From Archivesica marissinica (lineage: Eukaryota > Mollusca > Bivalvia > Venerida > Vesicomyidae): a DNA stretch of 64,000 bases. The notes below the pieces were generated by a model. The model was not told the origin of the DNA, did not search any database, and saw nothing but the letters and a program-made list of their open reading frames with translations. Positions within the stretch are counted from its first letter, which is position 1; the number at the start of each line of letters is the position of its first letter. Location of the stretch: NCBI GenBank assembly GCA_014843695.1, contig CM026394.1, positions 43,191,787 to 43,255,786 of the forward strand. The letters run 5' to 3'. Of this stretch, positions 1 to 64,000 are shown one piece after another. The translations under genes were made by a program, and so were the position numbers.

Positions 1-870
1 ACAATCATTCCTACGGAAATAACAGCCAAATTCTAGAATCGGTTGCTGGAGTCGTCATCATCCTCATCTGCTCATAGAATGTCAGGATTTCCACTAAATG
101 TCTCTAGGATTGTTCATTATGCACCAACGATGCGTGTTTTTCTCATCAATGAGAGCTATACGGTTCATTCCAACGTTTATATTACTCATATCTCCACCAA
201 CATACAACTTCACTTTTACACGAAGCTGGATGAAAAGAACAATTGTGTAATGTAAATAACGTTGACAGATACACGAATATTTCCCAAGAGAATTTACTTT
301 CCTGATAAGCTACGATATTTTTATTGACTTTAACAGCATGCATGAATCTATTGGGATTTTATTTTATATTACATGACATTTTTATTTTTTATTTCTACTT
401 TATACTGCAGGCAATCAATTTCTGATCATGATTGGCAAGGTCCCTTTATAATTTTGGAAACATTCAATCCCAAGGTAAGCCACCCAGACAAAGTTGTTGC
501 GATATGGAATTTAGCACCTTGCCTAAGAGCACAATCACAACAGCTACAGCTGGGATGACTCCTGGCACCTCACGCGGACTCCGGGCCTCTCACGCGGTCT
601 CTGGGCTTCTCGCGCACTCTCCAAGCTTCTCACATGCACAGCGGGCCTCTCGCACCTTAATCGACTGCGCTACGAGTGCACTATCACGAATTCCAATCAG
701 TGATCAATAATTCAAAAGAAGAAGTTCCAATTATGATCTCGAGAAACTCAAACAAATAATATTTGTAGATATCTCTCTATGTGTGATCACATTTCATACA
801 GCTAAATATCCTTCAACAAACAGTAATCAAACTACAGAAGCAATTACTGGTGCCGGTATGCAAACAGGTC
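1..870. other. Intron or flank with a diverged SINE remnant
   Basis: I find no integrin exon here, although the next one (phase 0, expected SYFG motif) should lie downstream of 1769 on the minus strand. From about 505 to 710 the minus strand resembles the tRNA-headed SINE family seen at 40.75 kb (cgtgatagtgcactcgtagcg ... gattgtgctcttaggcaagg), with an expanded middle. The first 260 bases have no recognisable content. Confidence 0.5.
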
Positions 871-872
871 TT

Positions 873-1733
873 TACAAAAATAGACTCTGTACACACCCAT
901 ATACTCCGATATACAGACTGTACACACCCATATACCCAGATATACAGACTGTACACACCCATATACTCCGATATACAGACTGTACACACCCATATACCCA
1001 GATATACAGACTGTACACACCCATATACTCCGATATACAGACTGTACACACCCATATACTCCGATATACAGACTGTACACACCCATATACTCCGATATAC
1101 AGACTGTACACACCCATATACCCAGATATACAGACTGTACACACCCATATACCGTATACGACGTACCTTACGTACACCCATATACCCGAATACGCTGTAC
1201 ACCCCAATACCCGATATACAGACTGTACACACCCATATACTCCGATATACAGACTGTACACACCCATATACCCAGATATACAGACTGTACACACCCATAT
1301 ACCCAGATATACAGACTGTACACACCCATATACCCAGATATACAGACTGTACACACCCATATACCGATATACAGACTGTACACCCATATACCCAGATATA
1401 CAGACTGTACACACCCATATACCCAGATATACAGACTGTACACACCCATATACCCAGATATACAGACTGTACACATCCATATACCCAGATATACAGACTG
1501 TACACACCCATATACCCAGATATACAGACTGTACACACCCATATACCCAGATATACAGACTGTACACATCCATATACCCAGATATACAGACTGTACACAT
1601 CCATATACTCTGATATACAGACTGTACACACCCATATACCCAGATATACAGACTGTACACACCCATATACCCAGATATACAGACTGTACACACCCATATA
1701 CCCAGATATACAGACTTTGTACACATGCATATA
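873..1733. repeat. 31-bp minisatellite array (about 28 copies)
   Basis: The unit contains gtacacacccatatac and agatatacagact. The main variants are tatacccagata and tatactccgata. A degenerate patch sits at about 1150-1215. Units are not a multiple of 3 but lack stops, so several frames stay open on both strands. The array is in the intron just after the exon ending at 1769. Confidence 0.95.
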
Positions 1734-1768
1734 CTCATATCAACAGAATGAAATAATGTACATCTCAC

Positions 1769-1866
1769 CTGTTCACCCTTTATAGTTTCTATAATAGTGA
1801 GGTTCTGTGTATAGATAACGACCTTTCCCTGTAACTGTCGACCTCTAGGAACACCAACCACATAGT
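1769..1866 (-). CDS. Integrin alpha subunit, exon with DYVVGVPRG and NLT sequon
   Basis: The 98-nt exon lies between the acceptor tgttgtatttcag and the donor gtgaga. With the G from the previous exon it codes DYVVGVPRGRQLQGK, then VVIYTQNLTIIETIKGEQ, ending in phase 0. DxVVGVPRG is the FG-GAP strand of blade 4. KVVIY...GEQ is the following strand that leads, in the family, to a (M)xSYFGxSV segment; that exon is not in the window. NLT is a possible N-glycosylation site. A decayed duplicate of the first 60 or so bases lies directly upstream on the transcript (1891-1950). Confidence 0.93.
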
Positions 1867-1890
1867 CTGAAATACAACAAAACAAATACT

Positions 1891-1950
1891 GTTATGCATA
1901 GATAACGGCTTTCCGTGTAACTGTCGACCTCTAAGAACCCAAACCATAGT
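1891..1950 (-). pseudogene. Decayed tandem copy of the DYVVGVPRG exon
   Basis: On the minus strand this reads ACTATGGTTTGGGTTCTTAG and continues AGGTCGACAGTTACACGGAA. It matches the start of the exon at 1866 over about 60 bases, including the run tagaggtcgacagttaca. It has lost one base near the start and meets TAG in the exon frame. The acceptor is poor: purine-rich (gacggacagacaag) instead of a T-rich tract. It lies about 24 nt before the working exon, so it is a local tandem duplication that has died, and inclusion would break the frame. Confidence 0.8.
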
Positions 1951-2089
1951 CTTGTCTGTCCGTCCGTCCGTCTGAAACATATGTAACCACTCACCCATGT
2001 ACTGTTTTAATGTGATCATATATTTATTCATGCTCATGTTGGAAAGGGCTGTTGCTAATGTTTTCATAACTTGTACCCCCAATCCTTTT

Positions 2090-2700
2090 GCACTTTGAAA
2101 ATGTCATGTATATGTATTATGGAGATTATCAGGATTTATGTATGTTAGAAATGTGACAGTAATGCTAGTGTGATATGTAATTGTAAATTGTTATCCTCAT
2201 TGTGAAAAAGTTGCAATAAAATATTATTAAATAAAAAGTTTATGTTCATGTTTCTTTTCTCTCTTTGGAAATCAACACGGGTTCAATTTATTTCTATATA
2301 TATTTACCGTAACATGGCATATGTCAGCCGTTACATATTATACAAATATGAGTTGTACATATATACACAGTGTATTGATACAGTATATCATTCAATGTTC
2401 CATTACATGCCAGGTTTTACATTTATAATATAACATAATCCTCGAAGGAATTGGTGAATGTTATATTACCAGACTAAATCAGAAAGACATGATTAACCAG
2501 CAGTTATATATCCCAAAATATCCATATCTGTACCAAGTAGTATATCTTTACAGAGCACAGCAAGAGACATTAGTGAAGGATGTTCATGTACTTTAACCAT
2601 TTCCCTCATAGAAGCACATCTTGACGCCATTACCAATATGACATACATCGACAATGTAGTACCTAAACCAATGTTCATAATAAAGGCCAGAATCTCATGT
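2090..2700. other. Intron sequence, AT-rich
   Basis: This is AT-rich sequence between the decayed exon copy and the 119-bp repeat. I see no gene, splice-bordered exon or recognisable mobile element. Confidence 0.4.
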
Positions 2701-2705
2701 AGACA

Positions 2706-3176
2706 TAGTAATATCTATGGAGGTGGTATAGATATGGCGACTACCTATCCACTGCATGATAGCTAAATGGCTGTCGTTTGTATGGAGATATAATAGTATA
2801 TTAACCTAAATATATATGTAGTTCCAGTAATATCTATGGAGGTGGGATAGATATGGCGACTACTTATTCACTGCATGATAGCTAAATGGCTGTCGTTTGT
2901 ATGGAGATATAATAGTATATTAACCTAAATATATATGAAGTCCCAGTAATATCTATGGAGGTGGGATAGATATGGCGACTACTTATCCACTGCATGATAG
3001 CTAAATGGCTGTCGTTTGTATGGAGATATAATAGTATATTAACCTAAATCTCTATGTAGTCCCAGTAATATCTATGGAGGTTTGATAGATATGGCAACTA
3101 CTTATCCACTGCATGATAGCTAAATGGCTGTCATTTGTATGGAGATATAATAGTATATTAACCTAAATCTCTAAGG
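2706..3176. repeat. 119-bp tandem repeat, four copies
   Basis: There are four near-identical copies starting agtaatatctatggaggt and ending tatattaacctaaat. The unit is longer than any other tandem family in the window. It lies in an intron. Confidence 0.92.
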
Positions 3177-3498
3177 AAAGGGTTAATACACTTTCCTTGC
3201 TGTTATAGATACTTACTTTAATCCTTTCCTTCTATACTTCTAAAATATTTTGTCGGAAAAATAGCTTATTAGCTACTGTAAATGTAATCAGACATAAATA
3301 GCGTCTTGTTACCACGCTACTACGGTCTACGGTAAAGCGATTCACTGGCACATATCAGTAACTCACAAACTGACATATTTGCAGATATTTATTGATTGAC
3401 ATGCGTTTCTTATTAATCCTGAATATGATTTATCCAGTAGAGTTTTAATACAGTTTGGAGACTTTCAAGATTAGCTGCTAGAGCGTTTGATTTAGTAA

Positions 3499-3640
3499 AT
3501 GTCTGTCTGTCAGTCAGTGTGTCAGTCAGTGTGTCAGTCAGTGTGTCTGTCAGTGTGTCTGTCAGTCTGTCTGTCTGTCTGTCTGTGTCTGTCTGTCAGT
3601 GTGTCAGGTCTGTCTGTCAGTGTGTCTGTGTGCCTGGTCT
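3499..3640. repeat. GTCT/GTCAGT-rich simple repeat
   Basis: Alternating gtctgtct, gtcagtgtgt and gtcagtca motifs make up this short microsatellite-like tract. Confidence 0.85.
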
Positions 3641-3770
3641 GGTACGCCCTAAGCCTGTCCGCCCTAACACCCGCCAGCCCATTATTACTCAAGTGTTTCA
3701 GTAAAGAATCTAATCGAAGACATTTTTACACAATTTATAACCTTATTTTGACTAGAATAGTCTTTTGTTC

Positions 3771-4370
3771 ATTCGGTGTACATGGATTTGTCAGTGTACA
3801 TGGATTTGTCAGTGTACATGGATTTGTCAGTGTATATGGATTTGTCAGTGTACATGGATTTGTCAGTGTACATGGATTTGTCAGTGTATATGGATTTGTG
3901 ATTTGTCAGTGTATATGGATTTGTCAGTGTATATGGATTTGTCAGTGTACATGGATTTGTCAGTGTACATGGATTTGTCAGTGTACATGGATTTGTCAGT
4001 GTACATGGATTTGTCAGTGTACATGGATTTGTCAGTGTACATGGATTTGTCATTGTACATGGATTTGTCAGTGTACATGGATTTGTCGGTGTACATGGAT
4101 TTGTCGGTGTACATGGATTTGTCGGTGTACATGGATTTGTCAGTGTACATGGATTTGTCAGTGTATATGGATTTGTCAGTGTACATGGATTTGTCATTGT
4201 ACATGGATTTGTCAGTGTACATGGATTTGTCAGTGTACATGGATTTGTCAGTGTACATGGATTTGTCAGTGTACATGGATTTGTCAGTGTATATGGATTT
4301 GTCAGTGTACATGGATTTGTCATTGTACATGGATTTGTCAGTGTACATGGATTTGTCAGTGTACATGTCA
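3771..4370. repeat. 18-bp minisatellite array (about 33 copies)
   Basis: The unit is gtacatggatttgtcagt, with tatatgg, tcattg and tcggtg variants. Because 18 is a multiple of 3 it creates spurious reading frames on both strands. It lies about 180 bp from the exon at 4554. Confidence 0.95.
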
Positions 4371-4553
4371 TTATTATTGAGTAAATCATTAATAGAACAC
4401 TTTATGGAAATTGCTGGCATAAAAAAGCACAACACTTGCGTACACATCCATAATTTTCTGCCCACTCAAAATGTGTAGATCTACTAGACTTGGATCTAGA
4501 CTTTTTCTTTATAAAATTAACGAGACTTGACTCTTCCTGTCGTAACAACTCAC

Positions 4554-4598
4554 CTTCCCTGGTATCCCCATCAAAGTTGCCAACATCGCTGGAATATC
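4554..4598 (-). CDS. Integrin alpha subunit, 45-nt exon (GYSSDVGNFDGD)
   Basis: The 45-nt exon lies between the acceptor tgtttgtttcag and the donor gtgagt. Two bases finish the Gly from the previous exon. The peptide YSSDVGNFDGDTRE follows, and one base starts the next Asp. GYSxxVGxFxGD is the first half of an integrin FG-GAP repeat in blade 4, and it continues into DYVVGVP in the next exon. Very small exons at this point are plausible for this family. Phases 1 in and 1 out match both neighbours. It lies between the 18-bp array (3.8-4.4 kb) and a SINE (4.66 kb). Confidence 0.92.
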
Positions 4599-4661
4599 CT
4601 GAAACAAACAAAATTCACACTTTGCTGAAATATGCATACAATGTAATAATAGTGAGACTAT

Positions 4662-4863
4662 TAACAGTCTTTCAGATGGGACGTTAAACCGAGGTCTCGT
4701 GTCGGTGCTTTACACCGTGCAAGTAAAAGAACCAGAGGAGACTCTGGAATGAGTATCTGTCTGTATCATTGCACTATCCTCCAAAAATCTAAAATGACTA
4801 ATCTCTTCAGGAGGCGTCGCTCATATGGGCAACCGGTAGCGACGATAAATAAACGTAAAACAC
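4662..4863 (+). mobile_element. SINE, 'cagtctttcagatgggac' family, 5'-truncated
   Basis: The copy runs from cagtctttcagatgggac through tctcttcaggaggcgtcgct to the tail gataaataaacgtaaaac. Other copies are at 18.95, 33.1 (minus, with tRNA-like head), 58.4/59.1 and 61.9 kb. The tRNA-like head is missing here. The 28-bp array begins at its 3' end. Confidence 0.85.
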
Positions 4864-5845
4864 ACATAATAGTGAGAGACTGGGGCGAACACACGAATAG
4901 TGAGAGACTGGGGTGAGCACACAAATAGTGAGAGACTGGGGCGAACACACGAATAGTGAGAGACTGGGGTGAGCACACGAATAGTGAGAGACTGGGGCGA
5001 ACACACGAATAGTGAGAGACTGGGGTGAGCACACGAATAGTGAGAGACTGGGGTGAGCACACGAATAGTGAGAGACTGGGGTGAGCACACAAATAGTGAG
5101 AGACTGGGCGAACACACGAATAGTGAGAGACTGGGGTGAGCACACGAATAGTGAGAGACTGGGGTGAGCACACGAATAGTGAGAGACTGGGGTGAGTACA
5201 CAAATAGTGAGAGACTGGGGCGAGCACACGGATAGTGAGAGACTGGAGTGAGCACACGAATAGTGAGAGACTGGGGTGAGCACACGAATAGTGAGAGACT
5301 GGGGCGAGCACACAAATAGTGAGAGACTGGGGTGAGCACACAAATAGTGAGAGATATGGGTGAGCACACGAATAGTGAGAGACTGGGGTGAGCACACGAA
5401 TAGTGAGAGACTGGGGTGAGCACATAGTGAGAGACTGGGGTGAGCACACAAATAGTGAGAGACTGGGGTGAGCACACGAATAGTGAGAGACTGGGGTGAG
5501 CACACGAATAGTGAGAGACTGGGGTGAGCACACAAATAGTGAGAGACTGGGATGAGCACACAAATAGTGAGAGACTGGGGTGAGCACACAAATAGTGAGA
5601 GACTGGGGTGAGCACACAAATAGTGAGAGACTGGGATGAGCACACAAATAGTGAGAGACTGGGGTGAGCACACAAATAGTGAGAGACTGGGGTGAGCACA
5701 CAAATAGTGAGAGACTGGGGTGAGCACACAAATAGTGAGAGACTGGGGTGAGCACACAAATAGCGAGAGACTGGGGTGAGCACACGGATAGTGAGAGACT
5801 GGGGTGAGCACACAAATAGTGAGAGACTGGGGCGAGCACACATAA
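4862..5845. repeat. 28-bp minisatellite array (about 35 copies)
   Basis: The unit contains agtgagagactggggtgagc and acacaaat. Variants are g/c at ggggcgag and aat/gaat. The first unit runs directly out of the SINE tail (aaacacacataatagtgaga). Confidence 0.95.
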
Positions 5846-5849
5846 TAAC

Positions 5850-6008
5850 AGTTAACCCATTCAACACCAAGTAACTGACATGGACTGGTGCATGATATTT
5901 CGAGACCAATAATTGAATAAGAAAATTACATATCAAAATGGGTAATTTTGTCTAAAAATAGTAATATTACTGGCAAAGAGTGTAGATCCTGGTGAGACGG
6001 CTCGTCAG
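5850..6008 (-). mobile_element. TTAA MITE family A, truncated copy
   Basis: It starts ttaacccattcaacaccaag and is cut in the middle of the central palindrome (gagacggctcgtca), where a SINE fragment begins. Full copies are at 29.2, 29.6 and 31.7 kb. Confidence 0.8.
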
Positions 6009-6178
6009 TGAGTGGAAGCCATTACGATTGTGCCCCTAGGCAAGACATTTAAATTCCATGTTGCCTCTTCTCTCTCCCTCGTGGCGATGTATTCCATCAG
6101 GAACGAGGTCTCGAAAGCGATTAATATAAGTTGCAAGAATTTGTTTCGCAATCAAGCTATTATAAATTAGTATAAACT
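6008..6178 (+). mobile_element. SINE fragment, 'ggaagtcgtgatagcg' family (3' part)
   Basis: The copy contains attgtgcccctaggcaagac, the segment ttccatcaggaacgaggtct, and the tail gattaatataagttgcaaga. The head is mostly lost at the junction with the MITE. Confidence 0.8.
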
Positions 6179-6200
6179 AAATCAGCGAGGACCAACTTAC

Positions 6201-6290
6201 CCATGTACGAGTAATCATCTTTGGCGCGGCCTTCCTTGGTTGCATGGTAACGACCAGGTCCATCCTCAAAATTAAAGTTGAAAACCTGAC
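6201..6290 (-). CDS. Integrin alpha subunit, exon with FEDGP segment
   Basis: The 90-nt exon lies between the acceptor aatccttcag and the donor gtaagt. It completes a Gly codon (G+GT), codes QVFNFNFEDGPGRYH, continues ATKEGRAKDDYSYM and ends with one base of a Gly codon. In integrin alpha chains the matching region links blade 3 to blade 4 and ends D-D-S-Y-L-G-Y-S; here it reads DDYSYM-GYS across the splice. FNFEDGP recalls the laminin-binding group, whereas the upstream EYSPCRS recalls the RGD-binding group, so invertebrate-type features are mixed. The 39-bp minisatellite array lies in the intron just upstream on the transcript. Confidence 0.92.
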
Positions 6291-6491
6291 CTGAAGGATT
6301 CGGAAGAATAATTAATAATCATTATTTTCCATTCGCAATGATTTTCATGTAATACTATGTATTCCTGAACTGCTCATAAATTATTATAACCTTGATGAAA
6401 TTGCTTCATTAATATCGCAATTTGGATACTGCACAGTTGAAGATGTTGTAAGAATTTGTACATGCATTTCCTTTGATGCTGATTAAGTGTG

Positions 6492-9400
6492 ATACTATAA
6501 ACCACCATTGACATACAGATACATGAGATGTATTTATAAACCACCATTGACATACAGATACACGAGATGTATTTATAAACCACCATTGACATACAGATAA
6601 ATGAGATGTATTTATAAACCACCATTGACATACAGATACATGAGATGTATTTATAAACCACCATTGACAGACAGATACATGAGATGTATTTATAAACCAC
6701 CATTGACAGACAGATACATGAGATGTATTTATAAACCACCATTGACAGACAGATACATGAGATGTATTTATAAACCACCATTGACATACAGATACATGAG
6801 ATGTATTTATAAACCACCATTGACATACAGATACATGAGATGTATTTATAAACCACCATTGACATACAGATACACGAGATGTATTTATAAACCACCATTG
6901 ACATACAGATAAATGAGATGTATTTATAAACCACCATTGACGTACAGATACATGAGATGTATTTATAAACCACCATTGACATACAGATACACGAGATGTA
7001 TTTATAAACCACCATTGACATACAGATAAATGAGATGTATTTATAAACCACCATTGACGTACAGATACATGAGATGTATTTATAAACCACCATTGACATA
7101 CAGATAAATGAGATGTATTTATAAACCACCATTGACATACAGATACATGAGATGTATTTATAAACCACCATTGACATACAGGTAAACGAGATGTATTTAT
7201 AAACCACCATTGACATACAGGTAAACGAGATGTATTTATAAACCACCATTGACGTACAGATACATGAGATGTATTTATAAACCACCATTGACATACAGAT
7301 ACATGAGATGTATTTATAAACCACCATTGACATACAGATAAACGAGATGTATTTATAAACCACCATTGACATACAGATACATGAGATGTATTTATAAACC
7401 ACCATTGACATACAGATACATGAGATGTATTTATAAACCACCATTGACATACAGATAAATGAGATGTATTTATAAACCACCATTGATATACAGATACATG
7501 AGATGTATTTATAAACCACCATTGACATACAGATACATGAGATGTATTTATAAACCACCATTGACATACAGATACATGAGATGTATTTATAAACCACCAT
7601 TGACATACAGATACATGAGATGTATTTATAAACCACCATTGACATGCAGGTAAATGAGATGTATTTATAAACCACCATTGACATGCAGGTAAATGAGATG
7701 TATTTATAAACCACCATTGACATGCAGGTAAATGAGATGTATTTATAAACCACCATTGACATACAGATAAATGAGATGTATTTATAAACCACCATTGACA
7801 TACAGATAAATGAGATGTATTTATAAACCACCATTGATATACAGATAAATGAGATGTATTTATAAACCACCATTGACATACAGATAAATGAGATGTATTT
7901 ATAAACCACCATTGACATACAGATAAATGAGATGTATTTATAAACCACCATTGACATACAGATAAATGAGATGTATTTATAAACCACCATTGACATACAG
8001 ATAAATGAGATGTATTTATAAACCACCATTGACATACAGATACATGAGATGTATTTATAAACCACCATTGACATACAGATACATGAGATGTATTTATAAA
8101 CCACCATTGACATACAGATACATGAGATGTATTTATAAACCACCATTGACATACAGATAAATGAGATGTATTTATAAACCACCATTGACATACAGATACA
8201 TGAGATGTATTTATAAACCACCATTGACATACAGATACATGAGATGTATTTATAAACCACCATTGACATACAGATAAATGAGATGTATTTATAAACCACC
8301 ATTGACATACAGATACATGAGATGTATTTATAAACCACCATTGACATACAGATACATGAGATGTATTTATAAACCACCATTGACATACAGATACATGAGA
8401 TGTATTTATAAACCACCATTGACATACAGATACATGAGATGTATTTATAAACCACCATTGACATACAGATAAATGAGATGTATTTATAAACCACCATTGA
8501 CGTACAGATACATGAGATGTATTTATAAACCACCATTGACATACAGATACATGAGATGTATTTATAAACCACCATTGACATACAGATAAATGAGATGTAT
8601 TTATAAACCACCATTGACATACAGATACATGAGATGTATTTATAAACCACCATTGACATGCAGGTAAATGAGATGTATTTATAAACCACCATTGACATGC
8701 AGGTAAATGAGATGTATTTATAAACCACCATTGATATACAGATAAATGAGATGTATTTATAAACCACCATTGACATACAGATAAATGAGATGTATTTATA
8801 AGCCACCATTGACATACAGATACATGAGATGTATTTATAAGCCACCATTGACATACAGATACATGAGATGTATTTATAAACCACCATTGACATGCAGGTA
8901 AATGAGATGTATTTATAAACCACCATTGACATGCAGGTAAATGAGATGTATTTATAAACCACCATTGATATACAGATAAATGAGATGTATTTATAAACCA
9001 CCATTGACATACAGATAAATGAGATGTATTTATAAACCACCATTGACATACAGATAAATGAGATGTATTTATAAACCACCATTGATATACAGATAAATGA
9101 GATGTATTTATAAACCACCATTGATATACAGATAAATGAGATGTATTTATAAACCACCATTGACATACAGATAAATGAGATGTATTTATAAACCACCATT
9201 GACGTACAGATAAATGAGATGTATTTATAAACCACCATTGACATACAGATAAATGAGATGTATTTATAAACCACCATTGACATACAGATAAATGAGATGT
9301 ATTTATAAACCACCATTGATATACAGATAAATGAGATGTATTTATAAACCACCATTGACATACAGATAAATGAGATGTATTTATAAACCACCATTGACGT

Positions 9401-10310
9401 ACAGATACATGAGATGTATTTATAAACCACCATTGACGTACAGATAAATGAGATGTATTTATAAACCACCATTGACATACAGATAAATGAGATGTATTTA
9501 TAAACCACCATTGACATACAGATAAATGAGATGTATTTATAAACCACCATTGACATACAGATAAATGAGATGTATTTATAAACCACCATTGACATACAGA
9601 TACATGAGATGTATTTATAAACCACCATTGACATACAGATACATGAGATGTATTTATAAACCACCATTGACATACAGATACATGAGATGTATTTATAAAC
9701 CACCATTGACATACAGATACATGAGATGTATTTATAAACCACCATTGCATACAGATAATGAGATGTATTTATAAACCACCATTGACATACAGATAATGAG
9801 ATGTATTTATAAACCACCATTGCATACAGATAATGAGATGTATTTATAAACCACCATTGACATACAGATAATGAGATGTATTTATAAACCACCATTGACA
9901 TACAGATAAATGAGATGTATTTATAAACCACCATTGACATACAGATAAATGAGATGTATTTATAAACCACCATTGACATACAGATAAATGAGATGTATTT
10001 ATAAACCACCATTGACATACAGATAAATGAGATGTATTTATAAACCACCATTGACATACAGATAAATGAGATGTATTTATAAACCACCATTGACATACAG
10101 ATAAATGAGATGTATTTATAAACCACCATTGACATACAGATAAATGAGATGTATTTATAAACCACCATTGACATACAGATAAATGAGATGTATTTATAAA
10201 CCACCATTGACATACAGATAAATGAGATGTATTTATAAACCACCATTGACATACAGATAAATGAGATGTATTTATAATGATCAACAGATAAATGAGATGT
10301 ATTTATAATG
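6492..10310. repeat. 39-bp minisatellite array (about 97 copies)
   Basis: The unit contains gagatgtatttataaaccac and cattgacatacagata. Because 39 is 13 codons and the minus-strand frames lack stops, an apparent minus-strand reading frame of over 1300 codons spans the whole array with no breaks. It is a repeat, not a gene: it lies in the intron between the exons at 11351 and 6290. Variants (cacgag, gtacag, gatatacag, tgcaggta) occur in blocks, which points to local unequal exchange. The right-hand units (about 9745-9900) have single-base deletions. Confidence 0.97.
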
Positions 10311-10319
10311 ATCAACAAC

Positions 10320-11140
10320 TATTAATGTAAGTGTTTATTATTAAACAACTGTTGTATGTATACATGTATACATGTACCGTGGACTCATGGGTTTATGACC
10401 TTTTGTTCAATAAAATCTACCTATTCTGTGTAACATGAACACATAAACAATATAGAGGATATTTGTGTTTATTAGTGCCAGATAGGAATTTGCTTCATCG
10501 ATTGATCACTGAAAATAAATATTACGGTGATCACGAGATGAAATAAAATCCTATCTTACGCTAATAATCACAAATCTTTTTTCTTTTATGATTTGCAATG
10601 ACTTTGGATAATTAAATATTTGTTTTCAAATTTTATTCATTTTAAATGCCCTGTCTGGGAGCCTCATTGCACTACAGGACGTAATTTACAAGTTAGTTTC
10701 TGTTGTTGTCAAAATCAAAAACTACAGACAAAACAAATTCATTAGAATATATTAATAATTAACTGTTCACGATTGTCAGAAAATAAGTAAAATACAAAAG
10801 TACATCTAACCGCGGAGGAATACGAAAATCAAGCAGTGGCAGAGAAAATGCCATCTTTCACTGTTTCAAAGCGGTGTAAGATGGAACAACTCAATCATGG
10901 AAAGCATAAAAGAAAAGAGGAGACCACTATATGTCATAATTATATAATGTTGTTGCGTATTGCATTGGTTCAATATTATTTTTGGACTAACGTGAATGAA
11001 TTGATTGATATGTAATAAAATATTGTAATTTAAGTGAGCTTGCATAAGTATCATATGTAAAACTACTATATTCACGAAATATTATTTCCGTCATTTTTGT
11101 TTGTGATTATATGTATGTATATATCATTATACTGTTCATT
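10320..11140. other. Unique intron sequence
   Basis: This is AT-rich unique sequence with no splice-bordered exon that I can fit to the integrin frame and no recognisable element. Confidence 0.4.
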
Positions 11141-11178
11141 AGCCTAAGGCATGTATTTTGTCGAATTGCTAACTAAAC

Positions 11179-11198
11179 GTTGTTGTTGCTGCTGTTGC

Positions 11199-11280
<82 letters not shown>

Positions 11281-11287
11281 GGTGTTG
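11179..11287. repeat. (TTG)n microsatellite, about 35 units
   Basis: This is a pure trinucleotide run with minor impurities at the ends. On the transcribed strand of the integrin gene it is (CAA)n, starting about 64 nt after the donor of the 49-nt exon. Its polyCys/polyGln translations are meaningless. Confidence 0.97.
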
Positions 11288-11350
11288 TAAACGACAGCAT
11301 CTAAATTGCTGCTTTGGTATGGAGCTATTATTTGTTGACTGTAATATTAC

Positions 11351-11399
11351 CTTGCCAGTACCAACTGCCAACAGCGCCAATTAGTAGTTGTCTCCCTTG
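11351..11399 (-). CDS. Integrin alpha subunit, 49-nt exon (LLIGAVGSWYWQ)
   Basis: This short exon lies between the acceptor gtatgttacag and the donor gtaata. It codes QGRQLLIGAVGSWYWQ plus one base, entering phase 0 and leaving phase 1. The phases are exactly those required to join either alternative exon to the exon at 6290. In the family this piece reads like LLGGPGSYYWQG, the FG-GAP beta-strand and Trp-Gln-Gly turn of blade 3. The usual Pro of the GAP motif is Val here (GAVGS). The frame continues into GQVFNFNF. A (TTG)n tract starts about 64 nt into the following intron. Identification rests on motif, phase and position together. Confidence 0.88.
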
Positions 11400-11404
11400 C
11401 TGTA

Positions 11405-12470
11405 ACATACAACACATAGTTAGCTCCCTTGTATATATAATACAAAACTATAGCAGTTAAAATATATCGGCAGTAATATAAATAATTCTATTGAGAAAAT
11501 ATTGCGTTGTTTGTAAATCTGTGAAGTAATTAACTCGGATGAAGTAAAACTATTTAAAGAAAAAAAGAGTGGAAGATAGTGTAAGCTTTAAATTTAAATA
11601 TATTAGGTTACTGTACAGCGTTTAATTTTGCGGTAACTTAATTTGGCAAATTCGTGAAATTCGTGAAATTACTAAAACTGAATATATGTGTGGTTTTCTT
11701 ATGTTTTATAGATTATATTGTCTGTTGAAAGTAAAATATCACTATATGCTGCTTGCTGAGTTCTGGCAGTAACACCATCTTTATTCACTCTTTTTTTTTA
11801 ATTTTCTAATTCTGTTTACATGCCATCTCTCTCCCTCTCCCTAAAATGACTGTGATGCTTTAAATATTGCCAAAACATTGGTGAACATTAAATTTACGGA
11901 TTCATCTGACAATCAATAGAGCAAAATTAAACCAGCCGCAAAACTAACATACTTTACAGTACCGATTAGAACTACCAGTTAGAAATACCGGTTAGAAATA
12001 CCGGTTAGAAATACCTACTAAAACAATACAAGTTAGATAACAATTAAAAGCACAAATGAAATTTAGCCTACGAGGATTATATAAAAAAAAAAGAGTATAT
12101 TGAAAAGTAAATTATTCTGTAAATTAACGAATTTATTAATAATTTGCTACAAATGAGATTGCAGGAAAACAACTCGCACCTAGGGAATCAGAGGAGTACA
12201 ACAAAGCAGGTATCTACCAAACCACCAAGCAGGTATTAGTGCATGTCCACTCACTCGCCACACAGTCAACGTCTTTATACATGTATATGATACAGGGTGC
12301 CCCACCCACCACACCCCCTCTTGGCAGATTATGATTCAAACTTTCCTATCCAACTAGACTCATGTACATGTACGTGTATTGTGAAATATAACAATGGTAC
12401 ACATAATTTTGTTAAGAATATACACAAACAAAGATCTCTTCTTCAGGAAACTGTTTTTACTTTCTTTTTT
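11405..12470. other. Intron with a short 17-bp repeat
   Basis: This is mostly unique AT-rich sequence. At 11965-12016 the motif gttagaaataccg repeats three to four times. No exon is recognised. Confidence 0.5.
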
Positions 12471-12472
12471 CT

Positions 12473-15400
12473 TAACTATGGGCCTTGATTCTAGTCACTA
12501 TGGGCCTTGATTCTAGTCACTATGGGCCTTGATTCTAGTCACTATAGGCCTTGATTCTAGTCACTATGGGCCTTGATTCTAGTCACTATGGGCCTTGATT
12601 CTAGTCACTATAGGCCTTGATTCTAGTCACTATGGGCCTTGATTCTAGTCACTATGGGCCTTGATTCTAGTCACTATGGGCCTTGATTCTAGTCACTATG
12701 GGCCTTGATTCTAGTCACTATGGGCCTTGATTCTAGTCACTATAGGCTTGATTCTAGTCACTATAGGCATTGATTCTAGTCACTATGGCCTTGATTCTAG
12801 TCACTATAGGCCTTGATTCTAGTCACTATAGGCATTGATTCTAGTCACTATAGGCCTTGATTCTAGTCACTATAGGCCTTGATTCTAGTCACTATAGGCA
12901 TTGATTCTAGTCACTATAGGCCTTGATTCTAGTCACTATAGGCCTTGATTCTAGTCACTATGGGCCTTGATTCTAGTCACTATAGGCCTTGATTCTAGTC
13001 ACTATAGGCCTTGATTCTAGTCACTATAGGCCTTGATTCTAGTCACTATAGGCCTTGATTCTAGTCACTATAGGCCTTGATTCTAGTCACTATAGGCCTT
13101 GATTCTAGTCACTATGGGCCTTGATTCTAGTCACTATAGGCCTTGATTCTAGTCACTATAGGCCTTGATTCTAGTCACTATAGGCCTTGATTCTAGTCAC
13201 TATGGGCCTTGATTCTAGTCACTATAGGCCTTGATTCTAGTCACTATAGGCCTTGATTCTAGTCACTATAGGCCTTGATTCTAGTCACTATAGGCCTTGA
13301 TTCTAGTCACTATAGGCCTTGATTCTAGTCACTATAGGCCTTGATTCTAGTCACTATAGGCCTTGATTCTAGTCACTATAGGCCTTGATTCTAGTCACTA
13401 TAGGCCTTGATTCTAGTCACTATAGGCCTTGATTCTAGTCACTATGGGCCTTGATTCTAGTCACTATGGGCCTTGATTCTAGTCACTATGGGCCTTGATT
13501 CTAGTCACTATGGGCCTTGATTCTAGTCACTATGGGCCTTGATTCTAGTCACTATGGGCCTTGATTCTAGTCACTATGGGCCTTGATTCTAGTCACTATA
13601 GGCCTTGATTCTAGTCACTATAGGCCTTGATTCTAGTCACTATAGGCCTTGATTCTAGTCACTATAGGCATTGATTCTAGTCACTATAGGCCTTGATTCT
13701 AGTCACTATAGGCCTTGATTCTAGTCACTATAGGCCTTGATTCTAGTCACTATAGGCCTTGATTCTAGTCACTATAGGCCTTGATTCTAGTCACTATAGG
13801 CCTTGATTCTAGTCACTATAGGCCTTGATTCTAGTCACTATAGGCCTTGATTCTAGTCACTATAGGCCTTGATTCTAGTCACTATAGGCCTTGATTCTAG
13901 TCACTATAGGCCTTGATTCTAGTCACTATAGGCCTTGATTCTAGTCACTATAGGCCTTGATTCTAGTCACTATAGGCATTGATTCTAGTCACTATAGGCA
14001 TTGATTCTAGTCACTATAGGCATTGATTCTAGTCACTATGGGCCTTGATTCTAGTCACTATGGGCTTGATTCTAGTCACTATAGGCATTGATTCTAGTCA
14101 CTATAGGCATTGATTCTAGTCACTATAGGCATTGATTCTAGTCACTATGGGCATTGATTCTAGTCACTATAGGCATTGATTCTAGTCACTATAGGCATTG
14201 ATTCTAGTCACTATAGGCCTTGATTCTAGTCACTATAGGCATTGATTCTAGTCACTATAGGCATTGATTCTAGTCACTATAGGCATTGATTCTAGTCACT
14301 ATAGGCATTGATTCTAGTCACTATAGGCATTGATTCTAGTCACTATAGGCCTTGATTCTAGTCACTATAGGCCTTGATTCTAGTCACTATAGGCCTTGAT
14401 TCTAGTCACTATAGGCCTTGATTCTTGTCACTATAGGCCTTGATTCTAGTCACTATAGGCCTTGATTCTAGTCACAATAGGCCTTGATTCTAGTCACTAT
14501 AGGCCTTGATTCTAGTCACTATGGGCCTTTATTCTAGTCACTATAATAGGCATTGATTCTAGTCACTATAGGCCTTGATTCTAGTCACTATGGGCCTTGA
14601 TTCTAGTCACTATGGGCCTGGATTCTAGTCACTATGGGCCTTGATTCTTGTCACTATAGGCCTTGATTCTAGTCACTATAGGCCTTGATTCTAGTCACTA
14701 TTGGCCTTGATTCTAGTCACTATAGGCCTTGATTCTAGTCACTATGGGCCTTGATTCTAGTCACTATAGGCCTTGATTCTAGTCACTATAGGCCTTGATT
14801 CTAGTCACTATAGGCCTTGATTCTAGTCACTATAGGCCTTGATTCTAGTCACTATGGGCCTTTATTCTAGTCACTATAATAGGCATTGATTCTAGTCACT
14901 ATAGGCCTTGATTCTAGTCACCATGGGCCTTGATTCTAGTCACTATGGGCCTGGATTCTAGTCACTATGGGCCTTGATTCTAGTCACTATGGGCCTGGAT
15001 TCTAGTCACTATAGGCCTTGATTCTAGTCACTATGGGCCTTTATTCTAGTCACTATAGGCCTTGATTCTAGTCACTATAGGCCTTGATTCTAGTCACTAT
15101 AATAGGCCTTGATTCTAGTCACTATGGGCCTTGATTCTATTCACTATGGGCCTTGATTCTATTCACTATGGGCCTTGATTAGGCCTTGATTATATTCACT
15201 ATAGGCCTTGATTCTAGTCACTAAAGGCCTTTATTCTAGTCACTATAGGCCTTGATTCTAGTCACTATAGGCCTTGATTCTAGTCACTATGGGCCTTGAT
15301 TCTAGTCACTATAGGCCTTGATTCTAGTCACTATAGGCCTTGATTCTAGTCACTATAGGCCTTGATTCTAGTCACTATAGGCCTTGATTCTAGTCACTAT

Positions 15401-15570
15401 AGGCCTTGATTCTAGTCACTATAGGCCTTGATTCTAGTCACTATGGGCCTTGATTCTAGTCACTATAGGCCTTGATTCTAGTCAATATAGGCCTTTATTC
15501 TAGTCACTATGGGCCTTTATTCTAGTCACTATAGGCCTTGATTCTAGTCACTATGGGCCTTGATTCTAGA
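12473..15570. repeat. 22-bp minisatellite array (about 140 copies)
   Basis: The unit is ctataggccttgattctagt plus ca, with ctatgggcc, ggcatt, ggattc and tcttgtc variants. A larger segment marked by tttattctagtcactataat occurs at 14.53 and again at 14.86 kb, 333 bp apart. Unit length is not a multiple of 3 and each unit contains stops, so no long frame is seen. Confidence 0.97.
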
Positions 15571-15760
15571 ACAACTTGTCAAAGCAAAAAATCCGTTCAC
15601 TACGATTGGCTACAATTTCTGACAACACAACAAAAGATCCATTTTTTAATACATCCAGTACGCCACAACTCTCATGCATACAACAACACATCCATTCTTT
15701 ACAGTACTATCGGCCAACATTCTCATACAAATTGTCACAACAAAAGGCTCCTTTACTATA

Positions 15761-15990
15761 AAGTTTAAACTTTATTTATTTTACAATGATTATGAAACAA
15801 GCTTTAACAACTTATATTAATCACACTCCATGGCGCAGACGAGAGCGTAAATGTGGTCATTCGGTTGGGAGGAAACCGGAGTACCTGGAGAAAACTCACC
15901 TGTCCGATCAGGCAACCACCGTACCATCTCACATACTTCCCGTCAGAGGATCGAACACAGGTTACATTGGTGAGAAGCGATACTATAAAT
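15761..15990 (-). mobile_element. V-domain SINE (RUDI-like)
   Basis: On the minus strand the copy shows a B-box-like gttcgatcctc region, then ctccaggtactccggtttcc (V-domain-like core), then a tail matching gattaatataagttgttaaa and aaataaa. The same family is full length at 43.47 kb. The V-SINE core match is from memory of the motif. Confidence 0.75.
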
Positions 15991-16164
15991 CTATATTTAA
16001 GCCCCTTCGACTTGCAGATGCACATACGACAATTACAGTTTTATTTGGCTTCAACCGCCATCAGTATCCGCTTAATTGATTCATGCTCCTGATCACCCGG
16101 ATTGCAGTCACAGTTTTCATATTTATCCAATTAGGAATATATTAATTCATCCCTTTACTGCTCA

Positions 16165-16995
16165 ATGGTACCTGGGGTAAATGCTAGCATTGGTACCCGG
16201 TGGTTTATGCTAGCATTGGTACCCATGGTTTATGCTAGCATTGGTACCCAGTGGGTTATGCTAGCATTGGTACCCAGTGGGTTATGCTAGCATTGGTACC
16301 CAGTGGGTTATGCTAGCATTGGTACCCGGTGGGTTATGCTAGCATTGGTACCCATGGTTTATGCTAGCATTGGTACCCAGGGTTTATGCTAGCATTGGTA
16401 TCCAGGGTTTATGCTAGCATTGGTACCCAGGGCTTATGCTAGCATTGGTACCCGGGGCTTATGCTACCATTGGTACCTGGGGTTTATGCTACCATTGGTA
16501 CCCGGGGTTTATGCTACCATTGGTACCTGGGGTTTATGCTACCATTGGTACCTGGGGTTTATGCTACCATTGGTACCTGGGGTTTATGCTAGCATTGGTA
16601 CCTGGGGTTTATACTAGCATTGGTACCCGGTGTTTATGCTAGCATTGGTACCTGGGGTGTATGCTAGTATTGGTACCTAGTGGTTTATGCTAGCATTGGT
16701 ACCCATGGTTTATGCTAGCATTGGTACCCGGGGTTTATGCTAGCATTGGTACCTGGGGTTTATGCTAGCATTGGTACCTGGGGTTTATGCTAGCATTGGT
16801 ACCCATGGTTTATGCTAGCATTGGTACCTGGGGTTTATGCTAGCATTGGTACCCGGGGTTTATGCTAGCATTGGTACCCAGGGTTTATGCTAGCATTGGT
16901 ACCTGGGGTTTATGCTACCATTGGTACCTGGGGTTTATGCTACCATTGGTACCTGGGGTTTATGCTACCATTGGTACCCGGTGTTTATGCTAGCA
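16165..16995. repeat. 25-bp minisatellite array (about 33 copies)
   Basis: The unit is atgctagcattggtacctgg plus ggttt. Each unit carries two 6-bp palindromes (gctagc, ggtacc), with gctacc variants grouped in a block. Some units are 24 bp. Confidence 0.95.
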
Positions 16996-16999
16996 TGAT

Positions 17000-17640
17000 T
17001 ACATTGAATTCTATATACACTGACACACTGATGAGACATGCTTTTACTGAATGGATAAAAAGTACAGGAAAAAAATAATTGTTGTTCTTGGAAGGAAAGT
17101 GGTTAAAAGTGGAAGACAGGAAATATTTTTTAAGAAAAACTGTGGCAAGCAAGTAGCTTGAATCTTCAGAGCTGAAAGTGAGATGAAATATGAAAATGTC
17201 AAATGAAAAGAATGCAAGCATATAACACAGTCAAACATACTGGCAAGTCGCATTTATATATGAAATAAGCAAAATCCCAAAATGCAAAGCACAAATCCCT
17301 ATAACACGCAAGCGCTATATCTCCTTAAATTAGTAAGAACAGAATGCTTAATAAAAACCAAGTCCTGATGGTTTCGTACTAAATATTATGCTGTTTAGAA
17401 GGCAGATCTTTATTGTACTGGACACCATTATATTGGTATAAACTTTATTTATTTTACGATTGCGAAACACATTTATTTATTCTTTTGGATAATATTGTAA
17501 GTTGCAAAAGATGTGTTTTGTCTAGAAATGATATTTGATTGTTGCTACTATGTATTGGGACCCAGGGCGGTCCAGGGTAAGTGCCGGATGCCTGTGGTTT
17601 AAAGTTGCACAAACAGCTTAAACCCCGGGTGCCCCTCCAA
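17000..17640. other. Unique intron sequence with a short SINE tail
   Basis: At about 17437-17470 there is a minus-strand SINE tail (aaactttattta ... attgcgaaacac). No exon is recognised. Confidence 0.45.
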
Positions 17641-17649
17641 GAGAGACTT

Positions 17650-18640
17650 TGGGTGCCCTCCAACAAGACAGACGGGTGCCCCTCCAAGCAAGACCGACGG
17701 GTGCGCCTCCAAGCAAGACAGATGGGTGCCCCTTCAAACAAGACAGACGGGTGCCCCTCCAAGCAAGACCGATGGGTGCCCCTCCAAACAAGACAGATGG
17801 GTGCCCCTCCAAACAAGACAGATGGGTGCCCCTCCAAACAAGACAGATGGGTGCCCCTCCAAACAAGACCGATGGATGCCCCTCCAAACAAGACAGGTGG
17901 GTGCCCCTCCAAGCAAGACCGACGGGTGCGCCTCCAAGCAAGACCGATGGATGCCCCTCCAAGCAAGACCGACGGGTGCGCCTCCAAGCAAGACAGATGG
18001 GTGCCCCTCCACGCAAGACAGACGGGTGCCCCTCCAAGCAAGACCGATGGATGCCCCTCCAAGCAAGACCGACGGATGCCCCTCCAAGCAAGACAGACGG
18101 GTGCCCCTCCAAGCAAGACAGACGGGTGCCCCTCCAAGCAAGACCGATGGATGCCCCTCCAAGCAAGACCGATGGATGCCCCTCCAAGCAAGACCGATGG
18201 ATGCCCCTCCAAGCAAGACCGATGGATGCCCCTCCAAGCAAGACAGACGGGTGCCCCTCCAAGCAAGACAGATGGGTGCCCCTCCAAACAAGACCGACGG
18301 GTGCCCCTCCAAACAAGACAGACGGGTGCCCCTCCAAACAAGACAGATGGATGCCCCTCCAAACAAGACAGATGGATGCCCCTCCAAGCAAGACAGGTGG
18401 GTGCCCCTCCAAACAAGACAGACGGGTGCCCCTCCAAACAAGACAGATGGATGCCCCTCCAAACAAGACAGATGGATGCCCCTCCAAGCAAGACAGGTGG
18501 GTGCCCCTCCAAACAAGACAGACGGGTGCCCCTCCAAACAAGACAGACGGGTGCCCCTCCAAACAAGACAGGTGGGTGCCCCTCCAAACAAGACAGATGG
18601 GTGCCCCTCCGAGCAAGACAGACGGGTGCCCCTCCAATCA
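17650..18640. repeat. 25-bp minisatellite array (about 39 copies)
   Basis: The unit is gacgggtgcccctccaagca plus agacc. Positions vary among gacggg/gatggg/gatgga, aagc/aaac and acc/aca. It is GC-rich, unlike its surroundings, and open in all six frames over long stretches. Confidence 0.96.
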
Positions 18641-18948
18641 AAATTTCACTTACTGGTGCGAGCGCACTGTGCTATAAATGAACTATGCACGTTTCTTCAG
18701 AGTTATTTTATAATTTCTTGCCCAAATAAAGATCTGTCTTCCAACAGGTAAATGCCTAAAGCCCCAAACCTAAAATTGCAACATCAAGCATCACTACCAA
18801 TATATACAAATAACCACAATCTGTAACAAAAACCTGTTGGAAACAAAACTCAATACTAACTATACAATCTAAGGATTTAACAATAAATTATAATGAGGGA
18901 TTAATGCAATAGTATTTTATCTGCATATAAAGACAGGAAGGGAATACA

Positions 18949-19175
18949 ACAGTTAACTGTCTTTCAGAACTGATGGGACTTTATAAACAGAGGTCTCTGT
19001 TGGTGCTTTACATCGTGCACGTAAAAGAACAAGAGGAGACTCTGGAATGGTCTGGTCTCTATGTCTGTATCTTTGCACTATCCTCCAAAAATCGAAAATG
19101 ACTAATCTCTTCAGGAGGCGTCTTCGCTCATATGGGCAACCGGTAGTGACGATAAATAAACGTAAAACACACCGA
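18949..19175 (+). mobile_element. SINE, 'cagtctttcagatgggac' family
   Basis: The copy runs from actgtctttcagaactgatg through tctctgttggtgctttacat and ctcttcaggaggcgtcttcg to the tail gataaataaacgtaaaacac. It is 5'-truncated. Confidence 0.8.
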
Positions 19176-19176
19176 C

Positions 19177-19700
19177 AAAAGTTTCTAATCATTAATATAT
19201 TTAATTCATATATTTGTCTCTCTCATAATAGCAAGAGGAGTATGTGAACGGAACTGGATATCTCAAGGAACTGGATATCTCACGGAACTCGGGCATCTCA
19301 AGGTATTTCGGAGACATTTCAAGGTACTCGGGAGACATCTCACAAAACCAGACATCTCAAGGAACTCGGGAGACATCTCACGGAACTGAATACGTAGATC
19401 ATGACAGAGTTATGACATATTATCACTTATCAAAAATAGGTCAAAGAATTAAACAATCATATAAAGTTTCACTTCCAACAGATTTCTGGCAGTTAACAAT
19501 TCAACTGTCCATAATCACATCTCCGACATGTCTCTCCAAATGACGCAGTTCTTCATCTCTTTATTGTTCAAATATAACTTATTATCTCCCCTTGGATTCT
19601 TCCAAAATGTTAAATCTCATTTTATTGATCGATCGTATACCATGTGTTAAAATTCTGTAATTTGCCTGTGTATTATTTAAAGAAACATGTACGTCGTGCG
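19177..19700. other. Intron sequence next to alternative exon B
   Basis: Decayed short repeats of a ggaactcgggagacatctca type occur at 19245-19395. No exon is recognised besides 19728-19792. Confidence 0.45.
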
Positions 19701-19727
19701 TGAGCACGAGGACATAGTGGCACTCAC

Positions 19728-19792
19728 TTCAGCCAGGGCTACACTGAAGCCGGCCTGGCACGAGCCTTCTCGATGGTAGCCCCAGTGTCCTC
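19728..19792 (-). CDS. Integrin alpha subunit, alternative exon B (CQAGFS version)
   Basis: The 65-nt exon lies between the acceptor tgtttacag and the donor gtgagt. Two bases complete the Arg codon started at 38952, and 21 codons follow, ending in phase 0. The peptide is R-GHWGYHREGSCQAGFSVALAE, the canonical form of the integrin alpha CQAGFS segment. It is a second version of the exon at 35410-35328. If both were spliced into one mRNA, the junction would be phase 0 into a phase 1 exon, and the shifted frame reaches TAG within this exon. The two are therefore structurally exclusive. Immediately downstream in + coordinates (19.92 kb on) begins the 9-kb minisatellite. This exon fits the family best, so it is probably the default isoform; that is inference. 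Confidence 0.9.
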
Positions 19793-19919
19793 CTGTAAAC
19801 AATATATATGCGGTATATACATAAACAATGTGCACACAATACTCAGATGCTCTATGTAAACATGTAACATTCACAATCACAAGACAAAGAAGAACAAATG
19901 GCCATGTTCCCTTCTTCCT

Positions 19920-22900
19920 GGTGGTGTTCCCTTCTAGCTCCCTACATATTCTATTGGTGGTGTTGTTCCCTTCTACCCCCCTACACATTCTATTGATGGT
20001 GTTCCCTTCTAGCTCCCTACATATTCTATTGGTGGTGTTCCCTTCTACCCCCCTACACATTATATTGGTGGTGTTCCCTTCTAGCTCCCTACACATTATA
20101 TAGGTGGTGTTCCCTTCTACCTCTCTACATATTCTATTGATGGTGTTCCCTTCTAGCTCCCTACATATTCTATTGGTGGTGTTCCCTTCTACCCCCCTAC
20201 ACATTATATTGGTGGTGTTCCCTTCTAGCTCCCTACACATTCTATTGGTGGTGTTCCCTTCTACCTCTCTACATATTCTATTGGTGGTGTTCCCTTCTAG
20301 CTCCCTACACATTATATAGGTGGTGTTCCCTTCTACCCCCTACACATTCTATTGGTTGTGTTCCCTTCTACCCCCCTACACATTATATTGGTGGTGTTCC
20401 CTTCTGCCTACCTACACATTCTATTGGTGGTGTTCCCTTCTGCCTACCTACACATTATATTGGTGATGTTCCCTTCTACCCCCCTACACATTCTACTGGT
20501 GGTGTTCCCTTCTGCCTACCTACACATTATATTGGTGGTGTTCCCTTCTACCTACCTACACATTATATTGGTGGTGTTCCCTTCTACCCCCCTACACATT
20601 ATATAGGTGGTGTTCCCTTCTGCCTACCTACACATTCAATTGGTGGTGTTCCCTTCTACCCACTACACATTCTATTGGTGGTGTTCCCTTCTACTACCCC
20701 ATACACATTATATTGGTTGTGTTCCCTTCTACCCCACCTACACATTATATAGGTGGTGTTCCCTTCTGCCTACCTACACATTCTATTGGTGGTGTTCCCT
20801 TCTACCTCCTACACATTCTATTGGTGGTGTTCCATTCTACCTACCTACACATTCTATTGGTGGTGTTCCCTTCTGCCTACCTACACATTCTATTGGTGGT
20901 GTTCCCTTCTGCCTACCTACACATTATATTGGTGGTGTTCCCTTCTACCCCCCTACACATTCTACTGGTGGTGTTCCCTTCTGCCTACCTACACATTCTA
21001 TTGGTGGTGTTCCCTTCTACCCCCTACACATTATATTGGTGGTGTTCCCTTCTACCCTCTACACATTCTATTGGTGGTGTTCCCTTCTACTACCCCCTAC
21101 ACATTATATTGATGGTGTTCCCTTCTACTACCCCCTACACATTATATTGGTTGTGTTCCCTTCTACCCCCCTACACATTATATAGGTGGTGTTCCCTTCT
21201 GCCTACCTACACATTCTATTGGTGGTGTTCCCTTCTACCCCCTACACATTATATTGGTGGTGTTCCCTTCTACTACCCCCTACACATTATATTGTTGTGT
21301 TCCCTTCTACCCCCTACACATTATATGGTGGTGTTCCCTTCTACCTACACATTCTATTGGTGGTGTCCCTTCTACCCCTACACATTATATTGGTGGTGTT
21401 CCATTCTACCTACCTACACATTATATTGGTGGTGTTCCCTTCTACCCCCTACACATTATATTGGTGGTGTTCCCTTCTACCCCCTACACATTATATTGGT
21501 GGTGTTCCCTTCTACCCCCTACACATTATATTGGTGGTGTTCCCTTCTACCTCCCTACACATTCTATTGGTGGTGTTCCCTTCTACCTCCCTACACATTA
21601 TATTGGTGGTGTTCCCTTCTACCCCCTACACATTCTATTGGTGTGTTCCCTTCTACCCCCCTACACATTATATTGGTGGTGTTCCCTTCTGCCTACCTAC
21701 ACATTCTATTGGTGGTGTTCCCTTCTACCTACCTACACATTATAGGTGGTGTTCCCTTCTACCCCCTACACATTCTATTGGTGGTGTTCCCTTCTACTAC
21801 CTACACATTATATTGGTGGTGTTCCCTTCTACCTACCTACACATTATATTGGTGGTGTTCCCTTCTACCCCCTACACATTCTATTGGTGGTGTTCCCTTC
21901 TACTACCCCCTACACATTCTATTGGTGGTGTTCCCTTCTACTACCCCTACACATTCTATTGGTGGTGTTCCCTTCTACCTACCTACACATTATATTGGTG
22001 GTGTTCCCTTCTACCTACCTACACATTCTATTGGTGGTGTTCCCTTCTACCTACCTACACATTCTATTGGTGGTGTTCCCTTCTACCTACCTACACATTC
22101 TATTGGTGGTGTTCCCTTCTACCCCCCTACACATTCTATTGGTGGTGTTCCCTTCTACCTCCTACACATTCTATTGGTGGTGTTCCCTTCTACCTACCTA
22201 CACATTCTATTGGTGGTGTTCCCTTCTACCCCCTACACATTCTATTGGTGGTGTTCCCTTCTACTACCCCCTACACATTCTATTGGTGGTGTTCCCTTCT
22301 ACTCCTACACATTCTATTGGTGGTGTTCCCTTCTACTACCCCCTACACATTCTATTGTGGTGTTCCCTTCTACTCCCCTACACATTATATTGGTGGTGTT
22401 CCCTTCTACCCCCTACACATTCTATTGGTGGTGTTCCCTTCTACCTCCTACACATTCTATTGGTGGTGTTCCCTTCTACCCCCTACACATTCTATTGGTG
22501 GTGTTCCCTTCTACCCCCTACACATTATATTGGTGGTGTTCCCTTCTACCCCCTACACATTATATTGGTGGTGTTCCCTTCTACCTCCTACACATTCTAT
22601 TGGTGGTGTTCCCTTCTACCCCCTACACATTCTATTGGTGGTGTTCCCTTCTACCCCCTACACATATATTAGTGGTGTTCCCTTCTACCCCCTACACATT
22701 CTATTGGTGGTGTTCCATTCTACTACCCCCTACACATTATATTGGTGGTGTTCCATTCTACCTACCTACACATTATATTGGTGGTGTTCCCTTCTACTAC
22801 CCCCTACACATTATATTGGTGGTGTTCCATTCTACCTACCTACACATTATATTGGTGGTGTTCCCTTCTACTACCCCCTACACATTATATTGGTGGTGTT

Positions 22901-25900
22901 CTATTCTACCTATCTACACATTCTATTGGTTGTGTTCCCTTCTACCCCCTACACATTCTATTGGTTGTGTTCCCTTCTACCCCCCTACACATTATATAGG
23001 TGGTGTTCCCTTCTGCCTACCTACACATTCTATTGGTGGTGTTCACTTCTACCCCCTACACATTCTATTGGTGGTGTTCCCTTCTACCTACCTACACATT
23101 CTATTGGTGGTGTTCCCTTCTACTACCCCCTACACATTCTATTGGTGGTGTTCCCTTCTACTACCCCCTACACATTATATTGGTGGTGTTCCCTTTTACT
23201 ACCCCCTACACATTCTATTGGTGGTGTTCCCTTCTACTACCCCCTACACATTCTATTGGTGGTGTTCCCTTCTACTACCCCCTACACATTCTATTGGTGG
23301 TGTTCCCTTCTTCTACCCCCTACACATTCTATTGTGGTGTTCCCTTCTAGCTCCCTACATATTCTATTGTGGTGTTCCCGTCTACCCCCTACACATTCTA
23401 TTGGTGGTGTTCCCTTNNNNNNNNNNNNNNNNNNNNNNNNNNNNNNNNNNNNNNNNNNNNNNNNNNNNNNNNNNNNNNNNNNNNNNNNNNNNNNNNNNNN
23501 NNNNNNNNNNNNNNNNNNNNNNNNNNNNNNNNNNNNNNNNNNNNNNNNNNNNNNNNNNNNNNNNNNNNNNNNNNNNNNNNNNNNNNNNNNNNNNNNNNNN
23601 NNNNNNNNNNNNNNNNNNNNNNNNNNNNNNNNNNNNNNNNNNNNNNNNNNNNNNNNNNNNNNNNNNNNNNNNNNNNNNNNNNNNNNNNNNNNNNNNNNNN
23701 NNNNNNNNNNNNNNNNNNNNNNNNNNNNNNNNNNNNNNNNNNNNNNNNNNNNNNNNNNNNNNNNNNNNNNNNNNNNNNNNNNNNNNNNNNNNNNNNNNNN
23801 NNNNNNNNNNNNNNNNNNNNNNNNNNNNNNNNNNNNNNNNNNNNNNNNNNNNNNNNNNNNNNNNNNNNNNNNNNNNNNNNNNNNNNNNNNNNNNNNNNNN
23901 NNNNNNNNNNNNNNNNNNNNNNNNNNNNNNNNNNNNNNNNNNNNNNNNNNNNNNNNNNNNNNNNNNNNNNNNNNNNNNNNNNNNNNNNNNNNNNNNNNNN
24001 NNNNNNNNNNNNNNNNNNNNNNNNNNNNNNNNNNNNNNNNNNNNNNNNNNNNNNNNNNNNNNNNNNNNNNNNNNNNNNNNNNNNNNNNNNNNNNNNNNNN
24101 NNNNNNNNNNNNNNNNNNNNNNNNNNNNNNNNNNNNNNNNNNNNNNNNNNNNNNNNNNNNNNNNNNNNNNNNNNNNNNNNNNNNNNNNNNNNNNNNNNNN
24201 NNNNNNNNNNNNNNNNNNNNNNNNNNNNNNNNNNNNNNNNNNNNNNNNNNNNNNNNNNNNNNNNNNNNNNNNNNNNNNNNNNNNNNNNNNNNNNNNNNNN
24301 NNNNNNNNNNNNNNNNNNNNNNNNNNNNNNNNNNNNNNNNNNNNNNNNNNNNNNNNNNNNNNNNNNNNNNNNNNNNNNNNNNNNNNNNNNNNNNNNNNNN
24401 NNNNNNNNNNNNNNNNCCTTCTACTACCCCCTACACATTCTATTGGTGGTGTTCCTTTCTACTACCCCCTACACATTATATTGGTGGTGTTCCCTTTTAC
24501 TACCCCCTACACATTCTATTGGTGGTGTTCCCTTCTACTACCCCCTACACATTCTATTGGTGGTGTTCCCTTCTACTACCCCCTACACATTCTATTGGTG
24601 GTGTTCCCTTCTTCTACCCCCTACACATTCTATTGTGGTGTTCCCTTCTAGCTCCCTACATATTCTATTGTGGTGTTCCCGTCTACCCCCTACACATTCT
24701 ATTGGTGGTGTTCCCTTCTACCCCCTACACATTCTATTGATGGTGTTCCCTTCTACCCCCTACACATCCTATTGTGGTGTTCCCTTCTACCCCCTACACA
24801 TTCTATTGGTGGTGTTCCCTTCCACCCCCTACACATTCTAGTGTGGTGTTCCCTTCTATCCCCTACACATTCTATTGTGGTGTTCCCTTCTACCCCCTAC
24901 ACATTATATAGGTGGTGTTCCCTTCTATCCCCTACACATTCTATTGGTGGTGTTCCCTTCTACCTCCCTACATATTCTATTGGTGGTGTTCCCTTCTAGC
25001 TCCCTACACATTATATTGGTGGTGTTCCCTTCTACCCCCCTACACATTATATAGGTGGTGTTCCCTTCTACCGCCCTACATATTCTATTGGTGGTGTTCC
25101 CTTCTAGCTCCCTACACATTATATAGGTGGTGTTCCCTTCTACCCCCTACACATTATAGTGGTGGTGTTCCCTTCTACCCCCTACACATTATATTGGTGT
25201 GTTCCCTTCTACTACCCCCTACACATTATATAGGTGGTGTTCCCTTCTACCCCCTACACATTATATTGGTGGTGTTCCCTTCTACTACCCCCTACACATT
25301 CTATTGGTGGTGTTCCCTTCTACCTCCCTACACATTCTATTGGTGGTGTTCCCTTCTACCCCTACACATTATATTGGTGGTGTTCCCTTCTACTACCCTC
25401 TACACATTCTATTGTGGTGTTCCCTTCTACTACCCCCTACACATTATATTGGTGGTGTTCCCTTCTACTACCCCTACACATTCTATGGTGGAGTTCCCTT
25501 CTACCTACCTACACATTATATTGGTGGTGTTCCCTTCTCCTACCTACACATCTATGTGGTGTTCCCTTCTACCCCCTACACACATTATATTGGTGGTGTT
25601 CCCTTCTACTACCCCTACACATTATATTGGTGGTGTTCCCTTCTACCTACCTACACATTCTATTGGTGGTGTTCCCTTCTACTCCCTACACATTCTATTG
25701 GTGGTGTTCCCTTCTTCTACCCCCTACACATTCTATTGGTGGTGTTCCCTTCTACCACCCCCTACACATTCTATTGATGGTGTTCCCTTCTACCCCCTAC
25801 ACATTATATTGGTGGTGTTCCCTTCTACTCCCTACACATTATATTGGTGGTGTTCCATTTTACCCCCTACACATTATATTGGTGGTGTTCCCTTCTACCC

Positions 25901-28900
25901 CCTACACATTATATTGGTGGTGTTCCCTTCTACTCCCTACACATTCTATTGGTGCTGTTCCCTTCTACCTACCTACACATTCTATTGGTGGTGTTCCCTT
26001 CTACTCCCCCTACACATTCTATTGGTGGTGTTCCCTTCTACTACCCCCTACACATTATATGGTGGTGTTCCCTTTTACTACCCCCTACACATTCTATTGG
26101 TGGTGTTCCCTTCTACCCCCTACACATTCTATTGGTGGTGTTCCCTTCTACCCCCTACACATTCTAGTGTGGTGTTCCCTTCTATCCCCTACACATTCTA
26201 TTGGGTGTTCCCTTCTACCCCCTACACATTATATAGGTGGTGTTCCCTTCTATCCCCTACACATTCTATTGGTGGTGTTCCCTTCTACCTCCTACAATTC
26301 TATTGGTGGTGTTCCCTTCTAGCTCCCTACACATTAATTGGTGGTGTTCCCTTCTAGCTCCCTACACATTATATAGGTGGTGTTCCCTTCTACACCCCCT
26401 ACACATTATAGTGGTGGTGTTCCTTCTACCCCCTACACATTATATTGGTGGTGTTCCCTTCTACTACCCCCTACACATTATATAGGTGGTGTTCCCTTCT
26501 ACCCCCTACACATTATATTGGTGGTGTTCCCTTCTACTACCCCCTACACATTCTATTGGTGGTGTTCCCTTCTACCTACCTACACATTCTATTGGTGGTG
26601 TTCCCTTCTACCCCCTACACATTCTATTGGTGGTGTTCCCTTCTACCTACCTACACATTCTATTGGTGGTGTTCCCTTCTACTACCCCCTACACATTCTA
26701 TTGGTGGTGTTCCCTTCTACCCCCTACACATTCTATTGGTAGTGTTCCCTTCTACTACACCCTACACATTCTATTGGTGGAGTTCCCTTCTACCTACCTA
26801 CACATTATATTGGTGGTGTTCCCTTCTACCTACCTACACATTCTATTGGTGGTGTTCCCTTCTGCCTACCTACACATTCTATTGGTGGTGTTCCCTTCTG
26901 CCTACCTACACATTATATTGGTGGTGTTCCCTTCTACCCCCCTACACATTATATTGGTGGTGTTCCCTTCTACCTACCTACACATTCTATTGGTGGTGTT
27001 CCCTTCTACTACCTACACATTATATTGGTGGTGTTCCCTTCTACCCCCTACACATTATATTGGTGTTCCCTTCTACTCCCTACACATTCTATTGGTGGTG
27101 TTCCCTTCTTCTACCTCCCTACACATTCTATTGGTGGTGTTCCCTTCTACACCCCCTACACATTATATTGTGGTGTTCCCTTCTACCCCCTACATTATAT
27201 TGGTGGTGTTCCATTTTACCCCCACACATTATATTGGTGGTGTTCCCTTCTACCCCCTACACATTATATTGGTGGTGTTCCCTTCTACTCCCTACACATT
27301 CTATTGGTGGTGTTCCCTTCTACCTACCTACACATTTTATTGGTGGTGTTCCCTTCTTCTACTCCCTACACATTCTATTGGTGGTGTTCCCTTCTTCTAC
27401 TCCCTACACATTCTATTGGTGGTGTTCCCTTCTACCACCCCCTACACATTCTATTGATGGTGTTCCCTTCTACCCCCTACACATTATATTGGTGGTGTTC
27501 CCTTTTACCCCCTACACATTATATTGGTGGTGTTCCCTTCTACCCCCTACACATTCTATTGATGGTGTTCCCTTCTACCCCCTACACATTCTATTGGTGG
27601 TGTTCCCTTCTACCTCCCTACATATTCTATTGGTGGTGTTCCCTTCTAGCTCCCTACATATTATATTGGTGGTGTTCCCTTCTACCCCCTACACATTATA
27701 TAGGTGGTGTTCCCTTCTAGCTCCCTACACATTATATAGGTGGTGTTCCCTTCTACTCCCTACACATTATGTTGGTGGTGTTCCCTTCTACCCCCTACAC
27801 ATTATATTGGTGGTGTTCCCTTCTACTACCCCCTACACATTCTATTGGTGGTGTTCCCTTCTACTACCCCCTACACATTATATTGGTGGTGTTCCCTTCT
27901 ACTACACCCTACACATTCTATTGGTGGTGTTCCCTTCTACCTACCTACACATTATATTGGTGGTGTTCCCTTCTACCTACCTACACATTATATTGGTGGT
28001 GTTCCCTTCTACCTACCTACACATTCTATTGGTGGTGTTCCCTTCTACCCCCTACACATTATATTGGTGGTGTTCCCCTCTACTACCCCCTACACATTCT
28101 ATTGCATAATTGGTGGTGTTCCCTTCTACCTACCTACACATTTTATTGGTGGTGTTCCCTTCTTCTACTCCCTACACATTATATTGGTGGTGTTCCCTTC
28201 TACTACCCCCTACACATTCTATTGGTGGTATTTCCCTTCTACTACCCCCTACACATTCTATTGGTGGTATTCCCTTCTACTACCCCCTACACATTCTATT
28301 GGTTGTGTTCCCTTCTACTACCCCCTACACATTATATTGTTGTGTTCCCTTCTACTCCCCTACACATTCTATTGGTGGTGTTCCCTTCTATCCCCTACAC
28401 ATTCTATTGGTGGTGTTCCCTTCTATCCCCTACACATTCTATTGGTGGTGTTCCCTTCTATCCCCTACACATTATATTGGTGGTATTCCCTTCTACTACC
28501 CCCTACACATTCTATTGGTTGTGTTCCCTTCTACTACCCCCTACACATTCTATTGGTGGTGTTCCCTTCTATCCCCTACACATTCTATTGGTGGTGTTCC
28601 CTTCTATCCCCTACACATTCTATTGGTGGTGTTCCCTTCTACCTCCCTACACATTCTATTGGTGGTGTTCCCTTCTACTACCCTCTACACATTATATTGG
28701 TGGTGTTCCCTTCTACCTACCTACACATTATATTGGTGGTGTTCCCTTCTACTACCCCCTACACATTATATAGATGGTGTTCCCTTCTTCTACCCCCTAC
28801 ACATTCTATTGTGGTGTTCCCTTCTAGCTCCCTACACATTCTATTGGTGGTGTTCCCTTCTAGCTCCCTACACATTATATAGGTGGTGTTCCCTTCTATC

Positions 28901-29045
28901 CCCTACACATTCTAGTGGTGGTCTTCCCTTCTACCTCCCTACATATTCTATTGGTGGTGTTCCCTTCTATCCCCTACACATTATATTGGTGGTGTTCCCT
29001 TCTATCCCCTACACATTCTATTGGTGGTGTTCCCTTCTACCTCCC
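19920..29045. repeat. 35-38-bp minisatellite array, about 225 visible copies, with gap
   Basis: The unit core is tattggtggtgttcccttct followed by accccctacacattc. Inserted cta (ctactacccc), tagctcc and gcctacc variants give 35-, 36- and 38-bp lengths. The 1000-base run of N at 23417-24416 interrupts it. Length changes of 1 and 3 bases shuffle the frame, and the long apparent plus-strand frames are artefacts. It fills most of the intron between alternative exons A and B. On the transcribed strand each unit has two G-runs (taggggg and agaaggg). Confidence 0.97.
23417..24416. other. Assembly gap (1000 N)
   Basis: This is an exact 1000-base N run, a conventional placeholder for a gap of unknown size. 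The 301 bases on its left (23116-23416) match 24417-24717 on its right with a single mismatch. Confidence 0.98.
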
Positions 29046-29194
29046 TACATATAACTACTATACATCTAACAATTTTCCTCAACATTTCTCAACTGTTTCT
29101 CTCAGTCATTCTTGTGTGTGCCCCTGTATGCCTCTTAAGCAAACTCAGTTTTAGTTCATCACTCCACATGCTTTGTACCTCCAAGTACCCTTCC

Positions 29195-29438
29195 TTAACC
29201 CATTCAACACCAAGTAACTCACATGGACTGGTCCATGATATTTTTAGACCAATAAATGAATAACAAAATTACATTTGGATCAGTTCATTTATCAAAATGG
29301 GTAATTTTTTTCCTAAAAATAGTTATATTACTTGAAAAAAGTGCAGATCCTGATGAGACGGCTCGTCACGAGCCGGCTCATCTGGATCTACACTTTTTTG
29401 TAAGCCAATTTAGAGGTATGTGGTGTTGAAAGGGTTAA
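29195..29438 (-). mobile_element. TTAA MITE family A, copy 2
   Basis: The copy is bounded by ttaacccattcaacacc and ggtgttgaaagggttaa. The centre is a near-perfect palindrome (gacggctcgtcacgagccgg). TTAA ends with CCC/GGG inside are typical of piggyBac-type MITEs. It is inverted relative to the copies at 29608 and 31688. Confidence 0.88.
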
Positions 29439-29607
29439 ATGAACCTAATATGAAATCTTAAAGAGAATATTTCTTTGAATGATTATTCTAATAGTTTTTA
29501 TATTTATTTATTTATGCGGTTGTCTGCCGGAGGTTTGCTATATCGTATTGCTTTTGTTTATTAGGAAACTACACAGGGCGTACGTCTATTGTCTATGTAA
29601 ACCTATA

Positions 29608-29833
29608 TTAACCCTTTCAACGCCACAGGCCTCTAAATAGGCTTATGAAAAGTGTAGATCCAGATGATCTCATCAGGATCTGCACTTTTTTGCCAGTAAT
29701 AATTATTACTATTTTTAGATAAAATTACCCATTTTGATAAATGAACTGGTCCAAAGGTAATTTTCTTATTAATTTATTGGTCTGAAAATATCATGGACCA
29801 GTCCATGTCAGTTACTTGGGCTTGAATGGGTTA
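29608..29833 (+). mobile_element. TTAA MITE family A, copy 3
   Basis: The copy starts ttaaccctttcaacgccaca and ends cttgaatgggtta. It lacks about 20 bases of the central palindrome. Confidence 0.86.
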
Positions 29834-30304
29834 GGCATACATTCTAAACCGAATAATAAAAGTTTAAAAAATTAAAATAAATAATAAACAAAGAGGCTAA
29901 ACTTGACTAGAGTTGCCCACCGGATTTTTCATGTATATACAAAAAATGATTAAAATGCAAAATTGTCATGCTTGTTTGAATGGATCCGGCTCAATAATAT
30001 GGCTTACAACATACTAATTGGATATAATAACAGTTGAAATACGTTCCTTATCGAAAGAAAACAAACTCATGTAAATATTTATATAATTTATGACAATGTT
30101 TCATGAACATTTGGTCAAAATAGAGCTTCTACAGTGTTTACATGATTTTCTTTAAATTGACCTAGTGACCTATATTTTATAAGAATATTGCCAATTCTTT
30201 AAAGGAAAAAACCACCTTTCATTAATATGTATCAAGATAGATCCTACAGCATTCACAATTGTGGCTTTTCTGCAACTTTTAACCAACTTTATTTTTACTG
30301 AAAA

Positions 30305-30680
30305 TGGTCAGTTATCAAAACAAACCAATCATTTATGAAGATGTAAAACATGGTCGATTATCAAAACAAACCAATCATTTATGAAGATGTAAAACATGGT
30401 CGATTATCAAAACAAACCAATCATTTATGAAGATGTAAAACATGGTCGATTATCAAAACAAACCAATCATTTATGAAGAAATAAAACATGGTCGATTATC
30501 AAAACAAACCAATCATTTATGAAGATGTAAAACATGGTCGATTATCAAAACAAACCAATCATTTATGAAGAAATAAAACATGGTCGATTATCAAAACAAA
30601 CCAATCATTTATGTAGAAATAAAACATGGTCGATTATCAAAACAAACCAATCATTTATGAAGATGTAAAACATGGTCGAG
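30305..30680. repeat. 46-bp tandem repeat (about 8 copies)
   Basis: The unit contains aaacatggtcgattatcaaa and acaaaccaatcatttatgaa, with gatgt or gaaat variants. Confidence 0.93.
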
Positions 30681-30882
30681 TATCCGGAGAAAAACCACCT
30701 GATCGATCTGGCGACAACCGTACCATTGAAAATATTAGAAGCCAGATCAAACTTGATCACCTACAGCCATTGGGTTTGGTCATGTTAAACAAACACAAGC
30801 AAAATTGTTACTTAAAACAATACATACAAAAATAGTGTCAGAAAGAAAACACAATCCACTTGCTCAAAGCATGTCGGCAGAA

Positions 30883-31066
30883 CACAAGTCTGTTAGAACT
30901 TGAGCACTGATCTGCTAGAACTTGAGCACTGATCTGTTAGAACTCGAGCAAAAGTCTGTTAGAACTCAAGCAAAAGTCTGTTAGAACTCGAGCACTGGTC
31001 TGTTAGAACTCGAGCATAATTCTGTTAGAACTCGAGCACTGGTCTGTTAGAACGAGCATAATTCTG
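30883..31066. repeat. 22-bp tandem repeat (about 8 copies)
   Basis: The unit is tctgttagaactcgagcact plus gg, with aaaag and ataat variants. Confidence 0.9.
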
Positions 31067-31069
31067 TTA

Positions 31070-31687
31070 ACAACACCTGCCCTGTCTTGTCAAGACAGTT
31101 TGGTGTATTACGCCCCCTCTGGCGGCAAAAAACCAGCTATTTTTAGTACAAAGTAACAATCTCTTCTGTAGCTCTGTGGTGACAGCTCAACAGTTACGCC
31201 CAGCTATCTTTCTATCCTCCCCACACCCCACTCCCCCACCCCCCGAAGGAATGCGAGACTACACTGAATATGTGAATATATAAATATCGTACAAATAAAC
31301 AAGGGCGTTTCCTTTCTGACACAGAAACTTAACATGAACATTACAAACATGGAACACTTGCAAATTATGAGTGGACACTTACTATATGTATAGTAACATG
31401 GTAACATGTTAAACTTCCTTGCGACATGTTAAACTTCCTTGCGCAATATGCATGTATATAAGTACAATATATATGAAGTAAGATAGCACAACCCCTGGAG
31501 TCCTGCAGTCTATACAACAAGGCAAACATTCATGTACAGTGCAGCCCCAAAACATTACTGCAGTTCTGAAAACATGTCATATTATGATATACAGTCTAGT
31601 CCAAAAATGTTTTCCACATTAAAAAAACCCTGAAAAATGGAAAAACTATAAAAATGCACATTATATGTACAGATAGAGTTTATACGT
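31070..31687. other. Unique intron sequence
   Basis: No exon or element is recognised. A short direct repeat, catgttaaacttccttgcg, occurs twice near 31405-31445. Confidence 0.4.
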
Positions 31688-31932
31688 TTAACCCTTTCAA
31701 CACCACAGACCTCTAAATTGGCTTACAAAAAAGTGTAGATCCAGATGAGCCGGCTCGTGACGAGCCGTCTCATCAGGATCTGCACTTTTTTCAAGCAATA
31801 TAACTATTTTTAGGGGAAAAAATTACCCATTTTGATAAATGAACTGATCCAAATGTAATTTTGTTATTAATTTATTTGTCTAAAAATATCATGGACCAGT
31901 CCATGTCAGTTACTTGGTGTTGAATGGGTTAA
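31688..31932 (+). mobile_element. TTAA MITE family A, copy 4
   Basis: This full copy runs from ttaaccctttcaacaccaca to ggtgttgaatgggttaa, with the central palindrome gagccggctcgtgacgagcc. It is nearly identical to the reverse complement of the copy at 29195. Confidence 0.9.
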
Positions 31933-32145
31933 TGGCATATATATACATCAGTTTTCTTCAAAACTTCGATCCTCGCTGTTCTACCTGAAATATATTCTAT
32001 TCTAAAAATAATCAGCATTCAAGTAAATAAATTCACTGCAAATAAATCATGAAAAATAAACTAAACAGAAAATGAAACACAATCAAAATTAATGAACTAG
32101 ATGAAGCAGTTATACAAGATAAAGCGTGTTCAGAAAAATAGTTGG

Positions 32146-32236
32146 TTAACCCTTTCACCCCTGTATGACAGAAATACTCCCAATAGCCATAACGATGCCA
32201 GAAGTCTATCATGACAAAATGGGTTGAAAGGGTTAA
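32146..32236. mobile_element. Short TTAA MITE (family C)
   Basis: This roughly 90-bp element has ends ttaaccctttcacccctgt and gggttgaaagggttaa. The termini resemble families A and B but the inside differs. Confidence 0.65.
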
Positions 32237-32999
32237 AAGTGCCGGGTATTGGAAAGCTAGCTTAGGTACTGAGTAACGATAAAAAGCTGTGAGGCTTAAA
32301 AAGCAAGGGTACCGATTTGGAAAGAAGCACAGAAGCATTTTAGGTGTAATTTATTGATACAACAGACAGACAAGACATACAGACAGACAGAACAATAGGA
32401 CAGCTTTAACAGGGAAGTGATTAGAATCATATGAACTATACATGTAGAGTCATTATTCGAAAGAAAGTTTGAGTAGAAATGTTGGGGCATTATATGTTAT
32501 TGATAGTACTACAGTACCAAGAATTTTCCTATTTTTACATTGTATGAAACTGGATAACTTGATAGGGAATTTTGTGATCTCACAAAGGCATTTGATTCTT
32601 CCTACAAATCATATATTGCTTTCCTTCTAATTAATTCACATTCATTCTTGCTCAGTCATACCGTATTAGTTATAAACTGTATTAAATCTACGGGACATTT
32701 AGCTAGACCGGGATTGGCTAACACTATTGTAGTATATGCATATATATGTATAGATACTGCCTAGCAACTTGCTTCTGCTGGATTACTAAAAGGTTTCCAA
32801 AGGAATTCTATAAATGTTGGGTCATTCTAGACAAGGTTATAAGCATACACAAATGCAATGGAGTTTGACAGAAGAATGCATGTTTTCCTCGTTGATTTTA
32901 CAACTCTGCAACACATTTTAATTATATAAAACTTCTATGAAAGTCTACATTTTCCTTTTTTAATTACAAAACAATGCTCGAATTTGCTGGTTTTTCTAT

Positions 33000-33472
33000 T
33001 ACCTCCCTTGGAAGATAAAGCCCGATTTAACACGAAATGTACATTGGTCCTTTTAGTTGGAATCCTTTGTAATCACATTTATCATACGACAACATCTGTT
33101 TAAGGATTTTATTTTTACGTTTATTTATCATCACTACCGGTTGCCCATATGAGCTATGTCTCCTGAAGAGATTAGTCATTTTAGATTTTTGGAGGATAGT
33201 GCAATGATAAAGACAGAGACCCATTCCAGAGTCTTCTCTATTTCTTTTACGTACATGGTGTAAAGCACGGACACGAGACCTTGGTTTAAAGTCCCATTGA
33301 AAGACTATTCATTTTATTAGGGTCAGCAGGGGGATCGAACCTGCAATCCCTGGGTTACCAGTCCAGCGTGTTACCACAGGACTACAGATCCGTCTAACAA
33401 AGGATTCAAACTAAAAGAACCCATTTACATTTTGGGATAAATCAGGCTGTATCTGCCAAGGGAGGTAATAGA
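33000..33472. mobile_element. Palindromic MITE carrying an inserted SINE
   Basis: The left arm, ctattacctcccttgg to ttggaatcctttg (about 33000-33070), is the reverse complement of the right arm, caaaggattcaaac to ccaagggaggtaatag (33398-33472). Arm-like fragments recur at 41.76 and 49.1 kb. The loop is occupied by a full SINE. Confidence 0.8.
33110..33397 (-). mobile_element. Full-length tRNA-derived SINE, 'cagtctttcagatgggac' family
   Basis: On the minus strand it starts with a tRNA-like head: an A-box-like tgtagtcctgtggtaacacg and the B box ggttcgatcccc. It continues into gtctttcaatgggactttaa and ends gataaataaacgtaaaa. It is the best copy for defining this family's head. The tRNA-like part is a polymerase III promoter remnant, not a functional tRNA gene. 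Confidence 0.88.
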
Positions 33473-33721
33473 AAATTAGAGATGTCTCTCATTAATAATA
33501 CATATCCTTAAAATAGTATTCAGGGGAAGTAACTAACGCTTCACTGTTGACTGTAGAGATGTGTACTTTAGAGAGATTGAAACTGGGACTTTAATTCTAT
33601 GGGATTTTACAAGCAGACACAACACTTTGTGGGACTTTACAAATATAGGTGTACTATACAGCTAACAGGTATGTATTTCTCTCTGTGGAAGCGATCTAAA
33701 TTCTATAAGCTAACAGATAGT

Positions 33722-33803
33722 TTAAACCTTTCCCCAATAGAGACGCAGAATTAGATCCTACTGTATCTCCATACATACGACAGGCATGTGGGGAAAGGGT
33801 TAA
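33722..33803. mobile_element. Short TTAA inverted-repeat element (family D)
   Basis: The termini are ttaaacctttcccca and tggggaaagggttaa, about 80 bp apart. Confidence 0.6.
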
Positions 33804-34108
33804 AGGCTGTGTTTAAAGGGATACACACTAGCATGCAATGGTATACCAAAGTGGTTTTACCTCATTCTGAGAGACAGAATAAAGACACATATAAGGGTTA
33901 AAATGTGACTGTTAGAATACATAAATATATCAGACATAGACAATCATTTTAAGTGCGAAACGACACACAATATTCTGACCAATGTCCTAGTGTAAAATTA
34001 AGTGTGCTTTGACTACATATGTAACTTTTTTTTTAAACTATCGAATATATGTATGAAACTGAGTACATGATTATAGTTTCCGTGTAACAATCAATCTATT
34101 CTAATGGA

Positions 34109-34923
34109 TACCGTATTTAGCTGTGTATAGTGCGCTACCGTGTATAGTGCGCACCCACGATCTGGCACGAAAATCGGCGGAAAAACTGAGTTCCTATGTA
34201 TACTGCGCACGTGAAAAACGCAATTTTCCAAGTCAAAATTTAACATTTCTCAAAAATCGCTAAAAATTGTGCTCCGTGATTTTTACAACTTATATTAATC
34301 ACTCGAGATATACCTCATCGCACTCGGGCACACCTGCTCAAATTTCTCGACACGTTCTCAAACATCTCAACACGTTCTCAAACATGTCAGCAGATGCTCA
34401 AACTTCTCAACACGTGAAGCCTACCTAATTAACTGGGACCCATTGTGAAAGGTTTGTCGAAATTAATTATCGCTACAATCAATTGAAATACTGCAGCCAA
34501 AAGTTTTTTATTATGCAATGCATTGTACATTGTACGGCGAAGTACGCGAAAAGTACGGGAAATATTACATACGATAAAACCACGTGATGTTATAAATCGC
34601 CATTTTTTATGCATTTACCTTTCAATTAAATTCATCAAAGTTTGCCAAAATAAACGAAATATATGCTAATTTTGTGGTCTTATTCATTTGATTTATTTAT
34701 ATAGACTATCGGCAACTGGTTTTAATAGCTAGTTTATAACGATTGTCGAATGTAACAACTTATAGAATGACTGTGGGCCGTTGGGTCGAATTTCAGTTTT
34801 TTCACGAAATTTTGGTCCGGAAAAAAATGTCCTGATGTCTGTACTGGTGTATAATGCGCAGTAGATAAAATGGATGAGGATTTCAGTAAGAAATGTGCGC
34901 ACTATACACAGCTAAATACGGTA
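34109..34923. mobile_element. Non-autonomous DNA transposon, about 815 bp
   Basis: The terminal inverted repeats are taccgtatttagctgtgtat and atacacagctaaatacggta. They continue inward with tagtgcgc / gcgcacta, flanked by TA-like bases. No transposase frame is present. A SINE-tail-like fragment (acttatattaatcactcgag) lies inside. Confidence 0.83.
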
Positions 34924-35327
34924 TATAAAATATGTAACGTACATCTTTCTTGTGCATAAAAGTGCAAAAACACGGTAGACAGGTTGTGACAACACAGATT
35001 CAGAGGTGATAGTTAAAGCTGGGATATAACCATGGTGATATTTTATCAATGCTATAAAAACCATGTTTGAACATTATGCACATCAATTTGGAACAATTTT
35101 TTTATTTTTTGGAGCAATTTTTTGGCTGTTTTCGCTATTGATTTTTTGTGTGGATAAATTATGTTTTACTGAATATTTGAAGAATAGAGAAACGGTTGGA
35201 CCGCAGATTTATAATCCCGAACTCTAGCACCTCTGTAAATGAACGACATTTATGTGACCGTAATTTATGTGACCGCATGGGCAAACTTAAGTGAGATGTT
35301 GATAATGTGATCGGGCGTCACACTTAC
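34924..35327. other. Unique intron sequence after alternative exon A
   Basis: No further copy of the CQxGFS exon is seen here on the minus strand. Confidence 0.4.
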
Positions 35328-35410
35328 TCCTGTTAAAACAGCAGAAAATCCAAGCTGGCAGGACCCCTGTTGGTGAAACTGATCCGTAACCAATGGCAAC
35401 CCATCCACAC
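35328..35410 (-). CDS. Integrin alpha subunit, alternative exon A (CQLGFS version)
   Basis: The 83-nt exon lies between the acceptor catttag and the donor gtaagt. Two bases complete the Arg codon begun by the exon at 38952, then 27 codons end in phase 0. The peptide is R-VDGLPLVTDQFHQQ followed by GSCQLGFSAVLTG. The Gly-x-Cys-Gln-x-Gly-Phe-Ser motif is the conserved integrin alpha sequence that follows EYxPCRS in propeller blade 3. It competes with the exon at 19792-19728, which codes the same segment with the same phases. The stretch before GSCQ is six residues longer here and differs in sequence. Leu replaces the more usual Ala or Gly in CQAGFS, so this could be a specialised isoform or a less constrained exon. 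The 15.5-kb intron between the two alternatives holds the largest tandem array in the window. Confidence 0.85.
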
Positions 35411-36184
35411 CTAAATGACGGCATGCACAAAAAAGAAACCCAAGTGTGTCAATCAAAGCAAAATTATTTACATATTCAAACTTGGTACAAAGTACCTCAA
35501 CCTTGTAACGAAGTTGAATGACAGCTTTAAGAATATGATAAAATTAAATTTTAAGTGTTTTAATACTCATTTCATAATGTGTGAGGTCACTGCAGTGAAA
35601 CAGAAAACAAACAAACAAACAGATTACTCTTCGACATAATTAAAATAAGAATGTTTATAAACACACAATTAGTGTCAAAATCACATCAAAACATTAATTG
35701 CGAACTTTTCACATATTAGTGGAAACGCTTTAATTGCATTACGGATAATTATTGCATGTTAGTGCACAGGGGTTAGAAATTCTGTCACTGTGATGTTACA
35801 ACAACCCACGTCTAGCCCCCCACACCCGCATCCACCCTCCCCCCCCCCCATTTTCGTAGTCCTTGACATTTATGTTATGGCTCAATGTAAATAATTGATG
35901 CGGCAAATCTATTTGGTTCCGTTACCGACGGGGAATTAGAAGATAGGAGGCTATCGCTTCATTCTAACTTTACATTTTGACGCCGATTTATTAGATTTAA
36001 TAAATTCAGAAAACAATTAAAACATTTTTTAAAATTCCGAATCGAGAGTTTTAGAAAGCCAAGATATTTACGGACCCTCCGCATTCTCATGTAGTGCCAC
36101 TATGTTACCGTCTTTGACCAATGGAGAACGGATAGAATTTAGTGGAAGATGCAATAAATACATATTGTTTCAGTATTGTCATGG
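35411..36184. other. Unique intron sequence before alternative exon A
   Basis: No additional exon is recognised. There is a C-run at 35815-35850. Confidence 0.4.
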
Positions 36185-37560
36185 CAGTGGGGAATGGAGT
36201 GTGGAGGGGATAGATTGTTGTACATCACTGCTGGAGCAGTGGGGAATGGAGTGTGTGGTAGTGGGGAATGGAGTGTGTGGTAGTGGGGAATGGAGTGTGT
36301 GTGGTAGTGGGGAATGGAGTGTGTGGTAGTGGGGAATGGAGTGTGTATGGTAGTGGGGAATGGAGTGTGTATGGTAGTGGGGAATGGAGTGTGTATGGTA
36401 GTGGGGAATGGAGTGTGGGTAGTGGGAATGGAGTGTGTGTGGTAGTGGGGAATGGAGTGTGTGGAATGGAGTGTGTGTGGCAGTGGGGAATGGAGTGTGT
36501 ATGGAAGTGGGGAATGGAGTGGGTGTGGTAGTGGGGATGGAGTGTGTGTGGTAGTGGGGAATGGAGTGTGTGTGGTAGTGGGGAATGGAGTGTATGGTAG
36601 GGGGAATGGAGGTGTGTGGTAGTGGGAATGGAGTGTGTGTGGTAGTGGGGAATGGAGTGTGTGTGGTAGGGGGGAATGGAGTGTGTGTGGTAGTGGGGAA
36701 TGGAGTGTGTGTGGTAGTGGGAATGGAGTGTGTGTGGTAGTGGGGAATGGAGTGTGTGTGGTAGTGGGAATGGAGTGTGTGTGGTAGTGGGGAATGGAGT
36801 GTGTGGCAGTGGGGATGGGGTGTGTGTGGCAGTGGGGAATGGAGTGTGTATGGTAGTGGGGAATGGAGTGTGTGTGTGGTAGTGGGGAATGGAGTGTGTG
36901 TGGTAGTGGGGAATGGAGTGTGTGTGGTAGTGGGGAATGGAGTGTGTATGGTAGTGGGGAATGGAGTGTGTATGGTAGTGGGGAATGGAGTGTGTGTGGT
37001 AGTGGGGAATGGAGTGTGTATGGTAGGGGGAATGGAGTGTGTGTGGTAGTGGGGAATGGAGTAGGTGTGGTAGTGGGGAATGGAATGTGTATGGTAGTGG
37101 GGAATGGAGTGTATGGTAGTGAGGAATGGAGTGTGTATGGTAGTGCGGAATGGAGTGTGTATGGTAGTGGGGAATGGAGTGTATGGTAGTGAGGAATGGA
37201 GTGTATGGTAGTGGGGAATGGAGTGTGTGTGGTAGTGGGGAATGGAGTGTGTATGGTAGTGGGGAATGGAGTGTATGGTAGTGGGGAATGAAGTGTGTGT
37301 GGTAGTGGGGAATGGAGTGTGAATGGTAGTGGGGAATGGAGTGTGTATGGTAGTGGAGTGTGTATGGTAGTGGGGAATGGAGTGTGTATGGTAGTGAGGA
37401 ATGGAGTATGTATGGTAGTGGAGGGGATAGATTGTTGTACATCACTGCTGGAACAGTGAGGAATGGAGTGTGTATTGTTGTACATCACTGCTGGAACAGT
37501 GAGGAATGGAGTGTGTGTGGTAGTGGGGAATGGAGTGTGTGTGGCAGTGGGAGGGGATAG
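36185..37560. repeat. 24-bp minisatellite array (about 55 copies)
   Basis: The unit is ggggaatggagtgtgtgtgg plus tagt, with tgtatgg and short variants. The array is bracketed on both sides by the same agattgttgtacatcactgc segment, which also appears at 37.43, 37.47 and 37.56 kb. Confidence 0.95.
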
Positions 37561-37564
37561 ATTG

Positions 37565-38950
37565 CTGTACATCACTGCTGGAACAAACTTCTAACTCCCA
37601 TGGTTAGTGTCAAGAAAACCTTAAAACAATTAAATAACAAATTAAAATGTATATTTTTAAAATACAAAATGTATATATATATATATAATTATATTATAAA
37701 CAAGTTTAAAAACGATAAAAAATACACAAAATCCATTGGCGACGTCCACCTGTGACGGAACACTGTGCTAGAAACATGAACAAGTTAGAAACATTTATCC
37801 ACAGATCAAAAAATTAATAATAAAAACCTAATCAAATAAATCAAATAACTGTGCATCAAATGTGACCACTTTATAAAGCAGATGGTAATTACAGATAAAA
37901 TACTCCCTGGCAAAATAATCATCATTATGAAAAAAGTCAATCAAAATCCATGTGTGGCCCTTTGAATGGTGACATGCTGCATGTTGGTGGAACCACGCTC
38001 TGGAATAACGACTCGAATAAACAGTAATCAACTTAAGAGCACAATCTGGTCAAGGGATCCCCAGTGTTCAACGCGTTTTTGCATAAATTAGGCCATTAAT
38101 AAGTGATATATAATTAATTTTTTCTAATTTCAAAATTCTACTTAACATTGTGAATAAAGGGTCCATAAATGGGAAGTGTACGGAGCCCGTAAATATCCAA
38201 TAATAAGGAGTTTATGGAGCCCATATAAATATATACACAAGTATACACGGGTCTACAGGGCTTGCTTAGGCAAATTAAAACCAATGAATGAAATTTTGAG
38301 GAAAAAACACCCAAATAAATTCAAAATTTTGTTTTTCACATTTTTTTATGCCCATGAGTATGGTAAATAATAAAAAAATACCCTACTGACCGACCCTATT
38401 TTTGTGTGTGTGTTTTTTGTGCTTCATACCCAAGTATACAGACAGTGTACAGAACCGTATGTACCAGGTGCTCCATACATGGGACCATACATTCCCATAC
38501 ATGGGACCACACATTCCCATATATAGGGACCATACATTCCCATATAAGGGACCATTTGCCACAGTGCAATCACATTGTGGCATCAATAACAGGTAGCTGA
38601 CAGGGCCTAGAATTGTGTGACCTAACTTGAAATCAAAACGTCCTGTTCTGGAAACTCAATGTAACCCTCATATATAACATATATGCCATTCATTACACAT
38701 TGATAAGACTAGAGTTCAAATAGTATCTCAAATGGGTGAGGGTGCATGAGGGAGATAGGGAGACAGGTGATATTTATCTCTTTAATTATTAGACTATCTC
38801 TATATCGAGACCATCTCTAAATAGAGACCATTTCCATATAAAGCATCTCTATATAGAAACAATATCTGAATAGACATTCTCTAAATAGAGACAACCTCAG
38901 AGAAGCCCCATTTATAAAATGATACAATAACGACACAGGAAATTAACTTA
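37565..38950. other. Intron with small repeats
   Basis: It holds a TA dinucleotide run (37670-37690) and an interspersed repeat at 38284-38410 ending ccgaccctatttttg (relatives near 50.94 and 56.78 kb). Short tandem motifs (catacattcccatacatggg, atagagaccat) occur at 38470-38560 and 38790-38890. No exon is recognised. Confidence 0.5.
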
Positions 38951-38951
38951 C

Positions 38952-39072
38952 GTGACCGGCACGGTGAATATTCCTCGTAGTCCGTCGATGTGGGTCTGGC
39001 AACATAACATGTACCAACAGGTTCACGCTTGTCCAGCCGGGTTGAGAAGTAGACATATCTAGGAGCACATGC
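38952..39072 (-). CDS. Integrin alpha subunit, internal exon (propeller segment CAPRY...EYSPCRS)
   Basis: This exon codes 40 residues plus one base. It starts after a pyrimidine-rich acceptor (tgtttgtttcag) and ends at the donor gtaagt, so it enters in phase 0 and leaves in phase 1. The peptide opens ACAPRYVYFS, passes EPVGTCYVARP and ends EYSPCRS. The order Cys-Ala-Pro-x-Tyr, then Pro-Val-Gly-Thr-Cys-Tyr, then Glu-Tyr-x-Pro-Cys-Arg-Ser is the hallmark of integrin alpha chains without an I domain, at the end of propeller blade 2. The family is a cell-surface adhesion receptor that pairs with a beta subunit and binds matrix ligands through the top of the propeller. EYSPCRS followed by CQxGFS resembles the PS2/alpha5/alphaV-like group more than laminin-binding alphas, but I cannot settle the subfamily. 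Its last base joins either of two downstream exons. Confidence 0.93.
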
Positions 39073-39549
39073 CTGAAACAAACAAGAATCAAATTGTAAT
39101 AAACAAAGTAGCATTCATTTTGTATCTCAGTACTAATGTCATTTGTATCTCGCTATGACCAAGCACATAGCCATACTGAGGCACACCGGTTAAAATTCCC
39201 AAAGCCAAAAAAAAAAGATGAAAAATAAATAAAATGCCAAAAATATTCCTTTGCTGTATAAAATGTTGACTGCTGGAGAGCTGAAAGTTCGGTACATAAT
39301 TATACGTCTTAAGCTCATTAAATCAGAAAACGCAGGAAATGGCTTCTATACCCCAACAATTTTAAGGGGGAACATGCCCCTGGATACCCCCCTAGATTGC
39401 CTTGGTTGAAATTTGCCTCTGGCTACGGTACTGATGTCAATACTAGTAAGGCTGTGTCAAAGTCATTGATCTGTGTCAATATCTAGCCATCTTCCTTCTA
39501 TACACATTTACGTTACATCGAATACGATAACTGTTCTTATAACATTAGA

Positions 39550-40702
39550 TTCATAATTCTCGAGACCTCATTCCAGGTGGAATACATTAAGCCATGTCTC
39601 TCTCGAGACCTCATTACAGGTGGAATACATTAAGCCATGTCTCTCTCAAGACCTCATTCCAGGTGGAATACATTAAGCCATGTCGCTCTAGAGACCTCAT
39701 TCAAGGTGGAATACATTAAACCATGTCTCTCTCAAGACCTCATTCCAGGTGGAATACATTAAGCCATGTCACTCTCTCGAGACCTCCTTCCAGGTGGAAT
39801 ACATTAAGCCATGTCGCTCTCTCGAGACCTCATTCCAGGTGGAATACATTAAGCCATGTCGCTCTCTCGAGACCTCCTTCCAGGTGGAATACATTAAGCC
39901 ATGTCGCTCTCTCGAGACCTCATTCCAGGTGGAATACATTAAGCCATGTCGCTCTCTCGAGACCTCCTTCCAGGTGGAATACATTAAGCCATGTCTCTCT
40001 CGAGACCTCATTCCAGGTGGAATACATTAAGCCATGTCTCTCGAGACCTCATTCCAGGTGGAATACATTAAGCCATGTCTCTCTAGAGACCTCATTCCAG
40101 ATGGAATATATTAAGCCATGTCACCACTCTCGAGACCTCATTCCAGGTGGAATACATTAAGCCATGTCGCTCTAGAGACCTCATTCAAGGTGGAATACAT
40201 TAAGCCAGGTCGCTCTCTCTCAAGACCTCATTCCAGGTGGAATACATTAAGCCATGTCGCTCTCTCGAGACCTCCTTCCAGGTGGAATACATTAAGCCAT
40301 GTCGCTCTCTCGAGACCTCATTCCAGGTGGAATACATTAAGCCATGTCGCTCTCTCGAGACCTCCTTCCAGGTGGAATACATTAAGCCATGTCTCTCTCG
40401 AGACCTCATTCCAGGTGGAATACATTAAGCCATGTCTCTCTAGAGACCTCATTCCAGATGGAATATATTAAGCCATGTCACCACTCTCGAGACCTCATTC
40501 CAGGTGGAATACATTAAGCCATGTCGCTCTAGAGACCTCATTCAAGGTGGAATACATTAAGCCAGGTCGCTCTCTCTCGAGACCTCATTCCAGGTGGAAT
40601 ACATTAAGCCAGGTCGTTCTCTCGAGACCTCATTCCAGGTGGAATACATTAAGCCAGGTCGCTCTCTCGAGACCTCATTCCAGATACATTACATTAAGCC
40701 AT
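39550..40702 (-). repeat. 45-bp minisatellite derived from a SINE (about 26 copies)
   Basis: The unit contains ctcgagacctcattccaggt and ggaatacattaagccatgtc. The first half is the reverse complement of the SINE segment tccatcaggaatgaggtctc. A 357-bp higher-order copy is marked by aagccatgtcaccactctcg at 40.11 and 40.47 kb. SINE-derived sequence flanks the array on both sides (39536-39560 and 40703-40752). Confidence 0.93.
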
Positions 40703-40752
40703 GATCGATGGAGAAAAGGGAGAGAAGACTTGAAATGTGGATTAAGTGTCTT

Positions 40753-40990
40753 GTGGAAGTCGTGATAGTGCAATGGTAGCGTGTACACTTCAGGTGCAAA
40801 AGGTCCGGAGTTCGAGCCCCGCTGGAGCTGTTACGATTGTGCCCTTAGGCAAGGCATTTGAATTCCACATGCCTATTCTCTCTCCCTCGTGGCGATGGAT
40901 TCCATCAGGAATGAGGTCTCGAGAGTGATTAATATAAGTTGTATGAACTTGTTTCTCAATCGAGCTAAAATAAATTTGTATACTAATAAG
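40753..40990 (+). mobile_element. Full-length tRNA-derived SINE, 'ggaagtcgtgatagcg' family
   Basis: The head gtcgtgatagtgcaatggta and the B-box-like gagttcgagccccgc are followed by cccttaggcaaggcatttga, gattccatcaggaatgaggt, and the tail gattaatataagttgtatga ... aaaataaatt. This is the cleanest copy for the family. Confidence 0.87.
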
Positions 40991-40999
40991 GCTGATCTG

Positions 41000-42690
41000 C
41001 CAACAACGTATTCCAACACCAAGAGGGAGATTGACGTTTTCACGAGGGAGATTTTTTATTTCGAAGGCGAAGAACTCTGATGGGGCTCGAAAAACTAACT
41101 CAAAATCAGACTAGCAGATCTTAAATGTATTACCCCCTTAAATATATTGTTATCATTTTGCGAAATCACACAATGCTGCAACTGTACAGGAAGTAATTTT
41201 TATGTGTTTTTTTTATCCGGCATGGGAATAGAGGAACTAAATTTCAGATAAATCCAGATCTCTACAGAACAGTTTGCCAAACTATAACAATTTATAATAA
41301 AACACATTGTATATTAGCTCATTATATAAGTTATCTTGCACCATAAAACTCCAGCTGCAGCTTCATGCTTATCTCTATACTGGTTGGGAACCATCTCTAT
41401 ACTGGCTGGGAACCAGACACTAGTTCTGCAACTTCTTACACTTTCCATCTTTAAAGCTGGCATTTATCCATGAGAACAAACCTGACAGTAATATGCTTCT
41501 AGATTTTTATAGTTTCTATAAATTAATGTCTTCATAGAAATGTTCCAGTTAAATAAACCAAGACAATACCTGCTAGATAGAGAGATATGTCGATTAACCG
41601 TATACAATCTACAGTAAAACTCCGTCAAAACCGGAACCTCTCTAAACTGGAATTCCCACCAAACCGAACAAATTTCATGGACACGAATTTTTCCATTCAT
41701 TGTTCATTGCAAAAAAACGTCTATAAGCCGGAACCCCTCCCTTGATGGATAACGTCAGATTTATCCCTAAATGTATATTGGTCCTTTGGTTGGAATCATT
41801 TGTTTTTACAGATGTTGCGTTTAAACAGATGCGTTTAAACAGATTGCGTTAGGATAAATGTAATTTTATCAAAATCGTGTTAATTAATTGAACCAATTTT
41901 TACAGTAAGGTATCCATTGGACATGCTAAAGGATATCTGTCGAGATTTAATAATTTCATAATTATAAGACGAGAATACGGATGAGAATGGAAAACATGTG
42001 GTGCAAAGGAAACAGGGGTAGTAACTGTTTCTCATTCATCTAGTTAGGTTTCCATTGTTTGTCTCAACACTACATACCTCTAACTAGGTTTGCAAAAATG
42101 TCCAATATTTGTATTTTCAATATTATATGCAATAAAAAAAATACATTATGCTGTGATTTCCAACAGAAATAATGGAAAGTTTCTAGACAAAGTACATATG
42201 TCTGGTGCGTGCCAAGTCAATCCATTAAGTTAATTTCAACCATTTTTGTGCTAAATCCATCCATTTTCGCTATACCCCTCCAGATCTGCCTGTGCTAGAC
42301 TGGGAAGCTTCCTGTTTCCATTATATAATATGTTAGTAATTCTGTATTTGTCATCCCATGTGTTTTTATATGGCTCTAATGGGGAAATAAGCTGCTAGAT
42401 TAGTGTTGAGCATGACAGAAGAATGTGTGCATTAGGAATTAACAACTTGGCAGTGGGGTGCATGCTCCTGTGATTTGTGATTGTAATTTGCCATAAGGAC
42501 GTTTCTTGGCAGGCCCCAGATATATGTGTACCGACATATGTACCTCTGTCTAGACATGTGCAACTATTTCTGAGGAAAATCACACCATAATGTATTTCAT
42601 TACAATTGAAAATGCAAATTTAAAATCTATTTTAAGGTTTGTAATGTTGAAATGTTTACTGTTTGGGTTGGCGTTTCCTAGCACTGTCCA
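41000..42690. other. Upstream intron or flank
   Basis: It holds a pogo/Tigger-like remnant at about 41605-41750 (acagtaaaactccgtcaaaa ... agccggaaccc) and an arm of the 33-kb palindromic MITE at 41755-41800. I find no exon for the first propeller blades. Confidence 0.5.
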
Positions 42691-42695
42691 CTCAC

Positions 42696-42711
42696 CTTCA
42701 GGTGATCTCGC
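42696..42711 (-). CDS. Candidate 16-nt integrin alpha microexon
   Basis: A 16-base interval is bordered by a good acceptor (tgtcttacag) and a good donor (AAG|gtgagt). Read so that it ends in phase 0, as the exon at 39072 requires, it codes x-RDHLK followed by ACAPRY. In the family this spot is a short strand leading into CAPxY, often with an Asp-Gly or Asp-His turn before it. Both the fit and the short length are suggestive only. It stands at the edge of the 21-bp array starting at 42.73 kb. It could equally be a chance pair of splice-like sites. Confidence 0.33.
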
Positions 42712-42732
42712 CTGTAAGACAACGCGCTACAG

Positions 42733-43222
42733 GGCGGGATTGTGCGATTGATGGGCGGGATTGTGCGATGGATGGGTGGGATTGTGCGATGGATGGGCGG
42801 GATTGAGCGATGGATGGGCGGGATTTGTGTGAAGGATGGGCGGGATTGTGAGTTGGATGGGCGGGATTGTGTGGTGGATGGGTGGGATTGTGTGATGGAT
42901 GGGCAGAATTGTGTGATGGATGGGTGGGACTGTGCGAAGGATGGGCGGGATTGTGAGTTGGATGGGTGGGATTGTGTGATGGATGGGTGGGATTGTGTGA
43001 AGGATGGGCGGGATTGTGCGTTGGATGGGTGGGATTGTGTGATGGATGGGCGAGATTGTGTGATGGATGGGCGAGATTGTGCGATGGATGGGTGGGATTG
43101 TGTGAAGGATGGGCGGGATTGTGCGTTGGATGGGCGGGATTGTGTGATGGATAGGTGGGATTGTGTGATGGATGGGCGGGATTGTGCGATGGATGGGTGG
43201 GATTGTGCGATGGATGGGCGAA
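42733..43222. repeat. 21-bp minisatellite array (about 23 copies)
   Basis: The unit is gggcgggattgtgcgatgga plus t, with gtgtgat, gtgcgttg, gtgaagg and gggtggg variants. As 21 is 7 codons, it is open on both strands. Confidence 0.94.
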
Positions 43223-43470
43223 CTGACCAACAACATACACAGTTGTAGCTGTAATAATCTGAAAGTCTCTATTGGTTTATACAAATTGAATTTCAGCTAG
43301 ATTGCAAAACCAGTTTTTACAACATTAGAATCAATCGCTCTTGAGACCAAGAATGGAATGGAATCAATCGCGATGAGGGAGAGAGAAGAGGCAATGTGGA
43401 CTCAAGTGGTTTGTCTAAGGGCACCACCACCGGTTTCTGATGTGGGCTCAGCCTCCCTACATCTGTTACA

Positions 43471-43716
43471 CCGATTAGCGTAGTGGTTAGCGAGCTCGCT
43501 TCTTATCAATGCAACCCGGGTTCGATCCTCGAACCGGGAAATATGTGAGATGGTACGGTGGTCGCCAGATCAGACAGATGGGTTTTCTCCGGGTACTCCG
43601 GTTTCCTCCCACACCAATGACCACAGATACGCTTTCATCCGTGCCAACGAGAGTGATTAATATAAGTTGTTGAAACTTGCTTCGCAATTGTTGTAAAATA
43701 AATCAAGTTTAAACAA
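43471..43716 (+). mobile_element. Full-length V-domain SINE (RUDI-like)
   Basis: The head has an A box (tagcgtagtggttagcgagc) and a B box (gggttcgatcctc). It is followed by tttctccgggtactccggtt and tcctcccaca, the V-SINE-type core, and a tail gattaatataagttgttgaa ... gtaaaataaa. It resembles the molluscan RUDI SINE as I know it. The 5' flank (43316-43460) is a diverged minus-strand copy of the other SINE family. Confidence 0.8.
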
Positions 43717-43906
43717 GATACAACCATTACACGATGGATAAATAAACTATTTACAACATATGTCATAACGGAATCACGATTTCCTGCAATAATAACACTA
43801 TCTGCTCAATACCAGACAGAGGTGTATTATATATAAACCCTACCTACAAATATGCACACATTTCCTTCAGTCTTGAAGTCTATCATCTGTTCCATACATA
43901 AAAGTA

Positions 43907-44022
43907 TCTGATATACAGTAAAAAGTATCTGATATACAGTAAAAAGTATCTGATATACAGTAAAAAGTATCTGATATACAGTAAAAAGTATCTGATATAC
44001 AGTAAAAAGTATCTGATATACA
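43907..44022. repeat. 20-bp tandem repeat (6 copies)
   Basis: The unit is aaaagtatctgatatacagt. Confidence 0.95.
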
Positions 44023-44224
44023 GAATGCTCAATGTATTAGACAAAACTCATAAATGTACACAATTTTTCATGTTCTATTAATTGAGATGTGCATTGGCTT
44101 CAAACTCCATAATCGATTAATCGGTAAACCAATCAGATCATCTTATTTACAAATCAAAATCAATCCATTTGTTTGCGAGTTTAAATATCTATTCAGTACA
44201 AGATACAACATATAAGTACTAAAC

Positions 44225-44592
44225 TTTAAAGTGACACTACATCGGTGAAAACTCAAATTTCTACAGAATGCATTTTCCTATTGTATAATTGTTTTCCAAA
44301 TATTTGCCTCAAAGCCAAGTATCGTATACGACGATTGTTGACATAACAAACTAATGTAAACAGAGTCAACATACATGCATAGTGCAATGTATGTATCCTG
44401 AATAACACTATATATTGTACAGATAGATATACCGTTATATCTCACCCTTTGTGCCTTGGATATTTATTTTTAAACTAATACGATTTAAAATATATCTAAA
44501 CAACACGTGCTTGGTATAGATTCCAATAGTAAACAAACGTCAATTCATAGTGTAGCTGACCGCTATATGAAATCCTACTTTCACTTTTGATA
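44225..44592. mobile_element. DNA transposon fragment, 'gacactacatcg' family
   Basis: It begins ttaaagtgacactacatcgg. Its body matches the reverse complement of the full element at 59395-59925 (for example atgaaatcctactttcactt). The right end is lost; a second terminus-like aaagcgacactacat follows. Confidence 0.75.
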
Positions 44593-44614
44593 TTTAAAGC
44601 GACACTACATTAAT

Positions 44615-45605
44615 ATTGCGTTTAAAGTTTGAGCTCGACGGAGATTTGAGACGTATTCTCCCTTAGCTGCAACACTTGTCCCTTTTTTAGTCAACAAATA
44701 TTTCCCTTTTATAACTTTTACAACTTCTCCCTATTTTGAAGGTCTACCATTAATTTCTCCCTATTTTGAATGTCTACCTTTAATTTAGGGGTCTACCTTA
44801 TTTCTCCATATTTTAATGGTAATACCATTAATTTCTCCATATTTTGAATGTCTACCTTTAATTTAGGGGTCTACCTTATTTCTCCCTATTTTAATGGAAA
44901 TCCAATACTATCATGTCTTCTAAGAATAAAATAGAATTGTTAAAAATATCCTAAGTATATAAAGGAATCTATGTTTCTAAGAAAAAATAATATCACTGTT
45001 TCTTAACATGTGTATGTATGTATTTATGTATGAATTTATGTATTTGTGTATGTCTTTGTCATAGTTTATACTTATGTAAATGGCCAAAGGCAATGTATTG
45101 CTGATAATGCCAATAAACTTGAAACTTGAATTAATGCCTCCCTATTTAACAATATATATCTTAAACGTCTTCCAATTTTGACCACACCCATTTTTTACTG
45201 CAATAGTATTTTGGATAATTACCAGCTTCTTATCAGAGGAACATGCTACATTAATTTCCTACCATCAATTAGCTTATAAATGACCTTGAACAATGCTTGG
45301 CAATATCCATCAGCTGTTGTGTACCTCCTGATTGACAGCCCTGGCTGATGCAGCACCCTATACAAGCAAGTGCCCCATTAATAAATCACATCTCTCATTC
45401 CTAGATCATATCGTTAATGAGTTTGGCCACCAAGATGTCTCCTAATATCCCCCTGACCCTGTAACACCCCAATACATCAGCCTGGTACATCAATATCTCA
45501 TAATCAAAGACATGGATCTCTACAACTAAGCTTCTAATTCTAGTAAATATCAGGACACGATTGAAAGGAATAGATATTCGTGTTGCCAAGTTGGGTTATG
45601 CGACT
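44615..45605. other. Upstream intron or flank, unique
   Basis: The first half has imperfect duplications (aatttctccctattttgaat type, 44740-44900). The part at 45240-45560 is balanced, non-repetitive sequence unlike the AT-rich surroundings, but shows no usable exon. Confidence 0.4.
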
Positions 45606-45609
45606 AACC

Positions 45610-46490
45610 AACACAATTCAGGTTATATGACGCAACACAGATCAGGTTATGCAAAACCGAACAGTTCGGGTCATACGACGCTGAACAGCCCAGGTTATAC
45701 AATGCCGAACAGTTTGGGTCATACGACGCTGAACAGCCCAGGTTATACACCGCGGAAAAGTTCGGGTCATACGACGCTGAACAGCCCAGGTTATACAATG
45801 CGGAACAGTTCGGGTCATACGACGCTGAACAGCCCAGGTTATACAATGCCGAACAGTTCGGGTCAGCCCAGGTTATGCAAAACCGAACAGTTCGGGTCAT
45901 ACGACGCTGAACAGCCCAGGTTATGCAAAACCGAACAGTTCGGGTCATACGACGCTGAACAGCCCAGGTTATGCAAAACCGAACAGTTTGGGTCATACGA
46001 CGCTGAACAGCCCAGGTTATACAATGCGGAACAGTTCGGGTCATGCTACGCTGAACAGCCCAGGTTATACAATGCCGAACAGTTCGGGTCATACGACGCT
46101 GAACAGCCCAGGTTATACAACGCAGAAAAGTTTGGGTCATACGACGCAGAACAGCCCAGATTATACGAGGCGGAACAGTTCGGGTCATACGACGCTGAAC
46201 AGCCCAGGTTATACAACGCGGAAAAGTTTGGGTCATACGACGCTGAACAGCCCAGGTTATACAATGCCGAACAGTTTGGGTCATACGACGCTGAACAGCC
46301 CAGGTTATACAATGCCGAACAGTTCGGGTCATGCGACGCTGAACAGCCCAGGTTATACAATGCCGAACAGTTCGGGTCATGCGACGCTGAACAGCCCAGG
46401 TTATACAATGCCGAACAGTTTGGGTCATGCGACGCTGAACAGCCCAGGTTATACAATGCCGAACAGTTCGGGTCATACGACGCTGAACAC
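45610..46490. repeat. 48-bp dimeric minisatellite (about 18 copies)
   Basis: The unit is two related 24-mers, ggttatacaatgccgaacag-ttcg and ggtcatacgacgctgaacag-ccca. They match at about 17 of 24 positions. As 48 is a multiple of 3, all frames are open for about 900 bp. Confidence 0.95.
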
Positions 46491-46584
46491 GACAAATGAA
46501 TTTGGTTTCACATCAAAATATAAGATACGGAACAAAAACTTTCCACCCTGCTGGAAAAAAACGACAAAGTAACAGTACAGCGAA

Positions 46585-46845
46585 ATATACACACTTTACA
46601 ATAAAATATACACGCTGTACAGCAAAATGCACACTTTACAGCAAAACATACACGCTTTACAGCAAACTATACACACTTTACAGCAATCTATACACACTTT
46701 ACAGCAAACTATACACACTTTACAATAAAATATACACACTTTACAGCAAAATATGCAAGCTTTACAGCAAACTATAAACACTTTACAGCAAAATATACAC
46801 GCTTTACAGCAAACTATGCACGCTTTACAATAAAATATACACACT
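46585..46845. repeat. 21-bp tandem repeat (about 12 copies)
   Basis: The unit is tttacagcaaactatacaca plus c, with aaaata and aataaa variants. Confidence 0.93.
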
Positions 46846-46849
46846 TAAG

Positions 46850-47315
46850 TTAAATGGCAACACTTTCATCAATCATAATGTATATCCACCTAGAAGTGAG
46901 GAAGAAACAAGGAAGTAGCTGGAGTCTTGGGAAATTAATATAAAAACTGTGTGCATGATATTAGCATGTTAATAGCATTGAGGATTACTCCACCAGGCCA
47001 ATTTGATGAGAACAAGCGGGGAAACAAATGACATGCATGATATCTATATCATTAACTATATTACGCAGCACTCACAAGCAATTTGACGCTTTTTTTGAGA
47101 ATGCCCACCGAATATTTAGTCATTTTTTTGTGTGGACAATAGTAAATTTTCAATAATTGAAGATCAACAATGTTTGTGGGTGGCACTTGTTTCGGGGGGC
47201 ACACGGTACAACCCCCTATCAACAGAATGCAAGAGTTTTCATGAAAGCCTTGTTGTGGACCGGTTGCGACTATCTTCTATGTACATGTAATTGTTAGTTT
47301 ATACAAATTTATATT
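46850..47315. other. Upstream intron or flank, unique
   Basis: No exon or element is recognised. Confidence 0.4.
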
Positions 47316-47317
47316 AG

Positions 47318-47510
47318 CTTGATTGTGAAACAAGTTCTTACAACTTATATTAATCGCTAACGAGATCTCATTCCTGATGGAATCTATCGCCACGAGGGAG
47401 CGAGAAGAGGCAATGTGGAAATTAAGCGTGGCGGCTCAAGCATGGCACAAACTTGGGGCCTTTCACACCTGAAGCGAACACGCTACAACTGCGCTATCAC
47501 GACTTCCATG
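47318..47510 (-). mobile_element. SINE, 'ggaagtcgtgatagcg' family
   Basis: The minus strand reads ggaagtcgtgatagcgcagt at the head, has cattcctgatggaatctatc on the plus strand, and ends with the shared tail aacttatattaatcgc. Confidence 0.82.
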
Positions 47511-47599
47511 TAATTGTTGATGGCTGCCCAACTGTTGTTTTATATTCAGAAATGTAACTACTACCTCTCGCAGTAAACAATACGAGCATTACCAGTAGC

Positions 47600-48262
47600 C
47601 GGTACCCAGTGGAGGTAGCCAGGAATCAGTGGAGGTAGCCAGGAACCAATGGAAGTAGCCAGGAACCAATGGAGGTAGCCAGGAACCAATGGAAGTAGCC
47701 AGGAACCAGTGGAGGTAGCCAGGAACCAATGGAAGTAGCCAGGAACCAATGGAGGTAGCCAGGAACCAATGGAGGTAGCCAGGAACCAATGGAAGTAGCC
47801 AGGAACCAATGGAAGTAGCCAGGAACCAGTGGAGGTAACCAGGAACCAGTGGATGTAGCCAGGAACCAGTGGAGGTAGCCAGGAACCAATGGAAGTAGCC
47901 AGGAACCAGTGGAGGTAGCCAGGAACCAGTGGAGGTAGCCAGGAACCAATAGAGGTAGCCAGGAACCAATGGAAGTAGCCAGGAACCAATGGAGGTAGCC
48001 AGGAACCAATGGAGGTAGCCAGGAACCAATGGAGGTAGCCAGGAACCAATGGAGGTAGCCAGGAACCAATGGAAGTAGTCAGGAACCAATGGAAGTAGCC
48101 AGGAACCAATGGAAGTAGAATGGAAGTAGCCATTGGTTCCCAATGGAAGTAGCCAGGAACCAATGGAAGTAGCCAGGAACCAATGGAGGTAGCCAGGAAC
48201 CAATGGAAGTAGCCAGGAACCAATGGAAGTAGCCAGGAACAAATGGAAGTAGCCAGGAACCA
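47600..48262. repeat. 21-bp minisatellite array (about 31 copies)
   Basis: The unit is ggaggtagccaggaaccaat, with ggaagta and ccagt variants. A small internal inversion-like segment (ccattggttcccaatgg) is at about 48130-48146. Confidence 0.95.
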
Positions 48263-48677
48263 GTAGTAGAGTGAATCTGGTCGATACCAGTGCCCAAGGT
48301 CATAGACCTTTTCTCAGATCTCAAACTCAAGCTCAAGTGATTTGATTGGTGGATGCCGAGTTTTACTGTCAGCTGAACCAATCAGAAAAAAGGCTCGAGA
48401 CTTTCCGCAGTTCTTTTTTCCTTAAAGATACTGCAGCTGAACACCAGGGCATTTAGTTGTGAAGTTATTTCCTCTATGTCATCAAGTTATACCGGAACAT
48501 GCACTCCATCATCACATTCACGTTTCCTACGTTTCTACTCGACACAAGAGTGTGGTCAAGATTCCCTCATTATTTTCATGCTTCCTATTTCAAACAATTG
48601 TTAGGTATAATCATGAACAACCAAAATGATTCAGGATGTGTCAGGTATTAATTAGAAAGTTTTACAAGATAAATAAC

Positions 48678-48993
48678 AAGAGGGCCATAATGGCCCTGTA
48701 TCGCTCACCTGACTCAATTTTTTAATTTAACCCAGTTTACTCACCATTTTAGCAACTTTGAAAGAGCATTGTACATCGATCATTCCTAGCAAATGTTGCC
48801 AAAATATTGACACTATGGACGTGATTTTAACATTGTAATCCCACACCTACCCCAGTATCATGCCCATTAATGGTGGATATTGACCCAATGGTTACCGAGG
48901 AGAAGACGTTTGAAGATGTTCACGGAAGACGATGTAAGACGGACACATTACGGCAACAATAGCTCACAAGAGCTTTGCTCAGGCGAGCTAAAA
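48678..48993 (+). mobile_element. Interspersed element 'gagggccataatggccct'
   Basis: It runs from acaagagggccataatggcc, ctgtatcgctcacctg to caatagctcacaagagcttt and gctcaggcgagctaaaaa. This start-and-end combination is one I associate with a repeat common in bivalve genomes. A fragment of a similar start is at about 52579. Confidence 0.7.
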
Positions 48994-49231
48994 ATGGTAA
49001 CCGAGGCGTAAATAAACACCCATAGGGAAATGCATATTTGCAAGCCAACCTCCTCTATGCCCCTTTAATCATGCCACAATATTTGGTTAGGGAATAACAG
49101 TAAACGAAAAGGACCAATATACATTTAGGGATAAATCTGATTGTAAAAGGGAGGCAATAGAATAACAAGTAATCTCTCATATTATTGTTCATGAACATGC
49201 ATCGGAATATTCCACGAATGAACAACATATT

Positions 49232-49322
49232 CGCTTTCATCCGCGCCAACAATAGTGATTAATATAAGTTGTTAAAACTTGCCTCGCAATCGTTATATAT
49301 ATATAAATAAAAAGTTTAAACT
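49232..49322 (+). mobile_element. V-domain SINE, 3' fragment
   Basis: It reads gctttcatccgcgccaacaa, then the shared tail gattaatataagttgttaaa and aaataaa. It sits immediately before the 44-bp array. Confidence 0.75.
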
Positions 49323-49334
49323 AATATTCTAAAA

Positions 49335-50545
49335 TGCCAAGACAAATGTTCAACAAGACATCTACAAAGGTGAACCACTGCCAAGACAAATGTTCAACAA
49401 GACATCAACAAAGGTGAACCACTGCCAAGACAAATGTTCAACAAGACATCAACAAAGGTGAACACCTGCCAAGACAAATGTTCAACAAGACATCAACAAA
49501 GGTGAAGCCCTGCCAAGACAAATATTCAACAAGACATCAACAAAGGTTAAACCCTGCCAAGACAAATGTTCAACAAGACATCAACAAAGGTGAAGCCCTG
49601 CCAAGACAAATGTTCAACAAGACATCACCAGCCCTGCCAAGACAAATGTTCAACAAGACATCAACAAAGGTTAAACCCTGCCAAGACAAATGTTCAACAA
49701 GACATCAACAAAGGTGAAGCCCTGCCAAGACAAATGTTCAACAAGACATCAACAAAGGTGAAGCCCTGCCAAGACAAATGTTCAACAAGACATCAACAAA
49801 GGTGAAGCCCTGCCAAGACAACTGTTCAACAAGACATCTACAAAGGTGAAAACCTGCCAAGACAAATGTTCAACAAGACATCAACAAAGGTGAAGCCCTG
49901 CCAAGACAAATATTCAACAAGACATCAACAAAGGTTAAACCCTGCCAAGACAAATATTCAACAAGACATCAACAAAGGTGAAACCCTGCCAAGACAAATG
50001 TTCAACAAGACATCAACAAAGGTGAAGCCCTGCCAAGACAAATGTTCAACAAGACATCAACAAAGGTGAACCACTTCCAAGACAAATGTTCAACAAGACA
50101 TCAACAAAGGTGAACCACTGCCAAGACAAATGTTCAACAAGACATCAACAAAGGTGAAGCCCTGCCAAGACAAATGTTCAACAAGACATCACCAGCCCTG
50201 CCAAGACAAATGTTCAACAAGACATCAACAAAGGTGAAGCCCTGCCAAGACAAATGTTCAACAAGACATCAACAAAGGTGAAGCCCTGCCAAGACAAATG
50301 TTCAACAAGACATCAACAAAGGTGAAGCTCTGCCAAGACAAATGTTCAACAAGAGATCAACAAAGGTGAAGCCCTGCCAAGACAAATGTTCAACAAGACA
50401 TCAACAAAGGTGAAGCCCTGCCAAGACAACTGTTCAACAAGACATCTACAAAGGTGAAGCCCCTGCCAAGACAAATGTTCAACAAGAGATCAACAAAGGT
50501 GAAGCCCTGCCAAGACAACTGTTCAACAAGACATCTATCTACAAT
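49335..50545. repeat. 44-bp minisatellite array (about 27 copies)
   Basis: The unit contains ccaagacaaatgttcaacaa and gacatcaacaaaggtgaagc. Shortened units (gacatcaccagccctgcc) occur at 49.62 and 50.19 kb, which suggests a larger duplication of about 564 bp. Confidence 0.95.
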
Positions 50546-50726
50546 GGTGAAGTTCTGACATTTGATTCTACAGAGGTGAAGCATCAAACAAAGGGTGTTT
50601 ATGTTTTCCTCCATGTTATGACATCTTGCCCATTCAAAACAGAATTTACTTTCTTCCATCATCTATACTAGCTTATCTTAAAAGATCCACTTTTAGCAAG
50701 TTGTAAATTTCACCTGCAAACGAATT

Positions 50727-50840
50727 ACCATAAACCAAATTACTTTAAACCAAAGTACTGTAAGCCGAAGTACTGTAAACCGAATTACTGTAAACCAAAT
50801 TACTGTAAACCAAATTACTGTAAACCGAATTCTGTAAACC
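50727..50840. repeat. 15-bp tandem repeat
   Basis: The unit is ccaaattactgtaaa, about 7 imperfect copies. Confidence 0.85.
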
Positions 50841-51331
50841 GGTAGTTGTTTAATATACTTGTATTAATTTAGTATACTCAGTGAGTAAGATTCACTATAT
50901 CTAGTACTAGGACGGAACATATACCAGTGTTTACTGTTTCATGCACACATAAAATAGGGGTCGGTCAATAGGGTCGGTCGATGGGGAAATTTTTGTTGTT
51001 GATCTTTTTAAACCATTCTCCTAGGCACAGAATGTGAAATTTTTAAATTCATAAAAACAAATCAGGGTCGGGGAGTTGGAGGGGGGGGGGGTAGAGGTAA
51101 AAAAAACAAAACATGTTGGTCGAGAAACACAGGGTTTTTTTATTGGCCGTTTATTCCATAAACATATCAAAGTCATACTAAATATTCTATAGTACGCTTG
51201 CCCACGTGGTTCCCCGGCAAGCAAGGGTAAATAAGCTCAATCATCATCATTATCATCATCATATTCTATTTCTCAAAGTAACTTATAACTATGTATTGTT
51301 TTCCATGTAAATAAAATGTGTAAAATAAGTA

Positions 51332-51487
51332 CAAACTTTATTTATTTCACAACGATTGCGAAACAAAGTATAAACTTTATTTTACAATGATTGCGAAACA
51401 AGCTTTAACGCCTTATATTAATCACTCTCGTTGGCGCGGATGACAGCATATGTGTGGTCATTAGTGTTGGAGGAAACCGGAGTACCC
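51332..51487 (-). mobile_element. V-domain SINE, 5'-truncated, with duplicated tail
   Basis: The tail motif (aactttatttattt ... gattgcgaaacaa) occurs twice, at 51335 and 51370. It is followed by tcactctcgttggcgcggat and ggaggaaaccggagtaccc, the V-domain boundary. Confidence 0.78.
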
Positions 51488-51489
51488 AA

Positions 51490-52785
51490 TGTGTATGAGT
51501 AAATGACTTGTTCTGCTCTCCAGTATTGGAGGTAATGAAGGTATATATGTTCACAATTATTGTCATATACACCAAGTGTTGTTACCATGGAATTGTGCCT
51601 GTACTGTCAAACTTCCGGAGTAAACTCGGGAATCCAAAGCAATGTTTCATTAAAATTGCTGCTATAAAAGAATGGAACACATGCAAACATATGAACGACT
51701 TCACTTCTGACCTCGATCTGAATGGCAGGTTTGAGATACTTAATTCTTTGCATGCTGGGTAAAATAAAGGCTATAAATAGTTCCAATAATTATAGCAGAC
51801 GACAATTCATTAATGTGTTTTTCTTATTTGTAGCTGAAAACTGGGAATATTTCATGGAATTTGAATAGAATCGAGTCGTAACGACACTATCCTAATGGAA
51901 TTCCACGACATATTTGACTTGTTATTTTCACCGCTAGAATGCAGAGTTAAAATTTGCTCATCATAATTTCTATGCGACCACTTCAATAAGATGAAAATAA
52001 AATAGCAACGAACGATACCAGCTATGTAGCATCCTGACCATTACAAAACCTTGATAATAAAAATAGAAAACTGATCATAAACCATCCCATAAAACACTTA
52101 TATTCAATCCCACAAAGGCAACCACAAAACATTTCATTTCTCATATCGATCAAGGCATCTACATCCTCCATAATGTAACAGAAATGAATCTTTTGAACAG
52201 TCTTTATGGGTCATTTGTAATTTATTTATTTACAAATTGAACACAAGATTCAACAGAAGACTGAAAACAATGATTGACTTTAATGGTCGATTTATTGTGC
52301 CATGATAAATTCTTAATGACATAGAAGCTGGTATGAAAGTTGGCAAAGAATGTTAACAGGTTAATAAAGCAAGTTAGCCATGTAAACCTTGTCATTAACT
52401 TTACTGCTGTTGGCCAGGCATCAAAGACAAGGTGGGCTGGGATGACACTGTGATTATTTTAGAATAGTAGTTATATAATGTGTTAACTGTCAGTTTGTAC
52501 CATCTTAACTTTACTAGTATATCTAATAGTAGATTTAATTACCTGTCATGAAACAGAAATTGAATGTCATAGAGTAGATGACAAGAGGGCTCGATTGATT
52601 ACCTCACCATCTCTAACCATAACCCACCAATTTATACGGGAAGGGCCGTAACTAATGTTGCTAGAACTTGTGGACTGACCCGTTTGCCTGTCATTAATGT
52701 GTGTTTTGTATTCACATGTATAAAATATTATGTAAAAAGAATCCAGCAATAAAATATGATTAAACTAAACTTCTATACAATTTTT
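51490..52785. other. Upstream intron or flank, mostly unique
   Basis: It holds only the short repeat fragment near 52579. The part at 52200-52480 is non-repetitive with balanced composition. No exon is recognised. Confidence 0.4.
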
Positions 52786-52789
52786 TGTG

Positions 52790-52945
52790 GAAGTCGTGAT
52801 AGCGCAGTGGATGCGCGTTCGCTTCAGGTGCGAAAGGTCCCTTGTGGCGATGGATTCCATCAGGAATGAGGTCTCGAGAGTGATTAATATAAGTTGTAAT
52901 AACTTGTTTCGCAATCGAGCTAAAATAAATTTGTATATACAATTT
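52790..52945 (+). mobile_element. SINE, 'ggaagtcgtgatagcg' family, internally deleted
   Basis: The head ggaagtcgtgatagcgcagt runs to gtgcgaaaggtccc, then jumps to ttgtggcgatggattccatc and the standard tail. About 80 bases of the middle are missing. Confidence 0.85.
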
Positions 52946-53389
52946 TTTAAATTTTGGACCCCATGTACTGCTAAGATCACAGTGGCATTTTGGAATCCGG
53001 CTTACAGTTATGAAGACTACATAGTTCTAACAGACAAGAACCAATGGTCTACATAGTATAATTATGTAATCCAGTTACATATATATTGCTGTGTTTTTCT
53101 TATTTTTAGTTGAAAACCTTTGAAATATGCCGTGGAATTTCATTAGAATAGTGTCGCTGTAACATGAATCTGTAATGACATATTTGACTGTTATTTTCAC
53201 CGCTATATAACACGCAAAAGAGTTAATCCAACAATGTTTTTACACATTAACAGATACGTCAAAGTTATATTAATTAATGAATTAATGTTCACCAAGTTCC
53301 GAAACACAAAGTATAGTCTTGAAATGTTTAATTAAACAAAGGTTTCTTATTAATTTCGAAAATTAAAAAAAAAATATTTACGTTTTTTT

Positions 53390-53600
53390 AACATCGCTAC
53401 CGGCTGGTTGCCCATTTGAGCGATAGACAGTTTACATACAACACCTTCATGGACAGGCTCCAGCGGTTAACCAGTACTTGGTGCACCAACCTCCGTAAGA
53501 AACTACCAACTTTTTCACATAAAGAGAAAGGACTGAGCGGGGCTCGAACTTGTGACGAAGTCGTGTCGGTGATGGCCACAGGAAGTTTTGGCTCCAGTCC
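53390..53600 (-). mobile_element. SINE, 'ctccagcggttaaccagtac' family, diverged
   Basis: It contains ctccagcggttaaccagtac and caccaacctccgtaagaaac, plus gagcggggctcgaac, a reversed B-box-like tRNA part. Better copies are at 60.7-61.3 kb. Confidence 0.75.
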
Positions 53601-54027
53601 TGTATGGTCCTTGGATAGAATCAGTAGTACTTTCTTCTTACAATGAACATTTTAAGCCGAGGAGGGGGGGGGATTCCGAGCACAAGAATATATGTCTTGG
53701 AGTGATTCTAGTTTTGAAGGGATGCGGTTTCGAAGGGATCACTTCACTGGGAGCAATGTTTTGAATTAAGCCATAACCTAATAGTTGCTACCTTTGCCAA
53801 GCTATCATTTCCCTTTTTTCTATCTCCCTAGCTCGTAAAATAATTGACCAATAAGTTGAGAACAGCCTTGCATTTCTGTTCTGAGATAATGGTGTCTTGG
53901 AATGATTTCGCTCAATTAACTCACTACTGTTTGCTTCGATAATGGAAACTAGAGTGAGTGGGGAGAGGTAAATATATTTCTGCAACCATAAAGACTGCAA
54001 GCTAAGCATTCATTCATACACATACAT

Positions 54028-54215
54028 TTGGAAGTCGTAGCTCGTTCACTTCAGAGTTTGTGCCCAGCTGTAGCCTTTAATGATTCGTATCCTTAGGCAA
54101 GCAAGACACTTGAAATTCCAAATTGTCTCCTCTCGCTCATGGCGATCAAGTCCATCAGGAATCTTAATGTTGCACAAACTTGTTTCGCAATTGCGCTAAA
54201 TAAATGTGTATAAAA
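54028..54215 (+). mobile_element. SINE, 'ggaagtcgtgatagcg' family, diverged
   Basis: It runs from tggaagtcgtagctcgttca through ccttaggcaagcaagacact and catcaggaatctt to cacaaacttgtttcgcaatt. The 32-bp array begins right after its tail. Confidence 0.75.
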
Positions 54216-54221
54216 CTAATA

Positions 54222-55700
54222 TTGGCCCAGATATTTGAGGGCCCTAAGGAAGACTGGCCCAGATATTTGAGGGCTCTAAGGAAGATTGCCCAGATATTTG
54301 AGGGCCCTAAGGAAGATTGCCCAGATATTTGAGGGCCCTAAGGAAGATTGGCCCAGATATTTGAGGGCCCTAAAGAAGATTGGCCCAGATATTTGAGGGC
54401 CCTAAGGAAGATTGGCCCAGATATTTGAGGGCACTAAGGAAGATTGGCCCAGATATTTGAGGGCACTAAGGAAGATTGGCCCAGATATTTGAGGGCCCTA
54501 AGGAACATTGGCCCAGATATTTGAGGGTCCTAAGGAAGATTGGCCCAGATATTTGAGGGCCCTAAGGAAGATTGGCCCAGATATTTGAGGGCTCTAAGGA
54601 AGATTGGCCCAGATATTTGAGGGTCCTAAGGAAGGTTTGCCCAGATATTTGAGGGCCCTAAGGAAGATTGCCCAGATATTTGAGGGCCCTAAGGAAGATT
54701 GCCCAGATATTTGAGGGCCCTAAGGAAGATTGCCCAGATATTTGAGGGCCCTAAGAAAGATTGCCTAGATATTTGAGGGCCCTAAGGAAGATTGCCCAGA
54801 TATTTGAGGGCCCTAAGGAAGATTGGCCCAGATATTTGAGGGTCCTAAGGAAGATTGGCCCAGATATTTGAGGGCCCTAAAGAAGATTGGCCCAGATATT
54901 TGAGGGCACTAAGGAAGATTGGCCCAGATATTTGAGGGCCCTAAGAAAGATTGCCTAGATATTTGAGGGCCCTAAGGAAGATTGCCCAGATATTTGAGGG
55001 CCCTAAGGAAGATTGGCCCAGATATTTGAGGGTCCTAAGGAAGATTGGCCCAGATATTTGAGGGGCCTAAGGAAGATTGGCCAGATATTTGAGGGCCCTA
55101 AGGAAGATTGCCCAGATATTTGAGGGCCCTAAGGAAGATTGGCCCAGATATTTGAGGGCCCTAAGGAATTTTGCCCAGATATTTGAGAGCCCTAAGGAAG
55201 ATTGCCCAGATATTTGAGGGCCCTAAGGAAGATTGCCCAGATATTTGAGGGCCCTAAGGAAGATTGGCCCAGATATTTGAGGGTCCTAAGGAAGATTGGC
55301 CCAGATATTTGAGGGCCCTAAAGAAGATTGGCCCAGATATTTGAGGGCACTAAGGAAGATTGGCCCAGATATTTGAGGGCCCTAAGAAAGATTGCCTAGA
55401 TATTTGAGGGCCCTAAGGAAGATTGCCCAGATATTTGAGGGCCCTAAGGAAGATTGGCCCAGATATTTGAGGGTCCTAAGGAAGATTGGCCCAGATATTT
55501 GAGGGGCCTAAGGAAGATTGGCCAGATATTTGAGGGCCCTAAGGAAGATTGCCCAGATATTTGAGGGCCCTAAGGAAGATTGGCCCAGATATTTGAGGGC
55601 CCTAAGGAATTTTGCCCAGATATTTGAGAGCCCTAAGGAAGATTGCCCAGATATTTGAGGGTCATAAGGAAGATTGGCCAAATATTTGAGGGCCCTAAGG
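54222..55700. repeat. 31-32-bp minisatellite array (about 47 copies)
   Basis: The unit contains gcccagatatttgagggccc and taaggaagattg. A 441-bp higher-order unit repeats, marked by ctaagaaagattgcctagat at 54.94 and 55.38 kb and by ggaattttgcccagatat at 55.165 and 55.606 kb. Confidence 0.95.
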
Positions 55701-55704
55701 AAGA

Positions 55705-57000
55705 TTAGTTTAGAACTAATTAGGTCACTCTCTATGTATAGAGAAATCTATCTAGATTGCCACAGAAAATAAAAAAATCCAAATATGCCAAAAATGCAAT
55801 AAAAAGTGGAGTAGGTATGTCCAACATATAATCTAGACCAGCGGTCATAAATCTCACCTCGAGATCATATCTTTTTAATGTCAATTTGACATTTCGTCTC
55901 TGTGAATAGCAATATTATACTCAATTTGGTAACAGTTAAAAGAAATTTGAACGTTGTAAATAAAGCGTATATCAAAATGAGTTGGAGTGCACCATCAACT
56001 TTCTAGGACTCAAACTTTCACCCCTCCAGCAGCACTGTATTTTTGGTGCTCAATTTATTAGTCGGGTTTACAAATTCAAACAGGCTAGCTATGCCCCTCC
56101 CTGATAACCAATATCCAGAATTTGAATAAAGCATCTGTTTACTCTTTCCAGTCTATGCACCAAAAGTTGAAAGCTGCAGGCCATCAACAACATTAACAAA
56201 ACATCTGCTTCCCATTGCCAACTCTGCTTATAGTTAACCCAGGGTCAAATCTTTAGGGGTTTCAACTTGAAGGCATTACAAATATAACAGTTTTATAACA
56301 GGAAAGGAAGATTCTTGAAGAGGATGGAAATGAAACAAACTTTTATTAAAGTCGGATAGTTTAGGGTCAAACAGACACTGTATTCATAGCCGCCATAAAA
56401 ATATAATATGCCCAATCAGATACCACTGCCACCCTCCTGACTCCCTACAAGAGCCTCATGTTACTCATAAATACATCAAAATTAACATCACTATCTTACA
56501 GACAACAACCACTCTTATGTTTATTTATGGGGGAAGGGGGGCTTTGCTTAAAGTGTTCACCAATGGCGTAGGTCATATGACGACTCAGTGACGTATTTTG
56601 GACATGGACGGACACTTGGGTAGAACCACCGACCTTTCACAAGCCAGCTGAGATAGCTTCTTGACATGAACAATTCTACACTCCCTCAAACCTACAGCAG
56701 CGAGGGACATGTTATTTGAAGCAACTCAGCCACAGAGGCCTCTCTTATACTTGTACAAATCTCAAGGGTTCAGCCTCTGAAATAAACCCGACCGACCCAT
56801 TTATCCCCCCCCCCGACCGTGATTTGTTTTTCACATTTTTCTGTGCCCAATAGTACGGTAAAAACAACAAAAATTCACCACCAACCAACCCTATCTTTTT
56901 TTTGCATGAACCGGTAAACACGAACCGGTAAACACAAGTTTTTTGGCCTAATCTATTTAATCATTAGCCTGGTTAGCCAGCAATTTTGACCAAACAGCAT
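55705..57000. other. Upstream intron or flank
   Basis: It holds unique sequence, a possible diverged tRNA-related repeat at about 56570-56700 (gaaccaccgacctttcacaa), and a G-family repeat at 56776-56925 related to 38.3 and 50.94 kb. No exon is recognised. Confidence 0.4.
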
Positions 57001-57009
57001 GATACCACA

Positions 57010-58085
57010 CCTTGGAAAATTACTGGTACAGTAATACTGGTACAGATAATTACTGGTACAGTAATACTGGTACAGTAATACTGGTACAGATAATTACTGG
57101 TACAGTAATACTGGTACAGATAATTACTGGTACAGTAATACTGGTACAGATAATTACTGGTACAGTAATACTGGTACAGATAATTACTGGTACAGTAATA
57201 CTGGTACAGATAATTACTGGTACAGATAATTACTGGTACAGTAATACTGGTACAGATAATTACTGGTAATACTGGTACAGATAATTACTGGTACAGTAAT
57301 ACTGGTACAGATAATTACTGGTACAGTAATACTGGTACAGATCATTACTGGTACAGATAATTACTGGTACAGATAATTACTGGTAATACTGGTACAGATA
57401 ATTACTGGTACAGTAATACTACTGGTACAGATAATTACTGGTACAGTAATACTACTGGTACAGATAATTACTGGTACAGTAATACTACTGGTACAGATAA
57501 TTACTGGTACAGTAATACTGGTACAGATAATTACTGGTACAGTAATACTGGTACAGATAATTACTGGTACAGTAATACTGGTACAGATAATTACTGGTAC
57601 AGTAATACTGGTACAGATAATTACTGGTACAGTAATACTGGTACAGATAATTACTGGTACAGTAATACTGGTACAGATAATTACTGGTACAGTAATACTG
57701 GTACAGATAATTACTGGTACAGTAATACTGGTACAGATAATTACTGGTACAGTAATACTGGTACAGATAATTACTGGTACAGTAATACTGGTACAGATAA
57801 TTACTGGTACAGTAATACTGGTACAGATAATTACTGGTACAGTAATACTGGTACAGATAATTACTGGTACAGTAATACTGGTACAGATAATTACTGGTAC
57901 AGTAATACTACTGGTACAGATAATTACTGGTACAGAAAATTACTGGTACAGTAATACTGGTACAGATAATTACTGGTACAGTAATACTGGTACAGATAAT
58001 TACTGGTAATACTGGTACAGATAATTACTGGTACAGTAATACTGGTACAGATAATTACTGGTACAGAAAATTACTGGTACAGTAA
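57010..58085. repeat. 30-bp minisatellite array (about 36 copies)
   Basis: The unit is ataattactggtacag plus taatactggtacag, two related halves of 16 and 14 bases. It has occasional half-unit losses and an added act. The middle (57.5-57.9 kb) is almost perfectly uniform. Confidence 0.95.
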
Positions 58086-58395
58086 AACTCTACACCTTGG
58101 ACACCCCAAGTGAACCACATAAATCTACGCCGCTGAATATTCTTCTTCCTTTCTTCCCAGGAGCTACAAATGATTATGTGCAAAAAGAAACAGCTGTTGT
58201 ACTGACCAGCATTTAGATCCATCATCATATCACTAACAAGCATTTATAGATTTGTATTAATTAATATTCATATGCCTTTATTCAAACACTAAATTGATTA
58301 TTTTTAAAAAGAAGACAAAAAGAAGATAAAATAGAAGATAAAACAGAAGATACAACTTCTGCACTGTATAACAGCTGTCTAGTCCAGATAAAACC

Positions 58396-59140
58396 ATAAT
58401 CTAAAATGACTAATCTCTTCAGAAGGCATCGCTCATATGGGCAACCTGTAAAAGATATATTTTGCCTGGTCAGTCAAATAAATATATTTTAACACTGAGA
58501 CTATTAATTGGGCCGTATCGAGTTTCTGAACATATCAACGCCTGGGGAAACTGGCGGGGTTTCCCCCTTAAATTATTAATCCTATTAATAGGCCTATAGT
58601 AATGATGTAGTTGAATCGAAAGTGAGGCACTGCAATGCTGATAAAACTTTATAACTGGCCGCCATTGTTTATGGGTCAACGTAACGATAAATAGTCTTAA
58701 AAAGTACAATGTGCGTCTGATTCGACATATTTACTCAATATTTAAGTCGTCCTTAGTTCAATTACGCCGCATCGATCCATTACCATCTAAATGTAATATT
58801 TAAAATCTGTCATCTCGTCGATATAACACAGAAACGGGACATTATATGTAAATGAGTCTACTGGAACATTCGTGTATATTCGGAAATGATCGTGTATAAT
58901 CGTGCCTGTGCGACGATTTCCGATAGATTTCCGTTTCTATATTTAGCGATATTATCTTGTAGAGAAGAATTCTCGTTCTTCAAATCTACACCCTCAAAAA
59001 AGTGGGTGTAAGTAGATGGCGTTACGATCGGAAGTCTAGTTTCCCCAGGCTGTCATTTGACTAGAAGTTAAAAAGTGAAAAATCGACAGACTGGACCCCA
59101 GGCTAGGGCAACCGGTAGCGACGATAAATAAACGTAAAAC
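58396..59140 (+). mobile_element. SINE split by a 659-bp insertion
   Basis: SINE sequence (aaaatgactaatctcttcag ... atatgggcaacc) stops at 58446 and resumes at 59106 with gggcaaccggtagcgacgat and the tail aataaacgtaaaac. The 8 bases gggcaacc are duplicated on both sides. The insertion (58447-59105) has no coding sequence. It contains an inner inverted pair, cctggggaaact at 58541 and agtttccccagg near 59037. Confidence 0.85.
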
Positions 59141-59394
59141 ACACAGAGATAAACCATGTGTGGTTTACTACACTGTAACAACTGAACAATTTCGAAATCA
59201 AAGAATTTGAAAATGAAAAATATAAGTTTTACAGTCTTATCGAGAACACACCATTACAACAACCACATTGATATAACGACAGAATTACAATTTTTGGTTC
59301 CAGCAACTGGTAAAATGACCGATCCAGATTTTAATAATTGTATACTGCGACTATGCAAAACAGTTTTCAATCCATTATATATAAGTTAAAGCGA

Positions 59395-59925
59395 CATTAC
59401 ATCGCAAAAAGCCCCAAAAATGCTCATTTACGTTAAGTAGCATTGCTACTATAAATTCTTCAGAAATAATTCGAACACTAACTTTTTATAAATAAACAGT
59501 GTTTTTGTGGTATACAAACTATCAAAAGTGAAAGTAGGATTTCATATAACGGTCAGCTACTCTCCTGAATTGATGATTATTTATTATTATTGGAGTCTAA
59601 ACAAAGCGCGTGCTATTGTCATTAAGACATATTTTTTAATCGCATTAGTCTAAAAAATTAATATGCACATGCACAAAGGGTGATATATATATAACGGTAA
59701 ATCTGTACCATAAATCGTGTTATTCAGGATACACACATTGCATTACACATGCATGTTGACCCTATTTATATTACTTTGTTATGTCAACAAACATCGTATA
59801 CGACGGTTATTTATTTAGATGAAATACTCGGCTTTTGAGGTAAATATTCGGAAAACAATTATACATTATAATAGGAAAATATATTCTGTACAAATTTTCG
59901 TTTTCACCGATGTAGTGTCAATTTA
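59395..59925. mobile_element. Non-autonomous DNA transposon, 'gacactacatcg' family, 531 bp
   Basis: The terminal inverted repeats are ttaaagcgacattacatcg and cgatgtagtgtcaatttaa. The body is related to the inverted fragment at 44.2 kb. No transposase frame is present. Confidence 0.8.
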
Positions 59926-59950
59926 ATTATACCTAGCCAATTTTGCACAA

Positions 59951-60186
59951 TTAACCCATAACCTGCCAATCACAACTAAATTCACATTTGCAAACAGCAT
60001 AGAGCCGGATCAGACGGCACAGCAGACAGAACGTGTCATCTGATCAGGCCATATTATGCTGTTTGCTATTTGGCTGAATAGCAAACAACATAGATCCTGA
60101 TCAGATGCGGCTTTATCCCGCAGCTGATCTGGATCTATGTTGTTAGCATATTCCGTCTAATTTATTCGGCAGGTTACCCAGGTTAA
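59951..60186 (+). mobile_element. TTAA MITE family B, copy 1 (double hairpin)
   Basis: The ends are ttaacccataacctgcc and ggcaggttacccaggttaa. Inside are two hairpins: gcaaacagcatagagcc ... atgctgtttgc and gcaaacaacatagatcc ... ggatctatgttgttagc. Confidence 0.85.
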
Positions 60187-60399
60187 TGACAATGCAGAAA
60201 CAAACAACTGTATTATATTGGCAAGCTAGTATTATTTGTTTTCTGGTCAAGACAGTCAAATCCTACCAGCATGCAGAGGTCACACATAGAAAACACCTTT
60301 GTTTTGGCCTAAGTTTATCTCTACAAATCATAGAAGCAGATGGTTTGATTTCCCTGATCATAGAGCATATGTTTCCCTGGCTAATGGTGAACCATATGG

Positions 60400-60510
60400 G
60401 CTGTAAACAATGTAAAGCACCTTGGATTAAAGTCCCATTTGAAAGACTTAATTGTATTAGGCTCAGACCTTATTATTGGGGTGTTAACCACTGGACTACA
60501 TATCCAACAT
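60400..60510 (-). mobile_element. SINE fragment, 'cagtctttcagatgggac' family
   Basis: It reads gtaaagcaccttggattaaa, gtcccatttgaaagactta, then a reversed tRNA-like gttaaccactggactacata. Confidence 0.65.
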
Positions 60511-60666
60511 GCATTATTAATGTATTATTAAATTAATTCCCTTATTATTGCTCGAGTATTAAATTACTACCGTACACTTTATAATTACTATATAAATATT
60601 ATTATTAACTTTCTTCTCTTAATTACTCCATACAATACTACTATGTGTACTGCCTGCCTGTTTGTT

Positions 60667-61308
60667 TGTGTTTTACGCCTGCATCAGCACCATTTGGGGC
60701 TATATCGCCGACGGGCAATTTACCTAACAACACCTTTCCTGGGCAAGTTTCAGCGGTTAACCAGTACTTGGATGATACACAAACATCCGTAAGAAACAGC
60801 AAACTTTCATATAAATGAGACACGGACTGAGCTGGGCTCGAACACACGACAATCATTGATGATAGGTTACAGTGGTATACAAGTCAGCGACCAACATCCA
60901 TTATGTTATTATGTTATATTTCGGGTTTTACGCCTGCATCAGCACCGTTTTGGGCTATATCGCCGGCGGGCAGTTTACCTAACAACACCTTTCCTGGGCA
61001 GGCTCCAGCGGTTAACCAGTACTTGGGTGCACCAACCTCCGTAAGAAACTGCCAACTTTTTCATATAAATGAGACACGGTCTGAGCGGGGCTCGAACCCG
61101 TGATCATCAGTGATGATAGGTTACAGAGGTATACAAGTCAGCGACCGTAACCACTCGACCACGGAGGCGGACCACCAACATCCGTAAGGAAACTTGTTCA
61201 TATAAATGAGACACAGACTGAGCTGGGCTAAAACATGCAACCATCAGTGATGATAGGTTACAGTGGTATACAAGTCAGCGACCGTAACCACTGGACCACG
61301 GAGGCGGT
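60667..61308 (-). mobile_element. Three SINEs of one family in tandem, 'ctccagcggttaaccagtac' type
   Basis: Copies at about 60667-60895, 60925-61171 and 61172-61308 (partial) all lie on the minus strand. They share acgcctgcatcagcacc, cctccgtaagaaactgccaa, gcggggctcgaaccc (reversed B box) and gaccgtaaccactcgaccac. Clustering in one orientation suggests local duplication rather than three insertions. Confidence 0.8.
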
Positions 61309-61799
61309 CAGGCCCGTCGCTGGGCATACGCAAGTACGCACGTGCGTATCATTGGTCTGAGAAAATGAAAAAAAATTAAAACTCCAAAAATGAATTAAAA
61401 CGCCAGGGGGGGGGGGTAGTAGGGATACATAGGCGCCGTGATGTGTGGAGTGGTGGAATAATTGAGCCCATTGCAAATATGGTGCATCTCGAAATAATTT
61501 GTGCTATTTTACGTGCTTGATTAATTGATAAGAGCAATAGTCCTGCAATTCTATGTTACAAAATGCATTGAAATGCAGGAAATTGCTTCCTCATTTCCAA
61601 AAATATCCAGGGGGGGTGGGGAGACCCCCCCTAGCGTAATCGCATGCTATGTTCAATTGACAAACAAATTTGACCGTGCGTATCATCAAAATAGCTCCAG
61701 CGACGGCCCTGGCGGTCCTCACCTCAGACCAACCGGTTAACCACTGGACCACTGAACAGGCTTGGTCCAAGCATTTGTTCTTAAAATGCATGGAGCCAT

Positions 61800-61850
61800 G
61801 GACAATTGCCTGTTTAATAGAGGTGACCACTAACACAGGTTTGACTGTAT
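61800..61850. mobile_element. pogo/Tigger-like remnant
   Basis: It contains gaggtgaccactaacacagg and tttgactgta, the right end of the element seen complete at 62641. Confidence 0.65.
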
Positions 61851-61884
61851 TTCGTTTACTTACAGACAGCATAGAACCAGTCAC

Positions 61885-62134
61885 AGACGGATAGCAGGTT
61901 CGACCCACCGTCTGACCCTAATAAAACTAACAGTCTTTCAGATGGGACTTTAAACCAAGATCTCGTGTTGGTGCTTTACACTGTGCACATAAAAGAACCA
62001 GAGGAGACTCTGGAATGGGTCTGTATCATTGCAATATCCTACACAATCCTACACAATTTAACATGACTAATCTCTTCAGGAGGTGTTGCTCATATGGGCA
62101 ACCTGATGATAAATAAACGTAAAACACACACACC
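61885..62134 (+). mobile_element. SINE, 'cagtctttcagatgggac' family, with partial head
   Basis: The partial head gcaggttcgacccaccgtct keeps the B box. The body and tail gataaataaacgtaaaacac follow. Confidence 0.83.
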
Positions 62135-62640
62135 AGTCCCACTAATTGCTCTAGATGGTCTTGGCTTTTTAATTGCATGGAACTGAAATGTAGAGATATT
62201 CTCCACAGATATTCTCTACTGCTAACAAAGCCTAGTGTTGATAGGTAATGATATGTTCCACTTGTGCTGCAGCCAGTGACCTGAACATCCTGTCGAGGTT
62301 AATATATCTCTGATGAGATGCATCATAAGCAGTGATAGGTTTATGGATGGCCACAATGGGAGTATCCGCTTAATAGCCATCTCAACACAGCTCACTTTAT
62401 GACCATTATAGCAGTTTATTGTACAAATGAGTTAATTGCTGATTCCCAAGAGCTATGATTATAATGGTTCCAGTGCCCATGCTGTTCCGGAATTATTTTT
62501 TATGGGCAGGCATTCATACACACAAGGATCAGGTCTATCTCTGTGAAGCCAGCCTGGGTTCATGCCTGCCGATTTTTTATATTTTGACTTCTTGAACATG
62601 GCTCAATTAAGTCGTCTTGGGTGTTAAATAAATATGTACA

Positions 62641-62822
62641 TACAGTGAAACCTGTGTTAGTGGTCGCCTCCATTAAGCAGCTATCCTGTATTAAGCAACC
62701 ACTTGCCAGATTCCCAATATGTTATTTTATTATACATTTGATCTCTAATAAGCAGCCACCTGTGCTAAGCAGCCACTTTCTGAGATTCCCTTGGCTGGCT
62801 GCTTAAGACAGGTTTCACTGTA
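62641..62822. mobile_element. pogo/Tigger-like MITE, 182 bp
   Basis: The perfect 15-bp termini are tacagtgaaacctgt and acaggtttcactgta. Internal ttaagcagcta / ggctgcttaa repeats are typical of Tigger-derived MITEs. The TA at each end fits Tc1/mariner-superfamily insertion. Confidence 0.87.
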
Positions 62823-63080
62823 AATGGCAGAAAAGGCAAAATATATCAAAGACTGTTCCCAGGATACTCCGAAGCATAATCATCTTTGAACATTTTCACA
62901 GCAAAGAATACATTGGATATATACTGTAGGATAAATGTATATAAGATGAGAAAACTGTAAAATCGATAGCCTATTGTGCAAAGGAAACAATGATAAAAAC
63001 AAAGGAAACCAAATAGTTATAAAAATTTATTTTAGCTCGTGCTTTTTCCTTAAATGCATTTCACTTTAATTTAGTAAGGT

Positions 63081-63325
63081 TTAACCCTTTGCCTGCTGAG
63101 TAAATAAAATCACATTTGCAAACAACATAGATCCAGATCAGCCGCTGTGTAGCGCCGTCTTATCGGGATCTATGTTGTTTGCTATTCAATGAAGTGTTGT
63201 AGCTCCACTATCTGAATAGCAAACAGCATAGAGCCTGATCAGACGGCACGTTCTGTGCACGTCTGATCTGGCTCTATGCTGTTTGCAAATGTGATGTTAT
63301 CTGCCGCTAGCGTGCAAAAGGTGAC
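63081..63325 (-). mobile_element. TTAA MITE family B, copy 2 (double hairpin)
   Basis: It starts ttaaccctttgcctgctgag and has a decayed right end. The first hairpin is gcaaacaacatagatcc ... ggatctatgttgtttgc. The second is gcaaacagcatagagcc ... ggctctatgctgtttgc. Hairpin order is reversed relative to copy 1, so it is inverted. Confidence 0.83.
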
Positions 63326-63329
63326 ACAC

Positions 63330-64000
63330 TCTACTCATAGGAGTATTCAGGGGAAGTAACTCACTGATTCAGGGGAAGTAACTCACTAATGTTTCTCACT
63401 ACATCAACAATTGTAATACAAAACTTGGAAACATGATTTACAAATTCACCAACCAATTTGGAACCTGTTTGGCTGATAAGCAGATGTGCAAACCAGTGGC
63501 ATGTGTTTCTTGTCTCCACAAAGGAGAGCTTTTATTACTGGAATATACACCTGAGATTAATTTGCAATATATGTTATAGAGAAAGAATGGCTGGAAAGAC
63601 ACAGGAGTACACCGAGCAAAGTTGAGCTACATGATAAGATCTAGTAATTAACTCCTACACTTATTGCCTAGCCTCTCACATGTTACTGTCTAACTGTGAT
63701 AACTCTTAGACTGCTTCCATTACATTCAACAAGTGGTCGCATAAATATAAAAAAATACAATAAAGATATATATAACTGTAACTGTTTTAGTTACAGGCGA
63801 GTCATACGCCCATGAGTCATACGCCCACGTGCAACAAGGAATCTGTTTGAAACAAGCAGGCAGTCTGCGTGCAGTGCATATGCATGGTACACTTTCAGTA
63901 AAAGATTTTCACATTTAAATTTAATCTCTGTCCAATTACTTCAAAGGAGAAGAATAATACAAGACTAGCAGCTGCATTGTAAAACTTTAGGATGTCCAAT
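63330..64000. other. Upstream intron or flank, unique
   Basis: The motif attcaggggaagtaactcac is duplicated at 63347-63387 (a relative is at 33.52 kb). No exon is recognised to the end of the window. Confidence 0.4.

Follow-up and report, generated by a model that had tools for sequence, protein, structure and literature searches.

Exon 8 of Drosophila alphaPS2, which we take to be an alternatively spliced propeller exon of an RGD-type invertebrate integrin, is presumably a cassette that is included or skipped, not one of two alternatives, and would lie farther along the propeller than the exons described here. In vertebrates, ITGA7 carries the mutually exclusive alternative propeller exons X1 and X2, which, according to passages of two reports, shift laminin preference (PMC8860092, PMC12564407). 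In a mollusc, three ITGA8 isoforms are described from muscle of the abalone Haliotis gigantea (PMC13170236, January 2026). In excerpts of that paper, isoforms 1 and 2, studied by RT-PCR, capillary electrophoresis and Sanger sequencing, differ in exon 5, which is called mutually exclusive; a minigene was built of exons 3, 4, 5-1, 5-2 and 6, and a variant of this minigene yields a form that skips both 5-1 and 5-2 (PMC13170236). Open-licence PMC was searched for further integrins of this kind, from molluscs or with tandem exons; among the matches listed only the abalone paper fits, and the available part of an oyster integrin paper (PMC7390872) does not mention exons. More generally, tandem exon substitution is presented, in passages of another paper, as an old, tissue-specific device (PMC9741552).

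The window, that is, the whole stretch of 64,000 nucleotides of Archivesica marissinica DNA that was analysed, carries on its minus strand part of what is, to judge from its predicted product, an integrin alpha gene that belongs to the RGD-receptor-like alpha5/alphaV class. It is highly probable, on the sequence, that a propeller exon of this gene was duplicated, and that the two copies, A and B, are alternatives enforced by splice phase, which would swap a loop of the RGD pocket. Thirteen exon positions (exons 2-14) were traced with flanking DNA from the same contig, with order and phases consistent on both sides. They are given below in transcript order; exons outside the window are in window numbering (beyond its end, or negative), and a slash marks an exon border.

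82949-82828 and 80703-80600, minus strand: exons 2 and 3, upstream, in flanking DNA beyond the window end
38952-39072, minus strand: constant exon 4 (ACAPRYVYFSTRLDKREPVGTCYVARPTSTDYEEYSPCRS), 121 nt, phase 0 in, 1 out, donor CAC/gtaagt
35328-35410, minus strand: alternative exon A (5A), (R)VDGLPLVTDQFHQQGSCQLGFSAVLTG, 83 nt, tttag/GTG ... GGA/gtaagt, 19 residues between the Cys pair
23417-24416, no strand: assembly gap of 1000 N in the A-B intron, inside the minisatellite array at 19919-29049
19728-19792, minus strand: alternative exon B (5B), (R)GHWGYHREGSCQAGFSVALAE, 65 nt, tacag/GAG ... GAA/gtgagt, 13 residues between the Cys pair
11351-11399, minus strand: constant exon 6 (QGRQLLIGAVGSWYWQ), 49 nt, phase 0 in, 1 out
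6201-6290, minus strand: constant exon 7 (QVFNFNFEDGPGRYHATKEGRAKDDYSYM), phase 1 in, 1 out, the sole candidate of a motif-and-phase scan
4554-4598, minus strand: constant exon 8 (YSSDVGNFDGDTRE), phase 1 in, 1 out
1769-1866, minus strand: constant exon 9 (DYVVGVPRGRQLQGKVVIYTQNLTIIETIKGEQ), phase 1 in, 0 out
-6537 to -15078, minus strand: exons 10-14, downstream, in flanking DNA

A motif search for exon 1 in 82970-144000, beyond the window, found none. A decayed copy of the first half of exon 9 lies a short way upstream of that exon (1950-1895, minus strand; 51 of 59 aligned columns identical, 3 gaps), and its broken frame makes it look like a failed tandem duplication within the same gene.

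The class assignment comes from the joined product of exons 2-14 with B (396 residues). Its best match in protein comparison is alpha5 (2.7e-86), followed by alphaV (2.2e-82), alphaIIb (5.1e-65), alpha4 (3e-53) and alpha6 (2e-47). Pfam finds FG-GAP repeats in the exons 2-14 product (1.2e-25); the short exon pieces gave no Pfam match at E<=1, and scans with Rfam (gathering thresholds) and for tRNAs gave no match. Blades 2 and 3 are joined directly, with no inserted I domain, as in the alpha5/alphaV class, and I-domain alphas align to about residues 126-389 only of the exons 2-14 product. We would expect the encoded alpha subunit to bind RGD. Membership among the laminin-type receptors with X1/X2 was considered and rejected: alpha6 is far behind alpha5, and A and B precede GSWYWQG, presumably upstream of the X1/X2 position.

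The phases of the two alternative exons define what a transcript can encode. Both A and B are entered in phase 1 and left in phase 0. Over exons 2-14, the frame contains no stop with A alone and none with B alone, as compared to 15 stops with neither exon and 16 with both. When the two are joined together, a TAG is read inside B, 11 nt before its end and 60 nt upstream of the exon 6/7 junction; when both are skipped, a stop ends 19 nt into exon 7, 71 nt upstream of the exon 7/8 junction. Stops farther than 50-55 nt upstream of a junction are open to decay, so that both wrong products would be decay-prone. A and B are homologous neighbours of equal phase, one of which is needed to keep the frame, as is the rule for mutually exclusive tandem exons. 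Exclusion by phase would work both ways, against both and against neither, as a product filter on transcripts; whether double inclusion or skipping is already avoided during splicing does not follow from such a filter. In abalone, the minigene is able to leave out both copies, so exclusion in splicing is not absolute. A sequence-only reading made before this analysis had placed the relevant borders (35410-35328, 19792-19728, 38952 and 11399) correctly; the phases that it gave for A and B agree with the exon borders, and joined reading bears out its statements that either exon alone keeps the frame and that inclusion of both shifts it into the TAG of B; the stop that follows when both are skipped goes beyond that reading.

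The question arises as to what the choice between A and B would change in the protein. The alternative exon contributes the second Cys and most of a Cys-Cys loop, the first Cys being provided by exon 4, which ends with EYSPCRS and matches alpha5, alphaV and alphaIIb. By PDB chain numbering, the cysteines of this loop, which we take to be disulfide-bonded, are C142/C155 in alphaV, C151/C164 in alpha5 and C146/C167 in alphaIIb. The pair encloses 12 residues in alphaV and in alpha5, 20 in alphaIIb, 13 in B and 19 in A. The alignment places alphaV Asp150, alpha5 Phe155 and Trp157, and alphaIIb Phe160 within the stretch that this exon encodes, a more exact result than the earlier suggestion that the differing residues lie near ligand contacts. 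According to excerpts of the papers concerned, alphaV Asp150 together with Asp218 holds the cilengitide arginine (PMC3267166), alpha5 Phe155 and Trp157 belong to a pocket exploited for alpha5 specificity (PMC12392869), and alphaIIb Phe160 is said to contact tirofiban (PMC8678471). Trp157 of alpha5 is also described there as dispensable for fibronectin binding (PMC12392869), and a change in the loop need not, therefore, alter the natural ligand.

In the switch region, the two versions differ in their nearest vertebrate relative. A with exon 6 matches alphaIIb best (25.2 bits; alphaV 22.4, alpha5 22.2), and B with exon 6 matches alpha5 best (31.0 bits; alphaV 30.1), alphaIIb being absent among its 35 matches at E<=0.1. 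In these alignments a Phe of A falls at alphaIIb Phe160, and alpha5 Trp157 is matched by a Trp of B. The alphaIIb preference of A is small and tracks loop length, and it disappears once exon 4 is added to the query (alphaV 45.7 bits, alpha5 45.4, alphaIIb 44.1). Given that the whole gene is nearer to alpha5/alphaV, a resemblance of A to alphaIIb would be likeness, not descent.

If ligand choice were little affected, the pair might mainly set the amount of receptor: transcripts with both exons or neither would go to decay, and the two proteins would differ little in ligand. The distance of both stops from the next junction (60 and 71 nt) speaks for such a control, and the variant abalone minigene, in the passages of the paper that describe it, gives the form without either copy. 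On the other hand, A and B are least alike in the pocket loop (19 versus 13 residues) and most alike in the framework, and an exon that serves purely as an on/off switch has no need of a second version that codes. We consider this scenario unlikely, and prefer that of what is very probably a true mutually exclusive exon pair, enforced by phase and rebuilding the ligand-pocket loop.

The splice signals of the two exons were examined too. The donors of A and B rank in the top 2.7% and 0.9%, respectively, among 8156 GT sites, as scored with an approximate donor matrix. The acceptor pyrimidine tracts, a point against the pair, are only moderate (0.625 for A, B and exon 6; 0.75 for exon 4). Pairing between docking and selector sequences in introns is one known mechanism for mutually exclusive exons, and is not obligatory. 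Among 15 pairs of intron flanks (up to 300 nt, from this gene alone; 30 block shuffles each), z ranged from -2.24 to 1.76; all 15 were thus inside 2.3 SD of the shuffles, and they give no sign of a pairing that would account for exon choice. Steric exclusion is unlikely, the 15.5 kb that separate A and B counting against crowding, and no U2/U12 incompatibility is seen, the donors being gtaagt for A and gtgagt for B.

A and B themselves are copies of each other. Their 15-residue cores, FHQQGSCQLGFSAVL in A and YHREGSCQAGFSVAL in B, score 57 with BLOSUM62, whereas the best other site in the window for either core scores 25, and the best scores of the B core in six Markov-1 random 64-kb sequences are 24-28. 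A score of 57 against at most 28 rules out chance similarity. The claim of the sequence-only reading that these are two versions of one propeller exon is supported. When 14 exon queries were run over 204 kb, A and B were the only ones to match each other at E<=0.05. Nine of 17 aligned codons encode the same residue in both, seven of these nine by different codons, and for one shared Ser A has TCT where B has AGT. So many silent differences suggest that the duplication is old and that both copies have been maintained for the protein they encode; A and B both look selected at that level.

Alternatively, one copy, more likely A, could be a relic or hardly used, and make no contribution to protein. 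With exon 4 included, A is indeed farther from alpha5/alphaV than B (45.4-45.7 bits versus 53.1-54.3). However, A is free of stops, its phases are correct, its donor is gtaagt and its substitutions are of the coding type; a relic would not retain GSCQxGFS with nothing but silent changes around this motif. Moreover, both versions occur in abalone cDNA, according to the excerpts of that study, if the abalone exon is equivalent. A relic is, in our view, still less probable than a control of receptor amount, and the reading in which both copies serve as protein is retained.

The soundness of the assembly was considered as well, over 1,537,303,305 bases in 2808 contigs. A query of exons 4-B-6 gave two matches at E<=0.001 among the best 6 candidates, and a query of exons 4-A-9 gave six matches at E<=1 among the best 8, all of them the gene's own exons; for exon 4, the sole genome match at E<=0.001 among the best candidates scored is its own site. 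Distant paralogues may escape such best-candidate searches, and the integrin family in general surely has more distant members. It is hardly credible that two related genes, one holding exon 4 and A, the other holding B and the exons from 6 on, have been fused across the N gap: the 1000-N gap does separate A from B, but one and the same 36-bp minisatellite stands on both of its edges, no second copy of exon 4, 7 or 9 is found in the whole assembly among the best 6 and 8 candidates scored, and exons 2-14 keep their order, and fit in phase, from one side of the gap to the other.

Several features of the surrounding DNA were recorded along the way. Two further gaps of exactly 1000 N occur within 204 kb (115171-116170 and -48498 to -47499, window numbering), and this repetition makes 1000 N seem the standard gap size of the assembly, not a measured length. 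The array of the 36-bp minisatellite (19919-29049, about 9 kb) comes to within about 130 bases of exon B on the upstream side, and its units are open on the minus strand into the frame of B, giving a 220-residue open stretch (20339-19677). Arrays found by Tandem Repeats Finder (score of at least 150) cover 30525 of the 64000 bases of the window, the 1000 N included; their units often have 18-48 bases, and the introns of the integrin alpha gene are largely built of them. A dispersed repeat is present in five copies (at 4834, 19141, 58446 and 62103 on the minus strand, and at 33139 on the plus strand), with a translation resembling GCPYERxLLKRLVILDFWRIVQ, and is probably an interspersed element of the host genome.

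We would explain the pair A/B as follows. One small propeller exon would have been duplicated long ago, and its copies would have become alternatives. Ordinary regulated GT-AG splicing would select the copy, exclusivity at the protein level being built into the exon phases, with nonsense-mediated decay degrading transcripts that hold both or neither. The choice would swap a Cys-closed loop at the RGD-pocket position, of 13 residues with B or 19 with A, and this swap may alter ligand choice or affinity, as in alpha7 X1/X2 but through the neighbouring segment. Much more tentatively, and leaning somewhat against it, we also consider that one gene switches between an alpha5/alphaV-sized and an alphaIIb-sized loop in the RGD pocket, thereby covering ligand ranges that vertebrates split among genes, and that this switch is old, common to at least abalone and Archivesica marissinica, and independent of X1/X2. 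A limited search of open-licence PMC found no description of such a switch in loop size, and the available passages of the abalone paper (PMC13170236) do not discuss the loop.

Among known systems, abalone ITGA8 resembles the present locus in having a mutually exclusive propeller exon 5, and its order 4, 5-1, 5-2, 6, as given in excerpts of the report, agrees with that of A and B, which would also be the fifth exon if a single exon precedes exon 2. From position and order, A and B are probably the equivalent of 5-1 and 5-2. The abalone reverse primer, which its authors assign to exon 11, translates in one frame as LTKLGD, and the similar AAIGD is found here in exon 12, so exon numbering is off by one somewhere. 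Six abalone primers and the probe, taken from the available part of the paper, find nothing close to them in the window: the best primer has 5 mismatches (6-7 in one-shuffle controls) and the probe 9, with 4 in its 17-base core; over 204 kb, four primers and the probe reach 5 and 9 at best. A repeat of abalone type has 0 matches in the whole assembly when up to 1 mismatch is allowed, so that an animal other than abalone is the probable source. An event of this kind is already in print for a mollusc, and is less new than the sequence-only reading had assumed.

Should the proposed switch be true, exons recoding the pocket loop of an RGD integrin would give two adhesion receptors from a single gene. 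In combination with the abalone study, which concerns colour, A and B would provide two short constructs for testing a ligand switch, and their sequences would allow the switch to be dated from other genomes. Vertebrate ITGA7 X1/X2 (and ITGA6 X1, X1X2) are similar to A and B in being alternative propeller exons, and differ in belonging to laminin receptors, as opposed to the alpha5/alphaV-like gene found here. The X1/X2 segment, we assume, follows the YxWxG motif, which is exon 7 here, so that A and B lie just before that segment, not on it: X1/X2 changes the adjacent segment, and does so in laminin receptors, and A/B would act on the pocket loop itself.
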